In this document: piece after piece, positions 1 to 64,000 of the stretch
Numbering within the stretch: the stretch's first letter is position 1
Layout of the letters: every line of letters begins with the position of its first letter
Assembly (NCBI GenBank): GCA_026386805.1
Contig: JAPLMX010000128.1
Coordinates: forward strand, 1-64,000
Length of the DNA: 64,000 bases
Direction of reading: 5' to 3'
Source of the DNA: Phycisphaerae bacterium
Lineage (GTDB): Bacteria > Planctomycetota > Phycisphaerae > Sedimentisphaerales > Anaerobacaceae
Translations under genes and position numbers: made by a program
The notes under the pieces: generated by a model
Told to the model about the DNA's origin: nothing
The model's input: the letters and a program-made list of their open reading frames with translations, nothing else
Database searches by the model: none

Positions 1-57
1 CTTTCGGCGGTTCTCCAACTCGTCGAAGTCCCTTCGTGTTCGTCCTTTTCTGTCCAT
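1..57 (-). CDS. possible N-terminus of a transposase running off the window edge (MDRKGRTRRDFDELENRRK...)
   Basis: ATG on minus strand at 57, open to the edge; N-terminus only loosely resembles helix-turn-helix transposase starts; two TATATTATGCGAAA direct repeats lie just upstream. Confidence 0.25.
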   Translation of the reverse strand, partial: MDRKGRTRRDFDELENRRK

Positions 58-91
58 GCGGACAGCCTACGAGAACGAAACGCTGGTGTCA

Positions 92-131
92 ATATATTAT
101 GCGAAAAATCTGTCACTATATTATGCGAAAT
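92..131. repeat. two direct repeats TCA(a/c)TATATTATGCGAAA
   Basis: Read directly: tcaatatattatgcgaaaaatctgtcactatattatgcgaaa. Confidence 0.6.
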
Positions 132-188
132 TCAGTAACACTCGATCTGGGAATGTCCAATTCCATCTGAGGCAACACAAAGGCGGCG

Positions 189-626
189 GTGAGCGACGCT
201 GGTCAGGTAGTCAGAAACCTACAAGGCTTGTGGGAGACCTCTTGGGCGACGGTGGAGATGCGTTTGAATCAGAAAGGCGATCATTTCGAAGTCCAACACA
301 AATTCACTGTCAGTAGCCCAAAACATTGGTCGCAATCTCTCACTCTCGGTCTTCCACGCCTTGTCGTTCCGAGCGTTACTCAGACGGAAGACAGATACCT
401 TGCCATCCAAGGAGAACTCCGTGGACTGAGCGCCACATACAGTATTCATATTTCCGACAAGGAGACCCCAACTATTCTGTTATCGCAAGACCTTTACAGC
501 GCTCGCGGCTACATGATCATGAGTGAAACCGGTGATCTCGTCGATGTGATGGAGAAGACCACGGATGATAAGACGGAATTCAGGCAATGGAGAAAGATCT
601 CCGAGAAGGGAACGGAGGGAGGCTAA
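189..626 (+). CDS. hypothetical protein (145 aa)
   Basis: ORF only; GTG start; no recognised family. Confidence 0.35.
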   Translation: MSDAGQVVRNLQGLWETSWATVEMRLNQKGDHFEVQHKFTVSSPKHWSQSLTLGLPRLVVPSVTQTEDRYLAIQGELRGLSATYSIHISDKETPTILLSQDLYSARGYMIMSETGDLVDVMEKTTDDKTEFRQWRKISEKGTEGG

Positions 627-894
627 GGACCTGGGGAATTGGGGGTTCGCACCCAGAGGGGAATTGGTCGACTTCGGAGGCTCAGCCATCAAGATGAGCT
701 TTAGGGAAAATGAACGGTGGGCGGCCCTTTGTCTTTGTGATTGCGCCTGGTAATTCAGGGGGTCAGACCTACGCATTTCACATTCTTGTGCGGCGTGACA
801 AGGCGGTGGGCGGAGCCCACCCTACCGGCTGTCGCCGAAGCCGGGCACCAAGCAGGGTAGTCGGTAGCCTGTAGTCAGTAGCCGGTGAGAGGCA

Positions 895-919
895 GGGATC
901 GGGGATCAGGGGTCGGGGG
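895..919 (+). other. G-quadruplex-type motif GGGatcGGGGatcaGGGGtcGGGGG
   Basis: Four G-runs of at least 3 separated by loops of 3, 4 and 2 nt. Confidence 0.5.
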
Positions 920-951
920 TCAGCAAGAGGCGGCCTCCGGCGTTGGCGTGG

Positions 952-992
952 TTCGCGGTGGCAGTGAGGCAGTTGTCGGTAGCCGGTAGTCA
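952..992 (+). repeat. 41-bp direct repeat, copy A (ttcgcggtggcagtgaggcagttgtcggtagccggtagtca)
   Basis: Identical to sequence near 1662-1702; the two flank the MNT/HEPN module. Confidence 0.75.
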
Positions 993-1031
993 ATAGCCGG
1001 TTGGAGACCCGTGTGTGGGGCTGTTCGGGCA

Positions 1032-1160
1032 TCAGAAGAGCGGTTTGTCTTCAAGCATCTTCCGGACCTCCCGGCGGACACGGCGAGCCAGCTTGACGGC
1101 TTCCTCCGCCTTGCTCATCCACTCGCGTGCGATGGCGGCGGCCTTGTCACGCTCGGGCAT
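1032..1160 (-). pseudogene. truncated HEPN-domain protein (42 aa)
   Basis: MPERDKAAAIAREWMSKAEEAVKLA resembles a HEPN N-terminus, then stops; overlaps the 3' end of an MNT nucleotidyltransferase gene. Confidence 0.5.
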
Positions 1161-1500
1161 ACAGGACCATTCCTTCTCGCCAGGCCGGCCATTCGATGGT
1201 TCCGATGGTGTCCTTGCGCCATTCAAATTCCTCCGGCGTGACGACGATCAGGTCCTTTGGAACGCGGATGGCGTGCAGTGCCACGCCGATCTCCACCGCC
1301 TTTTCCCGTTTCGAGCCGGCCACAGGCATGACGATCAGCAGGTCCACATCGCTGTCCGGTCCGGCGTCCCCACGGGCGTGCGAGCCGAACAGAATGATCT
1401 TCTCCGGCGTGAACTGACGCACGATCCGCTGCACCATCTCCCGAATCTGCTCCTGCGTCGAGGTTGCGCGTCCTTTCGCCTTAGGGCGGCTCACTGGCAT
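1147..1500 (-). CDS. MNT-type nucleotidyltransferase (antitoxin-like)
   Basis: IILFGSHARGDAGPDSDVDLLIV matches the GSxxRG...SDxDL nucleotidyltransferase signature. Confidence 0.85.
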   Translation of the reverse strand: MPVSRPKAKGRATSTQEQIREMVQRIVRQFTPEKIILFGSHARGDAGPDSDVDLLIVMPVAGSKREKAVEIGVALHAIRVPKDLIVVTPEEFEWRKDTIGTIEWPAWREGMVLYARA

Positions 1501-1561
1501 TGTCTGTTTCCTTGTCGTCATGCCCGTCATCATAGCAGGTTGGGCGGATAGTATCAACTGT

Positions 1562-1621
1562 CCTCGGCTCGACTGAGCTCGCCGCTCGACCTGGACTTCG
1601 GTGAGCTCAGTCGAACCGAGG
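1562..1621. repeat. inverted repeat CCTCGGCTCGACTGAGCTC...GAGCTCAGTCGAaCCGAGG
   Basis: 19-bp near-perfect arms. Confidence 0.7.
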
Positions 1622-1661
1622 CTCTCGACGGGCCGAAGTCCGGCCTTTGTGGTTCGCGTAT

Positions 1662-1702
1662 TTCGCGGTGGCAGTGAGGCAGTTGTCGGTAGCCGGTAGT
1701 CA
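1662..1702 (+). repeat. 41-bp direct repeat, copy B
   Basis: Same as copy A at 952-992. Confidence 0.75.
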
Positions 1703-1887
1703 GTTGCCGGTTGTCATTTGATGGAAGACCGTCGAAGACAGGTTCAAAGGATCATCCACAGACACACTTGCCCCTGCGAAGGCGGGGGTCTTCCACAGAT
1801 CTTCCCAGATTTGGAGAGCAGGAATCGGCGTTAATCGGCGAAATCTGCGGATCAGAAATATATTCCGGTTTTTGTGGATTTATTTTA

Positions 1888-1916
1888 TAGACAGTAGGAC
1901 GGGCGTGTGGTAGACT
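1888..1916 (+). promoter_or_regulatory. sigma70-type promoter of csp copy 1 (TAGACA-17-TAGACT)
   Basis: Same spacing and sequence context before all three csp copies. Confidence 0.65.
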
Positions 1917-1922
1917 GGCCCT

Positions 1923-2019
1923 TTAGTAAAGGAGTATGCTTTTCTCCCTCGGAGTCTACCCCTTGTGCCATAACAGAGGGAACAGTCTATAGGCCCGCAG
2001 GGTCTAAGGAGAAGTACAA
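1923..2019 (+). ncRNA. conserved structured 5' leader of csp copy 1
   Basis: About 95 nt nearly identical in all three copies; UAGGCCC-loop-GGGUCUA hairpin directly before the AAGGAG SD. Confidence 0.6.
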
Positions 2020-2223
2020 GTGGCAAAAGGTACAGTGAAGTGGTTTAACGCGGACAAGGGGTTCGGATTCATCACGCCGGAGGAAGGCGGCAACGATCTG
2101 TTCGTTCATCATTCCGAGATACGGACCGAGGGGTACGCGTCGCTCGATGAGGGCCAGAAGGTCGAGTTCCTAGTGGGACAAGGCAAGAAAGGCCCGTGCG
2201 CGACCGGCGTAACCGCCTGCTGA
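2020..2223 (+). CDS. csp: cold-shock protein, copy 1
   Basis: [37 protein letters not shown] start with AAGGAG. Confidence 0.97.
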
Positions 2224-2248
2224 GACACAACAACAAGGCGCAAGTATC

Positions 2249-2280
2249 AAAAGGCCCCGTCCACATGAGGGGCCTTTTTC
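2249..2280 (+). terminator. Rho-independent terminator after csp copy 1
   Basis: aaaaggccccgtccacatgaggggcctttttcg. Confidence 0.85.
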
Positions 2281-2295
2281 GTTTGTGCGTCCCCA

Positions 2296-2323
2296 GTCGC
2301 CCCGGATTGGGTCCGGGGTGACA
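2296..2323. repeat. palindromic repeat (GTCGCCCCGGATtgggTCCGGGGTGACAA type)
   Basis: Related copies at 2903-2931 and 18871-18901. Confidence 0.6.
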
Positions 2324-2491
2324 ATGTTGCCGGAAGGCAGTCCCCGGTTGGCGGTGGTCAATTCCCGGCAGGAGGCGGCCTCCGGCATCCGCGTCTTTCG
2401 CGCTTTCTCGCTTTCTCGTCTTTTTTCGGCGATCCGCAATGGGAGTGCGGCGGCCTAACGAAAATATTTTATCGTTTTTGGAGTTATTTTG

Positions 2492-2520
2492 TAGACAGCC
2501 AGGCGGGGGCGTGGTAAACT
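2492..2520 (+). promoter_or_regulatory. sigma70-type promoter of csp copy 2 (TAGACA-17-TAAACT)
   Basis: Conserved with copies 1 and 3. Confidence 0.65.
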
Positions 2521-2526
2521 GGCGAT

Positions 2527-2624
2527 TTAGTAAAGGAGTATGCTTTTCTCCCTCGGGGTCTACCCCTTGTACAGTAACAGAGGGAACAGTCTATAGGCCC
2601 GAGCGGGTCTAAGGAGAAGTACAA
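2527..2624 (+). ncRNA. conserved structured 5' leader of csp copy 2
   Basis: Near-identical to copies 1 and 3; hairpin loop differs while stem is kept. Confidence 0.6.
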
Positions 2625-2828
2625 GTGGCAAAAGGTACAGTGAAGTGGTTCAACGCAGACAAGGGGTTCGGGTTCATCACGCCGGAGGAGGGCGGCAACG
2701 ATCTGTTCGTTCATCATTCCGAGATTCGGACCGAAGGGTACGCGTCGCTCGATGAGGGCCAGAAGGTCGAGTTCTCGGTGGGACAAGGCAAGAAGGGCCC
2801 GTGCGCGACCGGCGTAACCCCCTGCTGA
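2625..2828 (+). CDS. csp: cold-shock protein, copy 2
   Basis: Nearly identical to copy 1. Confidence 0.97.
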
Positions 2829-2853
2829 GACATAACAACAGCGCGTAGGTATC

Positions 2854-2888
2854 AAAAGAGGCCCCGTCCACGTGAGGGGCCTTTTTCG
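2854..2888 (+). terminator. Rho-independent terminator after csp copy 2
   Basis: aaaagaggccccgtccacgtgaggggcctttttcg. Confidence 0.85.
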
Positions 2889-2902
2889 TTGGTGCGCTGC
2901 CG

Positions 2903-2931
2903 CTCGCCCCGGATGGCGTCCGGGGTGATAA
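2903..2931. repeat. palindromic repeat, CCCCGGA..TCCGGGG family
   Basis: ctcgccccggatggcgtccggggtgataa. Confidence 0.6.
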
Positions 2932-3112
2932 GGTTGCCAAGAGGGGGTTCCCAACTCGCCGTCATCCGTTGGAAATCTGCGTCCATCGGCGTTGATCTGC
3001 GGCGGCAACTCTAACGCCCCCTTTTCCGCATTGCTATTTGTTCAAATCTTGTTTTCTCGCGAAGATTCCCGAAAGCGCGGAAGGTAAGTTGTTGAACCTG
3101 CAAGGATTATGT

Positions 3113-3193
3113 CTCGCGCAGAGACGCTGGGACGCTGGGTGTGAAAGGCCGTTGTTGTCCTGTGATCTCTGCGCCTCCGCGTCTCTGCGCGAG
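3113..3193. repeat. inverted repeat CTCGCGCAGAGACGC...GCGTCTCTGCGCGAG
   Basis: 15-bp arms read directly. Confidence 0.7.
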
Positions 3194-3351
3194 TTGGTTT
3201 TGGTTGCGGCCGAAGGCCGCGCTGGGCGTTTCGCGGTTGCCGGTAGCCGGGTGGAAATCCGTGTCAGAAACACAGTGGTCTGCGGGCGGGGTGTGAGCGG
3301 GACTGGCTGGCGCGGGGCTGAAATATTTTTCGTTTTTTCGGGTTTATTTTG

Positions 3352-3380
3352 TAGACAGTGGCGCGCCAGTGCCGTAAACT
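3352..3380 (+). promoter_or_regulatory. sigma70-type promoter of csp copy 3 (TAGACA-17-TAAACT)
   Basis: Conserved with copies 1 and 2. Confidence 0.65.
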
Positions 3381-3386
3381 TCTCCT

Positions 3387-3485
3387 TCAGTAAAGGAGTA
3401 TTCTTTTCTCCCTCGGAGTCTACCCCTTGTGCGGTAACAGAGGGAACAGTCTATAGGCCCGGACGGGGTCTAAGGAGAAGATGAC
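3387..3485 (+). ncRNA. conserved structured 5' leader of csp copy 3
   Basis: Same leader; apical loop varies (GGACG) with stem conserved. Confidence 0.6.
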
Positions 3486-3689
3486 GTGGCAAAGGGTACA
3501 GTGAAGTGGTTCAACGCGGACAAGGGATTCGGATTCATCACGCCGGAGGACGGCGGCAACGATCTGTTTGTGCATCATTCAGAGATTCGGACCGAGGGGT
3601 ACGCATCGCTCGATGAAGGCCAGAAGGTCGAGTTTACGGTGGGACAAGGCAAGAAGGGCCCGTGCGCGACGGGCGTGCGCCCCTGCTAA
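3486..3689 (+). CDS. csp: cold-shock protein, copy 3
   Basis: Nearly identical to copies 1 and 2. Confidence 0.97.
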
Positions 3690-3716
3690 GGGCCGACCAT
3701 GAGTCGTAAGAATCAA

Positions 3717-3745
3717 GAGGCCCCGCTCCGTGCGGGGCCTTTTCG
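3717..3745 (+). terminator. Rho-independent terminator after csp copy 3
   Basis: agaggccccgctccgtgcggggccttttcg. Confidence 0.85.
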
Positions 3746-3791
3746 TTGGTACGTTATTCACCCGCATTGATCTGCGGTTCCACCTTTCCTA

Positions 3792-4265
3792 TCAGTCGCT
3801 TGTGTCTAGGACGCTCATGAAGGCTTCCTGCGGGATTTCGACCGAGCCGACGCTCTTCATCCGCTTTTTGCCCTCTTTTTGCTTCTTGAGGACCTTCATT
3901 TTGCGGGTGACGTCGCCGCCGTAGAGCTTGGCCGTGACGTCCTTGCGGTAGGCTTTGATCGTCTCGCGGGCGATGATCTTGCCGCCGATGGCGACCTGGA
4001 GCGGGATCTCGAACTGCTGCCGCGGGATGGCCCGGCGGAGCTTGATGATCAGCTTGCGGCCGCGGAGCTCCGCGTTGCTGCGGTGGACGATCAGGGACAG
4101 GGCCTCGACCGGCGTGTGGTTGACCAAGATGTCGATCTTGACGAGGTCGCCGACCTCGAAGCCGGTCCATTCATAGTTCATCGTCGCGTACCCGTGGCTG
4201 ATGCCCTTGATCTGGTCGTAGAAGTCGTAGACGATCTCGGCGAGCGGGGCCTTGTAGTCGAGCAT
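3792..4265 (-). CDS. lepA: elongation factor 4 (LepA), C-terminal part, separated from the N-terminal part by an in-frame TAG
   Basis: [26 protein letters not shown]...; continues the same frame upstream through TAG at 4317-4319. Confidence 0.9.
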
Positions 4266-4316
4266 GACGCGGGTCGGGTTGAGGTAGTCGGTCTTGACGA
4301 GCTTGCAGCGGCGGGC

Positions 4317-5588
<1,272 letters not shown>

Positions 5589-5596
5589 CGATTCCG

Positions 5597-6913
5597 TTAC
5601 TCCAACGCCGCAAAATCGCACAGGACCGAGTCCGCAATGGGCAGGGCCTGCTCCGTCAGCCGCACCGAGCGGTCCGTGACCTCGATCAGGCCCAGGTCGC
5701 GGTAGCGCCGGATCGGCTCCGCGAAGGTCCGGATCACATCGTGCCCGGTCCGCGCCTGGAATGCGGCCAAGTCGATTCCCGTCCGCATCCGCAAGTTGAG
5801 GACCGCGGTCTCACAGATCGCATCCTCCCAACCCACCGGCTGGACCTCGCCGGGGACCTCCCCGCCGCTCTCGACGGCCGCCACGTATCGCTCGATATCC
5901 GGCTCGTTCGTCGTTCTGCTGCCCTGCGCGTAGCATGGGCGTCCCGCCCATGCGTTTTGGACCACGGGCAGGATGCCCGTGCTACTCGACGCGGCTCCCG
6001 GCCCAATCCCGACAAACGGCCGATTGGCCCAGTAGCCGAGGTTATGCCGGCACTCGAACCGCGGCCGTGCAAAATTGGAAATCTCGTACTGCTCCAGCCC
6101 GGCCCGTCCCAACCGCTCAATGGCCCATTCATACATGGCCCGGTCCAGCTCCTCGTCCACGGCACACAAACGCCCCGCTCGCCGCCAAGCGTCGAACACC
6201 GTTCCCGGCTCGAAACTGAGACTATACGCCGAGATATGCTGCACGCCCAGGTCGAGAGCCGCCTCCACGCTGTACTGCCAGTCCGCCAAAGTCGAACCCG
6301 GGATGGCAAAGATCAGGTCCAAGCCAAGATTGTCGAACCCCGCCCCCCGCGCCAACTCCACCGCCCGCCCGATATCGTCAACGGTATGCCCGCGTCCCAG
6401 CAGCTCCAACTCCGCCGGTCGAAACGACTGCGCCCCAAACGACAGCCGATGCACCCCGGCCCCCCGCAGCCCCGCCAGAAGCTCCGCGTCCACCTGCCCC
6501 GGATTGCACTCAACGGTGAACTCTCCGCCCGGTGCCAATCGCCCCGCAACTCGCCGAACCAGCCCGACCAATTGGTCAACGGGCAAAGCCGAAGGGCTGC
6601 CCCCGCCGACATAGGCCGTACAGAACTCGACCCCGTCATACCGGTCCAGCTCCCCCATCAGCGCAGCGACCAATCGCCCGGTCTCCCGCCCCGCCACCGG
6701 CACAGAGTAGAACCCGCAGTACCGGCACTTACTCCGGCAGAACGGCACATGGACGTACAACCCCGCCGTGGCGAGGGCATCCTGCCCTTGTTCTTCCAGA
6801 TGCATGGCGCGACAAGGACACAAGGGCGAGACACCCTCGCCACGAGCGCGCACCGCGTCCCGTGCGTTGTCGCGCTCGTGCACCCGCAGTCTGCTATCGA
6901 ATTCCACCATCAC
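5597..6913 (-). CDS. hemW: HemW-like radical SAM coproporphyrinogen III oxidase family protein (start uncertain)
   Basis: LYVHVPFCRSKCRYCGFYS radical SAM CxxxCxxC; YVGGGSPSALP; ISAYSLSFEPGT. Confidence 0.9.
   Translation of the reverse strand: MMVEFDSRLRVHERDNARDAVRARGEGVSPLCPCRAMHLEEQGQDALATAGLYVHVPFCRSKCRYCGFYSVPVAGRETGRLVAALMGELDRYDGVEFCTAYVGGGSPSALPVDQLVGLVRRVAGRLAPGGEFTVECNPGQVDAELLAGLRGAGVHRLSFGAQSFRPAELELLGRGHTVDDIGRAVELARGAGFDNLGLDLIFAIPGSTLADWQYSVEAALDLGVQHISAYSLSFEPGTVFDAWRRAGRLCAVDEELDRAMYEWAIERLGRAGLEQYEISNFARPRFECRHNLGYWANRPFVGIGPGAASSSTGILPVVQNAWAGRPCYAQGSRTTNEPDIERYVAAVESGGEVPGEVQPVGWEDAICETAVLNLRMRTGIDLAAFQARTGHDVIRTFAEPIRRYRDLGLIEVTDRSVRLTEQALPIADSVLCDFAALE
5930..5985. repeat. 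palindromic repeat (GTAGCATGGGCGTCCCGCCCATG...CACGGGCAGGATGCCCGTGCTAC) inside hemW
   Basis: Full element read directly; translated in frame as STGILPVVQNAWAGRPCY. Confidence 0.85.
6768..6843. repeat. palindromic repeat GTGGCGAGGGCATCCTGCCCTTG...CAAGGGCGAGACACCCTCGCCAC at the hemW 5' end
   Basis: Arms near-complementary; shares the GGGCRTCYCGCCC / GGCAGGATGCC logic. Confidence 0.75.
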
Positions 6914-6932
6914 ATCGTTCCAAGGGATCTAA

Positions 6933-7026
6933 GTAGCATGGGCGTCCCGCCCATGGATTCTGGGTCACGGGCAGGATGGGTTCCCAAACGCGATGCTTCG
7001 CGTTGGGGGTCCCATGCCCGTGCTAC
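6933..7026. repeat. palindromic repeat with a second palindromic element nested inside
   Basis: GTAGCATGGGCGTCCCGCCCATGG...CACGGGCAGGATG[GGTTCCCAAACGCGATGCTTCGCGTTGGGGGTCCC]ATGCCCGTGCTAC. Confidence 0.85.
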
Positions 7027-7529
7027 AACGAGACTTGGACAGCCTCAGGAGGGCTCATTGTACCAAATCTGCCACCTTTAGCAAGGCTCTCACTCCCAGT
7101 ATTACGCTCGCCGCCGCCATTCGTTCTCGTTCAAAACCAACTCGAACCGCCGAGGTCGCCGAGGGGCGCAGAGGAAACAAGCCAAGAACCGATTCGCTCG
7201 CGCAGAGATGCAAAGAATGGCCACAGGAAAAAAAGTGAGAAAACGGGAAAATCGCCGCCACGGGGATTGACAGAACAGAGGTCAGGCAATACAATTATGC
7301 CCACAACATTGAGGAGGCGGCTTGCTCATGACAAGCCGCGATGCACCTTTGAGTGGACATAAGGTTCTTTGCGAATCGACATCGGCATGGTAGGGGCCTT
7401 TCTTCTGTGACCGTGCGCGCTGCGATTACATAGGGACCGGCGAGTTGAGGCTGGTAGTATCCTTTTGCGTGGGGATGCTCTGCCCGATTCCGGTCTCGGG
7501 TGATCGAATTGGCGTAGAAGACACGAGTT

Positions 7530-8507
7530 GTGAAAGGCTCAAAGATGAGGAAGCAAGTATTGTGCATCATTTCCATCGAAGCGTTTCTTCTCGCTGCATC
7601 CATCGGCACGGCGTTGGGACAGTCGTCCGCGAAACAAGCATCTGAGGGCGAAAAGAGCGTCTATCCCCCCATGACCGGTTTGCCTGAATGGATGACCATC
7701 GCGGGCTACGCGGATTTCGGCTACCGTACCACACAGTTCTACCAGCCGGACTATGACACGACAGTATTTCAGGGCGATAGTAGAATCGAATTCTGGGTCC
7801 CGCCGGGGCGAGAGACCTTCTCGTGGGGACCATACATCCGCTTTGCGGGCATAGACAGCAACCGGCGTCAACCTTGGGAGAATGCCTGGCTCGCGCTGCC
7901 GGGAGCTGGGTTCCAGGCGTATCCATTCAGCCAAAAGCAGTTGAGAGAACATACCGGCTGGCTTGGCGACATCTTAGGGCCGCTGAGACTGTTCGGGGAG
8001 TACAATCGGCTCGACTACTGGGGAGATGAGAACTGGTGGCGGCCGGACAACCAAGTCCGCGCCGGAGCCGAATACTGGCACGCGCGCTACGTCAACGACA
8101 CAACCAAACTCCTGTGGGGGGAGGTGTGGTCGGGGCTGTTTTGGCAATCGGCGAACGAATTCGACCCACACTACAACTCTGTCGTCTTTGCGAATGCCCT
8201 GCGCGCGGGCGTCAGGGTGCCGGACGCTGGCGTCTTATCCCTGTTCACTCCTTACGGGGTATTGGAGAGTTCCCTGACGGACAACGGCGCATATTACTGG
8301 GAGAACCGCTTGCTCGCGGGTTTCGGCATTCGTGTGGCGCCTTGGCTTCGACAGAAGCCAGACAGATTCAACTGGCTGACCCGCCTTGTCGTCTACGCCG
8401 AGTATCTGGAGGCGGTTGACTATTACCGCACCCAGGCGCCCGACAGCGTGCCCGATCACGACTTCCGCGTTGGAATCAATCTCGCCATCGGAGAGTGGTA
8501 CCGATGA
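7530..8507 (+). CDS. secreted outer-membrane beta-barrel-like protein (possible NfrA/BcsC C-terminal-like exporter)
   Basis: Signal peptide-like N-terminus; aromatic-rich barrel-like C-terminus ending GEWYR. Confidence 0.6.
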   Translation: MKGSKMRKQVLCIISIEAFLLAASIGTALGQSSAKQASEGEKSVYPPMTGLPEWMTIAGYADFGYRTTQFYQPDYDTTVFQGDSRIEFWVPPGRETFSWGPYIRFAGIDSNRRQPWENAWLALPGAGFQAYPFSQKQLREHTGWLGDILGPLRLFGEYNRLDYWGDENWWRPDNQVRAGAEYWHARYVNDTTKLLWGEVWSGLFWQSANEFDPHYNSVVFANALRAGVRVPDAGVLSLFTPYGVLESSLTDNGAYYWENRLLAGFGIRVAPWLRQKPDRFNWLTRLVVYAEYLEAVDYYRTQAPDSVPDHDFRVGINLAIGEWYR

Positions 8508-8621
8508 GACTTAGTGGCATGGCAGTAAATCGCTCTTGCCTGGACAAACGACCGTGGGTGATAGGAGCAGAGTGGAGCGTATTCTGAATTCGAGATATCT
8601 TCGTTATGGAAGGGATCAGCT

Positions 8622-9110
8622 ATGCGACGAAAGGTTCTTACGGCAGCTCTGTTGCTGTGTGCGTTGACAATTGGTTTTTCTTGTGCGGCGACGGATCAGG
8701 GTGCGGGACAAGGCGTCGGTACCCCGTCCACTGCGGACCAAGTTTGGGCTGCGTACAACAAGAAAGACTACGCAGGTGCCATTGAGCGGGCGGATGAGTG
8801 TATTAACGAGTCCCTCGGCGAAGCTATGGGGGAGCAGGAAAAACTCGAGGCCAGCAAGACCTCTCCGCCCCCGGTAGGACCGGCCTCGCAACGAGAGAAG
8901 AAGGTCATATTCGCGCGAGCTGCCCTGAATGACGCAGCCACATGCTTGTACATCAAAGGCCGGTCCCTCGAAGCCATGAGACGCAAGGACGAGGCCATCA
9001 GCGTGTACAAGAACGCATCCAAGTTGACTTATGCACGCTGTTGGGACCCCCAGGGATGGTTCTGGTCCCCCTCTGAAGGATCTCTCAATAGGCTGCGGAT
9101 GCTGAAATAG
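8622..9110 (+). CDS. secreted/lipoprotein-like TPR-type hypothetical
   Basis: Signal peptide; VWAAYNKKDYAGAIERADECI and KDEAISVYKNASKL TPR-like helices. Confidence 0.55.
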   Translation: MRRKVLTAALLLCALTIGFSCAATDQGAGQGVGTPSTADQVWAAYNKKDYAGAIERADECINESLGEAMGEQEKLEASKTSPPPVGPASQREKKVIFARAALNDAATCLYIKGRSLEAMRRKDEAISVYKNASKLTYARCWDPQGWFWSPSEGSLNRLRMLK

Positions 9111-9225
9111 AGGTCGGCCTCCCCGGCGAGCCGCCAGAAGAATTGATTTGTTGTCCCCTACTACAACATTCAACCCTCTGGCATTTCAGTGTACAGGAGA
9201 GCGTTGGAATCATAAGGAGCAACAA

Positions 9226-10473
9226 ATGGTAGTTGGAACGCTGGTAGCAATAACATCACAGGGACTTGCCGCCTGGGTATTCGGCACGTCATTACTCATA
9301 TTCCTGGGGGTAATGGCGATACTGGGAGTCATCAAAAAAAGGGACGCTATTCCTCCTTTCGCAGAGCAAATCCTTGCACTGTTCGCCGCTCTTCTGGCGG
9401 GTCTGTTTACGTTCTTCATCACAGGGACCATCGCAGTGGAAGGCAAGGGCATCCAGGCGGCAGGGGGTCTTGCCATGTTCGCGTTGGTCCGCCTTGGCTG
9501 GAAAGTCAGAGTAGAAGTGACGGCAGCCATAGAACCTCCAAGTCAAGAACCAGGACCAAAACCTGGGGAAAGCGTGCCTTCTCTGAGTGATGGCCAACCA
9601 AGGCCAGAGAAGAAGTTGAAGCCGAAGGCAAAACATCGAGGGCTTACCAAAACATCTGCCGCGGCTGTAGTGACTGTCGTGATCGGGGGGCTATTAATCG
9701 AAGCGACCGTGCCGGTGATTGACAGGAGCAGAGAGCATTTTGCCCGTGACACACATCCCGCTCCGACCCCAGGGGAGCCTCTCGTGGCTCCGCCGCAACC
9801 AACGTACAGCGCCTCGCCGTCCGTGATGAAGCAACCAGCGAACCGTGACTCGGCGTCGGTGATGGAAGAGTACCACCCTTCGGGGCTTATGGGGGACATT
9901 GGCGACTTGAGGCCCACGGCAAGAATGGAGGAGGCGGACCAGTTCACATACGAGCCTCAGGGAAGAGGGTCCCATGAATACGATTACAAGTATGTCAACG
10001 GGATACTCAACGAGAGGCCGGCCCAGTTTGCCGGAGTTATGTACTTGCACCCCCGCGGTAATTGGGGGACGGACCCTGCGGGTGGGTGCGACTTGAGGGA
10101 TGTTGCTGATGTGATCAGATGGGAAGCACGCGCTGTGGACGGGACTGTAAATGTTGAGTTTCTCATCGGGGGGATCACGTGGACATGGGATGAAATGGCC
10201 AAAAAGAAAGTGCCAGCCCCTTACCCTGATTCGCTTCCTCATACGGATTTGGGAACCAAGAGGCTCACTTCTGAGTGGAAACTCTTCGAGGTAGATCTCC
10301 GCGAGAAAGGACGAGTCAGAGACGATTTCAAAAAGGTGGTAGGTGGCTTTGGATGGGTCATCACCTGGGCGGCCAATGGATTGAAAATGTCTGATGATGC
10401 TCTAAGTCCTAATCAGAAAAAGGTATTCATAATTGAGATACGCAATATACGCTATGAAAGGAAACAACAATGA
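9226..10473 (+). CDS. membrane protein with periplasmic carbohydrate-binding-like domain
   Basis: RBS aaggag at 9213, ATG at 9226; TM segments; C-terminal domain shared with the next protein (GLMGDIGDL...). Confidence 0.65.
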   Translation: MVVGTLVAITSQGLAAWVFGTSLLIFLGVMAILGVIKKRDAIPPFAEQILALFAALLAGLFTFFITGTIAVEGKGIQAAGGLAMFALVRLGWKVRVEVTAAIEPPSQEPGPKPGESVPSLSDGQPRPEKKLKPKAKHRGLTKTSAAAVVTVVIGGLLIEATVPVIDRSREHFARDTHPAPTPGEPLVAPPQPTYSASPSVMKQPANRDSASVMEEYHPSGLMGDIGDLRPTARMEEADQFTYEPQGRGSHEYDYKYVNGILNERPAQFAGVMYLHPRGNWGTDPAGGCDLRDVADVIRWEARAVDGTVNVEFLIGGITWTWDEMAKKKVPAPYPDSLPHTDLGTKRLTSEWKLFEVDLREKGRVRDDFKKVVGGFGWVITWAANGLKMSDDALSPNQKKVFIIEIRNIRYERKQQ

Positions 10474-11972
10474 GAACTATGATCGGGTGCGAGATGACAC
10501 GGTTATGGATCATTGGTCGAGCGACCTGCCTTTATACAGTCCCGGCCGTTCTCATGTTGGCGGCTGGTGCTTGTTCCTATGCAGCCGATGCGACAGGTAA
10601 TCTGCAAGCCTGGCAAGAGAAGATTGTGAACGCCGTGTGGGTAGCCTACTCCCCTCCTTCCGCTAACCCGCAAAAGGGAATGGAAGCAACGGTGGATGCC
10701 ATCCGTCAGGACCTTTCCATACTGCACGATGCAAAATTCACCGGGCTGGTGACGTATGGCTCGTCCGGCGTGATGGGCAAGGAGTTCCCCCAAATCGCCC
10801 GGCAAGCTGGTTTCAAAGGCCTCATCATGGGCGTCTGGGACCCGAACAACCAGCAGGAGATGGCGGCGGCCGTTTCCGCCGCGAAGAATCCAATCATTCT
10901 GGGGTACTGTGTAGGCAATGAGGGGCTTGGAAAGCGATACAACGTCAGAGACTTATCGAAGGCGATTGATGCTCTTCGCAAGGCCACTGGCAAGCGTGTG
11001 ACTACGACCGAAGAAATCGACGACTACACAGACGAGGAGTTGCTGGGCCTTGGCGACTGGATCTACCCGAACGCACACCCTTACTTCCACAGCCAGTTGG
11101 AACCCAAGGCCGCGATAGACTGGACCGTTGCTGCTTTCCAGGATCTCACCAGAAGAGGTAAACGCTTCGTTATGTTCAAAGAAGTTGGTCTGCCAACGGC
11201 GGGAGACCCTGCCGGGAAGATGTCCGAGGCAGCCCAGGACACTTACTACGTGGAACTCGCAAAGACGCCCGTGAAGTTTGTGTACTTCGAAGCCTTCGAC
11301 CAGCCTTGGAAGACGCACCTGCCTATTGAACCCCATTGGGGAATCTTCAATTCAGACCGTTCACCCAAGGTTCTCGCCAAGCGTCTACTGCCGCCTGTGC
11401 CGCTCCAGGCGGCACCTGATGAGCGTTTCTACGTCTATGAAGATGCAGACTCCTCCAAGAACCACTTCAAGCCGACGGGCTTCATGGGCGACACCGGCGA
11501 CATACATATCGACGAGGCATGTGAGGTCAAGCCGCACTCTGGTCAGACCTGCATCCGAATCCTCTATGATGCAAAAGGAAAGGGACCGAGCACGGCACCC
11601 TATCCTGGTGCCGCCAAATGGGCTGGCGTCTACTGGCAAGAGCCCCCCAACAACTGGGGAAAAGATGAAGTATGGAAGGATAGCGGCTTCAATCTCTCTC
11701 CATACAAGCGAATGGTCTTCTGGGCCAGGGCGGAGAAGGACTGCCGAGTTGAATTCAAGGTGGGTGGTATCAGCGAAAAGCACGGCGATAGCCTGAAATA
11801 TCCAAGAGGCAGAACGGCAAAGCTGACCACGGAGTGGAAAGAGTACGACATTGATTTGCGGGGAACTGATCTCGCTCGCATCATTGGCGGCTTCTGTTGG
11901 GCTACGAACTGGGACACCAATCCCGATGGGATCACATTCTATTTGGATGATATCCGTTACGAAAAGAATTGA
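10470..11972 (+). CDS. GH17-like glycoside hydrolase with C-terminal carbohydrate-binding-like domain
   Basis: NAVWVAYSPPS..., YCVGNEGLGKRYN, VTTTEEIDDYTD, FKEVGLPTAGDPAG, YFEAFDQPWK. Confidence 0.65.
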   Translation: MRTMIGCEMTRLWIIGRATCLYTVPAVLMLAAGACSYAADATGNLQAWQEKIVNAVWVAYSPPSANPQKGMEATVDAIRQDLSILHDAKFTGLVTYGSSGVMGKEFPQIARQAGFKGLIMGVWDPNNQQEMAAAVSAAKNPIILGYCVGNEGLGKRYNVRDLSKAIDALRKATGKRVTTTEEIDDYTDEELLGLGDWIYPNAHPYFHSQLEPKAAIDWTVAAFQDLTRRGKRFVMFKEVGLPTAGDPAGKMSEAAQDTYYVELAKTPVKFVYFEAFDQPWKTHLPIEPHWGIFNSDRSPKVLAKRLLPPVPLQAAPDERFYVYEDADSSKNHFKPTGFMGDTGDIHIDEACEVKPHSGQTCIRILYDAKGKGPSTAPYPGAAKWAGVYWQEPPNNWGKDEVWKDSGFNLSPYKRMVFWARAEKDCRVEFKVGGISEKHGDSLKYPRGRTAKLTTEWKEYDIDLRGTDLARIIGGFCWATNWDTNPDGITFYLDDIRYEKN

Positions 11973-12220
11973 GTGGTGCAGTTGGCTATGACTGTTCAAC
12001 CGGAGCAACTGAAGTATGCGAACAACTGCTGCGGATCATGAAGCGGATCGCGCGATATGTTGAAGCATGTCGTCCTGTCTCATGATCGTATCTCTAATGG
12101 AACGCCTCCGTCCGACGATCGGAGCCGAAGTGTTGCGTCCATGGCGCGTGCCGCGCAGAAGCACAGTCTATCTGTGGACACACATAAACAGTGTTTGGCA
12201 CATCCGAAAGGGGAGGAACC

Positions 12221-13063
12221 ATGAAGAAGACGGCATTGTTCTGCTTGATTTCGGTGGTGCAGGTTTCTCAAGCATTTGCCGCTTCCGAGAAGGAAGCGGG
12301 AAATGCTGACAACGCCATACAGCAGAGCAAGTACTTACCTCTGTCCGTAGGCAATAAATGGGTATACCGTAAGACGGTCCCGCGCGGCGCTGCGGTTGTT
12401 GCATGGGAAGCTTTGGAGATTGACGAGAAAATCCAATTTGCATTCGGACCGGTAGAGCAAATCCGGCAAGGGACTTTCGAAGAAGTGTATGTGATCAAGG
12501 ATCGTATCGTCGAAGACGGTCGTCAAAGATGGGTGATCGACGTTGGTACAAAGGAGACCGCCAGAGATGGAAGATACAGTGGTCTGATGATGAGTGTCGA
12601 CAGAGTTCTTTGGGGGAGGCTCCCTTCCAGTGAGCATGTGGTCGAGATAGGTGAGATAATGATTTGGGAGCACTTTGCAGGACCCTTCCGACAGCAGAGG
12701 ACTTTGCTCATCGAGCCACGCCAGCCCAGCGTAGAAGCTCATATGAGTCGGCTCGATGGAATGGTCATCGTAAGCAACTCATCCAAGCCTGCCGCAGTTA
12801 CAGTCCCAGCGGGGAAGTTCGAAGAGTGCATCGAAATTGTGACTGAACTCAGACTCAAACGGCGCGATGAGAAGGTGGATATCTGGAGAACGCGCAGCTA
12901 CTACGCTCCGAATGTCGGACTGGTGAAAGAAGAACAAAGCTCGCCTGAACGAAAACCCACTTACACTCTCGAACTCACGGAATACAAGTTGACCACGGAA
13001 AAAGATGCTGACAAGAAGGCCGAACAAGCCGCTCCAGCGGACCCGGACAAGCCGGCGCACTGA
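12221..13063 (+). CDS. secreted hypothetical protein
   Basis: RBS ggggagg before ATG 12221; signal peptide; YLPLSVGNKWVY and VPAGKFEECIEI/YYAPNVGLVKEE motifs. Confidence 0.65.
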   Translation: MKKTALFCLISVVQVSQAFAASEKEAGNADNAIQQSKYLPLSVGNKWVYRKTVPRGAAVVAWEALEIDEKIQFAFGPVEQIRQGTFEEVYVIKDRIVEDGRQRWVIDVGTKETARDGRYSGLMMSVDRVLWGRLPSSEHVVEIGEIMIWEHFAGPFRQQRTLLIEPRQPSVEAHMSRLDGMVIVSNSSKPAAVTVPAGKFEECIEIVTELRLKRRDEKVDIWRTRSYYAPNVGLVKEEQSSPERKPTYTLELTEYKLTTEKDADKKAEQAAPADPDKPAH

Positions 13064-13331
13064 GCATTTCGTTCGGCACCGCAGATAGACGGGAGGCAGG
13101 TCAGAAACCGGGGCAGACCTACACTTTTTACATTCTGGTTCTGTGTTTGCGCAAGGCGATGAGGAAGATATACGCTCGCTGCTGCCCACCATGACACTGG
13201 AGCAGGGGCATAGTACAAGAGGGGGACTCCGTCAAGAGGAGAACCCAAGCGAACGGCGGCTGACACGGATTCGTGTGCGCGTGCCAACCGTTGGGTCGAG
13301 CGTGTCTACGCGAGCGCCAGTTTGGCACCCA

Positions 13332-15017
13332 TCAATCTTCCGGCAGGGGTTTGCCTTTGGTTTCCGGGGCCCAGATCAGGGCGACGATGCCTACGAGATA
13401 GATCAGGCACATCATCATCGCCACCGTGCGGAACGGCATCATCGTGCTCAGCCAGCCCAGCAGCATCGGGAACGGGGCCGCCGCGTAGCGGACCGTGTTG
13501 TAGCAGAAACCGACGCCCGTGCCTCGCAGCCGGGTGGGGAAGATCTCCGGGAAGTAGATCGAGTAGCCCGCGAAACAGGACAACGTGCCGAAGCCCATGA
13601 GCGGCAGCATCCAGTACACGTCCGTCTCCGTCTTGAGCGAGTGGAACACGAACGCCACGATCACCAAGCAGAACGAGAACGCCAGGAAAAACGCCGTGCG
13701 CCGGTTGAAACGAGATGCGACCCACGTGAAGGTCAACATGCCCAGCATCGCACCGACGTCCTGGAGCAGCGTCCCGCGGCTCTTGCACTTGTCAATGGTT
13801 CGTTGCAGCTCGGAGATGGTGCCGGCAAAGACCTGCTCCAGCAATTGCCGGTTCAGGAAGATGATGTCCTGTTTCTCGCCCTTGGCCTGGACCAGTTGCG
13901 CCATGTTCGACGTGCGTTTCGTCAGCTCCACCGACTGGAACGCCGCAGCGTCGTAGAGACTTCCCTCCAGGATGAGCCGGTTGAGGTCGGTCCGCAGCGC
14001 CTCCTGCGTGGCCTCCGGGACGTCCTGGCCAGGCTGGACCTGATCCAGCAGGCTCTGCACTTCGGGGGATAGTTGCTTCTTGATATGGGCAGAGGCCGAA
14101 TTGGCGCCGGCCTTCAAGGCCAGGGAGATCTCCGCCGGCTTGAGGATCTCTTTGGCCAGCAGCGGACGGTTGCGGAACGCCGTCGTGATCAGCTCCGGGG
14201 AGAAGAACGCGATGCCCCACAAGCCGACCATGCCCGCCACGCCGAAGCAGATGCCGATAATCGTGCTCTTGCGCCAGCGGGGATCGCGGAACAGGTCCGA
14301 AATGCGTCCGACTTTCCGGCCGGCGCCGCTGGCCGCCTGGGCCTTGGCCTTCTTCCAGGGTTCCGGCTCCTTCAGGATCAGGATAATGGGCACCACCAGG
14401 ACGATCGGCAGGACGCCCACGAAGAATAGCACCTGCCAGCCACTCCAGTGGCCCCAGAAGTTCTCCTTGCCGAGCACGATGCCGATACTCACGCCCGAGG
14501 CCAGGATGTTGCCGATGGCCGAGAGCGACTGCATCACGCCCAGGGCGATCGTGCGGAAGCGCGGCGTCACGCTCTCGGCCAGCAGGGTCGTGGCCGAGCC
14601 GAACATGCCGCCGACACCCAGGCCGCACAGGAAGCGGTAGATCAGGAATTCCGTGCCGTTGCGGGCCAGCCCGGATAGGCCGGCGAAAATCGTGTACGCC
14701 AGGAGCGTGGCGACCATCGCCTTGACCCGGCCGTACTTATCGCTCATCATGCCGAACAGAATGCCGCCCGTGCCCCAGCCAACCATCAGGATCATCGTGG
14801 CCAGGCCGCCCCAGTACTTCACGTCGCCGTCCGGGGCGGTCGCCCCGAGCAGTTCCCGCAGCGCGGGCTCGCGCGCCAGCACAAAGATCCGCTGGCCCAT
14901 GCAGTCGAACAGCCAGCCGCTCGCCGCCAGGATCAGGACCAGCCAGTGATAAAGCGTTACTTCTCGCCACCACGGGGTCTCGGCGGGGTCTCGGGGTAGA
15001 GCAATCGGTTCAGCCAT
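13332..15017 (-). CDS. MFS transporter with large soluble insertion
   Basis: Repeated TM helices; about 130-aa hydrophilic insert between TM blocks. Confidence 0.85.
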   Translation of the reverse strand: MAEPIALPRDPAETPWWREVTLYHWLVLILAASGWLFDCMGQRIFVLAREPALRELLGATAPDGDVKYWGGLATMILMVGWGTGGILFGMMSDKYGRVKAMVATLLAYTIFAGLSGLARNGTEFLIYRFLCGLGVGGMFGSATTLLAESVTPRFRTIALGVMQSLSAIGNILASGVSIGIVLGKENFWGHWSGWQVLFFVGVLPIVLVVPIILILKEPEPWKKAKAQAASGAGRKVGRISDLFRDPRWRKSTIIGICFGVAGMVGLWGIAFFSPELITTAFRNRPLLAKEILKPAEISLALKAGANSASAHIKKQLSPEVQSLLDQVQPGQDVPEATQEALRTDLNRLILEGSLYDAAAFQSVELTKRTSNMAQLVQAKGEKQDIIFLNRQLLEQVFAGTISELQRTIDKCKSRGTLLQDVGAMLGMLTFTWVASRFNRRTAFFLAFSFCLVIVAFVFHSLKTETDVYWMLPLMGFGTLSCFAGYSIYFPEIFPTRLRGTGVGFCYNTVRYAAAPFPMLLGWLSTMMPFRTVAMMMCLIYLVGIVALIWAPETKGKPLPED

Positions 15018-15211
15018 GTGTCTTTCTCCTTACTAAAGCACAACCGGGCCGCAGTGTACCGCCAAACCACCGAGGGGCCAAGTGATTTTTCCTGGGGATG
15101 GGCACCAGCGGTGCGCCAGGATTATGCCAAGGCAGGCCCCTGGCTGCCGGGTGCCCTGGGAACCGGGAAAACGGTAGCCAGACCCTTTGTCCCCCGGTAG
15201 AATGCCGCGGC

Positions 15212-16525
15212 ATGGATGGCTACAATCTGGTCAGTTTTGCAGGGATTTTCGTTCTGGCGGCGCTGGCATGGGCCTTGTCCGCCGACCGGCGGAATGTCAA
15301 TTGGCGGGTGATCGGATGGGGGATCGGCCTACAGCTTCTGATCGCCCTGTTTGTCTTCGTCGTGCCGGCCGGGGCCAGGGTGTTTCTCCTCGTCAACGAC
15401 GTGGTGGTCAAGGTCCTCGACTCGGCCGGTGAGGGGGCACGCTTCGTGTTTGGGCGTCTGGCCCTCGGGCCGGGACAAGTCAGCAAGGAGGGCGCCGAGT
15501 CACTCGGTTTCATGCTGGCGTTCCAGGCGTTCCCGACGATCATCTTCTTCTCCGCATTGATCGCCATCCTCTACTACGTGGGTCTCATGCCCCTGGTCAT
15601 CAAGGGCTTCGCCCGGGTATTTACCCGGCTGATGCGGGTGTCCGGGGCCGAGTCGCTGGTTGTCGCGAGCAACATCTTCGTCGGCGTGGAATCGAACCTG
15701 ACGATCAAGCCGCACCTGGCGAGCCTCACGGCGTCGGAGTTGTGCACCGTCCTGACGGCAGGCATGGCCACCGTCGCCTCGAACGTCCTGGCCCTGTACG
15801 TGCTGGCGCTCCAGAAGCAGTTCCCCACGATCGCGGGGCACCTGATCTCGGCGTCGCTGCTGTCCGCCCCCGCCGCCCTGCTGATGTCGAAACTCCTGCT
15901 GCCCGAAAGCGGCAAGCCGGTAACCCTGGGCCTGAACGTGGAGCCGTATTACGAGCGGGACGGCAGCCTCTTCGAAGCGATCATCAACGGGGCCAACGCC
16001 GGTGTTCGCATGATCGTAGGGATCGTCGCCCTGCTCATCGCCGTCCTTGGGCTGGTGGCGCTGGTCGATCTGGTGCTCGGGGGCCTCGGGAACGTCCTCA
16101 ATCCCATGCTCGGCACACACGGCGTCTGGTCGCTGGGCGGCTTGTTCGGCTATCTGTTCTACCCGCTGATTCTCGTCCTCGGCGTGCCCCCCAGCGACGC
16201 GGGCGTGGTCGCGCGGATCGTCGGCGAGCGGGTGATCGTCACGGAAGTCACATCCTACAGCGACTTGGCCGGGGCGATGGAGCACGGACTGCTCCAACAC
16301 GGACGTTCGGCAGTCATCACGGCATATGCGTTGTGCGGGTTTGCCCACGTGGCCTCGATGGCCATCTTCGTCGGCAGTATCTGCGCCCTGGCCCCGCAGT
16401 GTGCCAAGGGCATCGGCCCCATCGCCGTGCGGGCCCTGGTCGCCGCGACGCTGGCCTGCCTGATGACCGCCTGCGTGGCCGGGGCATTCTTCATGGAGGG
16501 ATCGATTCTGTTGGGAGGCTCGTGA
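15212..16525 (+). CDS. concentrative nucleoside transporter (CNT/NupC family)
   Basis: SNIFVGVESNLTIKPHLASLTASELCTVLTAGMATVASNVLALY; VARIVGERVIVTEVTSYSDL. Confidence 0.85.
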   Translation: MDGYNLVSFAGIFVLAALAWALSADRRNVNWRVIGWGIGLQLLIALFVFVVPAGARVFLLVNDVVVKVLDSAGEGARFVFGRLALGPGQVSKEGAESLGFMLAFQAFPTIIFFSALIAILYYVGLMPLVIKGFARVFTRLMRVSGAESLVVASNIFVGVESNLTIKPHLASLTASELCTVLTAGMATVASNVLALYVLALQKQFPTIAGHLISASLLSAPAALLMSKLLLPESGKPVTLGLNVEPYYERDGSLFEAIINGANAGVRMIVGIVALLIAVLGLVALVDLVLGGLGNVLNPMLGTHGVWSLGGLFGYLFYPLILVLGVPPSDAGVVARIVGERVIVTEVTSYSDLAGAMEHGLLQHGRSAVITAYALCGFAHVASMAIFVGSICALAPQCAKGIGPIAVRALVAATLACLMTACVAGAFFMEGSILLGGS

Positions 16526-16893
16526 TGCTCATTCGTCGCCTTGAGGACTGTGATAGATTCATCGGAGGGGACGACTCGATCTTGCGCGAGCTTCTCCACC
16601 CGGACAAGACCGAGATCGCGATTCGCTACAGCTTGGCGCACGCCGTGGTCAAACCCAGCGACAGAACCAAGCCTCACCGGCTCAGAACGGCCGAGGTCTA
16701 CTACGTCATGGCGGGCCACGGCCGCATGCACATTGACGCTGAGGTCTCCGAGGTGAATGCCAATTGTGCCGTGTACATCCCGCCAGGATCAACGCAATAC
16801 ATCGAGAACATCGGGGCCGCCGACCTCGTCTTCCTGTGCCTCGTGGACCCGGCGTGGCGGGCGCAAGACGAGGAGGTCCTGGAGGGCGACTGA
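16525..16893 (+). CDS. cupin-domain protein
   Basis: KPHRLRTAEVYYVMAGHGRMHID...VYIPPGSTQYIENIG cupin motifs; overlaps the preceding stop. Confidence 0.85.
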   Translation: MLIRRLEDCDRFIGGDDSILRELLHPDKTEIAIRYSLAHAVVKPSDRTKPHRLRTAEVYYVMAGHGRMHIDAEVSEVNANCAVYIPPGSTQYIENIGAADLVFLCLVDPAWRAQDEEVLEGD

Positions 16894-16972
16894 TTCCGCG
16901 CCATGACAATCCCGACGCTCATCACGTTTGCTGCTTATTTCGCCATCTTATTGGGCATCAGTCACGAGGAGG

Positions 16973-17578
16973 ATGAAGATGGGCCGGATCGCGGTGGATG
17001 TCGTGCTGCTGCCCGACGAGGCGATGACGAGTCGAGCGATTGAGATCAACCGGCAGCTCATCACGAGCGGCCGCCCGGAGATTGTCCTGAGCGAGGAGGA
17101 CTGCCTGCCGCACGTCTCGCTGGCGATGGGCTGCATCGATGAGGCGGATGTGAAGGCTATCCAGGAGCGACTAGAAGACCTCGCCCGTAGGACCACGGTG
17201 AGACAATTGGAGGCGGTGGGCGTCTCCAGTTCCATCAACTCTCGCGGCGAGACGACCTGCCTCCTCGAAGTCGAGAAGACCCAGGAACTGCAAGCACTCC
17301 ACGAATGGGTCATGGAGGAGATGACGCCGTTCTTTCGCTACGAAGTGACAGAGGCGATGATCTACGGCGATGCAGTCACGGGGACAACGCTGGACTGGAT
17401 TCGCACCTATCCGGAGAAAGCCGGCTACGAGCACTTCAGCCCTCACATCACGATCGGCTACGGCCGACTGCCGCCGGGGCTGTCGTTCCCGATCCCGTTC
17501 ACGGTCACGCGGCTCGAGTTGTGCCACCTGGGAAACCATTGTACCTGTCGCAGGATTCTGGTGACGGCGACTCTGTAG
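16973..17578 (+). CDS. 2'-5' RNA ligase/2H phosphoesterase-like protein
   Basis: Two HxS/T motifs: LPHVSLAMG and SPHITIGYG. Confidence 0.65.
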   Translation: MKMGRIAVDVVLLPDEAMTSRAIEINRQLITSGRPEIVLSEEDCLPHVSLAMGCIDEADVKAIQERLEDLARRTTVRQLEAVGVSSSINSRGETTCLLEVEKTQELQALHEWVMEEMTPFFRYEVTEAMIYGDAVTGTTLDWIRTYPEKAGYEHFSPHITIGYGRLPPGLSFPIPFTVTRLELCHLGNHCTCRRILVTATL

Positions 17579-17602
17579 GACGAGCGTCCCCGTATTGCCC
17601 GG

Positions 17603-18787
17603 TCAGTGTGCGATGACGCTGGAGACGCGGAAGACCGGCAGCAGCAAGGCGATCGCGATGGTCCCAATGATGGTGCCAAGGATCGTGATCATCAACGGCT
17701 CGATCAAGGTCATGACGTTGCGGATCGAGGTCTCCAATTGTTTCTGGTAGAAGATCGAGACCTTGTCGCAGACTTCGCCGAGCCGGCCGCTCTTCTCGCC
17801 GGCCCGCAGCATCTGGATGATGCCGGGCGAGATCAGATGGGCGTCTTCCGCGAGCATGATGGACTCCGACAACTGGTAGCCGTCCTGGATCTTCTCATCC
17901 ACCTGGGCCCACAGGCGCTGGAAGTGGTAGTTGTCCACGGCCCCTTCGATCACGCGGATCGCATCGAGCAGCCGGACGCCCGTGTTAACCATCGTGGCCA
18001 TGATCCTCATACTGCGCGTGACCACCATATCGACGAACATGGTGCCGATGATGGGGGTGTGAATCTTGACGCCGTCGAGGACGCGCCGGCCCTGGGGCGT
18101 CTTGGACCAATACCAGAGCATGCCGCCCCCGATGAGGATCGTGGTCACGATGCTGGTCATGGCTTCGAAGTTGCCCAGGATGTTGCTGACGCCGACGAGC
18201 ACCTGGGTCAACTTCGGCAGCGACGCCCCGCGAGCAGCGTAGATCCGCATGAAGCGCGGCAGGACGAAGAACATCAGGGTGCCCGTGGCGGCAATGGCCA
18301 TGAGCACCATGATGAACGGATACGTCAGGGCGCTGCGGATCTGCTTGCGGGTGTCCGCCTCGAAGCCCTGGTAGCCGGTGAGGACGGTGAGCATCTCGAC
18401 CATCCGCCCGGAGGCTTCCGAGGCCCGGACCATGCTGATGAACATCGAGTTGAACGTGCCCGGATAGCAGGAGAGCGCTTTGGAGAAGGTCTCGCCGCCC
18501 TTGACCCGCTCCGAAAGGTCGAGGATGACCGCCTTGAACTTGCTGTCGGCCGCCTGCTCCGCAATGGCGTCCAAGGCGTCGCTCAGGATCACGCCGCTGT
18601 CAAGCATGATGGCCAACTGCGTGGTGAAGAGGATCAGGTCGTTGGACTTGGCGCGAAACTTGGACAGCCGTTCCGCCGAATGGGGAGCGGAGGACGGAGG
18701 ACCGACGATAGCGCCGTTTTCGGTCTTCGGTCCTCGGTCCTCGATCTTCGGTCCTCGGTCTTGTGTTGGAGCCAGCAAGGTAGCCAT
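17603..18787 (-). CDS. type II secretion/type IV pilus inner-membrane protein (GspF/PilC)
   Basis: GspF family: two TM-containing repeats, GxLxEAL-like motifs. Confidence 0.92.
   Translation of the reverse strand: MATLLAPTQDRGPKIEDRGPKTENGAIVGPPSSAPHSAERLSKFRAKSNDLILFTTQLAIMLDSGVILSDALDAIAEQAADSKFKAVILDLSERVKGGETFSKALSCYPGTFNSMFISMVRASEASGRMVEMLTVLTGYQGFEADTRKQIRSALTYPFIMVLMAIAATGTLMFFVLPRFMRIYAARGASLPKLTQVLVGVSNILGNFEAMTSIVTTILIGGGMLWYWSKTPQGRRVLDGVKIHTPIIGTMFVDMVVTRSMRIMATMVNTGVRLLDAIRVIEGAVDNYHFQRLWAQVDEKIQDGYQLSESIMLAEDAHLISPGIIQMLRAGEKSGRLGEVCDKVSIFYQKQLETSIRNVMTLIEPLMITILGTIIGTIAIALLLPVFRVSSVIAH
18724..18760. repeat. 16-bp direct repeat TCTTCGGTCCTCGGTC x2 in the gspF 5' coding region
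   Basis: Encodes DRGPKIEDRGPKTEN. Confidence 0.7.
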
Positions 18788-18870
18788 AATGTCGTACTCG
18801 CCTATCGTCCGGAGGTTGCGCGGCTCGTTTCGTCACACGTCCGACGTTCTACGTGACGAGCTTCGCAACG

Positions 18871-18901
18871 TTGTCACCCCGGACTCCGATCCGGGGCGCA
18901 A
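18871..18901. repeat. palindromic repeat, GTCACCCCGGACtccgATCCGGGGCG
   Basis: Same family as 2296 and 2903. Confidence 0.6.
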
Positions 18902-18905
18902 CCGA

Positions 18906-20657
18906 TCAACGGTCATTCAACGTCGGGTCGGATACCACCGGGCCGTCGATCACCGCCGTCCGGAGAATTTCTTCAATGGACACAATCCCCGCCTTCACCT
19001 TTTCCATGCCGTCGTGCTGCAGGGGCCGCATTCCTTTCTCCATCGCCTTGGTACGCAGCTTTTTCGCGCTGATCCGCTCGTTGATCATCTCTGAGATTTC
19101 ATCGTCGGGGACGAGAAGCTCGTGAATGGCGATTCGGCCCGCATAGCCCGTGTTGCGGCACTTCTTGCACCCGACGCCGCGGTAGTACGTGGCGACCTCG
19201 CCGCCTTGGGCCTCCACGATCCGGCGGATGCTGGCTGGCGGATCGTACTGGGTCTTGCAGTTGGAGCAGATCCGGCGGACCAACCGCTGGGCCAGCACGC
19301 CTTTGAGCGAAGCACTGAGCAGATACGGGGCCACGCCCAGATCCAACAGACGGGTCACCGCGCCGGGGGCGTCGTTCGTGTGCAGCGTCGAGAGTACCAG
19401 GTGCCCCGTCAAAGCCGCCTGGACCGCAATGCTCGCCGTCGCCTCGTCGCGGATTTCGCCGACCATGATGATGTCGGGGTCCTGCCGCAGCAGGCTGCGC
19501 AGAGCCGTGGAGAACGCAAATCCGACGGACGTGTTGACCTGGAACTGGTTGATCCCCGACATGTTGCACTCGACCGGGTCCTCGACCGTGCAGATGTTGA
19601 CTTCCTCATTGCTCAGCTCGGCCAGCGCTGCGTAGAGCGTCGTATTCTTGCCCGAGCCGGTAGGGCCGGTCACCAGGACCACGCCGTTGGGCGTCTGAAT
19701 CACCTGCCGGAAGCGCCGGAGATTGTCGTAGGTGAAGCCCAGCGCCTCGAAATTGTAGAGGATCTTCTGCGGATCGATGACGCGAACGACGACCTTCTCG
19801 CCGAAGGTGCCGGGCATGACGGAGACGCGCAGGTCGATCGGCCGGCCCTCGACCAGAACGTGGATGCCGCCGTCCTGCGGCAGCCGCCGCTGCGCAATGT
19901 CGAGCTCGGCCATGATCTTGATGCGGGAGACAATCGCCGGGTGCATCTGGTGCGGCGGCCGTATCTTCTCATAGAGCTTGCCGTCCACGCGATAGCGGAT
20001 GCGCAATTTCTTGTCGCCCGGCTCGATGTGGATGTCGCTGGCGTTCTCCCGGACCGCATTGTACAGCAGGTAGTTGACGAGCTTGACCACCGGGGACTGT
20101 CCCGCCACCTCTTCGAGATTGCCGATGTCCTGGGTGATGTTCTCGATCAGCGTGAATTCTCCGAGGCCCTCTTCGTCGATGATATCGTCGATGACGAAGA
20201 CGTTCGCCGCCGGCAGATAGGTCTGCAGGGTCGCCTTGATGTCCTTGGCCGTGGAGCAGACCACCTGGACCCGGCACCCGCTGATCCGCTCGATCTCGTC
20301 GATGAGAAAGACGTTCGTGGGCTCGCTGACGGCCACCGTAAGCACGTCGTGGACCTTGAACAGAGGCAGCACGATGTGCGCTTCCAGGAACTCACGGGGC
20401 AGAATCTCGATGGCCTTGGGGTCGCAGATTTTCGGGCTGATCTGGGCGTACGGCACGCCATACGCTTCCGCCAGGGCCGAAGCGATCTGGTTGTCCGTGC
20501 AGTGGCCCATCTCGACGAGCAGCTCGCCGAGGAGTTTGCGATGGCCCTTGTCCTGCTGCTCCGCGAGGGCCTTCTCGATCTGCTCTTCGCTGACGACGCC
20601 ACGGGCCAACAGCAGTTGGCCGAGCTGTAGCTTGTTTTCGAGCAGAATCTGACCCAT
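18906..20657 (-). CDS. type IV pilus/T2SS assembly ATPase (PilB/GspE) with MshEN-like N-terminal domain
   Basis: Walker A GPTGSGKNTTLYAAL, CSNCKTQY...CKKCRNTGYAGR zinc motif; LGQLLLARGVVSEEQ and LGELLVEMGH repeats. Confidence 0.95.
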   Translation of the reverse strand: MGQILLENKLQLGQLLLARGVVSEEQIEKALAEQQDKGHRKLLGELLVEMGHCTDNQIASALAEAYGVPYAQISPKICDPKAIEILPREFLEAHIVLPLFKVHDVLTVAVSEPTNVFLIDEIERISGCRVQVVCSTAKDIKATLQTYLPAANVFVIDDIIDEEGLGEFTLIENITQDIGNLEEVAGQSPVVKLVNYLLYNAVRENASDIHIEPGDKKLRIRYRVDGKLYEKIRPPHQMHPAIVSRIKIMAELDIAQRRLPQDGGIHVLVEGRPIDLRVSVMPGTFGEKVVVRVIDPQKILYNFEALGFTYDNLRRFRQVIQTPNGVVLVTGPTGSGKNTTLYAALAELSNEEVNICTVEDPVECNMSGINQFQVNTSVGFAFSTALRSLLRQDPDIIMVGEIRDEATASIAVQAALTGHLVLSTLHTNDAPGAVTRLLDLGVAPYLLSASLKGVLAQRLVRRICSNCKTQYDPPASIRRIVEAQGGEVATYYRGVGCKKCRNTGYAGRIAIHELLVPDDEISEMINERISAKKLRTKAMEKGMRPLQHDGMEKVKAGIVSIEEILRTAVIDGPVVSDPTLNDR

Positions 20658-20725
20658 ATCTACTTCTCTCAGTCAATCGGTTGTGACAGAAACCAGGGAA
20701 TATTGGGGGGTGCCAGTCGTCCACC

Positions 20726-20757
20726 CATCATTCCAATCTTCCATCATTCCAATCTTC
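20726..20757. repeat. 16-bp tandem repeat CATCATTCCAATCTTC x2
   Basis: Read directly in the gspE-STAS intergenic region. Confidence 0.8.
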
Positions 20758-20761
20758 CAAC

Positions 20762-21097
20762 TCACGCGAAACTCTTGACCGCTTTCGTCAGTTCGGCGTG
20801 GCAGTCGAATTCGTCCTGCAGCCGCGTGATTTCCAGGATCTTGGTGCAGTTCTCCGTGAGCCCCGCCAGTCGAAGCGCGACGCGATTCTGGCGGCAGTAG
20901 TCACGCACCCACAGCAGCAGCTCGAGTCCTTGGCTGTCGACGCCATCGACGTCGCTCATGTCCAGAACGATGCCGGCTCTCTGGCCGGCGATGATCTCGG
21001 TGATCGCGCTGCGCAGCGGCTCGACGGTCTCGCCGTCCACTTCGCCCCGCAGCTCGACCACCGTGACGTCATTGTAGTTTTGCCATGCGATTTTCAT
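20762..21097 (-). CDS. STAS-domain protein (anti-anti-sigma factor-like)
   Basis: VTVVELRGEVDGETV...GIVLDMSDVDGVDSQGLELLLWV. Confidence 0.85.
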   Translation of the reverse strand: MKIAWQNYNDVTVVELRGEVDGETVEPLRSAITEIIAGQRAGIVLDMSDVDGVDSQGLELLLWVRDYCRQNRVALRLAGLTENCTKILEITRLQDEFDCHAELTKAVKSFA

Positions 21098-22770
21098 CAG
21101 AGCAGCGTCCCAATCGCTTCGACTCCGTAGTCCGCGAAGTGCCCGGTGTCGTAGTTTTCCTGGCCGTCCTCCTGAACGATCTCCCACAGGCGGTCGATGT
21201 CGCTTTCGAGGAAGATCGTGCCGATCTTCAGATCGAACTGCGTGCCCAGGCCCTTGCGAATCTCGTCGAGGGCGTGCCCCACGCTCATGGCGTCGCGATA
21301 CGTCCGCCGGGAGGTCATGGCGTCGAAGCTGTCCGCCAGTCCGACGATCTTGCCCGTCAGCGGGATCTCGTCGCCCTGGAGACCGTCCGGATACCCGTGG
21401 CCGTCGACGCGCTCGTGATGACAGAGCACTCCAGGCACGATCTCGCGCATCTGCTTGATGCCCCGGAGGATGCTGGCCCCGATGGAAGGATGGCGGCTAA
21501 TGCACGCCCGCTCCTCGGGCGTGAGCTTGCCGTTCTTGCGGAGCACGCTTTCATCGATGCCGATCTTGCCGATGTCGTGCAGCAGGCCGGCCAGATAGAT
21601 CTTGTGGATCTGATCCTCCTCCAGCGGCTCCTGCTCCGCCATCCGCTCGGCGATCCAACGGGAGATCAACGCGACCCGCTCCGAGTGGCCGCGGGTGTAC
21701 TGGTCCTTCGCGTCGATGCTGTTGGTCAGCGCCTTGAGCGAGCCGACGAACAGCTCCTTGAGATCGTTGAAGAGCCGGCCGTTCTCGACGAACACCGCGC
21801 AGCCGCTCGCGACGGACGTGAAGAGCTTGATGTCCGTGCTGTCGAAATCGGGCTTGTCCACGCGATTGACCGCCACCATCAGCCCGATGACGGAGACCGT
21901 CCCTTTGCCGCGGCGCACGGCGCCGCTGTCGCCTTTGTCTTTCGCGCACAGGGGCACGGCGATGATGTTCCGGACACTGGCGGGCCAGGCATACCGGAAG
22001 GGCGAGTCCACCTCGCTGTCCAGCAGGGCCTCGCGGCCCCGGGCCAGCTCCTCGCTCAGGCGCCCGTGCAGGGCCGCCGCCATCGCATCGTCGATGTCGA
22101 TCAGCCCGGAGCCGGCCGCCACGACCAGCCTCCGGTCGCCGTCCATCACCCGCTCCAGCAGGACCGCAATCCCTTCCACCAGGACAATATCGGTCAGGCT
22201 GTCACAGGCGAGCTGGAGGAAGTTGGTGTCCGACTCGGTGACCCGCATGTTCGTGCTGATCCGGTGGAGCAGCACCAGCTCTTCGTAGACGCGGGCCAGC
22301 TCGACCCCGACCGTCTCGATCTGCTCCTCCGTTCGCATCGACGTCTGGAAGTTCCGGGCCGACAGCCGGAGCATCTCCTGGAAGTGCTCGACATTGGCAC
22401 CACCCGACGCGGGATCTCCGAGATCGACCAGGGCGACGCCCGCCGGATCGCGGTAGCCCGACGCCACGGGCGGTCGGAGCAGGGGTACGCCGATCAGCAG
22501 ACTCACGTCCGCCAACTGCCAGACCGGAATCTCGGCGCCCTCGTACTGCTGCTGGGTAGCCCGGGCGAGGATGTCGCGCCCCGCCTCCAGGAGCCGGCCG
22601 CCGTCGCTCTCGAAGCGCCCGCCGTTGACGCGTACAACGAGGGAGCCCTCGGTGCTCACCACGGCGAAATTGACGCCGAAGCGGGCGAGCCGTTCCCCGA
22701 ACTTCTCCAAGTCCCGTCGTTGCGACGCATCCAGCGCCGGAGCCGCTATGTTGGGCATGAGCATTTCCAC
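21097..22770 (-). CDS. HD-GYP domain phosphodiesterase with N-terminal GAF-like region
   Basis: LLHDIGKIGIDE and HHERVDGHGYPDGLQGDEIPL. Confidence 0.93.
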   Translation of the reverse strand: MEMLMPNIAAPALDASQRRDLEKFGERLARFGVNFAVVSTEGSLVVRVNGGRFESDGGRLLEAGRDILARATQQQYEGAEIPVWQLADVSLLIGVPLLRPPVASGYRDPAGVALVDLGDPASGGANVEHFQEMLRLSARNFQTSMRTEEQIETVGVELARVYEELVLLHRISTNMRVTESDTNFLQLACDSLTDIVLVEGIAVLLERVMDGDRRLVVAAGSGLIDIDDAMAAALHGRLSEELARGREALLDSEVDSPFRYAWPASVRNIIAVPLCAKDKGDSGAVRRGKGTVSVIGLMVAVNRVDKPDFDSTDIKLFTSVASGCAVFVENGRLFNDLKELFVGSLKALTNSIDAKDQYTRGHSERVALISRWIAERMAEQEPLEEDQIHKIYLAGLLHDIGKIGIDESVLRKNGKLTPEERACISRHPSIGASILRGIKQMREIVPGVLCHHERVDGHGYPDGLQGDEIPLTGKIVGLADSFDAMTSRRTYRDAMSVGHALDEIRKGLGTQFDLKIGTIFLESDIDRLWEIVQEDGQENYDTGHFADYGVEAIGTLL

Positions 22771-22818
22771 GCGTTCACCTATTCACACCTGTCGATCGTT
22801 GATGCCCCCCCGGCGGCG

Positions 22819-23208
22819 TCAGCATTTGACCGCAAGCTGCCGCTGGTAAAGAATGTCCTGGATGGTCTTGAGCAGCTCCTTCGGGCTGAACGGCTTGCTC
22901 AGGCAGCTCGACACCCCGAGGCTTTCCTGCTGCTCCTGCGTCACGGCAAAGCTGCGCGCGGTCAGCAGAATCACGGGAATGTCCTTGGTCCGCTCATCCT
23001 CGCGCATCTTGGTGATCAGCTCGATCCCCGTCATCAAGGGCATTTGGTAATCGGTGACCACGATGTCGGGCTTCTCCCGGCAGGCGAGATCGTAGGCCTC
23101 CAGGCCGTTATTGGCGGCAATGACCTCATATCCGTTGTTGCGGAGCTTGATTGCGACCACGTGAATAATGTGGATTTCATCGTCTGCCACAAGCACTTTA
23201 TTGGCCAT
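22819..23208 (-). CDS. response regulator receiver (CheY-like)
   Basis: MANKVLVADDEIHI...DIVVTDYQMPLMTGIELI...ILLTA. Confidence 0.93.
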   Translation of the reverse strand: MANKVLVADDEIHIIHVVAIKLRNNGYEVIAANNGLEAYDLACREKPDIVVTDYQMPLMTGIELITKMREDERTKDIPVILLTARSFAVTQEQQESLGVSSCLSKPFSPKELLKTIQDILYQRQLAVKC

Positions 23209-23279
23209 CTTTCTCGTCCTCTGGAAGAATTCGATATCGAACGCTCCTGCCTCCGTGATGCGATCTTGACCCATCCCTG

Positions 23280-24779
23280 CTAGACGGCGGCGGCCTGTTC
23301 GGCGGTCGCCAACGGCAGCTCGAACCCAAACGTGCTGCCGACCCCCACTTTGCTGGTGACGAACATTCGTCCGTCGTGTACTTTTTCGACGATTTGCTTC
23401 GCCAGGTTTAGCCCCAGGCCGGTCCCTTTGGCCTGTTTGTTGTTGGCGCTGACGCGGAAGAATTTCTCGAAAAGGTGGCCCATCTCGTCCTCGGGAATCC
23501 CAACGCCGGTGTCGGTCACCGTCACGCGCACGAGCCGCGCCGCCTCGTCCACCTCCGTGCCCACCGTCACGTGGCCGCCGGCCGGCGTGTATTTGACGGC
23601 GTTACTCAATAGATTGATAATGACTTGTGAAATCATGTCCTTGTCCACGTGCACCTGGTCGTAGACGATGGGCTGTCCGCTCGTCACCGTGATGTTCTTC
23701 TCCTCAGCGTAGCTGCGGATCATCTGCATCTGCTCTTCAATCAGGATCGTCAGGCTCGCCTGCTCCTTCTTGACCTTGATCAGACCCGACTCGATCCGGG
23801 AGATGTTCAGAATGTCCTCGATCAGCCGATTCAACCGCTGGGCCTGGTTCTGAATGACGGCGTAGAATTCCTTGCGGGTCTCTTCGTCGCCCGCTTCGCC
23901 GTCCGCGAGCATTTCGGAGTACGCCGTGATCGAAGCCAGCGGCGTCTTGAGCTCGTGCGAGACGTGACTGACGAAGTCGTTCTTCATCTGGGCGACTTCC
24001 TTCTCCTTGGTGACATCGTGGAGCACGGCCACGACGCCGGAGGTCTTCCCGTCCTCCTGCACGCACGAGATGATCGCCTCGAACGCTCGGGGCCGATCCC
24101 CTTGCGTGAAGACCAACTCCCGCTTCGTCGCCTCGGTCCGGTTGCATCTGCTTTGCCGCAGAAGCTCGACAAATTCGGCGTGCGTCCGGCCGATAATCTC
24201 GGCGAGAGGCTCGTGGCAGGCATGCGCGGCGTCGAATCCCAAAAGCTTCGCCGCCGGCTCGTTGGCCATCAGGAGCCGGTCCGACCCATCCACGACAAGG
24301 ACCGCATCGCGAAGACTGTACAGAATGGCCTCCACGTGCCGCTTCTGGCGCTCGGAAAGCCGGGATCGGACCTGGAGGTCCTGCAGCTCCTCGCGAAGAT
24401 GCCGAACCGTCCTGTCACCGTCGGCCAGATGGGCATCGACAGCTTCGGTCAACGCGTTTGATGTTCCCGAACCGTGGGGACGATCGAGCGCCGATGGCGG
24501 CGCCAGGAACCGTGCGGCTATGGACGTGACCACCCCGAGCAATCGGCCGTAGCCAACGCCGAGGACGATCACGCCCACAGCCCCCACAAAGTAAACAGCG
24601 AGGCACAGCGAAGCGAACCACCGGTCCCCCCCCGCGGCGACGCCGGTCTCCTGCCACTGGGCAAGAGCCGCCATCAGCAGCGAGACAATCGCTGCCGCGG
24701 TGGCGATCCAGACTGTGCTTCGTTGGCCTCTCACCACGACTCCTTCGAAACCACGAACCGTCAATGCCCTCTGCTCCAC
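23280..24779 (-). CDS. sensor histidine kinase (PAS, HisKA, HATPase)
   Basis: FVSHVSHELKTPLASI; VTVTDTGVGIPEDEMGHLFEKFFR; GTGLGLNLAK. Confidence 0.95.
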   Translation of the reverse strand: MEQRALTVRGFEGVVVRGQRSTVWIATAAAIVSLLMAALAQWQETGVAAGGDRWFASLCLAVYFVGAVGVIVLGVGYGRLLGVVTSIAARFLAPPSALDRPHGSGTSNALTEAVDAHLADGDRTVRHLREELQDLQVRSRLSERQKRHVEAILYSLRDAVLVVDGSDRLLMANEPAAKLLGFDAAHACHEPLAEIIGRTHAEFVELLRQSRCNRTEATKRELVFTQGDRPRAFEAIISCVQEDGKTSGVVAVLHDVTKEKEVAQMKNDFVSHVSHELKTPLASITAYSEMLADGEAGDEETRKEFYAVIQNQAQRLNRLIEDILNISRIESGLIKVKKEQASLTILIEEQMQMIRSYAEEKNITVTSGQPIVYDQVHVDKDMISQVIINLLSNAVKYTPAGGHVTVGTEVDEAARLVRVTVTDTGVGIPEDEMGHLFEKFFRVSANNKQAKGTGLGLNLAKQIVEKVHDGRMFVTSKVGVGSTFGFELPLATAEQAAAV

Positions 24780-24793
24780 TACCGCAACGACAC

Positions 24794-26599
24794 TCAGCGC
24801 CTTAACCAGCCTTCCGCCTCCTGCTTATCGATCTCTTGGACGGCGGTGCTGTCGAGCCTCTTGAACTGCTCCGGATCCGTCTCGACGATAATCCTTTCGC
24901 GCAGGCGCAGGGCTTCCAGGTACGTCGGCCTCAGCATGAGCGCGATCCTCAAGTTGAAGAGGGCCTTCTGGGTATCCCCTTCGAGATAGCACTTGGCGGC
25001 TCGCGCATAGGCGTCCTCCGCCTGCTTGGCGGTATCGAGCGCACTGAGGCTGTCCTTTGCCGCTTCCCTCTTGAGACGTATATCCTCAAGGCGTTTGTCG
25101 CCGTGGGCCTGCGACAGCTCGTCAATGATATGAGGCGTCAGAATGATGATCACCTCTTCCCGGCCCACGGTGTCCTTTTTGCTCCGGAAGAGCATGCCGA
25201 CGAGGGGCAGGTCCCCCAGCAGAGGCACCTGGGCTTTGGTGGTGGTGACGCTGTCGCGGAACAAACCACCAATGACCACTGTCTCACCGTCCCTGACCAC
25301 CACGTTCGTCCTTAGTTCCGTGGTATTCTCCAGGGGTTTGCCGTTCGTCTGTATGTCGCCGGAACTGTCTTTGGGGTAGATTTCCATTCGGATGTAACCA
25401 TCATCCCCAATGTACGGTCTGAATGCCAGCCGCGTACCAGTCTCCAGGAAGGCAGTGGACGCCGTCGTCCCGCCGGTCTGCGTCGTCGTGGCCGTATCCT
25501 CGTAGCCGAGCTTGCGACCAATCAACAACTGGCCCTCCTGCTTGTTCACCGCGAGAATCTTCGGATTGGCCAGGACCGTCGTATCCGTGATCTGTTCCAG
25601 GGCCGTAATGAGCGCCTGCACGTTGCCGGCGGAGAAGCCGAAGGTCAGCCCCGTCCCACCGGGATTCTTCGCGAAACCCGTGGTCTGCGCCGGCGTCCCG
25701 ACGCCCCCCACGATGTTCGGCCGGAAAGGCGAGACCGGCACGCCGTTATTCGTGGTGTTGGTGGTACTGGCGATGCCGCCAATGCCGACGTTGACGGGCA
25801 AACCGCTCAGCAGGTTCCAGTCAACCCCAAATTGCATGTCCTCCGTCAAAGTGACGACCATGATCGTGGCTTCGATCAGAACCTGCTTGGGTCGGAGGTC
25901 GATAGTGCGAACTACCGCTTCGGCTCGTTCGATGCACTCGGGGTAATCAAATACGACGATCATGTCGTGATTGGCAGGATCGTTGCCTCCGCCGCTCGAG
26001 CTGAGCCCACCGCCGCCGGAACTGCCGGAACTACCGGAAATGCTCTTCTGAGCGGGGCTGGTCGCCGTGATTTTGGCCGACGGTGCACCGCTCATGACCG
26101 GCTGGAGAAGCTTGAGGGCCTCCTCCGCCGTAATGTAGTAGAGCGTGATGACCTTGTACGTCATCCTCTCCGGGTTCTCCTTGATCTTCTTGTATTCTTC
26201 GAGGGTGTAGACCCGCACGAAGTCGCCGTCCTGCTCGTACTTGAAGCCGTTTCCGACGACCGCCTCCAGGGCCTTCTCGAACGTCACGTTGTAGAGCCGG
26301 CTGATCGCCAGCGGGCCTTCGACGCCGGCGCTGGGAACGATGTTCTTCTTGCACAGCGCGGCCAGCAGGCGCAGGCTGTCCTTGATGGTCATATCCTTCT
26401 GAAACGCGATGAATTTGATCAGGCCGCTGGTGGGATCCACCTGGGCCTGATTCGGATCGATCTTCTGACCGTTCGTCGCCGCGGCCGAATCCAGCACGAC
26501 CGGATTCGGCTCGGCCGCCGCCACATACCCCGCGGTCAACCCAAGGAGAAGGACGGCCGCCAGCCATCGGCCTCTCCGTGTAAGCAATGCCTTGTTCAT
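24794..26599 (-). CDS. secretin (PilQ/GspD family)
   Basis: VLANPKILAVNKQEGQLLIG; VVRDGETVVIGGLFRDS...VPLLGDLPLVGMLFRSK secretin core. Confidence 0.92.
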   Translation of the reverse strand: MNKALLTRRGRWLAAVLLLGLTAGYVAAAEPNPVVLDSAAATNGQKIDPNQAQVDPTSGLIKFIAFQKDMTIKDSLRLLAALCKKNIVPSAGVEGPLAISRLYNVTFEKALEAVVGNGFKYEQDGDFVRVYTLEEYKKIKENPERMTYKVITLYYITAEEALKLLQPVMSGAPSAKITATSPAQKSISGSSGSSGGGGLSSSGGGNDPANHDMIVVFDYPECIERAEAVVRTIDLRPKQVLIEATIMVVTLTEDMQFGVDWNLLSGLPVNVGIGGIASTTNTTNNGVPVSPFRPNIVGGVGTPAQTTGFAKNPGGTGLTFGFSAGNVQALITALEQITDTTVLANPKILAVNKQEGQLLIGRKLGYEDTATTTQTGGTTASTAFLETGTRLAFRPYIGDDGYIRMEIYPKDSSGDIQTNGKPLENTTELRTNVVVRDGETVVIGGLFRDSVTTTKAQVPLLGDLPLVGMLFRSKKDTVGREEVIIILTPHIIDELSQAHGDKRLEDIRLKREAAKDSLSALDTAKQAEDAYARAAKCYLEGDTQKALFNLRIALMLRPTYLEALRLRERIIVETDPEQFKRLDSTAVQEIDKQEAEGWLRR

Positions 26600-26689
26600 A
26601 CATGTGTCCTGAACCATAACTTTGACTCCTGTTTCCTGGCTACCCTTGCCCAAAGGCACAGGCGCCCGCATCGTTTGAACGCACACCCG

Positions 26690-27298
26690 TCAGTTGACTG
26701 TTTCGAGTTTCTGCGCCAATTCCAGCGTCAGGTGGATACCCGCGCACCCCACCAGCACGGAATCGACGTAAATCTGCAACACTTCAAATTCAAAGACCGC
26801 GGTGCCGTCTTTCACGGTGAGCTTGCCCCCGACGCTGAGCAACTGGTCGTTGATAAAGGCGCGGGGACTCTCACTCCACAGCACCGCTTCCAGCTTCACC
26901 GTCTGTGTGAGTCGTTGGATCACGTCTTGCGCATCACTGGACGATCCCACGGGTACTTCTCGATCAGTGCCTGTTTTCCGACCGGCGGAATTCCGCCGGA
27001 GATACGCTTGATCTTTGGCCGTGAAGAAATCTTCTTGGATCGCATCGTGCCGTCCCGGCAGCTTCGGCAGCTCGACGAGTTTCACTTTCACCGGCCCTTG
27101 GTGCGGGGCGGACGGCGCCTGCGCACTCGGCGGGGCCGCGGTCGCCGCCGCCGGCTGATGCCCGACGAAGACCCGGACCCACATGAACAGCATGACCAAG
27201 AGGAGTCCGCAGGCGGCAGCCGTCTTCTGGCCGCCGATGCCCAGACGGCCGAGAATCCGGCCCGCCGACGGCACGCTGATCTTCCGGTTAGGCGCCAC
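26690..27298 (-). CDS. PilP-like pilus assembly component
   Basis: Position between secretin and PilO-like; single TM, Pro-rich linker. Confidence 0.5.
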   Translation of the reverse strand: MAPNRKISVPSAGRILGRLGIGGQKTAAACGLLLVMLFMWVRVFVGHQPAAATAAPPSAQAPSAPHQGPVKVKLVELPKLPGRHDAIQEDFFTAKDQAYLRRNSAGRKTGTDREVPVGSSSDAQDVIQRLTQTVKLEAVLWSESPRAFINDQLLSVGGKLTVKDGTAVFEFEVLQIYVDSVLVGCAGIHLTLELAQKLETVN

Positions 27299-27905
27299 GA
27301 TTCACACCGCCTGCCGAGGGGGCCTCGGCCGGACCATTGGTTTTGCGGTACTTCGCCGACTGCTCGAAAATGACGGCTTCCACCTGCAGGCTGATCCGCC
27401 CCGTCAGGTCGCTGTCGTTCTCCATCACGACCTTCTCGATGCGCACCAGCCGGTCCAGGCTCTGGACCTTCCGGAAGAAACCAAAGAAGTCCGTCAAGAT
27501 CCCCTTACACGCCACGTGAAGGGGGACACAGTTCAAATCGTCGGTCTTCACTTCCTTCCCGGGCAGGACCACCTGTTCGGTCAACCGGCAGTCCGTCATG
27601 ATGCCGGAGATTTGTTGCAGGAACGTGCCGAGGGCCCGATCCGCCGGCACGCGCAGATCGAAGCCGGTCACGGCCTTCTCCATGCCGCGCAGCCGCCGCT
27701 CCAGACCCGGCAGCTCCGCGCTCTGGGCCGCCGCCATCTGGATCGTCTGCTTCTGCCCGGCCTGCGTCCGTCGCAGCGACGCCAGCCGCTGCTGGGAGGG
27801 GATGTAACCGCACAGGGCGAAATCACAGACGAACAGCCCGGCGATGACGTACACCCACACCTGCTGTTTGCGGTGCGACAGTCTGGAACCGCTCGCGTTC
27901 ATCAA
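27288..27905 (-). CDS. PilO-like pilus assembly protein
   Basis: Single TM plus coiled coil; synteny with PilM/PilN. Confidence 0.65.
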   Translation of the reverse strand: MMNASGSRLSHRKQQVWVYVIAGLFVCDFALCGYIPSQQRLASLRRTQAGQKQTIQMAAAQSAELPGLERRLRGMEKAVTGFDLRVPADRALGTFLQQISGIMTDCRLTEQVVLPGKEVKTDDLNCVPLHVACKGILTDFFGFFRKVQSLDRLVRIEKVVMENDSDLTGRISLQVEAVIFEQSAKYRKTNGPAEAPSAGGVNRGA

Positions 27906-28621
27906 TCGTCCATTTCCTTATAGTTGGCCAGATAGCAGGCAATCTCAAATTCCGTCACGTCCAACGCACTCTGGGACAGGACGGCGGTCCCCCCTTCCTG
28001 CGGCGGCGGGGCGGATTTCGGGCCGGTCCGGGCTTTGGCGTTGCCATAGAACACGGGATGGACCTGTTGAAAGTACGCAGATTCATCCAGCCGGCACACC
28101 AGGTCGGCCACGTCCGCCGGATGGGCCGCCACGCCGGTCAGAACGATCCGGAACTTGACGCGCCCCAGCGGCACGTCCTTTTCGGAATTCCCCGATCCGT
28201 TGGCGAGCCGCACCGCGGAGCCCTTCGTTTGCCCCTTTTCCTCCATGCGGCCGAACCGCTCCGCCTGGATTTCCAATTTGCGCACCACGGCGGAGCCGCT
28301 GATGACGTGACTCAGCTCGGCCAAAACGGCCGCGATATCGACCTGGGAATCCATCTGCTCCACGAGGCCCGCCCGGGATTTCAGCTCGTTGAGCTGCTTG
28401 GTCAGCACGTCGAACTCATGGACCACGGCCTCCGCGCCCACGCGTTGATTTTCGAGGCGCGCCCCCTCCGCCGCGGCCTTGCCGGCCCGGTGGAGCGCCA
28501 GGGCGTTGAAGAGCATCATCACGAGAAAGACCGCCACCAGGGCGACGTACTGTCGGCGCACGTGCCCCTGGCGACGCTTGTCGTCTTTATACCATTCGGG
28601 GAGGAAGTCGAGCTCTTTCAC
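27902..28621 (-). CDS. PilN-like pilus assembly protein
   Basis: Overlaps pilM and pilO; single TM near N-terminus. Confidence 0.7.
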   Translation of the reverse strand: MKELDFLPEWYKDDKRRQGHVRRQYVALVAVFLVMMLFNALALHRAGKAAAEGARLENQRVGAEAVVHEFDVLTKQLNELKSRAGLVEQMDSQVDIAAVLAELSHVISGSAVVRKLEIQAERFGRMEEKGQTKGSAVRLANGSGNSEKDVPLGRVKFRIVLTGVAAHPADVADLVCRLDESAYFQQVHPVFYGNAKARTGPKSAPPPQEGGTAVLSQSALDVTEFEIACYLANYKEMDD

Positions 28622-29769
28622 GCTGATTCCCCCTCCAGCACCGGCTCCCGCCGCGCCAGGGATTCTCCCGGCGCCGCCGGCAACGTGTCCAATCCTTTGA
28701 GGCTCAGTCCGACCGCCAGCGCCAGATCCGCAAAGCCGTTCGGGCCTCCCTGGTCCATCTTGTCCGGGGCGTATTCAAAGCCGCGGAGCGGCTCCGCCAC
28801 CTCGACTTCCACCGACAGGTGACGCCGCAGAACGTCGAGCAGGACCTGCTCGTAGGCGCCCCCGCCCGCCACAACCGCCCGCTCCACGCGCTTGCCGCGA
28901 AACGTGACGGTGTAGTACCGCAGGCACAGCGAGATCTCGCCCGCCAATTGCTCCGAGGTCACGTTGAGGGCATCGACCACGTGGCGGCGCGTGGCGGCCT
29001 CGATCGAGTCATCCCGCTGCAAGCGCAAACGGAACGACTCGGCGTCCGGGGCGGCGATCCCCAGGGCCGCGGCCACGTCGTTATTGAACTGGCTCATGCC
29101 GAGGGCGATCTGCTTGACGAAACAGATGTCCCCGCCCCGGCCGAAAACCACGGTCGTATCCCGGTATCCAATATCGATGAAGATGATCGTTCCTTCCCTG
29201 TCCTCCTGGCGGCGCATGGTCCGCTCGAAGGCGCGGAACAAGGCGCACGGGGAAGCATCCACGGCGGCGGGCGTGAGCCCCGCTTCCTCCAGCAGCCGGA
29301 TGTGGGCCTCCACCGTCGCATGGTCCACGGCGAACAGGATGTATTCGTTCTTGACCTCGTCGCCCTGCTGCACGCTGCCCGCCAGGAGGTAGTCGATCAC
29401 ATCGCGGGCCGGGTCCAGCTCGAATCGCTCCGCCGCCTCCCGGCGCAGGATCTTGTCGGCCTGGTCCGTCTCGGCTTCCGGCAAGCGCAACGACGTGATC
29501 CGGACCTTGTCGACCGGCAGCACCGAGACGACGTCGCGTCCCCGGAACTGGCCGTCGGCCAACAACTGCTGAATGGCCGCAATAACGGCCCTCTCCCACT
29601 CCGGGGTGTCACAGGCAAGAGCGACATCCATTGGGGCTCGGCGGGCCGCCAGCACCTTCACCTTGCCGTCCCGGACGGCCAGTTGGACCATCTTCAGGCT
29701 GCGGTGGCCGATGTCCAGACCGATGGGCTGGATCCTATGGTTCGCCGTTATCCAATTCACTGTCCGCAT
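28618..29769 (-). CDS. pilM: PilM-like actin-fold ATPase
   Basis: IGLDIGHRSLKMVQL; TIIFIDIGYRDTTVVF; VVAGGGAYEQVLLDVL. Confidence 0.9.
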   Translation of the reverse strand: MRTVNWITANHRIQPIGLDIGHRSLKMVQLAVRDGKVKVLAARRAPMDVALACDTPEWERAVIAAIQQLLADGQFRGRDVVSVLPVDKVRITSLRLPEAETDQADKILRREAAERFELDPARDVIDYLLAGSVQQGDEVKNEYILFAVDHATVEAHIRLLEEAGLTPAAVDASPCALFRAFERTMRRQEDREGTIIFIDIGYRDTTVVFGRGGDICFVKQIALGMSQFNNDVAAALGIAAPDAESFRLRLQRDDSIEAATRRHVVDALNVTSEQLAGEISLCLRYYTVTFRGKRVERAVVAGGGAYEQVLLDVLRRHLSVEVEVAEPLRGFEYAPDKMDQGGPNGFADLALAVGLSLKGLDTLPAAPGESLARREPVLEGESA

Positions 29770-29786
29770 AATAGAAACGATTCAAC

Positions 29787-30326
29787 TCAATTCGAAACCG
29801 TGATATACCCCGTGACAGGCTCCACGTTGACGGTCCTGGTTATGTCCCCCGCTCGTAGCGTAATCACGCCGCTGTTCAGGCTATCTCCGTTGCCGTTGAA
29901 AGGGCTGCCCAAGAGGTCGAAGCCAACCTTGTCTGTTCCATCGAAGGGGGCGAAATCGACGCTGGCAATCTCTACTTGGGCGAGTCGGCCATCGCCCTGA
30001 AAAGTGACGACGTACTCAGGCCGCTTCGTGATAGGATGGGGAACGTTGTTTCCTCCCTGATCTACGACCCGGTACTGGTAGTAGATCCCAGCCGCCGTCT
30101 TATCGAACACGACGGCGTACCTCTGTCCCCTGCTGATGGACATGCTCTTGGCGTACTCCAGATCGGCCGCTACCATGTTCACGGCCGCGCGGAGCTGCAT
30201 GCTCCCGGCGGAAGAAGCCATCGGCACGACAATCGCCGCCGCAATGGCGAGGATGGCCACAACGATCAGTAACTCGATCATCGTGAACCCGTGTCGAGCG
30301 ATTCTTACATTCATGTTTCGGCACAT
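29787..30326 (-). CDS. type II secretion/pilus prepilin (GspH-like)
   Basis: ARHGFTMIELLIVVAILAIAAAIVVP prepilin signal. Confidence 0.88.
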   Translation of the reverse strand: MCRNMNVRIARHGFTMIELLIVVAILAIAAAIVVPMASSAGSMQLRAAVNMVAADLEYAKSMSISRGQRYAVVFDKTAAGIYYQYRVVDQGGNNVPHPITKRPEYVVTFQGDGRLAQVEIASVDFAPFDGTDKVGFDLLGSPFNGNGDSLNSGVITLRAGDITRTVNVEPVTGYITVSN

Positions 30327-30702
30327 TCTAACCCTACCTCCGTTGGCAATTTCGGTCCGTTCGCGGCGCGCCTTTACTCCCGGCGCCCCTTCCTCCGGGA
30401 ACCGCAGGTCCGGCAGTCCCCTATGCTCCGGCCGGGGCCTCGGCCCCCCAACGTCCGCAACGTCTGCAAATCTTCGCCCTGGCCGATACAGCCGGAACAT
30501 CCGATCCATCCGACAGCGCACGTCCGGAAAACCCCCGTCGCTCAGAGCTTCCCGACCGGCCTCGGCCCCTCGGCGTGGCGCGGCCGATCTGGCGCGTCCC
30601 ACTCCCTGCGTCGGGGAAAAGCCTCGCGATTTTCCCGACCCCCACCAATAGGTCTGATAAGCGACCATGCTTTTGACATTGGGCCGGCGCATCGAAGTCC
30701 TG

Positions 30703-31869
30703 CTACTCCCACCTGCGAATACTCTTGAAGAACCCGCCGGCGGCCGGACTCCAGGAGATCTGGCTCCCCGTTGCGTCGTTGACAATCGCCGCCTTCATCG
30801 GATCCGCGATGATCGTCACGGTCGAGAGAGAGCCATCCAGCGTCCCCCCGACAAACAGCCCCCCGACAATGGTGATGGATACCGAGTCCTGGATGCTGAC
30901 ATTACCACCCACGACGACAAGGCCCTCAATCAGCAGATTATTAACATTCTCGATCACGAGGTTGCCACTCACATAGAGCGCCGGCAGGCTCTTGGCCGCG
31001 ACAATCTCGCTCGCGTTCGCGTTGGCGCGTATGGTGAGATCGCCCTCCACGAGCAGCATACCCTTGATGTTCACTGTCTCGGTGATGTCGAGATCGCCTA
31101 CGTAATGCCAAATATTGCCATCAAGCAGGCATGGTCCGGCGGGCAAAGCTCCACCGGACAGGAGGTGGGTGGAATACTTCGAGTTCGAGTAGCCGTCGTT
31201 CACAGGACACGGACCCAGCGAGGGTGCCTGCAGATAAAGCTGACCTGTCCTGGTGCCCGTACCCGCCAAGCTGGCGGCGAAGACATCGCCATAGATCGCG
31301 CCATTGTTGGTCAAACCGTTTGGGGTGTAGACATCGCCGTAGACTTTCACGCCATTCCAGAGCGTGGTGTTCGCGCCAACGGCCAGGGCGATGCACGGGT
31401 CCAGCCGCAATCGGGCAGCCAGACGGCTGCGCCCGGTCTTCTCGCCGTTGGCGAGTTTTCGGTACGCTTCACACTTAATGTCATACGTGCAGTAGTCGCC
31501 CGGATCCGGCTGCTCGATCTTCGCAATGTCGTAGTAATCCTGACTGCCGGCCACCAATTGTTGGGCCGTGGCACCATTTGTCCAGAAGCTTGCCGGCACA
31601 TCCTGCGGATGAAGAATCAGCCCCCGGGCATGTTCGAGGCCCGACTGGGCCAACTGGTCCATCTGCACGCGTAGAAGTGTATTGGCTCCGCAGGCCAGTT
31701 CGGTATCCATGCGTGCGACGAAGCCCATGGAAATGATGCTTATCGCCATCACGATCAACAGGACCATCAGCAAGGCGATGCCCTTGCGGCGATGGGTGAT
31801 GGATGATGGATGATGGATGATTTCAGACATTCTTGACTCTTGCCTTCTTCCCGTAGTTTTCTTAATCAT
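30703..31869 (-). CDS. PilX-like pilus assembly protein with bactofilin-like beta-repeat region
   Basis: RRKGIALLMVLLIVMAISIISMGFVAR; repetitive VNIKGMLLVEGDLTIRA/LYVSGNLVIENV. Confidence 0.65.
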   Translation of the reverse strand: MIKKTTGRRQESRMSEIIHHPSSITHRRKGIALLMVLLIVMAISIISMGFVARMDTELACGANTLLRVQMDQLAQSGLEHARGLILHPQDVPASFWTNGATAQQLVAGSQDYYDIAKIEQPDPGDYCTYDIKCEAYRKLANGEKTGRSRLAARLRLDPCIALAVGANTTLWNGVKVYGDVYTPNGLTNNGAIYGDVFAASLAGTGTRTGQLYLQAPSLGPCPVNDGYSNSKYSTHLLSGGALPAGPCLLDGNIWHYVGDLDITETVNIKGMLLVEGDLTIRANANASEIVAAKSLPALYVSGNLVIENVNNLLIEGLVVVGGNVSIQDSVSITIVGGLFVGGTLDGSLSTVTIIADPMKAAIVNDATGSQISWSPAAGGFFKSIRRWE

Positions 31870-32539
31870 CGTCGCTCACTAACGCAAGCGGGGCTCCATT
31901 GAGCAAATTCTGGGCCGAGGCGAGCAGAGTCGTGTCGATCTCATAGTGATGAACACCGTTGTTTTCCGCCAAGTCAAATGAGATCGTAAGCCGCCGGGTG
32001 CAGGGCGGACACGGGTCCTTGGCAAACGAGACATTGCTGCATCCTCGGAGGATGACGGGCTCTCGCACCACGTCCTCCATGGCCTGGTATTTTTGCACGA
32101 GAGCCGTCTTGGTCTCTGCCTGCGCCAATCTGCTCAATATCGGGTCCGTCTCAGGTAATCCCAGAGCCGCCAGAACGGTCGGGCTGGTCTTCAAATCGAA
32201 TTCCAGCAACTTCAACTCATGCTTTGCGTCGTCATACTCGATATAGACGATCTCGTTGACATCAATCCGGTTGGGCTGATAGTGGTCGGTCGTCCAGAGG
32301 ACGAGGTCGCTGCCGGGTCCGGCACAGACAAGTCTGCTCGTTCGGATCAGTTCGGAGATTCGCAGGGTCGCATAGCGAAGCTGCATCTGCGCACGGATCG
32401 TGTCATCCGCATCGCGAGCGCCTACGCTCATGGCAAAGGCCAGCGTGGCCACGGCCGCGAGAACGATGCTCGTGATCAGCATCCCGATCTGCAGCTCGAT
32501 GACCGTAAACCCCGGAGTATGTCGAGCGATTCGCATCAA
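31862..32539 (-). CDS. prepilin-type protein (PilW-like)
   Basis: RHTPGFTVIELQIGMLITSIVLAAVATLAFA. Confidence 0.8.
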   Translation of the reverse strand: MMRIARHTPGFTVIELQIGMLITSIVLAAVATLAFAMSVGARDADDTIRAQMQLRYATLRISELIRTSRLVCAGPGSDLVLWTTDHYQPNRIDVNEIVYIEYDDAKHELKLLEFDLKTSPTVLAALGLPETDPILSRLAQAETKTALVQKYQAMEDVVREPVILRGCSNVSFAKDPCPPCTRRLTISFDLAENNGVHHYEIDTTLLASAQNLLNGAPLALVSDDD

Positions 32540-32590
32540 AATCTCACCGTGTGAACTACGTCCAGATCATGTGACACAACTTGCCTCCGT

Positions 32591-32725
32591 CTGTCATCCT
32601 GAGCGAAGCGAAGAGCCTGTCCTGAGCCTCCCGAAGGAATCTGGGCCGCGGAGGAAAAACGGCTTACGCCACGCGAGATCCCCCTTTTCATAGGCCAGAT
32701 GCTTCACTTCGTTCAGCATGACAAT
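32591..32725. repeat. dispersed repeat CTGTCATCCTGAGCGAAGCG...ATGCTTCACTTCGTTCAGCATGACA
   Basis: Paralogous with 43704-43827; ends complementary. Confidence 0.7.
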
Positions 32726-32743
32726 GCAATTGGTCGGTTCGAG

Positions 32744-33170
32744 TCATTTACTGATCAGACGGCTGAGGGTCGCGATTTCCCGCCCTTGATAGCCGACGCG
32801 GATCGACACGCGAATGAAGTTGGACGGCAGGTCCCCGCTTTCCTGGGGCACCCGGACGTCCGCGCAGACCACCTGTCGGCTGAAGTTGGTGTACATCGGG
32901 TCCGTGAATACGACATCCCCGGCGTCCTTGACCTGCCCCTGCGTCTCGGTGCGGCCATTCCACGTCGAGACGATCTGGCCCGTCGGCGTCGCCACGATCC
33001 GTTCCAGCAGGTCGTTCGCCAGTTTGGCCGCGAGAGTCACCCGCAGCCCCTCGGCCTGGACCGCGGCACCGCTGGAAAAGGGAAGCAACACGCCGGCCGC
33101 CGCCAGGCCCAGAAGGACCAGGGCCATCGTGGCCTCGACCAGCGTGAAGCCGGATCGCCTCGTCCCCATG
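32744..33170 (-). CDS. prepilin-type protein (PilV/GspI-like)
   Basis: MGTRRSGFTLVEATMALVLLGLAAAGVLLPF. Confidence 0.8.
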
Positions 33171-33226
33171 TCATTGCGAGTCGGTGAGCCGCTTCGCGGC
33201 GAGTAGGAGAAAGAAACGCTTTGGGT

Positions 33227-33253
33227 GCCACGCCCAAGCGCAGCTTGAGCGTG
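33227..33253. repeat. palindrome GCCACGCCCAAGCGCAGCTTGAGCGTG
   Basis: Read directly. Confidence 0.6.
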
Positions 33254-33284
33254 TCTTTCTGTGCGGCGGGACGCATCCAGGCAA

Positions 33285-33310
33285 GCACGGTCAAACAAGT
33301 TTGGCCGTGC
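33285..33310. repeat. palindrome GCACGGTCAAACAAGTTTGGCCGTGC
   Basis: Read directly. Confidence 0.75.
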
Positions 33311-33391
33311 CACCCGACCCGTCGGTTTCTTAGGAGCGCAGCGAAGCAATCTCCCCTGCGGAGAGGGTCTGCGAGAAGCCGGCATTCTCCA

Positions 33392-33537
33392 GGTGGCAGC
33401 CTCAAGGCCAAAGGCCTTGGGGATGGTTCGTGTCGTGGGCGTCTCGCCCGCGATTCGAAGGCAGGATGCCTTCGACACGGCGCGGCCGGGATGGCCGCGA
33501 CACAGGCCATCCCCAAGCTGCGCGTGAGGCTGCCACC
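33392..33537. repeat. compound nested palindrome (outer GGTGGCAGCCTCA...TGAGGCTGCCACC)
   Basis: Outer arms enclose GGGGATGG/CCATCCCC arms which enclose a GGGCGTCTCGCCC/GGCAGGATGCC element. Confidence 0.8.
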
Positions 33538-33572
33538 CAGTACCCTTGTACTGGTCAAAGGTCCATTGGCAA

Positions 33573-34079
33573 TCAATAATCATAGTAGGCCGTTCCATCA
33601 TCGCGTGTCCCTGTGTTGTCAGGTCTGATCTCGCCGGTCGCCGGCTTGTAGATCCAGCCGTGACTGTCGTCGGCCACCGCGGGAAAAGCCTCGCCGTCGC
33701 CGAGAAACTGTACCGTGTCCTTATTATTGAAAGGATTGGCGGGTATCTTGGACAGGTAGGGCCCGTAAGGATAACCGGCGGTCCCCCGCCCAGCCGTGTC
33801 GCCCCCGGCGTTACTGGACAACATAGCCTGATCGAAGAAAGCCTGTTCGGTCGGAGTGGCGGCCGCGTTGCCGTTGGGATAGCCGGGCGCAACTTCCTTG
33901 TGCTGGCTCGTATAGACCGGGAGGAATCGACGGAGCAGATTCAGGTTCATTGCCAGGGTGGTTTCGCGGGCCCCCGTGGTGCTTTTGCCTATGGCCGGAA
34001 TGACAATGCCGGCCAGGATCCCGAGCAGCACCACCACGATCAGAATCTCAACCAGCGTGAAGGCCCTTGCTTGTCTCAT
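33573..34079 (-). CDS. prepilin-type (GspG-like) protein
   Basis: MRQARAFTLVEILIVVVLLGILAGIVIPAI. Confidence 0.88.
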   Translation of the reverse strand: MRQARAFTLVEILIVVVLLGILAGIVIPAIGKSTTGARETTLAMNLNLLRRFLPVYTSQHKEVAPGYPNGNAAATPTEQAFFDQAMLSSNAGGDTAGRGTAGYPYGPYLSKIPANPFNNKDTVQFLGDGEAFPAVADDSHGWIYKPATGEIRPDNTGTRDDGTAYYDY

Positions 34080-34117
34080 TGCTGACCCTTTCTATTACCC
34101 CGTTCGCCGGGTCGCAA

Positions 34118-34152
34118 GGTCCCCCAACGCGATGCCTCGCGTTGGGGAGCCC
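34118..34152. repeat. palindrome GGTCCCCCAACGCGATGCCTCGCGTTGGGGAGCCC
   Basis: Same family as the element nested at about 6974-7012. Confidence 0.75.
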
Positions 34153-34157
34153 ATTAA

Positions 34158-34201
34158 AAAGGCTGACCGGCTACGGGCAAGCCCTCGCACGGTCAGCCTG
34201 A
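34158..34201 (-). terminator. hairpin aaaaaggctgaccg...cggtcagcct between two pilin genes (possible terminator/attenuator)
   Basis: Inverted repeat; A-tract on + strand would be U-tract on the transcribed minus strand. Confidence 0.6.
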
Positions 34202-34230
34202 ATGACCTTGGTGACTATCCGACAGACATC

Positions 34231-34686
34231 TTAGAGAGTGTCGTGGCCGGCGATGGTGTCACCCGCGTGAATTTCGCCGGTCGCTTCAGTGTATGCCCAG
34301 CCAACGCCCGCGGCAGCAGGAACGGCAGCCAGGTTAGACAGACCATTGAACGGGTTCTCAGGAACTCTCTCCAGATACGGCCCGAAGCTGAATCCGTTGG
34401 CGGGATCTCTCACCTTGCTGGGCGTTCCGGCGTTCGCGCCGGCAGCGTTGGTGCAGTAGATCATCTGGCTTTCGAACGAGGCCATTAGCGGCGCCGCGTC
34501 GGCGTTGTGTTGGACCTTGTACAGCTCGATCTGGGACCGCAGGGTCTGCAGGTCGCTGGCCAGACTGTTCGTCTTGGCCTCGGTGCTGGCCTGGGTGAAC
34601 TGCGGAATGACGATCGCGGCCAAAATGCCCAGGATGACCACGACGATCAGGATTTCGACCAATGTGAAGCCTCTTTTTGCCTGCAT
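34231..34686 (-). CDS. type IV pilin/major pseudopilin (GspG/PilA-like)
   Basis: MQAKRGFTLVEILIVVVILGILAAIVIPQFTQAS; strong SD GAGGAGG. Confidence 0.92.
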   Translation of the reverse strand: MQAKRGFTLVEILIVVVILGILAAIVIPQFTQASTEAKTNSLASDLQTLRSQIELYKVQHNADAAPLMASFESQMIYCTNAAGANAGTPSKVRDPANGFSFGPYLERVPENPFNGLSNLAAVPAAAGVGWAYTEATGEIHAGDTIAGHDTL

Positions 34687-34761
34687 TTTTTGTCCTCCTC
34701 GCGAGTAGACATGTTTGAATGAGATCAGTTTCCTACACGGAACCGAACCTTTTCGTTGCAC

Positions 34762-34782
34762 CTTATCGACGGAATCGATAAG
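34762..34782. promoter_or_regulatory. inverted repeat CTTATCGAcggaaTCGATAAG upstream of the pilin gene
   Basis: 8-bp perfect arms, 5-bp spacer; operator-like. Confidence 0.45.
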
Positions 34783-34793
34783 TCACTTGACTT

Positions 34794-34828
34794 GGTCCCC
34801 CATCGCGACTCATCGCGGTTGGGATCCC
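34794..34828. repeat. palindrome GGTCCCCCATCGCGACTCATCGCGGTTGGGATCCC
   Basis: Same family as 34118-34152. Confidence 0.7.
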
Positions 34829-35163
34829 ATCGACCTGCTTTGCCTGAGCGTCAAACCCTCCAAAAGCACCGCAAATACGAACCCAACACCCGACTGCCTT
34901 ACTTCCATGCTTGCTGTTCGTGACGAATCTGGGAGCCTGTTAAGTGGCCGTCGGATATAGGTCCAACCGCGTTATCTGCGGCCCCCATTTCAGTTCATCC
35001 AAACCATAAGAATTGGGTGGCAAGGTGCCAAATGAAGGAAGGAGAACATCCGCAGATTACGCAGATTTTCACGGATTCAGGGGAGACAAATCGGCGTGGC
35101 CTACCATCCTTCTGAAGAATCTGCGCAAATCTGCGACGGAACGATATACTTTGCAAACCCACA

Positions 35164-35205
35164 AAAATGGGGGCGCACAGGCCGAAGCTCGTGCGCCCCC
35201 ATTTT
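35164..35205. terminator. 15-bp perfect inverted repeat AAAATGGGGGCGCAC...GTGCGCCCCCATTTT
   Basis: Read directly; terminator-like with A/T flanks. Confidence 0.6.
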
Positions 35206-35470
35206 ACTCAGGCGGTCACATAAAAGCAGAAGCATTGCGCATGCTTCGGGTAGACCAGCCTACCTGTACGCCAGTGCCGAAAGCACTTGACGAAGACCAG
35301 TCGGCCCCGTCTGGGCGCAGGGAATAAGCGATTTTTTGGACTCATTCGTAAAACCTTTCTCGGAACCTCTTGACTTACGGGGCCGGATGGTCGATAATAA
35401 GTGTGGATACAATTATCGTGGGCATCCTGCCCCAGCCCGTGGGTTTGATTCCGTTAAAACCACGGGAGAC

Positions 35471-35514
35471 AGCAAACTAAGGCCGTCAGTACCCGCTGAC
35501 GGCCTTAGTTTGCT
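35471..35514. terminator. 19-bp perfect inverted repeat AGCAAACTAAGGCCGTCAG-tacccg-CTGACGGCCTTAGTTTGCT
   Basis: Read directly; contains the stop codon of the 35505-36359 gene; bidirectional terminator-like. Confidence 0.8.
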
Positions 35515-36359
35515 TCATCGGCTTCTTCAACATCATTTCCAAGATCTTCGTCCTCTGGTAGACTCTCGATGAATATATCAAGATGCCTTTTCAGAAGCTC
35601 AATGTAGCGTTTCAGCTTCTTGGGCTTCAAGCCGACCTTGTTCATCCCGGATATTGTCAATTGCGCACCCACTCCCATGCCCAATTGAACGGTCCACGGC
35701 ACACTCCACGTCTCTATCACCTCTGGTTTGTTCTCTACCGTCTTAGTCGCCTTGGACAGATCAATCGTTCTCACGGGAGGTTTCTCCTCAACTGGCGCTT
35801 CTTCGTGCTTGTCTTCATTGTCGCCAGTATAATCTCCCTGAGAGAGCTTGGCAAAGTCAATTGTCGCGCGAAAGTCAGTAATAAACCCAGCGATAGCCTT
35901 TGGGTTGAACTTCTTTTCCCACTCCAAATAATTGCTGAGAATGTCATCCGGCGGAATACCATCAGTCTTGTACTTGTCCCATACTTCAGCATACACAGCG
36001 GGACTGAGTGCCGCTGCCTGGAGAAGCCCCTGCCGATCTGGATGGTTTCGTATGATCTTCACAGCAGCATCTGTGAGTCTGATCGCCCGCTTGTCCTTGT
36101 CGCCGGACACTTCTATGAGGCCGTATGCTTTTAGTGCGGCGACGGTTTGGATGACCAAGCCGCTCATTGACTTGTAGCCCCATTTTGTGTGAATCGCAGT
36201 GATCGGCACCTGCACCTGCTTGTAGGCGTCGTATACCTCTTTCGCTCTTTCGACAGCCTTCACCAAGTCCAGTGCAGGATAGTTCGGGCTGCGATCTCTG
36301 GGCCGTCTTGATTCCTGTCCAGCCTTGCTTTCTTTTGGCGATTCTGTGTTGTCCGTCAT
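35505..36359 (-). CDS. hypothetical protein (284 aa), DUF5343-like winged-helix region
   Basis: Clear promoter TTGACT-17-TATAGT upstream; ALKAYGLIEVSGDKDKRAIRLTDAA. Confidence 0.7.
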   Translation of the reverse strand: MTDNTESPKESKAGQESRRPRDRSPNYPALDLVKAVERAKEVYDAYKQVQVPITAIHTKWGYKSMSGLVIQTVAALKAYGLIEVSGDKDKRAIRLTDAAVKIIRNHPDRQGLLQAAALSPAVYAEVWDKYKTDGIPPDDILSNYLEWEKKFNPKAIAGFITDFRATIDFAKLSQGDYTGDNEDKHEEAPVEEKPPVRTIDLSKATKTVENKPEVIETWSVPWTVQLGMGVGAQLTISGMNKVGLKPKKLKRYIELLKRHLDIFIESLPEDEDLGNDVEEADEAN

Positions 36360-36382
36360 AGTATAACTCCTTTCTGTTCAGA

Positions 36383-36411
36383 ACTATACACAGTACATCG
36401 GGCCAAGTCAA
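36383..36411 (-). promoter_or_regulatory. sigma70-type promoter TTGACT-17-TATAGT for the hypothetical gene
   Basis: Read on the minus strand. Confidence 0.6.
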
Positions 36412-36452
36412 ATATAATATATCGCCCAAACAGAGATTCATTGATTTTTTTA

Positions 36453-36481
36453 TTGACGCCGCAATCGCCGTGGAGTAGAGT
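36453..36481 (+). promoter_or_regulatory. sigma70-type promoter TTGACG-17-TAGAGT upstream of the tRNA
   Basis: Read directly. Confidence 0.55.
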
Positions 36482-36537
36482 ACATGAAAATGCCCCGCAG
36501 GGCGTCTTGCAAGGGCCACCCCACAGGGCATTTGGTT

Positions 36538-36622
36538 GGACGGTTGGTCGAGTGGTTTATGGCGCCTCCCTTACAAGGAGGTAAGGTTTCGACCTTCGGG
36601 GGTTCGAATCCCCCACCGTCCG
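36538..36622 (+). tRNA. class II tRNA with anticodon UAC (Val codon) on a tRNA-Ser-like body
   Basis: Acceptor GGACGGT/ACCGTCC, anticodon stem CCTCC/GGAGG with loop CTTACAA, variable arm AAGGT-TTCG-ACCTT, T arm GGGGG-TTCGAAT-CCCCC, G73, no encoded CCA. Confidence 0.88.
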
Positions 36623-36631
36623 GTAACATTT

Positions 36632-36675
36632 GAAAGGACGTGCGTCTGCTTGATCGGCCTTCGCCACGTCCTTTC
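36632..36675. terminator. 11-bp inverted repeat GAAAGGACGTG...CACGTCCTTTC downstream of the tRNA
   Basis: Read directly; possible terminator. Confidence 0.5.
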
Positions 36676-36768
36676 TCGGCCGCCCGATGCAGGAGCACCG
36701 ATGCAGCGTACTTACTTTATCGGTTTCTCAGTCTTCTGTCAAGGGGCAATTGGTAATGGGAGACGAGA

Positions 36769-37725
36769 ATGAACGTCACAAGTGAGGCTAAATTGAACCT
36801 TGCTACGCTCTCTTCGCTGTTTGTAGATGAAGAGAAGGCCCGTAAGTTCCTTGAGGACAAACGCTGGCCAAACGGTCCCGTCTGCCCGCACTGCGATAGC
36901 ACGAATATCTACACTCTGACCGCCAAGTCGGACAGCCGAAAGCCAGTTCGTCCAGGCGTCTACAAGTGCGGAAGTTGCCGGGAGCAATTCACAGTACGGA
37001 TTGGCACTGTTTTTGAGGAAAGCAAGATTCCACTCCGGAAATGGCTCATGGCGATTCACTTGATGACGAGTAGCAAGAAGGGGATAAGCAGTCACCAGAT
37101 TGCCCGAGAAGTGGGAATTACACAGAAAAGCGCCTGGTTCCTGTGCCACCGAATCCGAGAGGCCATGAGACAAGAGCCGACGGGGGGTCTGCTAAAGGGG
37201 ACGGTCGAAGCCGATGAAACCTACGTCGGCGCTCGAAAGCCTCGGTTCAAAGGAACGAGCAAACGGGGACGCGGCACCTCCAAGAAACCTGTCATGGTCC
37301 TCGTGGAACGCGCTGGGAACGCACGGTCCATGCCCATCGAGAGGGTGGACTCCGCCACACTCAAGGGTGAGGTCCGAAAGCACGTTGATCGGTCTGCACA
37401 GATAATGACAGACGATTGGAAATCCTACGATGGACTCGACAAGGAATTTGCGGTACATGACGTGATATGCCACGGAACAGGAGAATATGCGCGGAAACGC
37501 GGCGACGGCCTCTCAGTCAACACAAACACTGCCGAGTCATTTTTCGCGTTGCTGAAGCGGGGCCACTATGGTATCTTCCATTCGTTCAGCCGCAAGCACA
37601 CGCATCGGTACTGTGATGAGTTCAGTTTCCGGTGGAACCGCCGCAAGGTCAGTGACGGGGAACGAATGGTTGCGGCAATCAAGGGCGCTGAGGGCAAACG
37701 ACTCACATATAAGCGTGGTCGTTGA
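36769..37725 (+). mobile_element. IS1595-family-like transposase
   Basis: CPHCDSTNIY...YKCGSCREQFTVRIGTVFEESKIPLRKWLMAIHLM; VEADETYVG; NTNTAESFFALLKRGHYGIFHSFSRKHTHRYCDEFSFRWN. Confidence 0.9.
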
Positions 37726-37739
37726 AGAAGGACACTGAC

Positions 37740-37880
37740 ATGAGAAAAGGTCGGTCGCGCGGTTCTCACGCGAAACTCGATAGCATCAAGATCGACCTTC
37801 CCTTTGAGAAGGCTGTAGAGGTTCTGCTCTCGGTCAAGCCCAAGAAGAAGCCCGTTAAGAAAAAGAAGGTTAGCAAGTAG
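37740..37880 (+). CDS. small basic protein (46 aa, Lys-rich C-terminus)
   Basis: MRKGRSRGSHAKLDSIKIDLPFEKAVEVLLSVKPKKKPVKKKKVSK; starts 15 nt after the transposase stop. Confidence 0.55.
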   Translation: MRKGRSRGSHAKLDSIKIDLPFEKAVEVLLSVKPKKKPVKKKKVSK

Positions 37881-37921
37881 GCTGAGACGGGACACATGGT
37901 ACAAAAGAGAGGACGTGCGTA

Positions 37922-38080
37922 ATGGCTTGGTACAGTTGCCAGAAGTTCCGGAGACACTTTTCTTTGTGCTTTGGCGTTTGCAGCACTCACGTCGTCACCC
38001 ATTCCTTCAAGCCAGCGTCAATACGCCGCCTGCGCGGGTTAGCGAAGTGGCTCAGCAAGAAAGGCAAGTCTGCCAAGTAA
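37922..38080 (+). CDS. small basic protein (52 aa)
   Basis: MAWYSCQKFRRHFSLCFGVCSTHVVTHSFKPASIRRLRGLAKWLSKKGKSAK. Confidence 0.4.
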   Translation: MAWYSCQKFRRHFSLCFGVCSTHVVTHSFKPASIRRLRGLAKWLSKKGKSAK

Positions 38081-38174
38081 GATGATCGTGGGTTTGCCAA
38101 GTATATCATTCCGATCTGCGAAATCTGCGGATTGGATTTGTTTCTCGTTCGGATTTCGATATCAAACGGTGGTA

Positions 38175-38660
38175 TTAGAGGACCTTCAGATATGCAGGCA
38201 AATTCTGCAGGTGGATGACCCTTTTCCGTTCTGCCGCGTGGGCCAGATCGATGCGGATCGGGTCCAGGCCACGAAGGGCCGGCTCGATTTTATCCGCCCA
38301 TTCGATCAGGACCACCGATTCGGGATAGCAGAAATCGTCGAAGCCGAGCCTCTCGAAATCGGCGATCGACTCGAGCCGGTAGGCGTCAAGATGATAGAGG
38401 TCGAACCGGCCCGCATACTGGTTGACGAGGACGAAGGTCGGGCTGGTAACGCCTTCGCTGTCCGGGGCGCCCGCGCCGGCGGCAATCCCCTTGATCAGGT
38501 GCGTCTTGCCGCTGCCCAAGGGTCCGCAAATCGCAAAGACTTCACCCCCACGAAGCCGGGCCCCGATCTTGCGGCCCAACTCCATCGTCTCCTGCGGCGA
38601 CTTGGATGTTACGGTGATCTCCACGGTGGTCACTGTCCCAATCGGAATCTCAAGCTTCAA
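38175..38660 (-). CDS. tsaE: tRNA threonylcarbamoyladenosine biosynthesis ATPase TsaE
   Basis: GPLGSGKTHLIKGIA; TSPTFVLVNQY; FYHLDAYRL-like; VLIEWADKI. Confidence 0.93.
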   Translation of the reverse strand: MKLEIPIGTVTTVEITVTSKSPQETMELGRKIGARLRGGEVFAICGPLGSGKTHLIKGIAAGAGAPDSEGVTSPTFVLVNQYAGRFDLYHLDAYRLESIADFERLGFDDFCYPESVVLIEWADKIEPALRGLDPIRIDLAHAAERKRVIHLQNLPAYLKVL

Positions 38661-38670
38661 GCTGGAGAAA

Positions 38671-38750
38671 TGTCATTGCGAGCGAAGCGAAGCAATCTCC
38701 CCACGGCTGGGATTGAGATTGCTTCGTTGCTGCGCTCCTCGCAATGACAT
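38671..38750. repeat. palindromic repeat TGTCATTGCGAGCGAAGCGAAGCAATCTC...GCAATGACAT
   Basis: Ends complementary; widespread-type repeat. Confidence 0.8.
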
Positions 38751-38767
38751 ACTTCACACTTCTCACT

Positions 38768-39691
38768 TCAAACTTCCATCGCCAGGTGGTCGTAGCCGCC
38801 GGGTGGCAGGTCCAAGACCCGCCCCTCCGGCGTCCGGATCTTCATCCGTCCGGTATTCGTAATCACGCCAATCTCGGTAATGGGCACGGGGTCGTCCCAC
38901 ACCCGATGTAACTTGCCCCACTGCTCGGGCGACAGGGTGAACAGCAGCTCGAAATCCTCTCCTTCATTCAGGGCGGCGGCCAGCGGATCGGCCTGGGCCT
39001 TGGCATCCTCCGAAATCGGCACGGCGGACGCTTCGACGAGGGCCCCCACGCCGCTTTGGCCGCAGATACGATTGAGATCGGTGCTCAGCCCGTCGCTGAT
39101 ATCCATCATGGCGTGCAGGTCGGCGATCTGGACCATCTGCAACGCCTCGTTGACGCGCGGCTCGAACTCCAGGTGCCGGCGCAGGCCGGAGCCTCCGAGG
39201 GAGCCGGTCACACAGATGACATCGCCAACCTTGGCGCCGCTGCGCCGGACCGGGGGCTTGTCGCCGGGCTTGCTCAACATGGAGACGCATACGGCGAACC
39301 GCCCATCGGTTTTCCAGCTTGTGATGTCGCCGCCCACCAGGGGGCAGCGGTACTTGTCGGCGGCGAACACGACCCCTGCGTGCAGCGCCTGCAACTGCCG
39401 GCCGCCCCATCCGTGCGGCAAGGCGACGGCCACGACAGCCGCCAAAGGAATCGTCGCCATCGCGGCGCAATCGCTCAGGCTGGTCGCCATCGACTTATAG
39501 CCCACCTGCTCCAGGGTCGCCGTCTGGAGGTCAAAGTGCGTGCCGTCAAGGAGCATGTCGGTCGTGACGAGCACGGAGGCACCGTGGTCCAGGGCAATCT
39601 GGGCCATGTCATCGCCGATCCCGATCGGGATGGCAGCCGGCGACAGTTGCCTCTGCTGCCGGAACCAGCCGGTGATCTCATCCTCTTTCAT
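38768..39691 (-). CDS. thiL: thiamine-monophosphate kinase
   Basis: GIGDDMAQI; VTTDMLLDGTHF; HAMMDISDGLSTDLNRIC; NEGEDFELLFT. Confidence 0.95.
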   Translation of the reverse strand: MKEDEITGWFRQQRQLSPAAIPIGIGDDMAQIALDHGASVLVTTDMLLDGTHFDLQTATLEQVGYKSMATSLSDCAAMATIPLAAVVAVALPHGWGGRQLQALHAGVVFAADKYRCPLVGGDITSWKTDGRFAVCVSMLSKPGDKPPVRRSGAKVGDVICVTGSLGGSGLRRHLEFEPRVNEALQMVQIADLHAMMDISDGLSTDLNRICGQSGVGALVEASAVPISEDAKAQADPLAAALNEGEDFELLFTLSPEQWGKLHRVWDDPVPITEIGVITNTGRMKIRTPEGRVLDLPPGGYDHLAMEV

Positions 39692-39720
39692 GCCGTCGTT
39701 CCACCGAAGGTTTCACGTAT

Positions 39721-39792
39721 CACGGGCGTCTCGCCCGTGAAGGCAGGGCCAAAGCCTGCCCTGAGCGAAGCCGAAGGGATGCCCATGCTACG
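39721..39792. repeat. palindromic repeat CACGGGCGTCTCGCCCGTG...GGGATGCCCATGCTACG overlapping the argH stop
   Basis: argH TAG (39786-39788) lies within the GTAGCATGGGC end. Confidence 0.7.
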
Positions 39793-41170
39793 ATTCCGCC
39801 AAATGCTTCTTCCAGAAGGTAAGCTGCTGCTGCGCCTGCTCCGGTCCGGCGGCGCCCGCCGAGACATAGTGTCTCACGACGTTGACCGCACCCAGAGAGT
39901 CATACACGTCGGCCTCGATGACGGACGAGCGTTCCTGGAACTCCGCCCGCGAGAGCTGTCCCAACGACTTGCCCTGCTGTTCGCATTGGGCGACGAGCGC
40001 GCCGACGATGCCGTGGGCCTTGCGGAAGGGAATGCCTTTCTGCACCAGGTACTCGGCCAAGGCGGTGGCGTCGAGGAAGCCCGAATCGAGACCGGCGCGG
40101 ATCTCTTTGGTTTGAAACGTCGTATGCGAGACGACGGCCGCCGCGATTTCGAGCGATTTGGCCGTGGTGTCGGCGGTCGAGAAGACGTGAATCTTGTCCT
40201 CCTGCAGGTCGCGGTTGTACCCGGAGGGCTGGCCCTTCAGAATCGTCAGCATGGCCACGAGCGCCCCGTACACGGCGCCTGTTTTCGATCGCATCAGCTC
40301 CAGAACATCGGGATTTCGCTTCTGCGGCATCATGCTCGACGACGTGCAGAAAGCATCGTCGATGCGAAGGAAGCCAAACTCATGGGAGGAGAAGAGAATC
40401 CAGTCCTCCGCAAAGCGGGACAAGTGCGCCGCGATCAGGGCGCAGTCGAAGATGAATTCCGCACAGAAGTCCCGGTCGCTGATGGCGTCGATGCTGTTGT
40501 AGACGATGTCCGGAAAGCCAAGCTGCTCGGCCGTGCTCTTACGGTCGATGGCCAGGGTCGAACCTGCGATCGCGCCGCTACCCAGCGGCGACGCATTCAA
40601 AATCATCCGGCAGTTCTTCAGACGCACGGAGTCCCGCTCAAGCTGCTCCACGAAGCTCAGCAGATAAGCCGCGATGACAATCGGCTGGGCCCGCTGCAGG
40701 TGCGTGTAAGCGGGCATCGGGTCGTTCGTATGTTTCGAGGCCAGTTGAACGAAAGCGGCTTGCAGTCGGGCGATGGCGGCTTGCAGCGTCTCGATCTCAT
40801 CGCGAAGCCACAGCCGGATATCCGTCGCGACCTGGTCGTTGCGGCTGCGTCCCGTGTGAAGCTTGGCGCCGGGATCTCCGATCCTCTGGATCAGGGCCGC
40901 CTCGATGGCCATGTGGATGTCCTCGGCGGCTTTGTCGAACTCGAACCGCCCCGCCTCAATGTCCTCGCTGATCTCGACGAGCCCCTTCTCGATGGCCCGG
41001 AACTCCGCCTGCGTGATCAGCTTCTGCTGCGCCAGCATGGCGGCGTGGGCAATCGAGCCGACGATGTCGTACTTGTAGAGCCGCTTGTCGTAGGACAGCG
41101 ATTCAACGTAATTCACCGTCAGCTCGTCGGGCTTGGCGGCGAGCCGTTTCTCCCAGCTTCTCTGCATCAC
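39788..41170 (-). CDS. argH: argininosuccinate lyase
   Basis: HTGRSRNDQVATD; SSMMPQKRNPDVLEL; PLGSGAIAGS. Confidence 0.97.
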   Translation of the reverse strand: MMQRSWEKRLAAKPDELTVNYVESLSYDKRLYKYDIVGSIAHAAMLAQQKLITQAEFRAIEKGLVEISEDIEAGRFEFDKAAEDIHMAIEAALIQRIGDPGAKLHTGRSRNDQVATDIRLWLRDEIETLQAAIARLQAAFVQLASKHTNDPMPAYTHLQRAQPIVIAAYLLSFVEQLERDSVRLKNCRMILNASPLGSGAIAGSTLAIDRKSTAEQLGFPDIVYNSIDAISDRDFCAEFIFDCALIAAHLSRFAEDWILFSSHEFGFLRIDDAFCTSSSMMPQKRNPDVLELMRSKTGAVYGALVAMLTILKGQPSGYNRDLQEDKIHVFSTADTTAKSLEIAAAVVSHTTFQTKEIRAGLDSGFLDATALAEYLVQKGIPFRKAHGIVGALVAQCEQQGKSLGQLSRAEFQERSSVIEADVYDSLGAVNVVRHYVSAGAAGPEQAQQQLTFWKKHLAES

Positions 41171-41397
41171 TGTCTACCCTGCTCTTTCCCAAAACCCGTT
41201 CACCTCGTGCGTTTCACCGATCCCTCGTGGGGGCACCCCAAGCGGGACGCCTTCTCGCGACCTGTACGATAGCGGAGCGCCCCGTGAGCGTCAAACAAAA
41301 GTGGCCGACTGCCCCCTTGCAATCGCGACGCCTGTCCCTTATCCTGCGGCAGGCGAATCGAAGGCCCACGACTGATGCTTGTTTGAATGGATAGATT

Positions 41398-42546
41398 ATG
41401 ACCTCGCTTCTTATCACGAATTGCCGATTGTACGATGCTCCGGAAAGAGCACCTCTGTGCTCGGTCTTGATCCGTCAGGGGACCATCGAGACGGTGGGAC
41501 GGGCGGACCGCGCCGATCGCATTCTCGACGCCGGGGGCCGGATCGTGGCGCCCGGCTTCATTGAGGTACATATCCAGGGGGCCGGGGGCGCGGACACGCT
41601 CGACGCGACGCCGGAGGCCCTGGCGACGATCTCGCGAACCTGCGCGAGGTTCGGCGTCACCAGCTTTCTGGCGACAACGGTCTACAAGCCCGGACAGGAG
41701 AACCGGCATTTGAAAGTTGCCGCCGCGTGCGTCGGTCGCGACTTGGGCGGCGCGCAGCTGCTCGGCACCCATCTCGAAGGCCCCTTCATCTCGCCCCACA
41801 AACGCGGCATGATCCAGCCGGACTGCCTGGCATCGCCCTCAAAAGTCGTCCTCAATGACATCTGCGCCCTGCTCGGCGACACCCTCAAGATGATGACCAT
41901 CGCGCCGGAACTGCCGGCCAGTGCCGAGATCGTTCGCACCCTGGTGGACAAAGGAGCGGTCGCCTCGTTCGGGCACTCGAAAGCCACCTACGACGAGGCA
42001 GTCCGGGGTTTCGAAATGGGAATCACCCACGTCACGCACCTGTTCAACGCGATGCCTTCACTGCACCACCGCGATCCCGGTCCCTTGGCGGCGATCTTCG
42101 AGCGGTCCGACATCACGTGCCAGGTCATCACCGATGGCGTTCACATTCACCCGGCGATGCTGCGGCTCGCCTTCCATGCACTCGGTCCCGAGCGTTTCAT
42201 CACGATCACCGACGGCATGCAAGCGCTGGGACTGCCCGACGGCCACTACGTCTATAACAGCCTGCAATACGAGTCCAAGGACGGCACGGCCCGATACAAG
42301 GATGGGACCCTGATCGGCACCGCGCTGGGTCTGAGCCAGATGCTCGCCCGTCTCACACAGTTCACGCCCTGTTCGCCGCCCGTGGCGATCAAGACGGTGA
42401 CCCAGAACGCGGCCCAGGTCCTGGGTCTCGGACAAACCAAGGGATCGATCGCCCCGGGACGGGACGCGGACCTAGTCGTTCTGGAGAAGGACCTGTCCGT
42501 ATACGCTACGATTGTGGCGGGACGGGTTGTCTATCAGACCGCATGA
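41398..42546 (+). CDS. nagA: N-acetylglucosamine-6-phosphate deacetylase
   Basis: GTHLEGPFISPHKRGM; GHSKATYDEAVRGFEMGITHVTHLFNAM; SIAPGRDADLVVL. Confidence 0.93.
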   Translation: MTSLLITNCRLYDAPERAPLCSVLIRQGTIETVGRADRADRILDAGGRIVAPGFIEVHIQGAGGADTLDATPEALATISRTCARFGVTSFLATTVYKPGQENRHLKVAAACVGRDLGGAQLLGTHLEGPFISPHKRGMIQPDCLASPSKVVLNDICALLGDTLKMMTIAPELPASAEIVRTLVDKGAVASFGHSKATYDEAVRGFEMGITHVTHLFNAMPSLHHRDPGPLAAIFERSDITCQVITDGVHIHPAMLRLAFHALGPERFITITDGMQALGLPDGHYVYNSLQYESKDGTARYKDGTLIGTALGLSQMLARLTQFTPCSPPVAIKTVTQNAAQVLGLGQTKGSIAPGRDADLVVLEKDLSVYATIVAGRVVYQTA

Positions 42547-43570
42547 CGTCCGCCAGCGTCGAGAGCGTCTGGTCGATGTCGTCTGCGGATATGCCGTAGT
42601 GCGTGACGGCTCGCAAACGGGCCGGCCCCGTGCTTAAGACCTTGACACCGCGCGCGCCGAGCTGTCTCACGAGATTCTCTGCGTCCAGCCCCTTGGTCAT
42701 CACATCAAAGTAGACGATGTTGGTCTGCACGCGGGCCAAGTCAATGGACAACCCGTCGATCCGCGCGATGCCCGTGGCCAACCGTGCGGCGTTGTCGTGA
42801 TCGTCGCGAATCCTGCCCACCATCTGGTCCAGTGCGACGATGCCGGCCGCCGCGATGATCCCCGCCTGCCGCATGCCGCCGCCCAGCATCTTGCGCGTGC
42901 GACGCGCCTCCGCGATGAAGCTCTGCGAGCCGCAGATGACCGAGCCGACCGGTGCGGCCAATCCTTTCGAGAGGCAGAAGCTCAGCGAATCCACGCCCCG
43001 CGTCAGCTCTTTGACATCCACGCCGAGGGCGACCGCCGCATTGAAAATGCGAGCCCCGTCGAGGTGAACGGCGAGGTTGCGGCGATGAGCCAGATCGACC
43101 ACCTGCGCCGTGTATTCGGCGGTCAGGGGCGCCCCGTCGCAACGGTTGTGCGTGTTTTCCAGGCACACCAAGCGCGTGCGAGGGAAATGCACGTTGTCCG
43201 GGCGGATAGCGGCCTCGATGTCCTCTAAGCGGAGCGTGCCGTCCGGCTGATTCGGGACCGTTCGGGGGTGAATGCCGCCTAATGCTGATATGCCGCCCGC
43301 TTCATAGATAAAGGTGTGGCAACGATCCCCCAGAATGACCTCGGCGCCCCGCCCGCAGTGGGTCAGAATGGACGCCAAATTGCCCATCGTCCCGCTAACG
43401 ACCAGAAGGGCCGCCTCCTTGCCGACCCGCTCGGCGGCGATCCGCTCGAACCGGTTCACCGTGGGGTCGTCGCAGAATACGTCATCCCCAAGCTCGGCGT
43501 GATAGATGGCCTCCCGCATTTCCTGCGAGGGAAGAGTCACGGTATCGCTGCGCAAATCGATTGTTTTCAT
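42506..43570 (-). CDS. low-specificity L-threonine aldolase family protein
   Basis: IDLRSDTVTLPSQEMREA; DDPTVNRFE; LAVHLDGARIFNAA; SFCLSKGLAAPVGS. Confidence 0.92.
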   Translation of the reverse strand: MKTIDLRSDTVTLPSQEMREAIYHAELGDDVFCDDPTVNRFERIAAERVGKEAALLVVSGTMGNLASILTHCGRGAEVILGDRCHTFIYEAGGISALGGIHPRTVPNQPDGTLRLEDIEAAIRPDNVHFPRTRLVCLENTHNRCDGAPLTAEYTAQVVDLAHRRNLAVHLDGARIFNAAVALGVDVKELTRGVDSLSFCLSKGLAAPVGSVICGSQSFIAEARRTRKMLGGGMRQAGIIAAAGIVALDQMVGRIRDDHDNAARLATGIARIDGLSIDLARVQTNIVYFDVMTKGLDAENLVRQLGARGVKVLSTGPARLRAVTHYGISADDIDQTLSTLADVMRSDRQPVPPQS

Positions 43571-43703
43571 AGCATCCTTCAGACCCAAGCGGCCTCCCAC
43601 CGGCGTCGAATTCAAGCCTACGATAGCCCTTCAGCCCCCGCTCGTCAACGACCGCGTACCTCCGTCGACGTGCGACTCCATTTCATGGCGTTTGTGAGCC
43701 CCC

Positions 43704-43827
43704 TCTGTCATCCCTTCGCTGACGCTCAGGGCAGGCTCTGAGCATCAGCGAAGGATCTGGGCCGAGCACGCCAACAAGCGTTGGTCACATTCGCAGCCCA
43801 GATGCTTCACTTCGTTCCGCATGACAA
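43704..43827. repeat. dispersed repeat CTGTCATCC...GATGCTTCACTTCGTTCCGCATGACA
   Basis: Same family as 32591-32725. Confidence 0.7.
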
Positions 43828-43923
43828 GCACGGGCTTTCCAACCACAAAACGTAGTGGCGTACGCGTCGAAAGGCATCCATTTTCCCGTTGGCTCGCAAA
43901 GCCCGAGCGCGTATCATGCCGAG

Positions 43924-44160
43924 ATGATAATCCTGCGACTGCTCTACATGGCTGGTGGCTTTCTATTTCTGCTTTCGCTGGCCGCACACCTGTACGTGCG
44001 GGTGTATCTGCGACCCAAAGGCAAGTCAGACCTGGACGATTACTACTACGAGTTCGAGGACCAGCACCCGGCGTATGCAAAGTACACCCGCTGGCTACAG
44101 ATTTCCCTCGGGGGCGCCGCCGTGGGTCTGTTGCTGCTGTTTCTGGGAGTCATATTCTGA
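43924..44160 (+). CDS. small membrane protein
   Basis: Two predicted TM helices separated by an acidic DDYYYEFEDQ segment. Confidence 0.6.
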   Translation: MIILRLLYMAGGFLFLLSLAAHLYVRVYLRPKGKSDLDDYYYEFEDQHPAYAKYTRWLQISLGGAAVGLLLLFLGVIF

Positions 44161-44186
44161 TTTTGTGTCCTGGCACGGAGGTTCGC

Positions 44187-44807
44187 GTGGCCGTGAAAGT
44201 CCTTGGCATTTCAACCAGCCCCCGCCGCGAAGGCAATAGCGACCTGCTCCTTCGCAAGGCCCTTGGCGGAGCACAGCAAGCGGGCGCCGCCACAGAGCAC
44301 CTGCGGCTGTGCGACTACAGAATCGAGGGGTGCCACGAGTGCTACGATTGCTCCCAGACCGGCGATTGCTCGACGAGGGATGACTACCAAGCGATTCTCG
44401 ACAAGATGCTCGATGCGGATCGGCTCGTGTTCGCCACGCCCGTGTTCTTCATGACCGTCTCGGCGCAGGCGAAGCTCCTGATCGACCGGGGCCAATGCCT
44501 GTGGGTGCGCCAGACCGTGCTGCGTAGGCCCCTGTTCGAGCCCAAACACGACCGGCGCGGCGTCCTGATCGCCGTCGGAGGCTCGCGAAGCCAGAGGCAA
44601 TTCGATTGCGTCCGGCAGCCCATCCAAGGCTTCTTCAAATATCTCGAAGTGGAGTACGCAGGCAGCCTGTGCGTCAATCAGGTTGATGAGAAAGGTGCGA
44701 TTCTGAAGCGGCCGGATGCTCTCGACGAGGCCTTTCGCCTCGGACGCATGTTGGCAAGCACCGAGATGGGCCTGCCCCAAAGGCCCCTCAAGATTGAATT
44801 GTTCTGA
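44187..44807 (+). CDS. flavodoxin-family NAD(P)H-dependent oxidoreductase
   Basis: VLGISTSPRREGNSDLLLRKAL; CHECYDCSQTGDC; ADRLVFATPVFFMTVSAQAKLLIDR. Confidence 0.9.
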   Translation: MAVKVLGISTSPRREGNSDLLLRKALGGAQQAGAATEHLRLCDYRIEGCHECYDCSQTGDCSTRDDYQAILDKMLDADRLVFATPVFFMTVSAQAKLLIDRGQCLWVRQTVLRRPLFEPKHDRRGVLIAVGGSRSQRQFDCVRQPIQGFFKYLEVEYAGSLCVNQVDEKGAILKRPDALDEAFRLGRMLASTEMGLPQRPLKIELF

Positions 44808-44927
44808 TGGCTGCGACGGGAAATACACAAGGCTGACGACCTCCTCCTGTCAGCCGCCAGCCTTGCGCTTTTTCATTGCCCCGCGTGTGGATTGTGCGGT
44901 ATTCGGCCCCGGCAGGGCCGAGATCCG

Positions 44928-45242
44928 TCATTCGAAGACGATCCCCAGAGCGATGCTGGCATCGTCCAGCGTGCTTCTTCGGTCCACCCGGACGACCCGC
45001 CCTTTCTTGATGCGGGCGTACTGCCCTTTTTCCTCGGCCAGCACGTCCGTCCTCGGGAAGTTCAGCTCTACGATGCTGCCTTCATGGGCGGGGGTACTGA
45101 TGGGCACGTTGACCAGAACGCCTGTCTTGCTGATATTGGCGCTGCGGCCGTTGAAGAAACGATTGGCCTCCGGAAGCCAAACACTGACGGGCCACGACAG
45201 CTTCGTCCTGCCTTCCTTGCGCTGTTCTATCAACGTCTCCAT
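44928..45242 (-). CDS. PilZ-domain protein
   Basis: SANISKTGVLVNV...GSIVELNFPRTD. Confidence 0.7.
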   Translation of the reverse strand: METLIEQRKEGRTKLSWPVSVWLPEANRFFNGRSANISKTGVLVNVPISTPAHEGSIVELNFPRTDVLAEEKGQYARIKKGRVVRVDRRSTLDDASIALGIVFE

Positions 45243-45461
45243 GATCTCGATCTCCTTTCCGCAAATCCGTTCGACTTGTCAGACCAAGTTCGGTTCAACC
45301 GCACTCGTATCGGCACAGAAAAACGGGGTGGTTTACAGAATATGGGCAGTTTCGGGTGAGTTTGCGATCTTTTTCTGGACTGCCTTTGCACCATATTGAG
45401 CCATCGTACTATTATCGGCCGCGTCAGGCAGTTTATCTGAATATTCGCGGTTTCACGGTGC

Positions 45462-46619
45462 TTGCAGGCTATCGGCATTTTATGTATCGTGAATCTCATG
45501 ACAGCAGAAGTGGTGAGAATCGGTGGCCGTCAGGGAGACTTGGATCGGGTCCAGAAGGCAGCGGAACTCGTGGAGGCCGGCGGCTTGGTCGCCTTTCCGA
45601 CGGAAACCGTCTATGGCCTGGCGTGCCGAGTCGAGGGCGGTTCGCTGGCGCGCTTAGATCGCCTCAAGGGCCGGGACGCCGGCAAGCATTACACCCTGCA
45701 CCTCGGGCAGCTCGATGAGTATCGCAAGTACGTTCCAAGGATCGGCCTACGGGTGGAGAAACTAATCCGCGAGGCTTGGCCGGGTCCGCTGACTCTGGTG
45801 TTCGAGCTGGACCCGGACCAGATGGAGGCGCAGAAGAGCCGGCTGGACGCCGAGGTGATGCGAACCCTGTACAAAGACAACTCCATCGGCATCCGCTGCC
45901 CGGACCACCCCGTCGCTTCGCTGCTGCTGCGTTTGATCCATTGCCCTGTCGTGGCACCCAGCGCGAACCATGCCGGCCAGCCGCCCGCCACCGACGCGGA
46001 CCAGGTGCTCTCCCAATTGGCCGGGGACGTGGATATGATCCTGGACGGCGGGCCCTGCAAGTACAGACAGAGCAGCACCGTCGCGCTCGTCGGCAAGCAC
46101 GGGATCCGAGTGATCCGCGCAGGAGTGTACTCGCAGCCGGACTTGCAGAGGATGTCCCAAGCGACGTTCCTATTCGTCTGCACGGGCAACACGTGCCGCA
46201 GCCCCATGGCGGAAGGTTTTTTCCGCAAATACTTGGCCGAAAAGATCGGGTGCCACATTGACGAACTGGAGGACAGGGGCTATAAGGTACTGTCCGCAGG
46301 CACAATCGACATGGCCGGCGCTCCTGCGAGCACCGAGTCTGTCAAGGCTTGTGCGGTCAAAGGGGCCGATATCGCCAGTCATGCCAGCCGGCGGTTGACT
46401 CGATCGCTGGTGGACACCAGCGATTTCATCTTCTGTATGACGCGGTCGCATTGTGAGCAGGTTCTCTTTCTTTCCGCCTCGGCCGAAAGGAAGTGTTCGT
46501 TGCTGGCGAAAGAGGGGGATATCCCCGATCCTATCGGCCAGCCGCAGCAACGCTTTGACCGCTGCGCCGATATGATTGAGGCGGCCGTGAAAGTGAGAGT
46601 GAGTGAGCTCGCCATATGA
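45462..46619 (+). CDS. fusion of Sua5/YrdC/YwlC-type threonylcarbamoyl-AMP synthase with LMW-PTP/YwlE-type phosphatase
   Basis: GLVAFPTETVYGLAC; VVAPSANHAGQPPATDADQV; FLFVCTGNTCRSPMAEGFF. Confidence 0.93.
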   Translation: MQAIGILCIVNLMTAEVVRIGGRQGDLDRVQKAAELVEAGGLVAFPTETVYGLACRVEGGSLARLDRLKGRDAGKHYTLHLGQLDEYRKYVPRIGLRVEKLIREAWPGPLTLVFELDPDQMEAQKSRLDAEVMRTLYKDNSIGIRCPDHPVASLLLRLIHCPVVAPSANHAGQPPATDADQVLSQLAGDVDMILDGGPCKYRQSSTVALVGKHGIRVIRAGVYSQPDLQRMSQATFLFVCTGNTCRSPMAEGFFRKYLAEKIGCHIDELEDRGYKVLSAGTIDMAGAPASTESVKACAVKGADIASHASRRLTRSLVDTSDFIFCMTRSHCEQVLFLSASAERKCSLLAKEGDIPDPIGQPQQRFDRCADMIEAAVKVRVSELAI

Positions 46620-47083
46620 AAGTAGCAGTAGGAAGCGACCATCGGGGTTTCGATGCCAAGCAGCTCATCATGGCCATTGTCAGCCAGATGGGGCATGAAT
46701 GTGTTGACGTCGGGACCAACAACATGACCCCGGTCGACTACCCGGACCTGGCTTACGTCGCGGCCAAATCGGTGTCCGAGAAGCAGGTGGACAGGGCCAT
46801 CCTGATCTGTGCCACTGGTCTGGGCATGAGCATCGCCGCGAACAAGGTCCGTGGGGTCCGGGCGGCTCTGTGCCATGATGAGCTCAGCGCCCACATCGCC
46901 CGAGATCACAACGACACGAACGTCCTGTGTCTCTCCGGCGACCAGACCGGAGAGGTGCTCCTGCGCAAGATCGTCGAGACGTGGATGTCCACGGAGTTCA
47001 GCGGCGGGCGTCACCAGCGCCGCGTGAACAAGATCATAGCCATTGAGGAAGGCCGGGACCCGCGCGAGATCACGAACGGATAG
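46616..47083 (+). CDS. rpiB: ribose-5-phosphate isomerase B
   Basis: MKVAVGSDHRGFDAKQLI; VDVGTNNMTPVDYPDLA; ILICATGLGMSIAANKVRGVRAAL. Confidence 0.95.
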   Translation: MKVAVGSDHRGFDAKQLIMAIVSQMGHECVDVGTNNMTPVDYPDLAYVAAKSVSEKQVDRAILICATGLGMSIAANKVRGVRAALCHDELSAHIARDHNDTNVLCLSGDQTGEVLLRKIVETWMSTEFSGGRHQRRVNKIIAIEEGRDPREITNG

Positions 47084-47102
47084 CCCTTCCAGACGCCCTG
47101 CA

Positions 47103-47744
47103 CTACTTCAGCTTCTGCTGCAACTGCTCCAGCGCCGACCGGATCATCTTGATCTGATCCTGCAGGTCTACCATTTGCTGGGTCTGCGTCTTGAGCTTGT
47201 CGGTGAGCACGTCCACCTTCGTCTGGGCGCTGCGCGCGTCTTCCAGGGCCGCATTCTTCGCCTTGGTCAGGTTCGCGACCTGCTTTTCCAGCACGCCTCG
47301 CGTGTCGACCAGGCTCGCGACCATCTTCTGCAGATCGTCCCGCGATTTGGTCAGATCGTTCACGCGGGTCTCCAGGGCGACGCGAGCCTTGCCGAGCTCG
47401 TCCACCTTCGTTTCGAGGTTGCGGCGAGACGTCGTCAGTTCCTCCACCTTCACTTGGAGGTCGCTGCGGGACGTCGTCAACTCCCGCACCTGCCCTTGGA
47501 GGTTGTCCTTAGCCTTCGTCGTGTCGGCCAGCCGGGACTCGGCTTCCGCCCGCGCGGCGTCCAGTTTCTGCACGTCCTGCTTGAGCTGCTCGTTTAGCTT
47601 CTGGGACTCATCGAGAGATGTCTTGATCTGTCGGAACTCAGGGGTAGATTCCGGGGTCTTATCGGTGGTGCGATTGCAGCCTGCACACACAAAGAGGGAA
47701 ATCGTCACAACAACGCCTACGGCCACACACAATCTTTTCATCAT
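47103..47744 (-). CDS. coiled-coil lipoprotein
   Basis: Lipobox VCAGC; repeated LxxxVxxLTxSRxxL heptad pattern. Confidence 0.75.
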   Translation of the reverse strand: MMKRLCVAVGVVVTISLFVCAGCNRTTDKTPESTPEFRQIKTSLDESQKLNEQLKQDVQKLDAARAEAESRLADTTKAKDNLQGQVRELTTSRSDLQVKVEELTTSRRNLETKVDELGKARVALETRVNDLTKSRDDLQKMVASLVDTRGVLEKQVANLTKAKNAALEDARSAQTKVDVLTDKLKTQTQQMVDLQDQIKMIRSALEQLQQKLK

Positions 47745-47967
47745 ACCACTCCTCCTATTTTACTCCAACCACCCTACAAAACGCCCCGCCCAGCGGATCT
47801 CTGTCGAACCCTCCACAACCATGCCGGTGGCGCATCTCCTTGAACCGTCGCTTAGGTACGTCAGAATACCCCCAAACGCCCCAAAGTGTCAAGCGATTTC
47901 CCCGCAAAGTGTCACACGGATGATAGCCGGACGGTCCGCTTGGGGGTGGACGCGGTTCAGGGCTCCG

Positions 47968-49026
47968 TCAAACCGTGGCAGGAGAAGAGGTTCGCTGCTG
48001 TGATGCCCTGCCGGGTGCGGTGGTAATGCGCATCGTTTTTCTCTCGGCTGGCGCCGAGCAACCCGATCCCACGGAGCGCCACTTGCGATATCGGCTTTCG
48101 AGAAGCTCCTCCGTCGTCATCCGCCGCAAGTCGGTGAGCGCCCCAGCGATGTACGACTCCACGTTGTAGACCGTATCGTGCACGTTCCGGTGAGCGCCCC
48201 CAACGGGCTCCGGGATGATCGCGTCGATCAGGCCAAGCTTGAGCAGGTCCTTGCTGGTCAGTTTCAGCGCTTCCGCCGCATCCGGGGCCTGCGATCCGTC
48301 GCGCCAGAGGATGGCGGCGCACCCTTCGGGCGATATCACTGAGTAGTACGCAAATTCGAGCATGGCGAGGCGGTCGCCCACGGCGATACCCAAGGCCCCA
48401 CCGGAGCCGCCCTCTCCGATGCAGATGCAGATGATCGGGACCTTCAGCCGCGACATCCGCATCAGGTTGACGGCAATCGCCTGGGCCTGGCCCCGCTCCT
48501 CCGCCCCGATTCCCGGATACGCGCCGGGAGTATCGATCAACGTCACGATGGGCAGGCCGAATTTCTCCGCGAATTTCATCTTCGCCAGGGCTTTGCGATA
48601 GCCTTCCGGGTTCGGGCACCCGAAGTTGCACGTGATCTTTTCCTTGATCGCCCGGCCCTTGTTCTGGCCGACAATGAGTACCTTGTTTCTGGCGATCTGG
48701 CCGATACCGACGACCATGGCGTGGTCGTCGCCGAAACACCTGTCGCCGTGCAACTCGCGGAAGTCCCGGACCATCAGGTTGAGATAGTCGGTCAAAATGG
48801 GTCTCTGCGGATAGCGCGCCACTTGGACCGTCTGCCAGGCCGTCAGGTTCGAGTACACGCGCTTCAGTTCGGCGATTCTTTCCTTTTCGATCCGCCGAAC
48901 CTCCACGGAGTAGTCGATCCCCTTCTTCGTGCCGAGCCGGCGAAGCTCTTCCACCTGTTGCTCAAGCTCAATGACTCTCTGCTCGAAATCCAGATAGCCT
49001 CCCGCTCTATTGCCTTCGGACGCCAT
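47968..49026 (-). CDS. accA: acetyl-CoA carboxylase carboxyltransferase subunit alpha
   Basis: FEQRVIELEQQVEEL; FGCPNPEGYRKALAKMKFAEKFGLPIVTLIDTPGAYPGIGAEERGQAQAIA. Confidence 0.96.
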   Translation of the reverse strand: MASEGNRAGGYLDFEQRVIELEQQVEELRRLGTKKGIDYSVEVRRIEKERIAELKRVYSNLTAWQTVQVARYPQRPILTDYLNLMVRDFRELHGDRCFGDDHAMVVGIGQIARNKVLIVGQNKGRAIKEKITCNFGCPNPEGYRKALAKMKFAEKFGLPIVTLIDTPGAYPGIGAEERGQAQAIAVNLMRMSRLKVPIICICIGEGGSGGALGIAVGDRLAMLEFAYYSVISPEGCAAILWRDGSQAPDAAEALKLTSKDLLKLGLIDAIIPEPVGGAHRNVHDTVYNVESYIAGALTDLRRMTTEELLESRYRKWRSVGSGCSAPAERKTMRITTAPGRASQQRTSSPATV

Positions 49027-49269
49027 AGCTTCGCTTAGTCCACCCCGTTGAGTGTCGTTCCTTCGAATCCACCGACGCGTCTGTCCGCACACAAAAAACC
49101 AGCCGCAACATCGGCGGCGGCGGAGATCTCATTGCCGAATCCTTCGGCTCTCCTGTAATCCCCAGATGTTAGCATTTCCCTACGGCGGGTCAAAGAAAAA
49201 AATTGACAGTGATCGTCCTGGACTATACCCTTGGATATCGCCTGAGCGGAACCTTTCTCTTGTAAGGCC

Positions 49270-50151
49270 TTGTTCGTGAAGAGTTTACGTCAAGTTTCCA
49301 TCATCGGTTTGGGGCTTCTGGGCGGTTCGGTCGCCCTGGCGGTCCGCCAGCGAATGGCCGGTACCACCGTTATTGGCTACAGCCACCGGCCAGCCACGCG
49401 ACGGCGCGCCAAGGCCCTGGGAATCGTAGCCGAGACCGCCCGGAATTTGAAGTCCGCCGTGGCCACCGCGGACTTGGTCGTATTGGCCACCCCGATCTTC
49501 ACGTTCGAGAAGTACTTCACGGATTTGTCGGGCCTTGTCCCGCCGGACTGCATTGTCACGGACGTCGGCTCGACAAAGATGCTGCCGCACGAGTGGGCCC
49601 AGAACCGGCTGGCCAAGCACGCTCGGTACGTCGGATCGCACCCCGTCGCCGGCTCGGAGCAGCGCGGGGTGGAGTTCGCCAGGGACGACCTTTTCGACCA
49701 GGCCTGCTGCATTCTGACGACGACGCCGGCCACGGATCGCGACGCGGTGAGAGTCCTCAAAGGCTTCTGGTCGGCCCTGGGCTGCTCGATCCGCATGATG
49801 AGCCCGGTCGAACACGATCGGGTGTTCGCAAACATCAGCCATCTGCCCCATGTCATGGCGGCCGGACTGGTCAACGCCAGCGACGAGGACGAGATCATGT
49901 TTGCGGGCAAGGGGTTTCTCGACAGCACGAGGATTGCATCCGGCCCGCCGACGATCTGGACGGACGTCCTGCTGGCCAATCGCGAGAACATCGCCGAGGG
50001 CATCGACCGCGCGATCGAGGAGCTGACCAAGCTGCGGGCGGCCATCGCCGATGGCAAGAGAGAGCAGATCGAGCAGTTGCTGGAAGCGGCGCGCAGGAAA
50101 CGGGCGACGCTCGTCAAATACAAGATCCGGAAGAAGGAACTACCGTCGTGA
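49270..50151 (+). CDS. tyrA: prephenate dehydrogenase
   Basis: VSIIGLGLLGGSVALAV; ATPIFTFEKY; SHPVAGSEQRGVEFA; DRVFANISHLPHVMAAGL. Confidence 0.92.
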   Translation: MFVKSLRQVSIIGLGLLGGSVALAVRQRMAGTTVIGYSHRPATRRRAKALGIVAETARNLKSAVATADLVVLATPIFTFEKYFTDLSGLVPPDCIVTDVGSTKMLPHEWAQNRLAKHARYVGSHPVAGSEQRGVEFARDDLFDQACCILTTTPATDRDAVRVLKGFWSALGCSIRMMSPVEHDRVFANISHLPHVMAAGLVNASDEDEIMFAGKGFLDSTRIASGPPTIWTDVLLANRENIAEGIDRAIEELTKLRAAIADGKREQIEQLLEAARRKRATLVKYKIRKKELPS

Positions 50152-53030
50152 GACAATGGCGTGTTGAGGTCTTCAATCGGCCCGGCCTGGTGGACGTGCA
50201 GGGTGGCCGCGTGCTGAGCGACATTCGCGAGTTGGGGATCACCTCCATAGAGGCCGTGCAGTCGGCGCGAGTGTTTCTGATCGAGGCCGATTTCGACCCG
50301 GCGTTCGCGGAGCGAGTGGCCCATGAGCTCCTGGCCGACCCCGTTTGCGAACAATATTACCTTGGGCGAAGCGGCCCCCCCGCCGGACTGGCCAAGGCCA
50401 CGCTGATCGAAGTGCATCTCAAGAGCGGCGTCACCGATCCGGTGGCCGAGTCCGTAATGGCGGCCATCGCCGACATGGGGGTCAGACCGGATGGCGTGCG
50501 AACGGCTCGAAAGTACATCCTGCTGGGCGAGATCAAGCCCAGCCAGATCGACACCATCGCCAGGAAGATCCTGGCGAACGACGTGATCGAGGACGTGGTC
50601 ATCGGCGACGAGACAGAGCCGCCCAGCCCGCATCTCAACGCCTACGAACTGAACATCGCGCACTGGCCGATCCGCGACCTGGATGACGCCGGCCTGGAGA
50701 CGCTGAGCCAGGACAAGGACCTGTTCCTCAACGTGGTCGAGATGAGGACGATTCAGGACTACTTCCGCCGGCTCGGCCGGGAACCGACGGACATCGAGTT
50801 GGAAACCCTGGCTCAGACTTGGAGCGAGCATTGCGGACACAAGACGCTCCGCAGCGCCGTGGACATGACGGCCAACGGGACACAGATTCACTTCGACAAC
50901 CTGCTCAAGGAGACCATCTTCAAGGCCACGCAACAGCTCAATAAGGACTGGTGTCTCTCGGTCTTCGCCGACAACGCGGGCGTGGTCGAGTTCGACGAGC
51001 AATCGGCGGTTTGCTTCAAGGTGGAGACGCACAACCATCCCTCGGCCCTCGATCCCTACGGCGGATCGGCGACCGGTATCGGCGGCGTGATCCGTGACCC
51101 GATGGGCACCGGCCTGGGGGCACGACCCATTGCCAACACCGATATCTTCTGCTTCGGCACCCCGGACAAGAGCCTGGACGAAGTGCCCAAGGGCGTTCTG
51201 CACCCCCGGCGGATCATGAAGGGCGTCGTTGCCGGCGTGCGGGATTACGGCAACCGCATGGGCATTCCCACGGTCAACGGAGCGATCTACTTCGACGACC
51301 GGTACCTCGCCAACCCGCTGGTCTACTGCGGCAACATCGGCCTGATGGACAGGACCAAGGTCCGCAAGAATACGCAAACCGGCCACCTCATCGTGGTGGT
51401 CGGCGGGCGGACCGGGCGCGACGGCATCCACGGCGCCACGTTCTCCAGCGCGCAAATGACGCACGAGTATGAAACGATCTTTTCGCACGCCGTGCAGATC
51501 GGCAACGCCATCACGGAAAAGAAAGTGCTCGACGTGCTCGTGCAGGCGAACGACGCCGGACTGTATGAAGCAATTACCGATTGCGGCGCGGGCGGTCTGA
51601 GCAGCGCGGTCGGCGAGATGGCCAAGGACCTCGGCGCTGACGTGGACCTCGAAAAGGTGCCTCTCAAGTACGCGGGGCTGGGCTACACGGAGATCTGGAT
51701 CAGCGAGGCACAGGAGCGCATGGTGATCGCCGTCAAGCCCGAGAACCTCGAAGCCATCCAGCGAATCTTCGCGGGCGAGAACGTCGAGGCTACGGCCATT
51801 GGGCGATTTGCGAGCGATAAGAAGCTCCGCCTGCGCTACAACGGTCAGCAGGTGGGCGAGATGGACATGGACTTTCTCCACGACGGCGTGCCGAGGTATA
51901 GCCGGCAGGCGGTTTGGAAACAGCCCAAGCTTAGCGAGCCGACCCTGCCGGAGAAGGACAACTACAACGACGACCTGTTGCGAATCCTGTCGTCCTGCAA
52001 TGTCGCCAGCAAGGAATGGGTCATTCGCCAGTACGACCACGAGGTGCAAGGCGGCTCGGTGGTCAAGCCGCTCGTGGGCGTTGCCAACGACGGGCCGAGC
52101 GATGCCGCCGTGGTCCAGCCCAAGCTGAATTCGCCGCGCGGATTGGCGATCAGTTGCGGGATGAACCCCCTCTACGGCGACATCGATCCATACTGGATGG
52201 CCCTGGCGGGGATCGACGAAGCGATCCGGAACTTGATTTGCGTCGGTGGCCGGGTGGACCGGATCGCCCTGCTGGACAATTTCTGCTGGGCCAACTGCGA
52301 CCGTCCGGACATCCTGGGGACTCTCGTGCGGGCGGCACAAGCCTGCTACGACGGCGCCATCGCGTTCCAGGCCCCCTTCATCTCAGGCAAGGATTCCCTC
52401 CACAACGAGTTCGTCTGTGAAGACGGCACCGTTATCCGCATCCCTCCCACGCTGCTGATCAGCGCGATGTCACTCGTCGACGACATCGACAAGTGCGTCA
52501 CGATGGACCTCAAGAAGCCCGGCAACCTTCTCTTCGTGGTCGGCCGGACAAACAACGAGATGGGCGGCTCGCACTACTACAAGATCCACGACGCTCTGGG
52601 GGCGAATGTCCCCCGGCTGGACCTCGATCTGGCCCCGCGAATCGCCGGTAGGCTGTCGGCAGCCATTGCCGAGGGACTCGTCGCAAGCTGCCACGACTGC
52701 TCCGAGGGCGGCTTGGCCGTGGCCCTGGCGGAGATGGCGTTTGCCGGCGGTCTGGGCGTTGCGGCGGACCTGCGCGGGCTGCCCAAGAGCCGCGACTGCT
52801 CGCGAACGGATGCGCAGTTGTTCAGTGAGTCCAACAGCCGCTACGTCGTCGAAGTGGCCCCCCACAACTATGATGCGTTTGCAAAGCGCATGCTGAATCT
52901 GCCCTTCGGACAACTCGGCACCGTCGTCGCAGAGCCGAAACTGAGAATCAAAGCCCAGGACGGCAAGAGCATCATCGACGCGGACATCGGCATTTTGAAA
53001 CAGGCATGGCAGAGGACTTTTGACTGGTGA
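50148..53030 (+). CDS. purL: phosphoribosylformylglycinamidine synthase PurL with two N-terminal PurS-like domains
   Basis: VEVFNRPGLVDVQGGRVLSDIRELG and ATLIEVHLKSGVTDPVAESVMAAIADMG; LAQTWSEHCGHKT; GGSATGIGGVIRDPMGTG. Confidence 0.95.
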   Translation: MRQWRVEVFNRPGLVDVQGGRVLSDIRELGITSIEAVQSARVFLIEADFDPAFAERVAHELLADPVCEQYYLGRSGPPAGLAKATLIEVHLKSGVTDPVAESVMAAIADMGVRPDGVRTARKYILLGEIKPSQIDTIARKILANDVIEDVVIGDETEPPSPHLNAYELNIAHWPIRDLDDAGLETLSQDKDLFLNVVEMRTIQDYFRRLGREPTDIELETLAQTWSEHCGHKTLRSAVDMTANGTQIHFDNLLKETIFKATQQLNKDWCLSVFADNAGVVEFDEQSAVCFKVETHNHPSALDPYGGSATGIGGVIRDPMGTGLGARPIANTDIFCFGTPDKSLDEVPKGVLHPRRIMKGVVAGVRDYGNRMGIPTVNGAIYFDDRYLANPLVYCGNIGLMDRTKVRKNTQTGHLIVVVGGRTGRDGIHGATFSSAQMTHEYETIFSHAVQIGNAITEKKVLDVLVQANDAGLYEAITDCGAGGLSSAVGEMAKDLGADVDLEKVPLKYAGLGYTEIWISEAQERMVIAVKPENLEAIQRIFAGENVEATAIGRFASDKKLRLRYNGQQVGEMDMDFLHDGVPRYSRQAVWKQPKLSEPTLPEKDNYNDDLLRILSSCNVASKEWVIRQYDHEVQGGSVVKPLVGVANDGPSDAAVVQPKLNSPRGLAISCGMNPLYGDIDPYWMALAGIDEAIRNLICVGGRVDRIALLDNFCWANCDRPDILGTLVRAAQACYDGAIAFQAPFISGKDSLHNEFVCEDGTVIRIPPTLLISAMSLVDDIDKCVTMDLKKPGNLLFVVGRTNNEMGGSHYYKIHDALGANVPRLDLDLAPRIAGRLSAAIAEGLVASCHDCSEGGLAVALAEMAFAGGLGVAADLRGLPKSRDCSRTDAQLFSESNSRYVVEVAPHNYDAFAKRMLNLPFGQLGTVVAEPKLRIKAQDGKSIIDADIGILKQAWQRTFDW

Positions 53031-53041
53031 GCCAAGGAAAA

Positions 53042-53063
53042 GGTGTGCACGGCACACCCTACC
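53042..53063. repeat. palindromic repeat ggtgtgcacggcacaccctacc between purL and purQ
   Basis: Same family as 805-826 and 54093-54161. Confidence 0.7.
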
Positions 53064-53074
53064 AGGAGTTGAAG

Positions 53075-53923
53075 ATGCAGGAAGTACGAGCGATTGTCTT
53101 GCGGGCGGCAGGCATCAACACCGATCTGGAGACCGAGTACGCCCTGGAACTGGCCGGGGCCCAGGCGGACCGAATCCACATCAACCGGCTGATCGAAGAT
53201 AAGGGGCTGCTCGAACAATACCATATTCTCATCTTCCCCGGCGGCTTCAGCTACGGGGACGACGTGGCGGCCGGCAAGATCATGGCCAACCAGGTCATTC
53301 ACCACCTCTCGGACCCGGTGCGTAAGTTCATCAATGACGGCAAGCTCGTCCTCGGCATCTGCAATGGCTTTCAGGTGCTGGTCAAAGCCGGCATTCTGCC
53401 CGGCGGCAATGGATTCAAGCAGGAAGATGTCACGATCACCTGCAACGACAGCGGCAAGTATGAGGACCGCTGGGTGTACCTCGCTCCGCAGACCGGCAAG
53501 TGCGTGTTCTTCGACCCGGGACAGCGGCTCTACGTGCCCGTCGCCCACGGGGAAGGCAAGATTGTCACGAAGGACGACGAGGCCCTGCAAAGACTGCGAT
53601 CCGAGGGCCACATCGCGTTCAAGTACGTCGATGCAGAAGGCAACGAAGGCCCCTTCCCCATCAATCCGAACGGCTCGGTCGATTCGATCGCGGGCCTGAC
53701 GGACGCCACGGGCCGAGTCCTTGGTCTCATGCCGCACCCTGAGCGGTTCGTCCGCCGGACCCAGCACCCGCATTGGTCTCGCCTCGGAGAAGATCTCCCG
53801 GTCGACGGCATCAAGATCTTCTGCCATGCCGTGCGGTACGTGCGGGAGAATCTCCTCGAATCCTGTGTGGCGCAGCCGACGGCAGATGTTGCCGCATGCG
53901 GCGAGGTGCAGGCAGGACCCTGA
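53075..53923 (+). CDS. purQ: phosphoribosylformylglycinamidine synthase glutaminase subunit
   Basis: ILIFPGGFSYGDDVAAGKIMANQ; LVLGICNGFQVLVKAGILP; GLMPHPERFVR. Confidence 0.95.
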   Translation: MQEVRAIVLRAAGINTDLETEYALELAGAQADRIHINRLIEDKGLLEQYHILIFPGGFSYGDDVAAGKIMANQVIHHLSDPVRKFINDGKLVLGICNGFQVLVKAGILPGGNGFKQEDVTITCNDSGKYEDRWVYLAPQTGKCVFFDPGQRLYVPVAHGEGKIVTKDDEALQRLRSEGHIAFKYVDAEGNEGPFPINPNGSVDSIAGLTDATGRVLGLMPHPERFVRRTQHPHWSRLGEDLPVDGIKIFCHAVRYVRENLLESCVAQPTADVAACGEVQAGP

Positions 53924-54092
53924 CCGTCCCGCCTGCACCTCGCACGTTTCCAAAAGGCTGTTGTTGCAGGCCGCGTGAACGTCAGCCGCGCGGATCGCCG
54001 CGAACTTCTTCAGAACGCTCCGGGGCGTCAATCCCAGAGCCAGGTTCCGCAGTCATCGGCCCAGCCAGGCCGGACCACAAGGTCCCCGGAGG

Positions 54093-54161
54093 GTAGGGTG
54101 TGCACTGCACACCACGTCCTATCCCTGCGTCTTTTGTCGGTGTGCGATGCACACCCTACCT
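54093..54161. repeat. palindromic repeat GGTAGGGTGTGCACTGCACACC...GGTGTGCGATGCACACCCTACC
   Basis: Provides the TAG stop of the 54156-58715 ORF. Confidence 0.85.
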
Positions 54162-57100
54162 CGCTGTTGATTTCGGTGGGTTCTCTTTCTCCCACTCGGT
54201 CATGAAGACCTTCAAATCCTCAATGTCCACCTTGCCGTCGCCCCAGGGCATCGGCCCGATGTCACAGAGCGTCTGGTTCGTACCCCAGTTGTCGATCAGC
54301 ATCACCAGATCCACGAGGTCCACCTTCCCGTCGGCGTTGAAGTCAACAATGGGAATGATCGGTGCTTGCCACACGTCCCCGACCCCGCCGCGGATGGCCC
54401 AAAAATACAGTGTGCGGCCATCCGGTGAGATGCGTGGTAGAAACTCAATGTCGGGCCCGTTGACCTTCGGCCCCAGATTCACCGGTGTTTGCCAGGGATC
54501 GGAGAGACTCGCCCGCCTTGTCATCCAAAAATCACCTTTACCATATCCACCCGGCCGGGGAGCATCCGTGTCCTGGAAGAAGAGCACCAACCCATCCGGT
54601 GAAAGGCAGGGCTTGGCATCATCGTATGGACTGTTGACCACCGGGCCGAGATTCACGGCCACTCCCCAGGGGTCGTTCTCTGTCGTGCGTCTGGCTACCC
54701 AGATGTCGCCACGACCATATCCACCAGACTGGTACGACTTGAAGTAGAGCTCCAGTCCATTCGTGGAAATCCACGGCTCGCCGGCTGTAGTGGAGCTGCT
54801 GATCGTCGGGACGATTTTCACGGCCGGACCCCAGGGGGCGCTTCGGCTGGCGCGGGTCGTCATATATATGTAGGTTCCGCCAGAACCGCCGCGGCCGGTT
54901 GACTGGAAATAGAGCGTAAGCCCGTCGGCGGAGATGGATGCGCACGCGTCGTCCTGTGGGCTGTTGACCGCAGGCCCCAGATCCACGGGGGGACCCCAAT
55001 CGTTGTCCACCGAGGCACGTTTCAGTACCCATAGGTCACTGTTGCCCCCGCCGAGGCCCCGGTCGATGTACATCTCCAGCCCATCGGAGGAAAAGCAATC
55101 GATGTCGTCGCTGCTGGCTACCATCATTGAGCCGAACCTCACCGGCTCGCCAAACGTGAAATCTGCACGCACGGTCGGTGTGTCAAAACCTGAAAGCACA
55201 CCAAGTCCAAACAATGACATTGCCAACATCGGAATCTCAAACACTTTCATTTCACACCTTCCCTTCTGCCCAAAGGCAACACATAGAACTGGAATCCCGT
55301 TGTCCCGCCCTCCGACAGAGAAGGCGAGTTGATACCCGAATGGCCCATTGATCGCGCCCCTGAATCGCCTCGGCGCGCCAAGGGGTAGATCCAAGGGCAA
55401 TGCTCCACCCAGAGCGACTGACCACTGCCTCATGTCGGCACGCGCTTTCTCCCGGTCGTGCAAACAGTCATAGTAATGTGCACGATTGGAGTAGGCGTAG
55501 GCGTCCTGCGGGTCGGCTTCGATCCTGCGCGTATGCAGAGCAACCATCGCGCGGAGGTGTTCGTCCACCGTCTGACCCGGACCCAGCGTCCGGAGGGTCG
55601 GGACATTAGGGTCGAGAGCGATGGCCCAAATCTCGTAGTAGGGCGGGCCCAGGCAACAGGCCAACCCCGTGGCCGCCGGAGACCAGGAGGCGCTGGTAAT
55701 CTGGCCGTCGAGGACCCGCAAGAACTGCTTCCCGTGAAGGTCATAAAGCCACAGACCAAGTCTCTCCCGCTCCGGGTTGCTGCTGCCCAGGCAGACTTCC
55801 TCGCCCGTGGGAGACCAGCCGAGCGCACCCCAGGTCAGGGAGGGCATGGGACACTCTGCGACGGACGTTTGCGAGGCCAAGTCTTTGACCTTCAGCGATC
55901 CCTGTTCGAAGTATGCCACCTGTCGATTATCCGGCGAGACCGAAGGCAACGAATTCGAGCACTTCAGGATCGGTTTCGACGCGGGGTCTTGCGGCGACAG
56001 AGAGACCGAGCAGAGGGTGCCGTCCCCCCGCGAGAGATAGTAGAGGTGCGCCGAGTCGCTCCCCCACGAAGGCCAACTGCCTCGGGCTAGGCGGCGGGGT
56101 TCCGTGCCATCGGCTCTCATGAGCCAGACTTCTTCGTCGGTCACCGGAGGCTGCGGGCTCCCCCGCTCGGCCGTGGCCAACTCTTCCAGCCGCAGGTTCT
56201 GCCGATCCCGCACGAAGGCGATGTACTTCCCATCGGGCGACCATCTGGGGTCTTTGCCCGGGACAATCAGCAGGTCCGTTTCCTTGGTGGCGGGATCGAA
56301 GACTGCTACCCCGCTTCTGCCCTGCACCCCGAGGCTGAACAACAGCTTCCTTCCCTCCGGCGACCACGCCGCACCGAACCCGTCCGTGGTCAAACGCCGG
56401 CCCTTGGCCGAGAGGCTGCGATGGGTCTCCTCGGCCTCGATCATCGGCAGGAAGGCGGCCCCCGCAGGCTGACGGGCCGCCGGATGCCAGGACTGTCCGG
56501 CCTCCAAGGTGTCAAAGACGTAGTTGGAGCACCAATCCTGGAACTTGCGACGCGTTTCGTGGCCGGGAGCGATGATCTGGCGGAACAGGGCCGCGGCCTT
56601 TTCGTAGTCGCCGAGAGCGGTCAGCGCGCAGAACACGTGGTACTGTCGGGGCAAGAGGTTCTTCGCCCCCACCGGCGCCTCGGCAATGACCCGTGCGTGA
56701 GCGCCCATGCGCAGGAGGGTCTCACTCCGCTGGGCGGATAGATCGGCATATTGTGGGTCTTCTCTGGAGGTGCACGCCATCGCACGATCATAGTCTGCAA
56801 TCGCCTCGGAATAGTGCTTCAACTCGCGCCACGCCATCGCATGCAGACAGTAGCCCAGTGGGTCACGGGGTCGCAGGATCGTCATGGCCAAGGCGTCGTC
56901 CTTCATCTTCTCGTACTTCCGCGAAGCGTAATAGGTGTACGCCTGCAGCCGCCGGGACTCGTAGTGACTGGGATCGAGTTGCAGCGCCTTGTCCAAGGCA
57001 GCGAGTTGCTCTTTGATCGTGAGGGCGGTCATCGCTCGCAGGAAGTATGCGTCGGCGGTCTCCGGCAGCAGAGTCTCGGCCTGCCGGCGGTGCTCCTCGA

Positions 57101-58715
57101 TCTCTTGGAGCTTGTCCGCATTGGCCGATCCGGTTTCCCAGACAATGCGGGCCAAGAGCGAATGAGCGGCACCGGCAATCTCCGGGCGTTCCCCGAGCAG
57201 ACTCTTCAATATGGTCACGGCCTCCTCGGACCGGCGGTTGTCCACCAGAATGCCAGCTTGGAGAAGCTGGGCTTCGGGGCCGACGTGCTTGCTCTCAAGG
57301 ATGGGTCTGATCGTCTCCAGGGCGGCTTCACGGTCGGCCTTGGCATACTGCTCGCGGGCCTGGGACAGAATGCCTCTGTGCCGGAAGCCTTCCGCCTCAG
57401 CCAGTTGCAGCCGGTCCCGACTCCACATGGAAAGGATGGCGACCCCAGCGCCGGCCACCACGACCGTCGCGACAACGGCCAGGGCTTGGACTCGATGCCG
57501 GCGGAGAAACTTGTGCAGGCGATACACTGTACTGGGTCCTCGGGCGAGGATGGGTTCGTGCGTCAAATGCCGGCGGAGGTCCTCGGCCAGGGCGCTGGGC
57601 GTCTCGTAGCGCTGGGCGCGGTCCTTCTCCAACGACTTCATCACGATCCAGTCCAAATCGCCCCGAATGGCCTTCCTGAGCACATCGGGTGTGGAGCCAC
57701 GATGCTTGGCGATGTCGGTCAGTGTGTCACCGAGTCCGCTGAGCTTCGTCGAAGGCTTCGTGGGCTCTTGTTCCCGGATGACCCGCTGCATCTCGACATA
57801 GCCGGCCTTGCGGAGCTCTTCTTCGCTGAACGGCGTGGTCCCAGTCAGCAACTCATAGAGCAGAACGCCCAGCGAATAGATGTCCGAGCGGGTGTCGATA
57901 TCCAGATCGCTCAGTTCCGCCTGTTCCGGACTCATGTAGGCGGGGGTGCCGATGATGTGCGCGTAGCGGGTAAAGAGTGTCTTTTCCGTCAGGAGGGGCG
58001 AATGATTATTCGCCCCTACCGTGGCCTTGGCAATGCCGAAGTCGATGACCTTGGGCACGGGTTTGCCGTCATGGTGCGTGACCATCACGTTGGAGGGTTT
58101 GATATCTCTGTGGATGATGCCTTTCTGGTGAGCGTGCTGCACGGCGTGGCAGACTTGGAGGAACAGCGTCAGCCGATCTTTCGTGCTCAGGCTGTTCTTG
58201 TCGCAGTACTCCGTGATGGATACACCCTGAACCAGTTCCATGACGAAGAAGGGCCGGCCGGTCTCGGTCGCCCCCGCATCCAGGACCTTGGCGATACTGG
58301 GATGGTCCATCAGGGCCAGGGCCTGCCTTTCTGCCTCGAAGCGGGCGATGACCTGGCGGGTATCCATGCCCAATTTGATGACCTTGAGAGCCACCTTGCG
58401 GCGGATAGGCTCCTGTTGCTCGGCCATGAAGACCACAGTCATTCCCCCCTCGCCGATCTTCTCCAGCAGCTTGTAGCGCCCGATGACCGTTCCAGGGGTC
58501 TCGGTCAGCATGGCAATCTCAACACCGGTCACCAGCTCAAGGGGTGATACGTCCAGAAAGCTGCTTACGTCGTGATGACGGAGCAACCCCTGGACCTTCT
58601 CAAACAGACCTCGATCCTCGCCGCAGGCTCGGGCCAGATAGGCATTGCGTTCGGCACAGTCCTCAAACTCGATGGCGGCCGCGAATATCTCTTCCTTTTT
58701 TTCTTCGAGATCCAC
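54156..58715 (-). CDS. eukaryotic-like Ser/Thr protein kinase + TPR + WD40/PD40 ORF continuing in frame into a secreted PD40-dockerin protein
   Basis: [31 protein letters not shown]; internal [22 protein letters not shown] signal-like segment at 55250; dockerin-like [21 protein letters not shown]. Confidence 0.85.
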
Positions 58716-58826
58716 AACTTGGCTCCCAGAACAGCGTGCTCTCTATCGTATAGTGCGAAATACAGAGGCAGGGCGGCCCACGAAAACCGCAAAAAACTGG
58801 CGTGAAGACCGGAAGGGATTGCGGAA

Positions 58827-59381
58827 TCACCCGATTTCCTGTAAGAGCCAAGCACGAGCATAGGCCCAACAACGCTTGGCCGTGTTGGGAGAAAAGCCCA
58901 ACACGTCGGCCGTTTGCTCGATAGTCAGACCTGCGAAGTATCGCAGCTTGACGACGTCGGCCTTCACCTTGTCTTTCTGTGACAACTTCTCAAGGGCTTC
59001 GTCCAATGCCAGCAGGTTGTCGGCGAACTCCCGGTCATTACAGGTCAGGACCACATCGCCAAGATCAACTCTCTCCCGATCCCCTCCATACTTGAGACCC
59101 CTCTTCCGGCGGGCACGTTCGATGAGAATCCGCCGCATGGCCTCCGCCGCCGCCATGAAAAAGTGATTGCGGCTGTTCCAGTTCCGGCATTCCGCCTCCA
59201 CCAATCGCAGGTAGGCTTCATGGACCAGTGCGGTCGCTTGAAGCGTCTGGCCAAGTGGCTCGTGGGACAACTTTTGTGCGGCCAGGAGACGCAGTTCCTC
59301 ATAGACCAGCGGGAGAAGTTCGTCCGTAGCCTTCGCGTCTCCCCGTTCCATGGCGTTCAAGATGCGCGTGACGCCACTCAT
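58827..59381 (-). CDS. ECF-type RNA polymerase sigma factor (planctomycete type)
   Basis: VTRILNAMERGDAKATDELLPLVYEELRLLAAQKLSHE; LVHEAYLRLV; LRYFAGLTIEQTADVLGFSPNTAKRCWAYARAWL. Confidence 0.93.
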   Translation of the reverse strand: MSGVTRILNAMERGDAKATDELLPLVYEELRLLAAQKLSHEPLGQTLQATALVHEAYLRLVEAECRNWNSRNHFFMAAAEAMRRILIERARRKRGLKYGGDRERVDLGDVVLTCNDREFADNLLALDEALEKLSQKDKVKADVVKLRYFAGLTIEQTADVLGFSPNTAKRCWAYARAWLLQEIG

Positions 59382-59593
59382 GCCTACTCCACACCTTTTC
59401 GAGCTTCCGACGAACACATTCTGTCAGAAACAGGGGGAGATTTCAAGCTCCCGGATTCTGAAAGCGATGAAGTAGGCGCTGACACGAGGATGTCGAGGTC
59501 AATGGAATAGAAAGAGGGCGGGCGGCCGATAGACAATCGCCTGCCGGGTAGTCTCTGCAGCGGCGTCCGTGCGCCATGAACTGGGCAAGCATC

Positions 59594-59977
59594 CTACCCG
59601 CGCCGGCTTCTGACGATTTCGACGCCCACGGTCCGGGCAAAGCGCAGGGCCCCCGGTTTCTCCACGGCGACCTCGACCCGCTCGACCCGTTCGTCCTGCA
59701 GACATTCCTCCGCAACGCATTGGGCGAGTGCTTCGATCAAATGAAACTGGGACTCTCCGACAAGCTGGAGAATTCGTTTCTTGAGGGCCCGATAGTCGAT
59801 GGCGTCCTCCAATGCATCCGTTCGCCCTGCCTTGCGAAGGTCGGCATACAGCGTGATGTCGACGAGGACCTCCTGCTTTTCTTGCCGTTCAAGCTCCTCG
59901 GTGCCGACAATGCAGCGAATCGCCAGATCGCGAATGAAGACCCGGTCCGGCGCCGACCCCACGCGGTTGTCAGTCAT
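59594..59977 (-). CDS. folB: dihydroneopterin aldolase
   Basis: DRVFIRDLAIRCIVGTEELERQEKQEVLVDITLYAD; ALKKRILQLVGESQFHLIEALAQCVAEECL. Confidence 0.92.
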   Translation of the reverse strand: MTDNRVGSAPDRVFIRDLAIRCIVGTEELERQEKQEVLVDITLYADLRKAGRTDALEDAIDYRALKKRILQLVGESQFHLIEALAQCVAEECLQDERVERVEVAVEKPGALRFARTVGVEIVRSRRG

Positions 59978-60722
59978 AGAGGTGTCCTTTCATGTGCATC
60001 CCCCCATCGACGTAGATGACTTGGCCCGTCGTGAAGCGGCTTCGCAGCAAGAACAGCACCGCCTCGGCAACGTCTCGCGGATCGCCCATGCGGCTTAGGG
60101 GGGTTGCACGAGCCAGTTTGGCCAGATACGCGTCGCTCTGCCCGGCCGGAGGCAGGATCGCGCCGGGGGCAACCGCATTGACAGCAACGTTCGGGGCCAG
60201 CTCCAGGGCCAACATGCGCGTCAGGGTCAGCAGCATGCTCTTGCTCAGATCGTAGGAGGCGTGCTCTCTACCATGCACCGCGACGCGGGTATCCAGCAGG
60301 TTGACAACGTGCGCCGCCCTCCCCTGCCTGGCCAGCTCCCGCGACAGGATCAAAGGAGCCGCCGCGTGAAGGCGAACGTTCTTCGCGATGGATTCGTCGG
60401 TGGCCTCCCAGAGCGTGTCCCGCTCGAAAATGGAGGCGTTGTTGACGAGAATATCGATGGGACCCGCCTGAGCCACCGCCTCACGGAAGACCCGTTCGGC
60501 CTGCCCGGCCTCTATCAGGTCTCCCTGGATCGGCCAGGCACGGACGCCCAGCCGCCGGATCTCCTCACACAGAGCCAAGGCGTCCTGGGCGGACCGATTG
60601 TAGTGGAGCGCGACGTGGACGCCGCTCTGCGCCAGAGTCGTGGCGATGGCCCGCCCGATACGTCTGGCCGCACCGGTAACCAACGCCGTCTTGCCCGTCA
60701 GAGAAGCACTCTCGTCTTCCAT
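59970..60722 (-). CDS. short-chain dehydrogenase (pteridine reductase/FolM-like)
   Basis: KTALVTGAARRIGRAIATTLAQSG; NNASIFE; SYDLSKSML; GQVIYVDGG; overlaps folB. Confidence 0.88.
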   Translation of the reverse strand: MEDESASLTGKTALVTGAARRIGRAIATTLAQSGVHVALHYNRSAQDALALCEEIRRLGVRAWPIQGDLIEAGQAERVFREAVAQAGPIDILVNNASIFERDTLWEATDESIAKNVRLHAAAPLILSRELARQGRAAHVVNLLDTRVAVHGREHASYDLSKSMLLTLTRMLALELAPNVAVNAVAPGAILPPAGQSDAYLAKLARATPLSRMGDPRDVAEAVLFLLRSRFTTGQVIYVDGGMHMKGHLYD

Positions 60723-60751
60723 TGACCGCCCCCAAGTGCGTGCAACCTGCC

Positions 60752-62038
60752 CTACATGCTGGCCAGCCAATTCTCGGCAAAAATGGCCAAGTCGCGGAAC
60801 TCCACCACGCCGGAGACGTCCAGATCGGCGCCGTCGCAGTTGTAGTTGAAGACGCCGCAATCCCGATTCCGCCAATTGGCCGCGAACCATACGAAATCGG
60901 TGAAGTTCACGCCATCCGGGCAACGCAGGTCCCCAGACGGGATCTGCCATAGGAAGATCGGGTAACCGACTCCTTCGCAGATGCTCCAGGTGTTGAAGAA
61001 ATCCCAATTCACCGCTCGAAAGGTAGTTTCTGACTTCATCTGGGCGGTGGTCTTGCCCGTGCCGGCGGCACTCGTGGTCTGCCGGCTGGTTTGCGTATCC
61101 CACAGCGATCCCTGCACGTCGGCCAGGGCTCTCTGGGAGCCCACCAAGCCGCCGACGGACTGGGAGCCGGAGACCTTCCCGGCACAATAACATCGAGAGA
61201 CCTTTCCGGGCGATATCTGCCCGATGAGCCCGCCGACGTACAGCACGCCCTTCACATCTCCAGTGGCGTAGCAGGAATTCACGAAACTATCCTCTTTGAG
61301 CGTCAGGCCGATCAGGCCGCCAACGTTTTCACTGCCGGTCACCTGGGCCTTGGAATAGGAGAGGGCGACAGTGCCGCTACCGGCCTGGCCGATCAGCCCG
61401 CCCACGTACGAAACGCCGGAGACGGAGCCACTGGAGTACGAAGTGCTCACAATTCCACTCGCGGAGCCTACAAGCCCACCCACGCGATTGTTCCCCGAAA
61501 CGCTCACTCCGGTGGCACAGCATTCCACGACGCTGCCTTGATCCAGATAGCCGACGAGAGCACCCGCCCCGGCCTTGTTCCCGACCACCGTCGCACGAAC
61601 CAGCCTGAGGTCCTTGATTACGCCCGTGACGTGCTGAAACAGGCCGACGTAGTCGTCGGTCATGTTCTTGTACCTGAAATTGAAGATCGTCTTGCCATTG
61701 CCGTCAAACTCACCCGTGAACGGCCGGTTGGCGTTGGACCCCAGCATGACCCAATGACCGATCATGCGAAGATTCGCTTCGTTGCAGTCGGACAGGTCGA
61801 TGTCCTGCGTCAGCTTGAAGCGCTTGTCCCAATCGGCGGAGCTGTCGCCAATCGCTCGGAAATCCTCAACGGTCGAGACGAGAAACGGCGAACCCGCTGT
61901 GCCGGCCCCGCCGCTGTACGTTGCCGCCGGAGCCAAGGTTGGCAGACACACAAACAAAAGGACAAGGGGCGAGAGGCAGACGAGGCATTGCGTTCCTTTG
62001 CTCTCTTCCTTTTCGCGTCTTCCACTGTGCCCTGCCAT
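60752..62038 (-). CDS. secreted GLUG-repeat protein with dockerin-like C-terminus
   Basis: Signal peptide; repeated VGGLVG / VGGLIG(Q/L) motifs; DLDVSGVVEFRDLAIFAENWL. Confidence 0.88.
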   Translation of the reverse strand: MAGHSGRREKEESKGTQCLVCLSPLVLLFVCLPTLAPAATYSGGAGTAGSPFLVSTVEDFRAIGDSSADWDKRFKLTQDIDLSDCNEANLRMIGHWVMLGSNANRPFTGEFDGNGKTIFNFRYKNMTDDYVGLFQHVTGVIKDLRLVRATVVGNKAGAGALVGYLDQGSVVECCATGVSVSGNNRVGGLVGSASGIVSTSYSSGSVSGVSYVGGLIGQAGSGTVALSYSKAQVTGSENVGGLIGLTLKEDSFVNSCYATGDVKGVLYVGGLIGQISPGKVSRCYCAGKVSGSQSVGGLVGSQRALADVQGSLWDTQTSRQTTSAAGTGKTTAQMKSETTFRAVNWDFFNTWSICEGVGYPIFLWQIPSGDLRCPDGVNFTDFVWFAANWRNRDCGVFNYNCDGADLDVSGVVEFRDLAIFAENWLASM

Positions 62039-62204
62039 AACATTCCTCCTTATTTGTGCGCCAGCATCCTTCTCATTAGAACGATTATAGCAGAAATCAA
62101 CTGGCCAAAAGCAGAAAACCTTGGCAAAATGGAAGGATCCAAGATGCGATCGCGGGATGCAATTCCGCATTTCCGATATTCACATTGATTTTCGATATGG
62201 TCCT

Positions 62205-62858
62205 ATGATCGAGGGCATGTTTGCCATCTACAAAGAGGAGGGGATGACTTCGCATGACGTGGTCCGCACGATCCGGCGGCTCACCCATCAGAAAAGGGTC
62301 GGTCACGCCGGCACGCTGGACCCTTGCGCCAAAGGCGTGCTGGTGGTCGGCGTCGGCCGGGCCGCCACGAAAACGCTCAAGCTCGTCGTCGGGACCGAGA
62401 AGGAATACCTCACACGGATCAAGCTCGGCTGGCGGAGTACCACCGATGACCGCGAGGGCCGGATCGAGCCTGTGGCCTGCCCCTCCATTCCGTCGGAAAC
62501 ACAGGTCCGCCAAGCGCTCGCCGGCTTTCAGGGGATCATCGACCAGCGTCCGCCGGCGTTTTCCGCCATCAAGGTCCACGGAAGAGCCGCCTACAAGCTG
62601 GCCAGGGCGGCGAAGGAAGTCGATCTGCCGGCGCGAAAGGTCGAGGCGAAGGTCATCGAGTTGCTCGCGTATGCGTGGCCTTACGTGGACGTCAGGCTCG
62701 TGACCGGGCCGGGGTTCTACGTGCGGTCGCTGGCCCGCGACCTGGGCGAAATCCTGGGCACCGGAGGGTACACGGAGACCTTGGAGCGGACCCGCGTCGG
62801 CCCGTACACGAAGGAACAGGCGATCCGGCTTGCAGACTGGCCCCACAATCACGAATGA
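62205..62858 (+). CDS. truB: tRNA pseudouridine(55) synthase
   Basis: KEEGMTSHDVVRTIRRL...VGHAGTLDPCAKGVLVVGVGRATK-like; PPAFSAIKVHGRAAYKLAR. Confidence 0.95.
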   Translation: MIEGMFAIYKEEGMTSHDVVRTIRRLTHQKRVGHAGTLDPCAKGVLVVGVGRAATKTLKLVVGTEKEYLTRIKLGWRSTTDDREGRIEPVACPSIPSETQVRQALAGFQGIIDQRPPAFSAIKVHGRAAYKLARAAKEVDLPARKVEAKVIELLAYAWPYVDVRLVTGPGFYVRSLARDLGEILGTGGYTETLERTRVGPYTKEQAIRLADWPHNHE

Positions 62859-62874
62859 TCGTGTTGGGGACCCC
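62839..62874. repeat. degenerate palindrome GGCCCCACAATCACGAATGATCGTGTTGGGGACCCC overlapping the truB stop
   Basis: Resembles the 34118/34794 family. Confidence 0.5.
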
Positions 62875-62875
62875 A

Positions 62876-63985
62876 TCAATCAGGGACCTTGAGAACCGCC
62901 GTGCCGGCCTGGGCTGCGACGACCCTCGGGTGCTGCCGCAGGACCCAGAAGGCAGCCACACCGGAAAGGACATACCCGGCGGGCGTGAGCTTCAGGACGG
63001 GACCCGTGCCCACCCAGTCGGCCACCAGCGCGAGGCCCAGGAACACGATCGTGGCGAGGCCCCACGTGCCACCCACGATAAAGGCCATGCGCTGGCCGAG
63101 ATTGGAGCCGCGCGACTCCCTGGCCAGAGTGATCGTCAAGATGTAGGCCGACATGGACGAGAAGCCCACGCCAAACAGTAGCCAGGCGGCCGCCGCATGC
63201 CGGGCAAACACCAGGTACAACACGATGAAAGGCGTGGAAAGCAGAAAGGCCCAGATCGAGGCCGGCAGGTCTCCCTTGCGGTGGGCCACGGCCGTCCAGA
63301 CGAACGGGCCGACCGTGCTGCCCCATCCGAACATCGCGGTCGCGAAACCGCCGAACGCCAGGTCAAAGCCCAGCTCATTGAGATAGGTCGGCGTGAGCTG
63401 CAGGATCACGGTCGTCGAGACCGCCGCCGGAAGCCCAATGAACAGCACTTTCCAGAACGGCAGCACCTGGACAGACGACGGTGTCCGGCTGTGGGCGGTC
63501 GTCGCATCGCGCTCGACGGCCAGACGCACTCTCGACAACCTGATCGCGATGATGCCCGCCAGCAGACACGGGATCAGCGGATAGAGGCCCTGCAAGCCAT
63601 AGGACGCCACCAGGATAGCGGAAATCGCCCCGCCGCTGGCGAAGCCGAGGAATCCCGACGTCATGAACACGGCGGTGCTCAGGGCCGGCGAGATCCGGCG
63701 CAGCGTGTGTACCGCCCGCAGTCCCTCCGGGTGAGCGACGGCGACGCCCGAGCCGCTGATGAGGCCCAGCCCCACCAGCAGAGCGATCCCGGCGGCGGAT
63801 CGGGGCGACAGAGCCACCAGGCAGATGCTCGCGGACAGAATGACGCCCAAGTGCAGGAACAGGGGCCTGGTCTTGTTCGGCCGCAAGTGGCCCGTCAGAA
63901 TCTGGACGGCGTTGGACGCCAGCGGCACGGACGCGAGCACGAAGCCGCCGACCACCAGGGTCACGTGAAAATCGTCACGAATCAC
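62876..63985 (-). CDS. MFS transporter (CynX-like), 5' end near window edge
   Basis: Multiple TM helices; GLGLISGSGVAVAHPEGLRAV. Confidence 0.8.
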   Translation of the reverse strand: MIRDDFHVTLVVGGFVLASVPLASNAVQILTGHLRPNKTRPLFLHLGVILSASICLVALSPRSAAGIALLVGLGLISGSGVAVAHPEGLRAVHTLRRISPALSTAVFMTSGFLGFASGGAISAILVASYGLQGLYPLIPCLLAGIIAIRLSRVRLAVERDATTAHSRTPSSVQVLPFWKVLFIGLPAAVSTTVILQLTPTYLNELGFDLAFGGFATAMFGWGSTVGPFVWTAVAHRKGDLPASIWAFLLSTPFIVLYLVFARHAAAAWLLFGVGFSSMSAYILTITLARESRGSNLGQRMAFIVGGTWGLATIVFLGLALVADWVGTGPVLKLTPAGYVLSGVAAFWVLRQHPRVVAAQAGTAVLKVPD

Positions 63986-64000
63986 CGGCAGAATCGCCGG

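Follow-up and report, generated by a model that had tools for sequence, protein, structure and literature searches.

Mistranslating tRNAs are rare in nature and have no settled biological role. SerRS and LeuRS ignore the anticodon, so that their tRNAs can be charged whatever anticodon they carry. Among the systems closest to the locus described here, the tRNA-ProX group (tRNA-ProA/N/T) of Streptomyces and Kitasatospora joins the body of one amino acid's tRNA to the anticodon of another (PMC10365949, PMC11415595). The synthetases that serve Ser and Leu bodies do not read the anticodon, odd bases at position 33 occur in known mistranslating tRNAs, and in Candida a tRNA-Ser(CAG), itself odd at position 33, decodes the Leu codon CUG as Ser (PMC11415595). 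Another related kind, the allo-tRNAs of Mukai et al. (2017), comprises class II tRNAs of serine identity that have non-serine anticodons and an acceptor branch of 8/4 or 9/3 form; among them is an allo-tRNA(UAU) pseudogene that overlaps with a transposon-related ORF, and an association with transposable elements has been suggested (reviewed in PMC7609411).

Our analysis showed that the tRNA gene found in the 64,000-nt stretch of DNA studied here (the window) combines a serine-type body with a valine anticodon. ARAGORN called a tRNA-Val(TAC) at 36537-36623, Rfam RF00005 matched 36538-36622 with 55.2 bits (gathering score 29), and a chance origin is excluded (0/100 shuffles). Read by eye, the sequence forms a complete 7/5 cloverleaf in which all stems are intact: acceptor GGACGGT/ACCGTCC, D stem GTC/GGC, anticodon arm CCTCC-CTTACAA-GGAGG, a long variable arm with a 5-bp stem (T-AAGGT-TTCG-ACCTT-C), T stem GGGGG/CCCCC and discriminator G73. 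Body type was assessed with covariance models made from 11 tRNA-Ser and 8 tRNA-Leu genes of the host genome, relatives and phages, the window tRNA being left out of both training sets. It scored 76.8 bits with the Ser model vs 44.9 bits with the Leu model; for reference, the host tRNA-Ser(UGA) scored 94.7 and 50.8 bits. The long variable arm, G73 and D arm are thus those of a tRNA-Ser, with UAC in place of a serine anticodon, while the long arm and G73 do not suit tRNA-Val, which is class I with a short variable loop and A73. The initial annotation, which had read a complete cloverleaf with a Ser-type body and a UAC anticodon from the letters alone, is therefore borne out by ARAGORN, Rfam, our own reading and the isotype models, and the isotype-versus-anticodon comparison that it proposed does reveal a mismatch. 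Identity to the four host tRNA-Ser is 62–67% (56–58% to the two host tRNA-Val), which means that the gene is neither a recent copy of a host tRNA-Ser nor a one-base sequencing error of one, a misread serine anticodon having been named there as a refuting case. The promoter-like sequence pointed out in the same annotation was found as well (Table 1).

Table 1. Positions in the window of the tRNA gene, the element that carries it and the parts of that element.
Feature	Position	Strand	Basis and remarks
Ser-type class II tRNA, UAC (Val) anticodon	36538..36622	+	G73, 7/5 acceptor/T stems; ARAGORN, Rfam, covariance models
Anticodon TAC	36572..36574	+	Sequence reading
Promoter-like TTGACG-17-TAGAGT, upstream of the tRNA	36453..36481	+	9/12 consensus matches; weak evidence
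IS1595-family transposon, 2,977 bp, tRNA carrier	35137..38113		Inverted ends, exact 8-bp target duplication, empty site
Left target-site duplication ATCTGCGA	35129..35136		Sequence
Right target-site duplication ATCTGCGA	38114..38121		Sequence
Left terminal inverted repeat CGGAACGATATACTTTGCAAACCCAC	35137..35162	+	24/26 complementary to right end
Right terminal inverted repeat	38088..38113	-	26 bp, pairs with left end
IS1595-family transposase, 318 aa	36769..37725	+	Pfam PF12762 + PF12760, NCBIfam NF033547; GUA codons 19, 76, 229
Passenger ORF, 284 aa	35505..36359	-	No family match
Small ORF, 46 aa, KLDSIKIDLPFEKAVEVLLSVKPKKK, 3' of transposase	37740..37880	+	Sequence reading

The gene had been placed next to an IS1595-like transposase; the transposase is indeed there, but the tRNA is not a mere neighbour of it, since it lies inside its transposon and is a passenger of it. 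The element belongs to the IS1595 family by its IS1595-type DDE transposase (136.2 bits with PF12762, 206 bits with NF033547), its terminal repeats paired over 24/26 bp and its exact 8-bp duplication ATCTGCGA, and a blind search for inverted ends and 8-bp duplications around the transposase recovered identical ends. In five congeneric genomes the site is empty, the prepilin genes being followed almost directly by tsaE; the same gap in the window measures ~3.1 kb. Inverted ends, target duplication and empty site together show the carriage by a mobile element that had been offered as one option. No close copy of the transposase or of the 284-aa ORF was found in the congeners; the latter has distant relatives elsewhere, without a window-type transposase. 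By eye, the 46-aa ORF resembles small ORFs of related elements (PERLKIDGDWEDAVSKALNKKKP).

The host assembly (5.55 Mb, 279 contigs, 93.5% complete) holds four normal tRNA-Ser genes and class I tRNA-Val genes with GAC and CAC anticodons, which supplies the list of normal isoacceptors that the initial annotation wanted. The window's is the only mismatched tRNA seen in this genome; the other 37 called tRNAs look ordinary. Among the tRNAs called in this fragmentary assembly there is no class I tRNA-Val(UAC), which means little because indispensable tRNAs, e.g. Tyr, are missing from it too. In the 88 other genomes of the family there was no match to the window tRNA, so that conservation by descent was rejected and the search for the same Ser/UAC chimera in related genomes, suggested earlier, came back empty. 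The tRNA region likewise had no match among plasmids and phages. When genome contigs were scanned with an IUPAC pattern for Ser-type UAC tRNAs, 29 stretches were retrieved, three of which are real bacterial class II UAC tRNAs; the remainder were archaeal tRNA-Val genes (mostly intron-bearing) or chance matches. The hosts of these three unrelated genes are a member of the Bryobacterales (L052:7221-7314), one of the Chitinophagaceae (L058:5547-5632) and one of the Magnetococcales (L071:7696-7784). Each of the three fits the Ser model better than the Leu model, and none has an IS1595 transposase beside it. A phage array (L081, IMGVR_UViG_3300001765_000034) contains Trp(CCA), Pro(TGG), Gln(TTG) and Val(TAC) genes of 84–87 nt with long variable regions, possibly further body/anticodon mismatches. 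Elsewhere, a remnant of the 3' part of a tRNA-Asp (G000:C208:12374-12449, L036) is possibly an old integration site.

Relatives of the transposase, the best ones from the same class and then from other classes of the phylum, were fetched with their flanks, and elements were counted as closed when they had inverted ends and an exact 8-bp duplication. In many of these relatives the transposase is accompanied by a class II tRNA whose anticodon does not match its body, and 14 closed elements, the window's included, have a mismatched tRNA inside. Eight of these carry a Leu-type UGG tRNA (L150, L158, L160, L161, L162, L165 (=L229), L169 and L218), two a Leu-type UGC tRNA (L216, L219) and one a Leu-type UUA tRNA (L167); the Ser-type tRNAs are UAC in the window and UAG in L234, whose transposase is 54% identical to the window's, and a class I Arg-like tRNA with ACU is found in L170. 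Six incompletely closed elements have further Leu-type UGG tRNAs beside their transposases (L148, with inverted ends and no target duplication, L159, L164, L166, L183 and L233). By comparison, the seven ordinary tRNAs in the fetched stretches (Thr in L160 and L168, Gln in L170, Gly in L214 and L216, Gln and Glu in L215) all lie outside the closed elements, i.e. 14/14 mismatched tRNAs are inside vs 0/7 ordinary ones. In the transposase tree, every tRNA-bearing element falls into a single clade with full support (35 rows, 18 of them with a tRNA), about half of whose elements show no tRNA, and the other group of 11 has none at all; tRNAs are likewise absent from the four relatives of the transposase on plasmids. 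Mismatched tRNAs thus seem to be a recurrent, apparently standard piece of equipment of this transposon group.

Several details of individual elements may be added. The Arg-like ACU tRNA (L170:4025-4101, +) would read the Ser codon AGU, and its C35 and U36 would still suit ArgRS. Two distant elements have a second, degenerate tRNA-like sequence directly beside the Leu-type tRNA (L167:4221-4294, -, and L233:4204-4275, +), scoring 26–29 bits with tRNA models. The transposase ORF is broken by TAA in L166 (3007-3993) and by TAG in L165, yet the UGG tRNA is still carried. One genome (G077; L145, L146, L147 and L157) has several recent related IS1595 copies with different passengers and no tRNA, so passengers of these elements seem to be exchanged freely, and no function common to the passenger families was found. 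One tRNA-bearing element encodes a passenger protein with HTH and M78 peptidase domains (L161:4755-5954), whose best PADLOC match is RmrA.

We then aligned 16 Leu-type element tRNAs, 13 with UGG, two with UGC and one with UUA, to the Leu model. Standard pairs filled 99.2% of the pair cells, vs 66.9% in shuffled and 38–45% in slid alignments, and 116 cells were compensated (both sides changed), vs 31.8 shuffled and 17–28 slid; a model-fitted alignment leans towards pairing, and the sequences compared are very diverse. All 16 have A73, while the anticodon stem, position 33 (U, C, A or G) and position 37 vary. These data show that the cloverleaf of the Leu-type element tRNAs is under selection. 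The inert tRNA mimic, one of the options first considered for the window gene, is accordingly disfavoured, as related transposons keep a cloverleaf, the right discriminator and a mismatched anticodon under selection.

A comparison of the transposase genes points to what the UGG tRNAs could act on. In the IPLACADE-motif clade, a fixed Pro codon near position 20 is CCA in 10/10 transposases that have a UGG tRNA alongside (including L233, which came to light only once the rule had been noticed) and CCG in 3/3 without a UGG tRNA (L167, which has UUA, and L168 and L217, which have none). The CCG genes sit on two separate tree branches, each adjoining CCA genes. At the other Pro codons of the same ten genes CCA makes up 24/116 and is scrambled between genes; the product of the per-gene CCA frequencies is ~5e-8 if the genes are taken as independent, a figure weakened by their relatedness. 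Across whole genes, CCA accounts for 46/162 Pro codons with a UGG tRNA vs 58/344 without (p 0.002), and leans in the same direction were seen for GCA with UGC (p 0.06) and CTA with UAG (p 0.10). Taken together, these patterns suggest that the UGG tRNA acts on the mRNA of its element's own transposase. L149, cut by a contig end, has CCA at the fixed codon; L159 and L162 have the UGG tRNA and lack the fixed Pro codon; and no target codon is evident for the UUA and ACU members. For the window tRNA the codon link is weak, consisting of a GUA at codon 19 of a transposase with no GUA enrichment (3/21 Val codons vs 155/1060).

Several further readings of these codons were tried and rejected. Strict recoding of CCA to Leu does not fit, given that elements lacking the tRNA retain Pro, encoded by CCG, and that Leu occurs at this site in none of the relatives. 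In the window's transposase, GUA codon 19 aligns with a Ser belonging to an F-S-D motif of distant relatives; we did not count this, as the nearest relatives have other residues. Read-through of UAA in the UUA element L167 gave no convincing fused ORF, and a common position of the cognate codon (16–23) in all elements was a post hoc idea that fails for L159, L219 and L234.

In our view, the window gene is probably a serine-identity tRNA with a valine anticodon, belonging to a transposase clade in which mismatched tRNAs recur, that miscodes and has its own element's transposase mRNA as the likeliest direct target. Because SerRS and LeuRS disregard the anticodon, the element tRNAs should be charged and miscode. 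Host SerRS would charge the window tRNA with serine, the charged tRNA would compete with host tRNA-Val for GUA and perhaps GUG, and part of the valine codons would then be read as serine. With the transposase mRNA as the most likely direct target, the outcome would be a mixture of normal and substituted transposase by which transposition is tuned or limited, host proteins being mistranslated as a side effect. The transposase step is modelled on the Leu/UGG relatives with their fixed codon matching the tRNA, and since Pro is kept there as CCG when the tRNA is absent, competition between tRNA-Pro and tRNA-Leu giving two transposase forms (e.g. for self-limitation) would fit better than full recoding. 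We infer the same function for the window's Ser/UAC tRNA by kinship and from GUA at codon 19. More generally, this IS1595 clade might control its transposase through a borne Leu- or Ser-accepting tRNA matching a chosen early codon, so that transposase activity would depend on partly reassigning one sense codon for the element's private use; this broader idea we offer tentatively, as possible and somewhat doubtful.

Other explanations have to be weighed against miscoding directed at the transposase. A35 and C36 are ValRS determinants in E. coli, and the window tRNA, which has both, could be charged with valine and act as an oddly shaped but ordinary tRNA-Val, supplying the isoacceptor not found in the host genome. 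Considering that this genome is fragmentary (93.5% complete) and lacks other necessary tRNAs such as Tyr, that G73, the long arm and the model score are of Ser type, and that Leu bodies with UGG and UGC in related elements are not explicable as tRNA-Val, we regard such a role as very improbable. A captured old tRNA-Ser gene whose anticodon drifted without function would agree with the single copy and with the lack of an ortholog in 88 relatives of the family, but such hitchhiking is improbable for a gene with all stems intact and G73, whose mismatched counterparts recur with compensatory changes across a supported transposase clade. A role as decoy or replacement, by which the element would escape being blocked by anticodon nucleases or tRNA-cleaving toxins of the host, is similarly improbable. 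Toxin-antitoxin- or defence-like genes do seem to occur among the passengers of related elements, e.g. the RmrA-like HTH and M78 peptidase protein, and a VapC gene lies beside a plasmid relative (itself without a tRNA). A decoy would, however, be expected to have the natural body for its anticodon, whereas nearly all element bodies are of Leu or Ser type, which would be expected if the tRNAs were retained in order to miscode, but not if they were decoys or debris; in addition, there is free variation in the anticodon stem and at positions 33 and 37, and the window element contains no toxin-like gene.

Unlikely, if less so, is a general mistranslation agent or addiction factor without a special link to the transposase, altering the host proteome for stress tolerance or punishing loss of the element. 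Charging by SerRS or LeuRS would affect all GUA or CCA codons of the cell, the anticodons are of several kinds (UGG, UGC, UUA, UAC, UAG, ACU), and some mistranslating tRNAs found in nature have stress phenotypes (PMC10365949, PMC11415595). Such an agent does not predict the switch between CCA and CCG at one transposase codon, tracking the presence or loss of the UGG tRNA; we favour miscoding with the transposase mRNA as its most likely direct target. If true, a transposon family that repeatedly bears Leu- or Ser-body tRNAs with several anticodons would introduce codon ambiguity from a new source, one that moves between genomes, and control of the transposase through one codon would be a testable reason for carrying a miscoding tRNA. 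Annotation based on the anticodon hides such genes, which were labelled tRNA-Val, tRNA-Pro, tRNA-Ala or tRNA-Stop here.

In the open-access literature (subscription journals being outside the scope of the search), we came across no account of an IS clade that has mismatched tRNAs among its components. The element tRNAs resemble tRNA-ProX as natural bacterial mismatches of body and anticodon, and several share its unusual position 33. At the same time, tRNA-ProX has a Pro body, class I structure and A34 and is located beside a variant ProRS, whereas the element tRNAs are Ser or Leu class II tRNAs in IS1595-family transposons, the window's having a Ser body and U34 in an element without a synthetase ORF. 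With Candida tRNA-Ser(CAG) the window tRNA has in common a serine body, a foreign anticodon and, as predicted for it, the recoding of a sense codon, and some element tRNAs share the odd position 33; the Candida tRNA is, however, eukaryotic, acts genome-wide and is not borne by a mobile element. In its sequence features, a predicted serine identity (Ser vs Leu model) and a non-serine anticodon, the window tRNA is like an allo-tRNA, one of the options named at the outset, but in the strict sense it is not one: its acceptor stem of 7 bp and T stem of 5 bp make up the 12-bp branch as 7/5 instead of 8/4 or 9/3, and the other element tRNAs are mostly of Leu type. The element itself resembles known IS1595-family passenger transposons in its DDE_Tnp_IS1595 transposase, inverted ends, 8-bp duplications and diverse passenger ORFs, and what sets the present elements apart from these is a recurrent tRNA gene with a mismatched anticodon.
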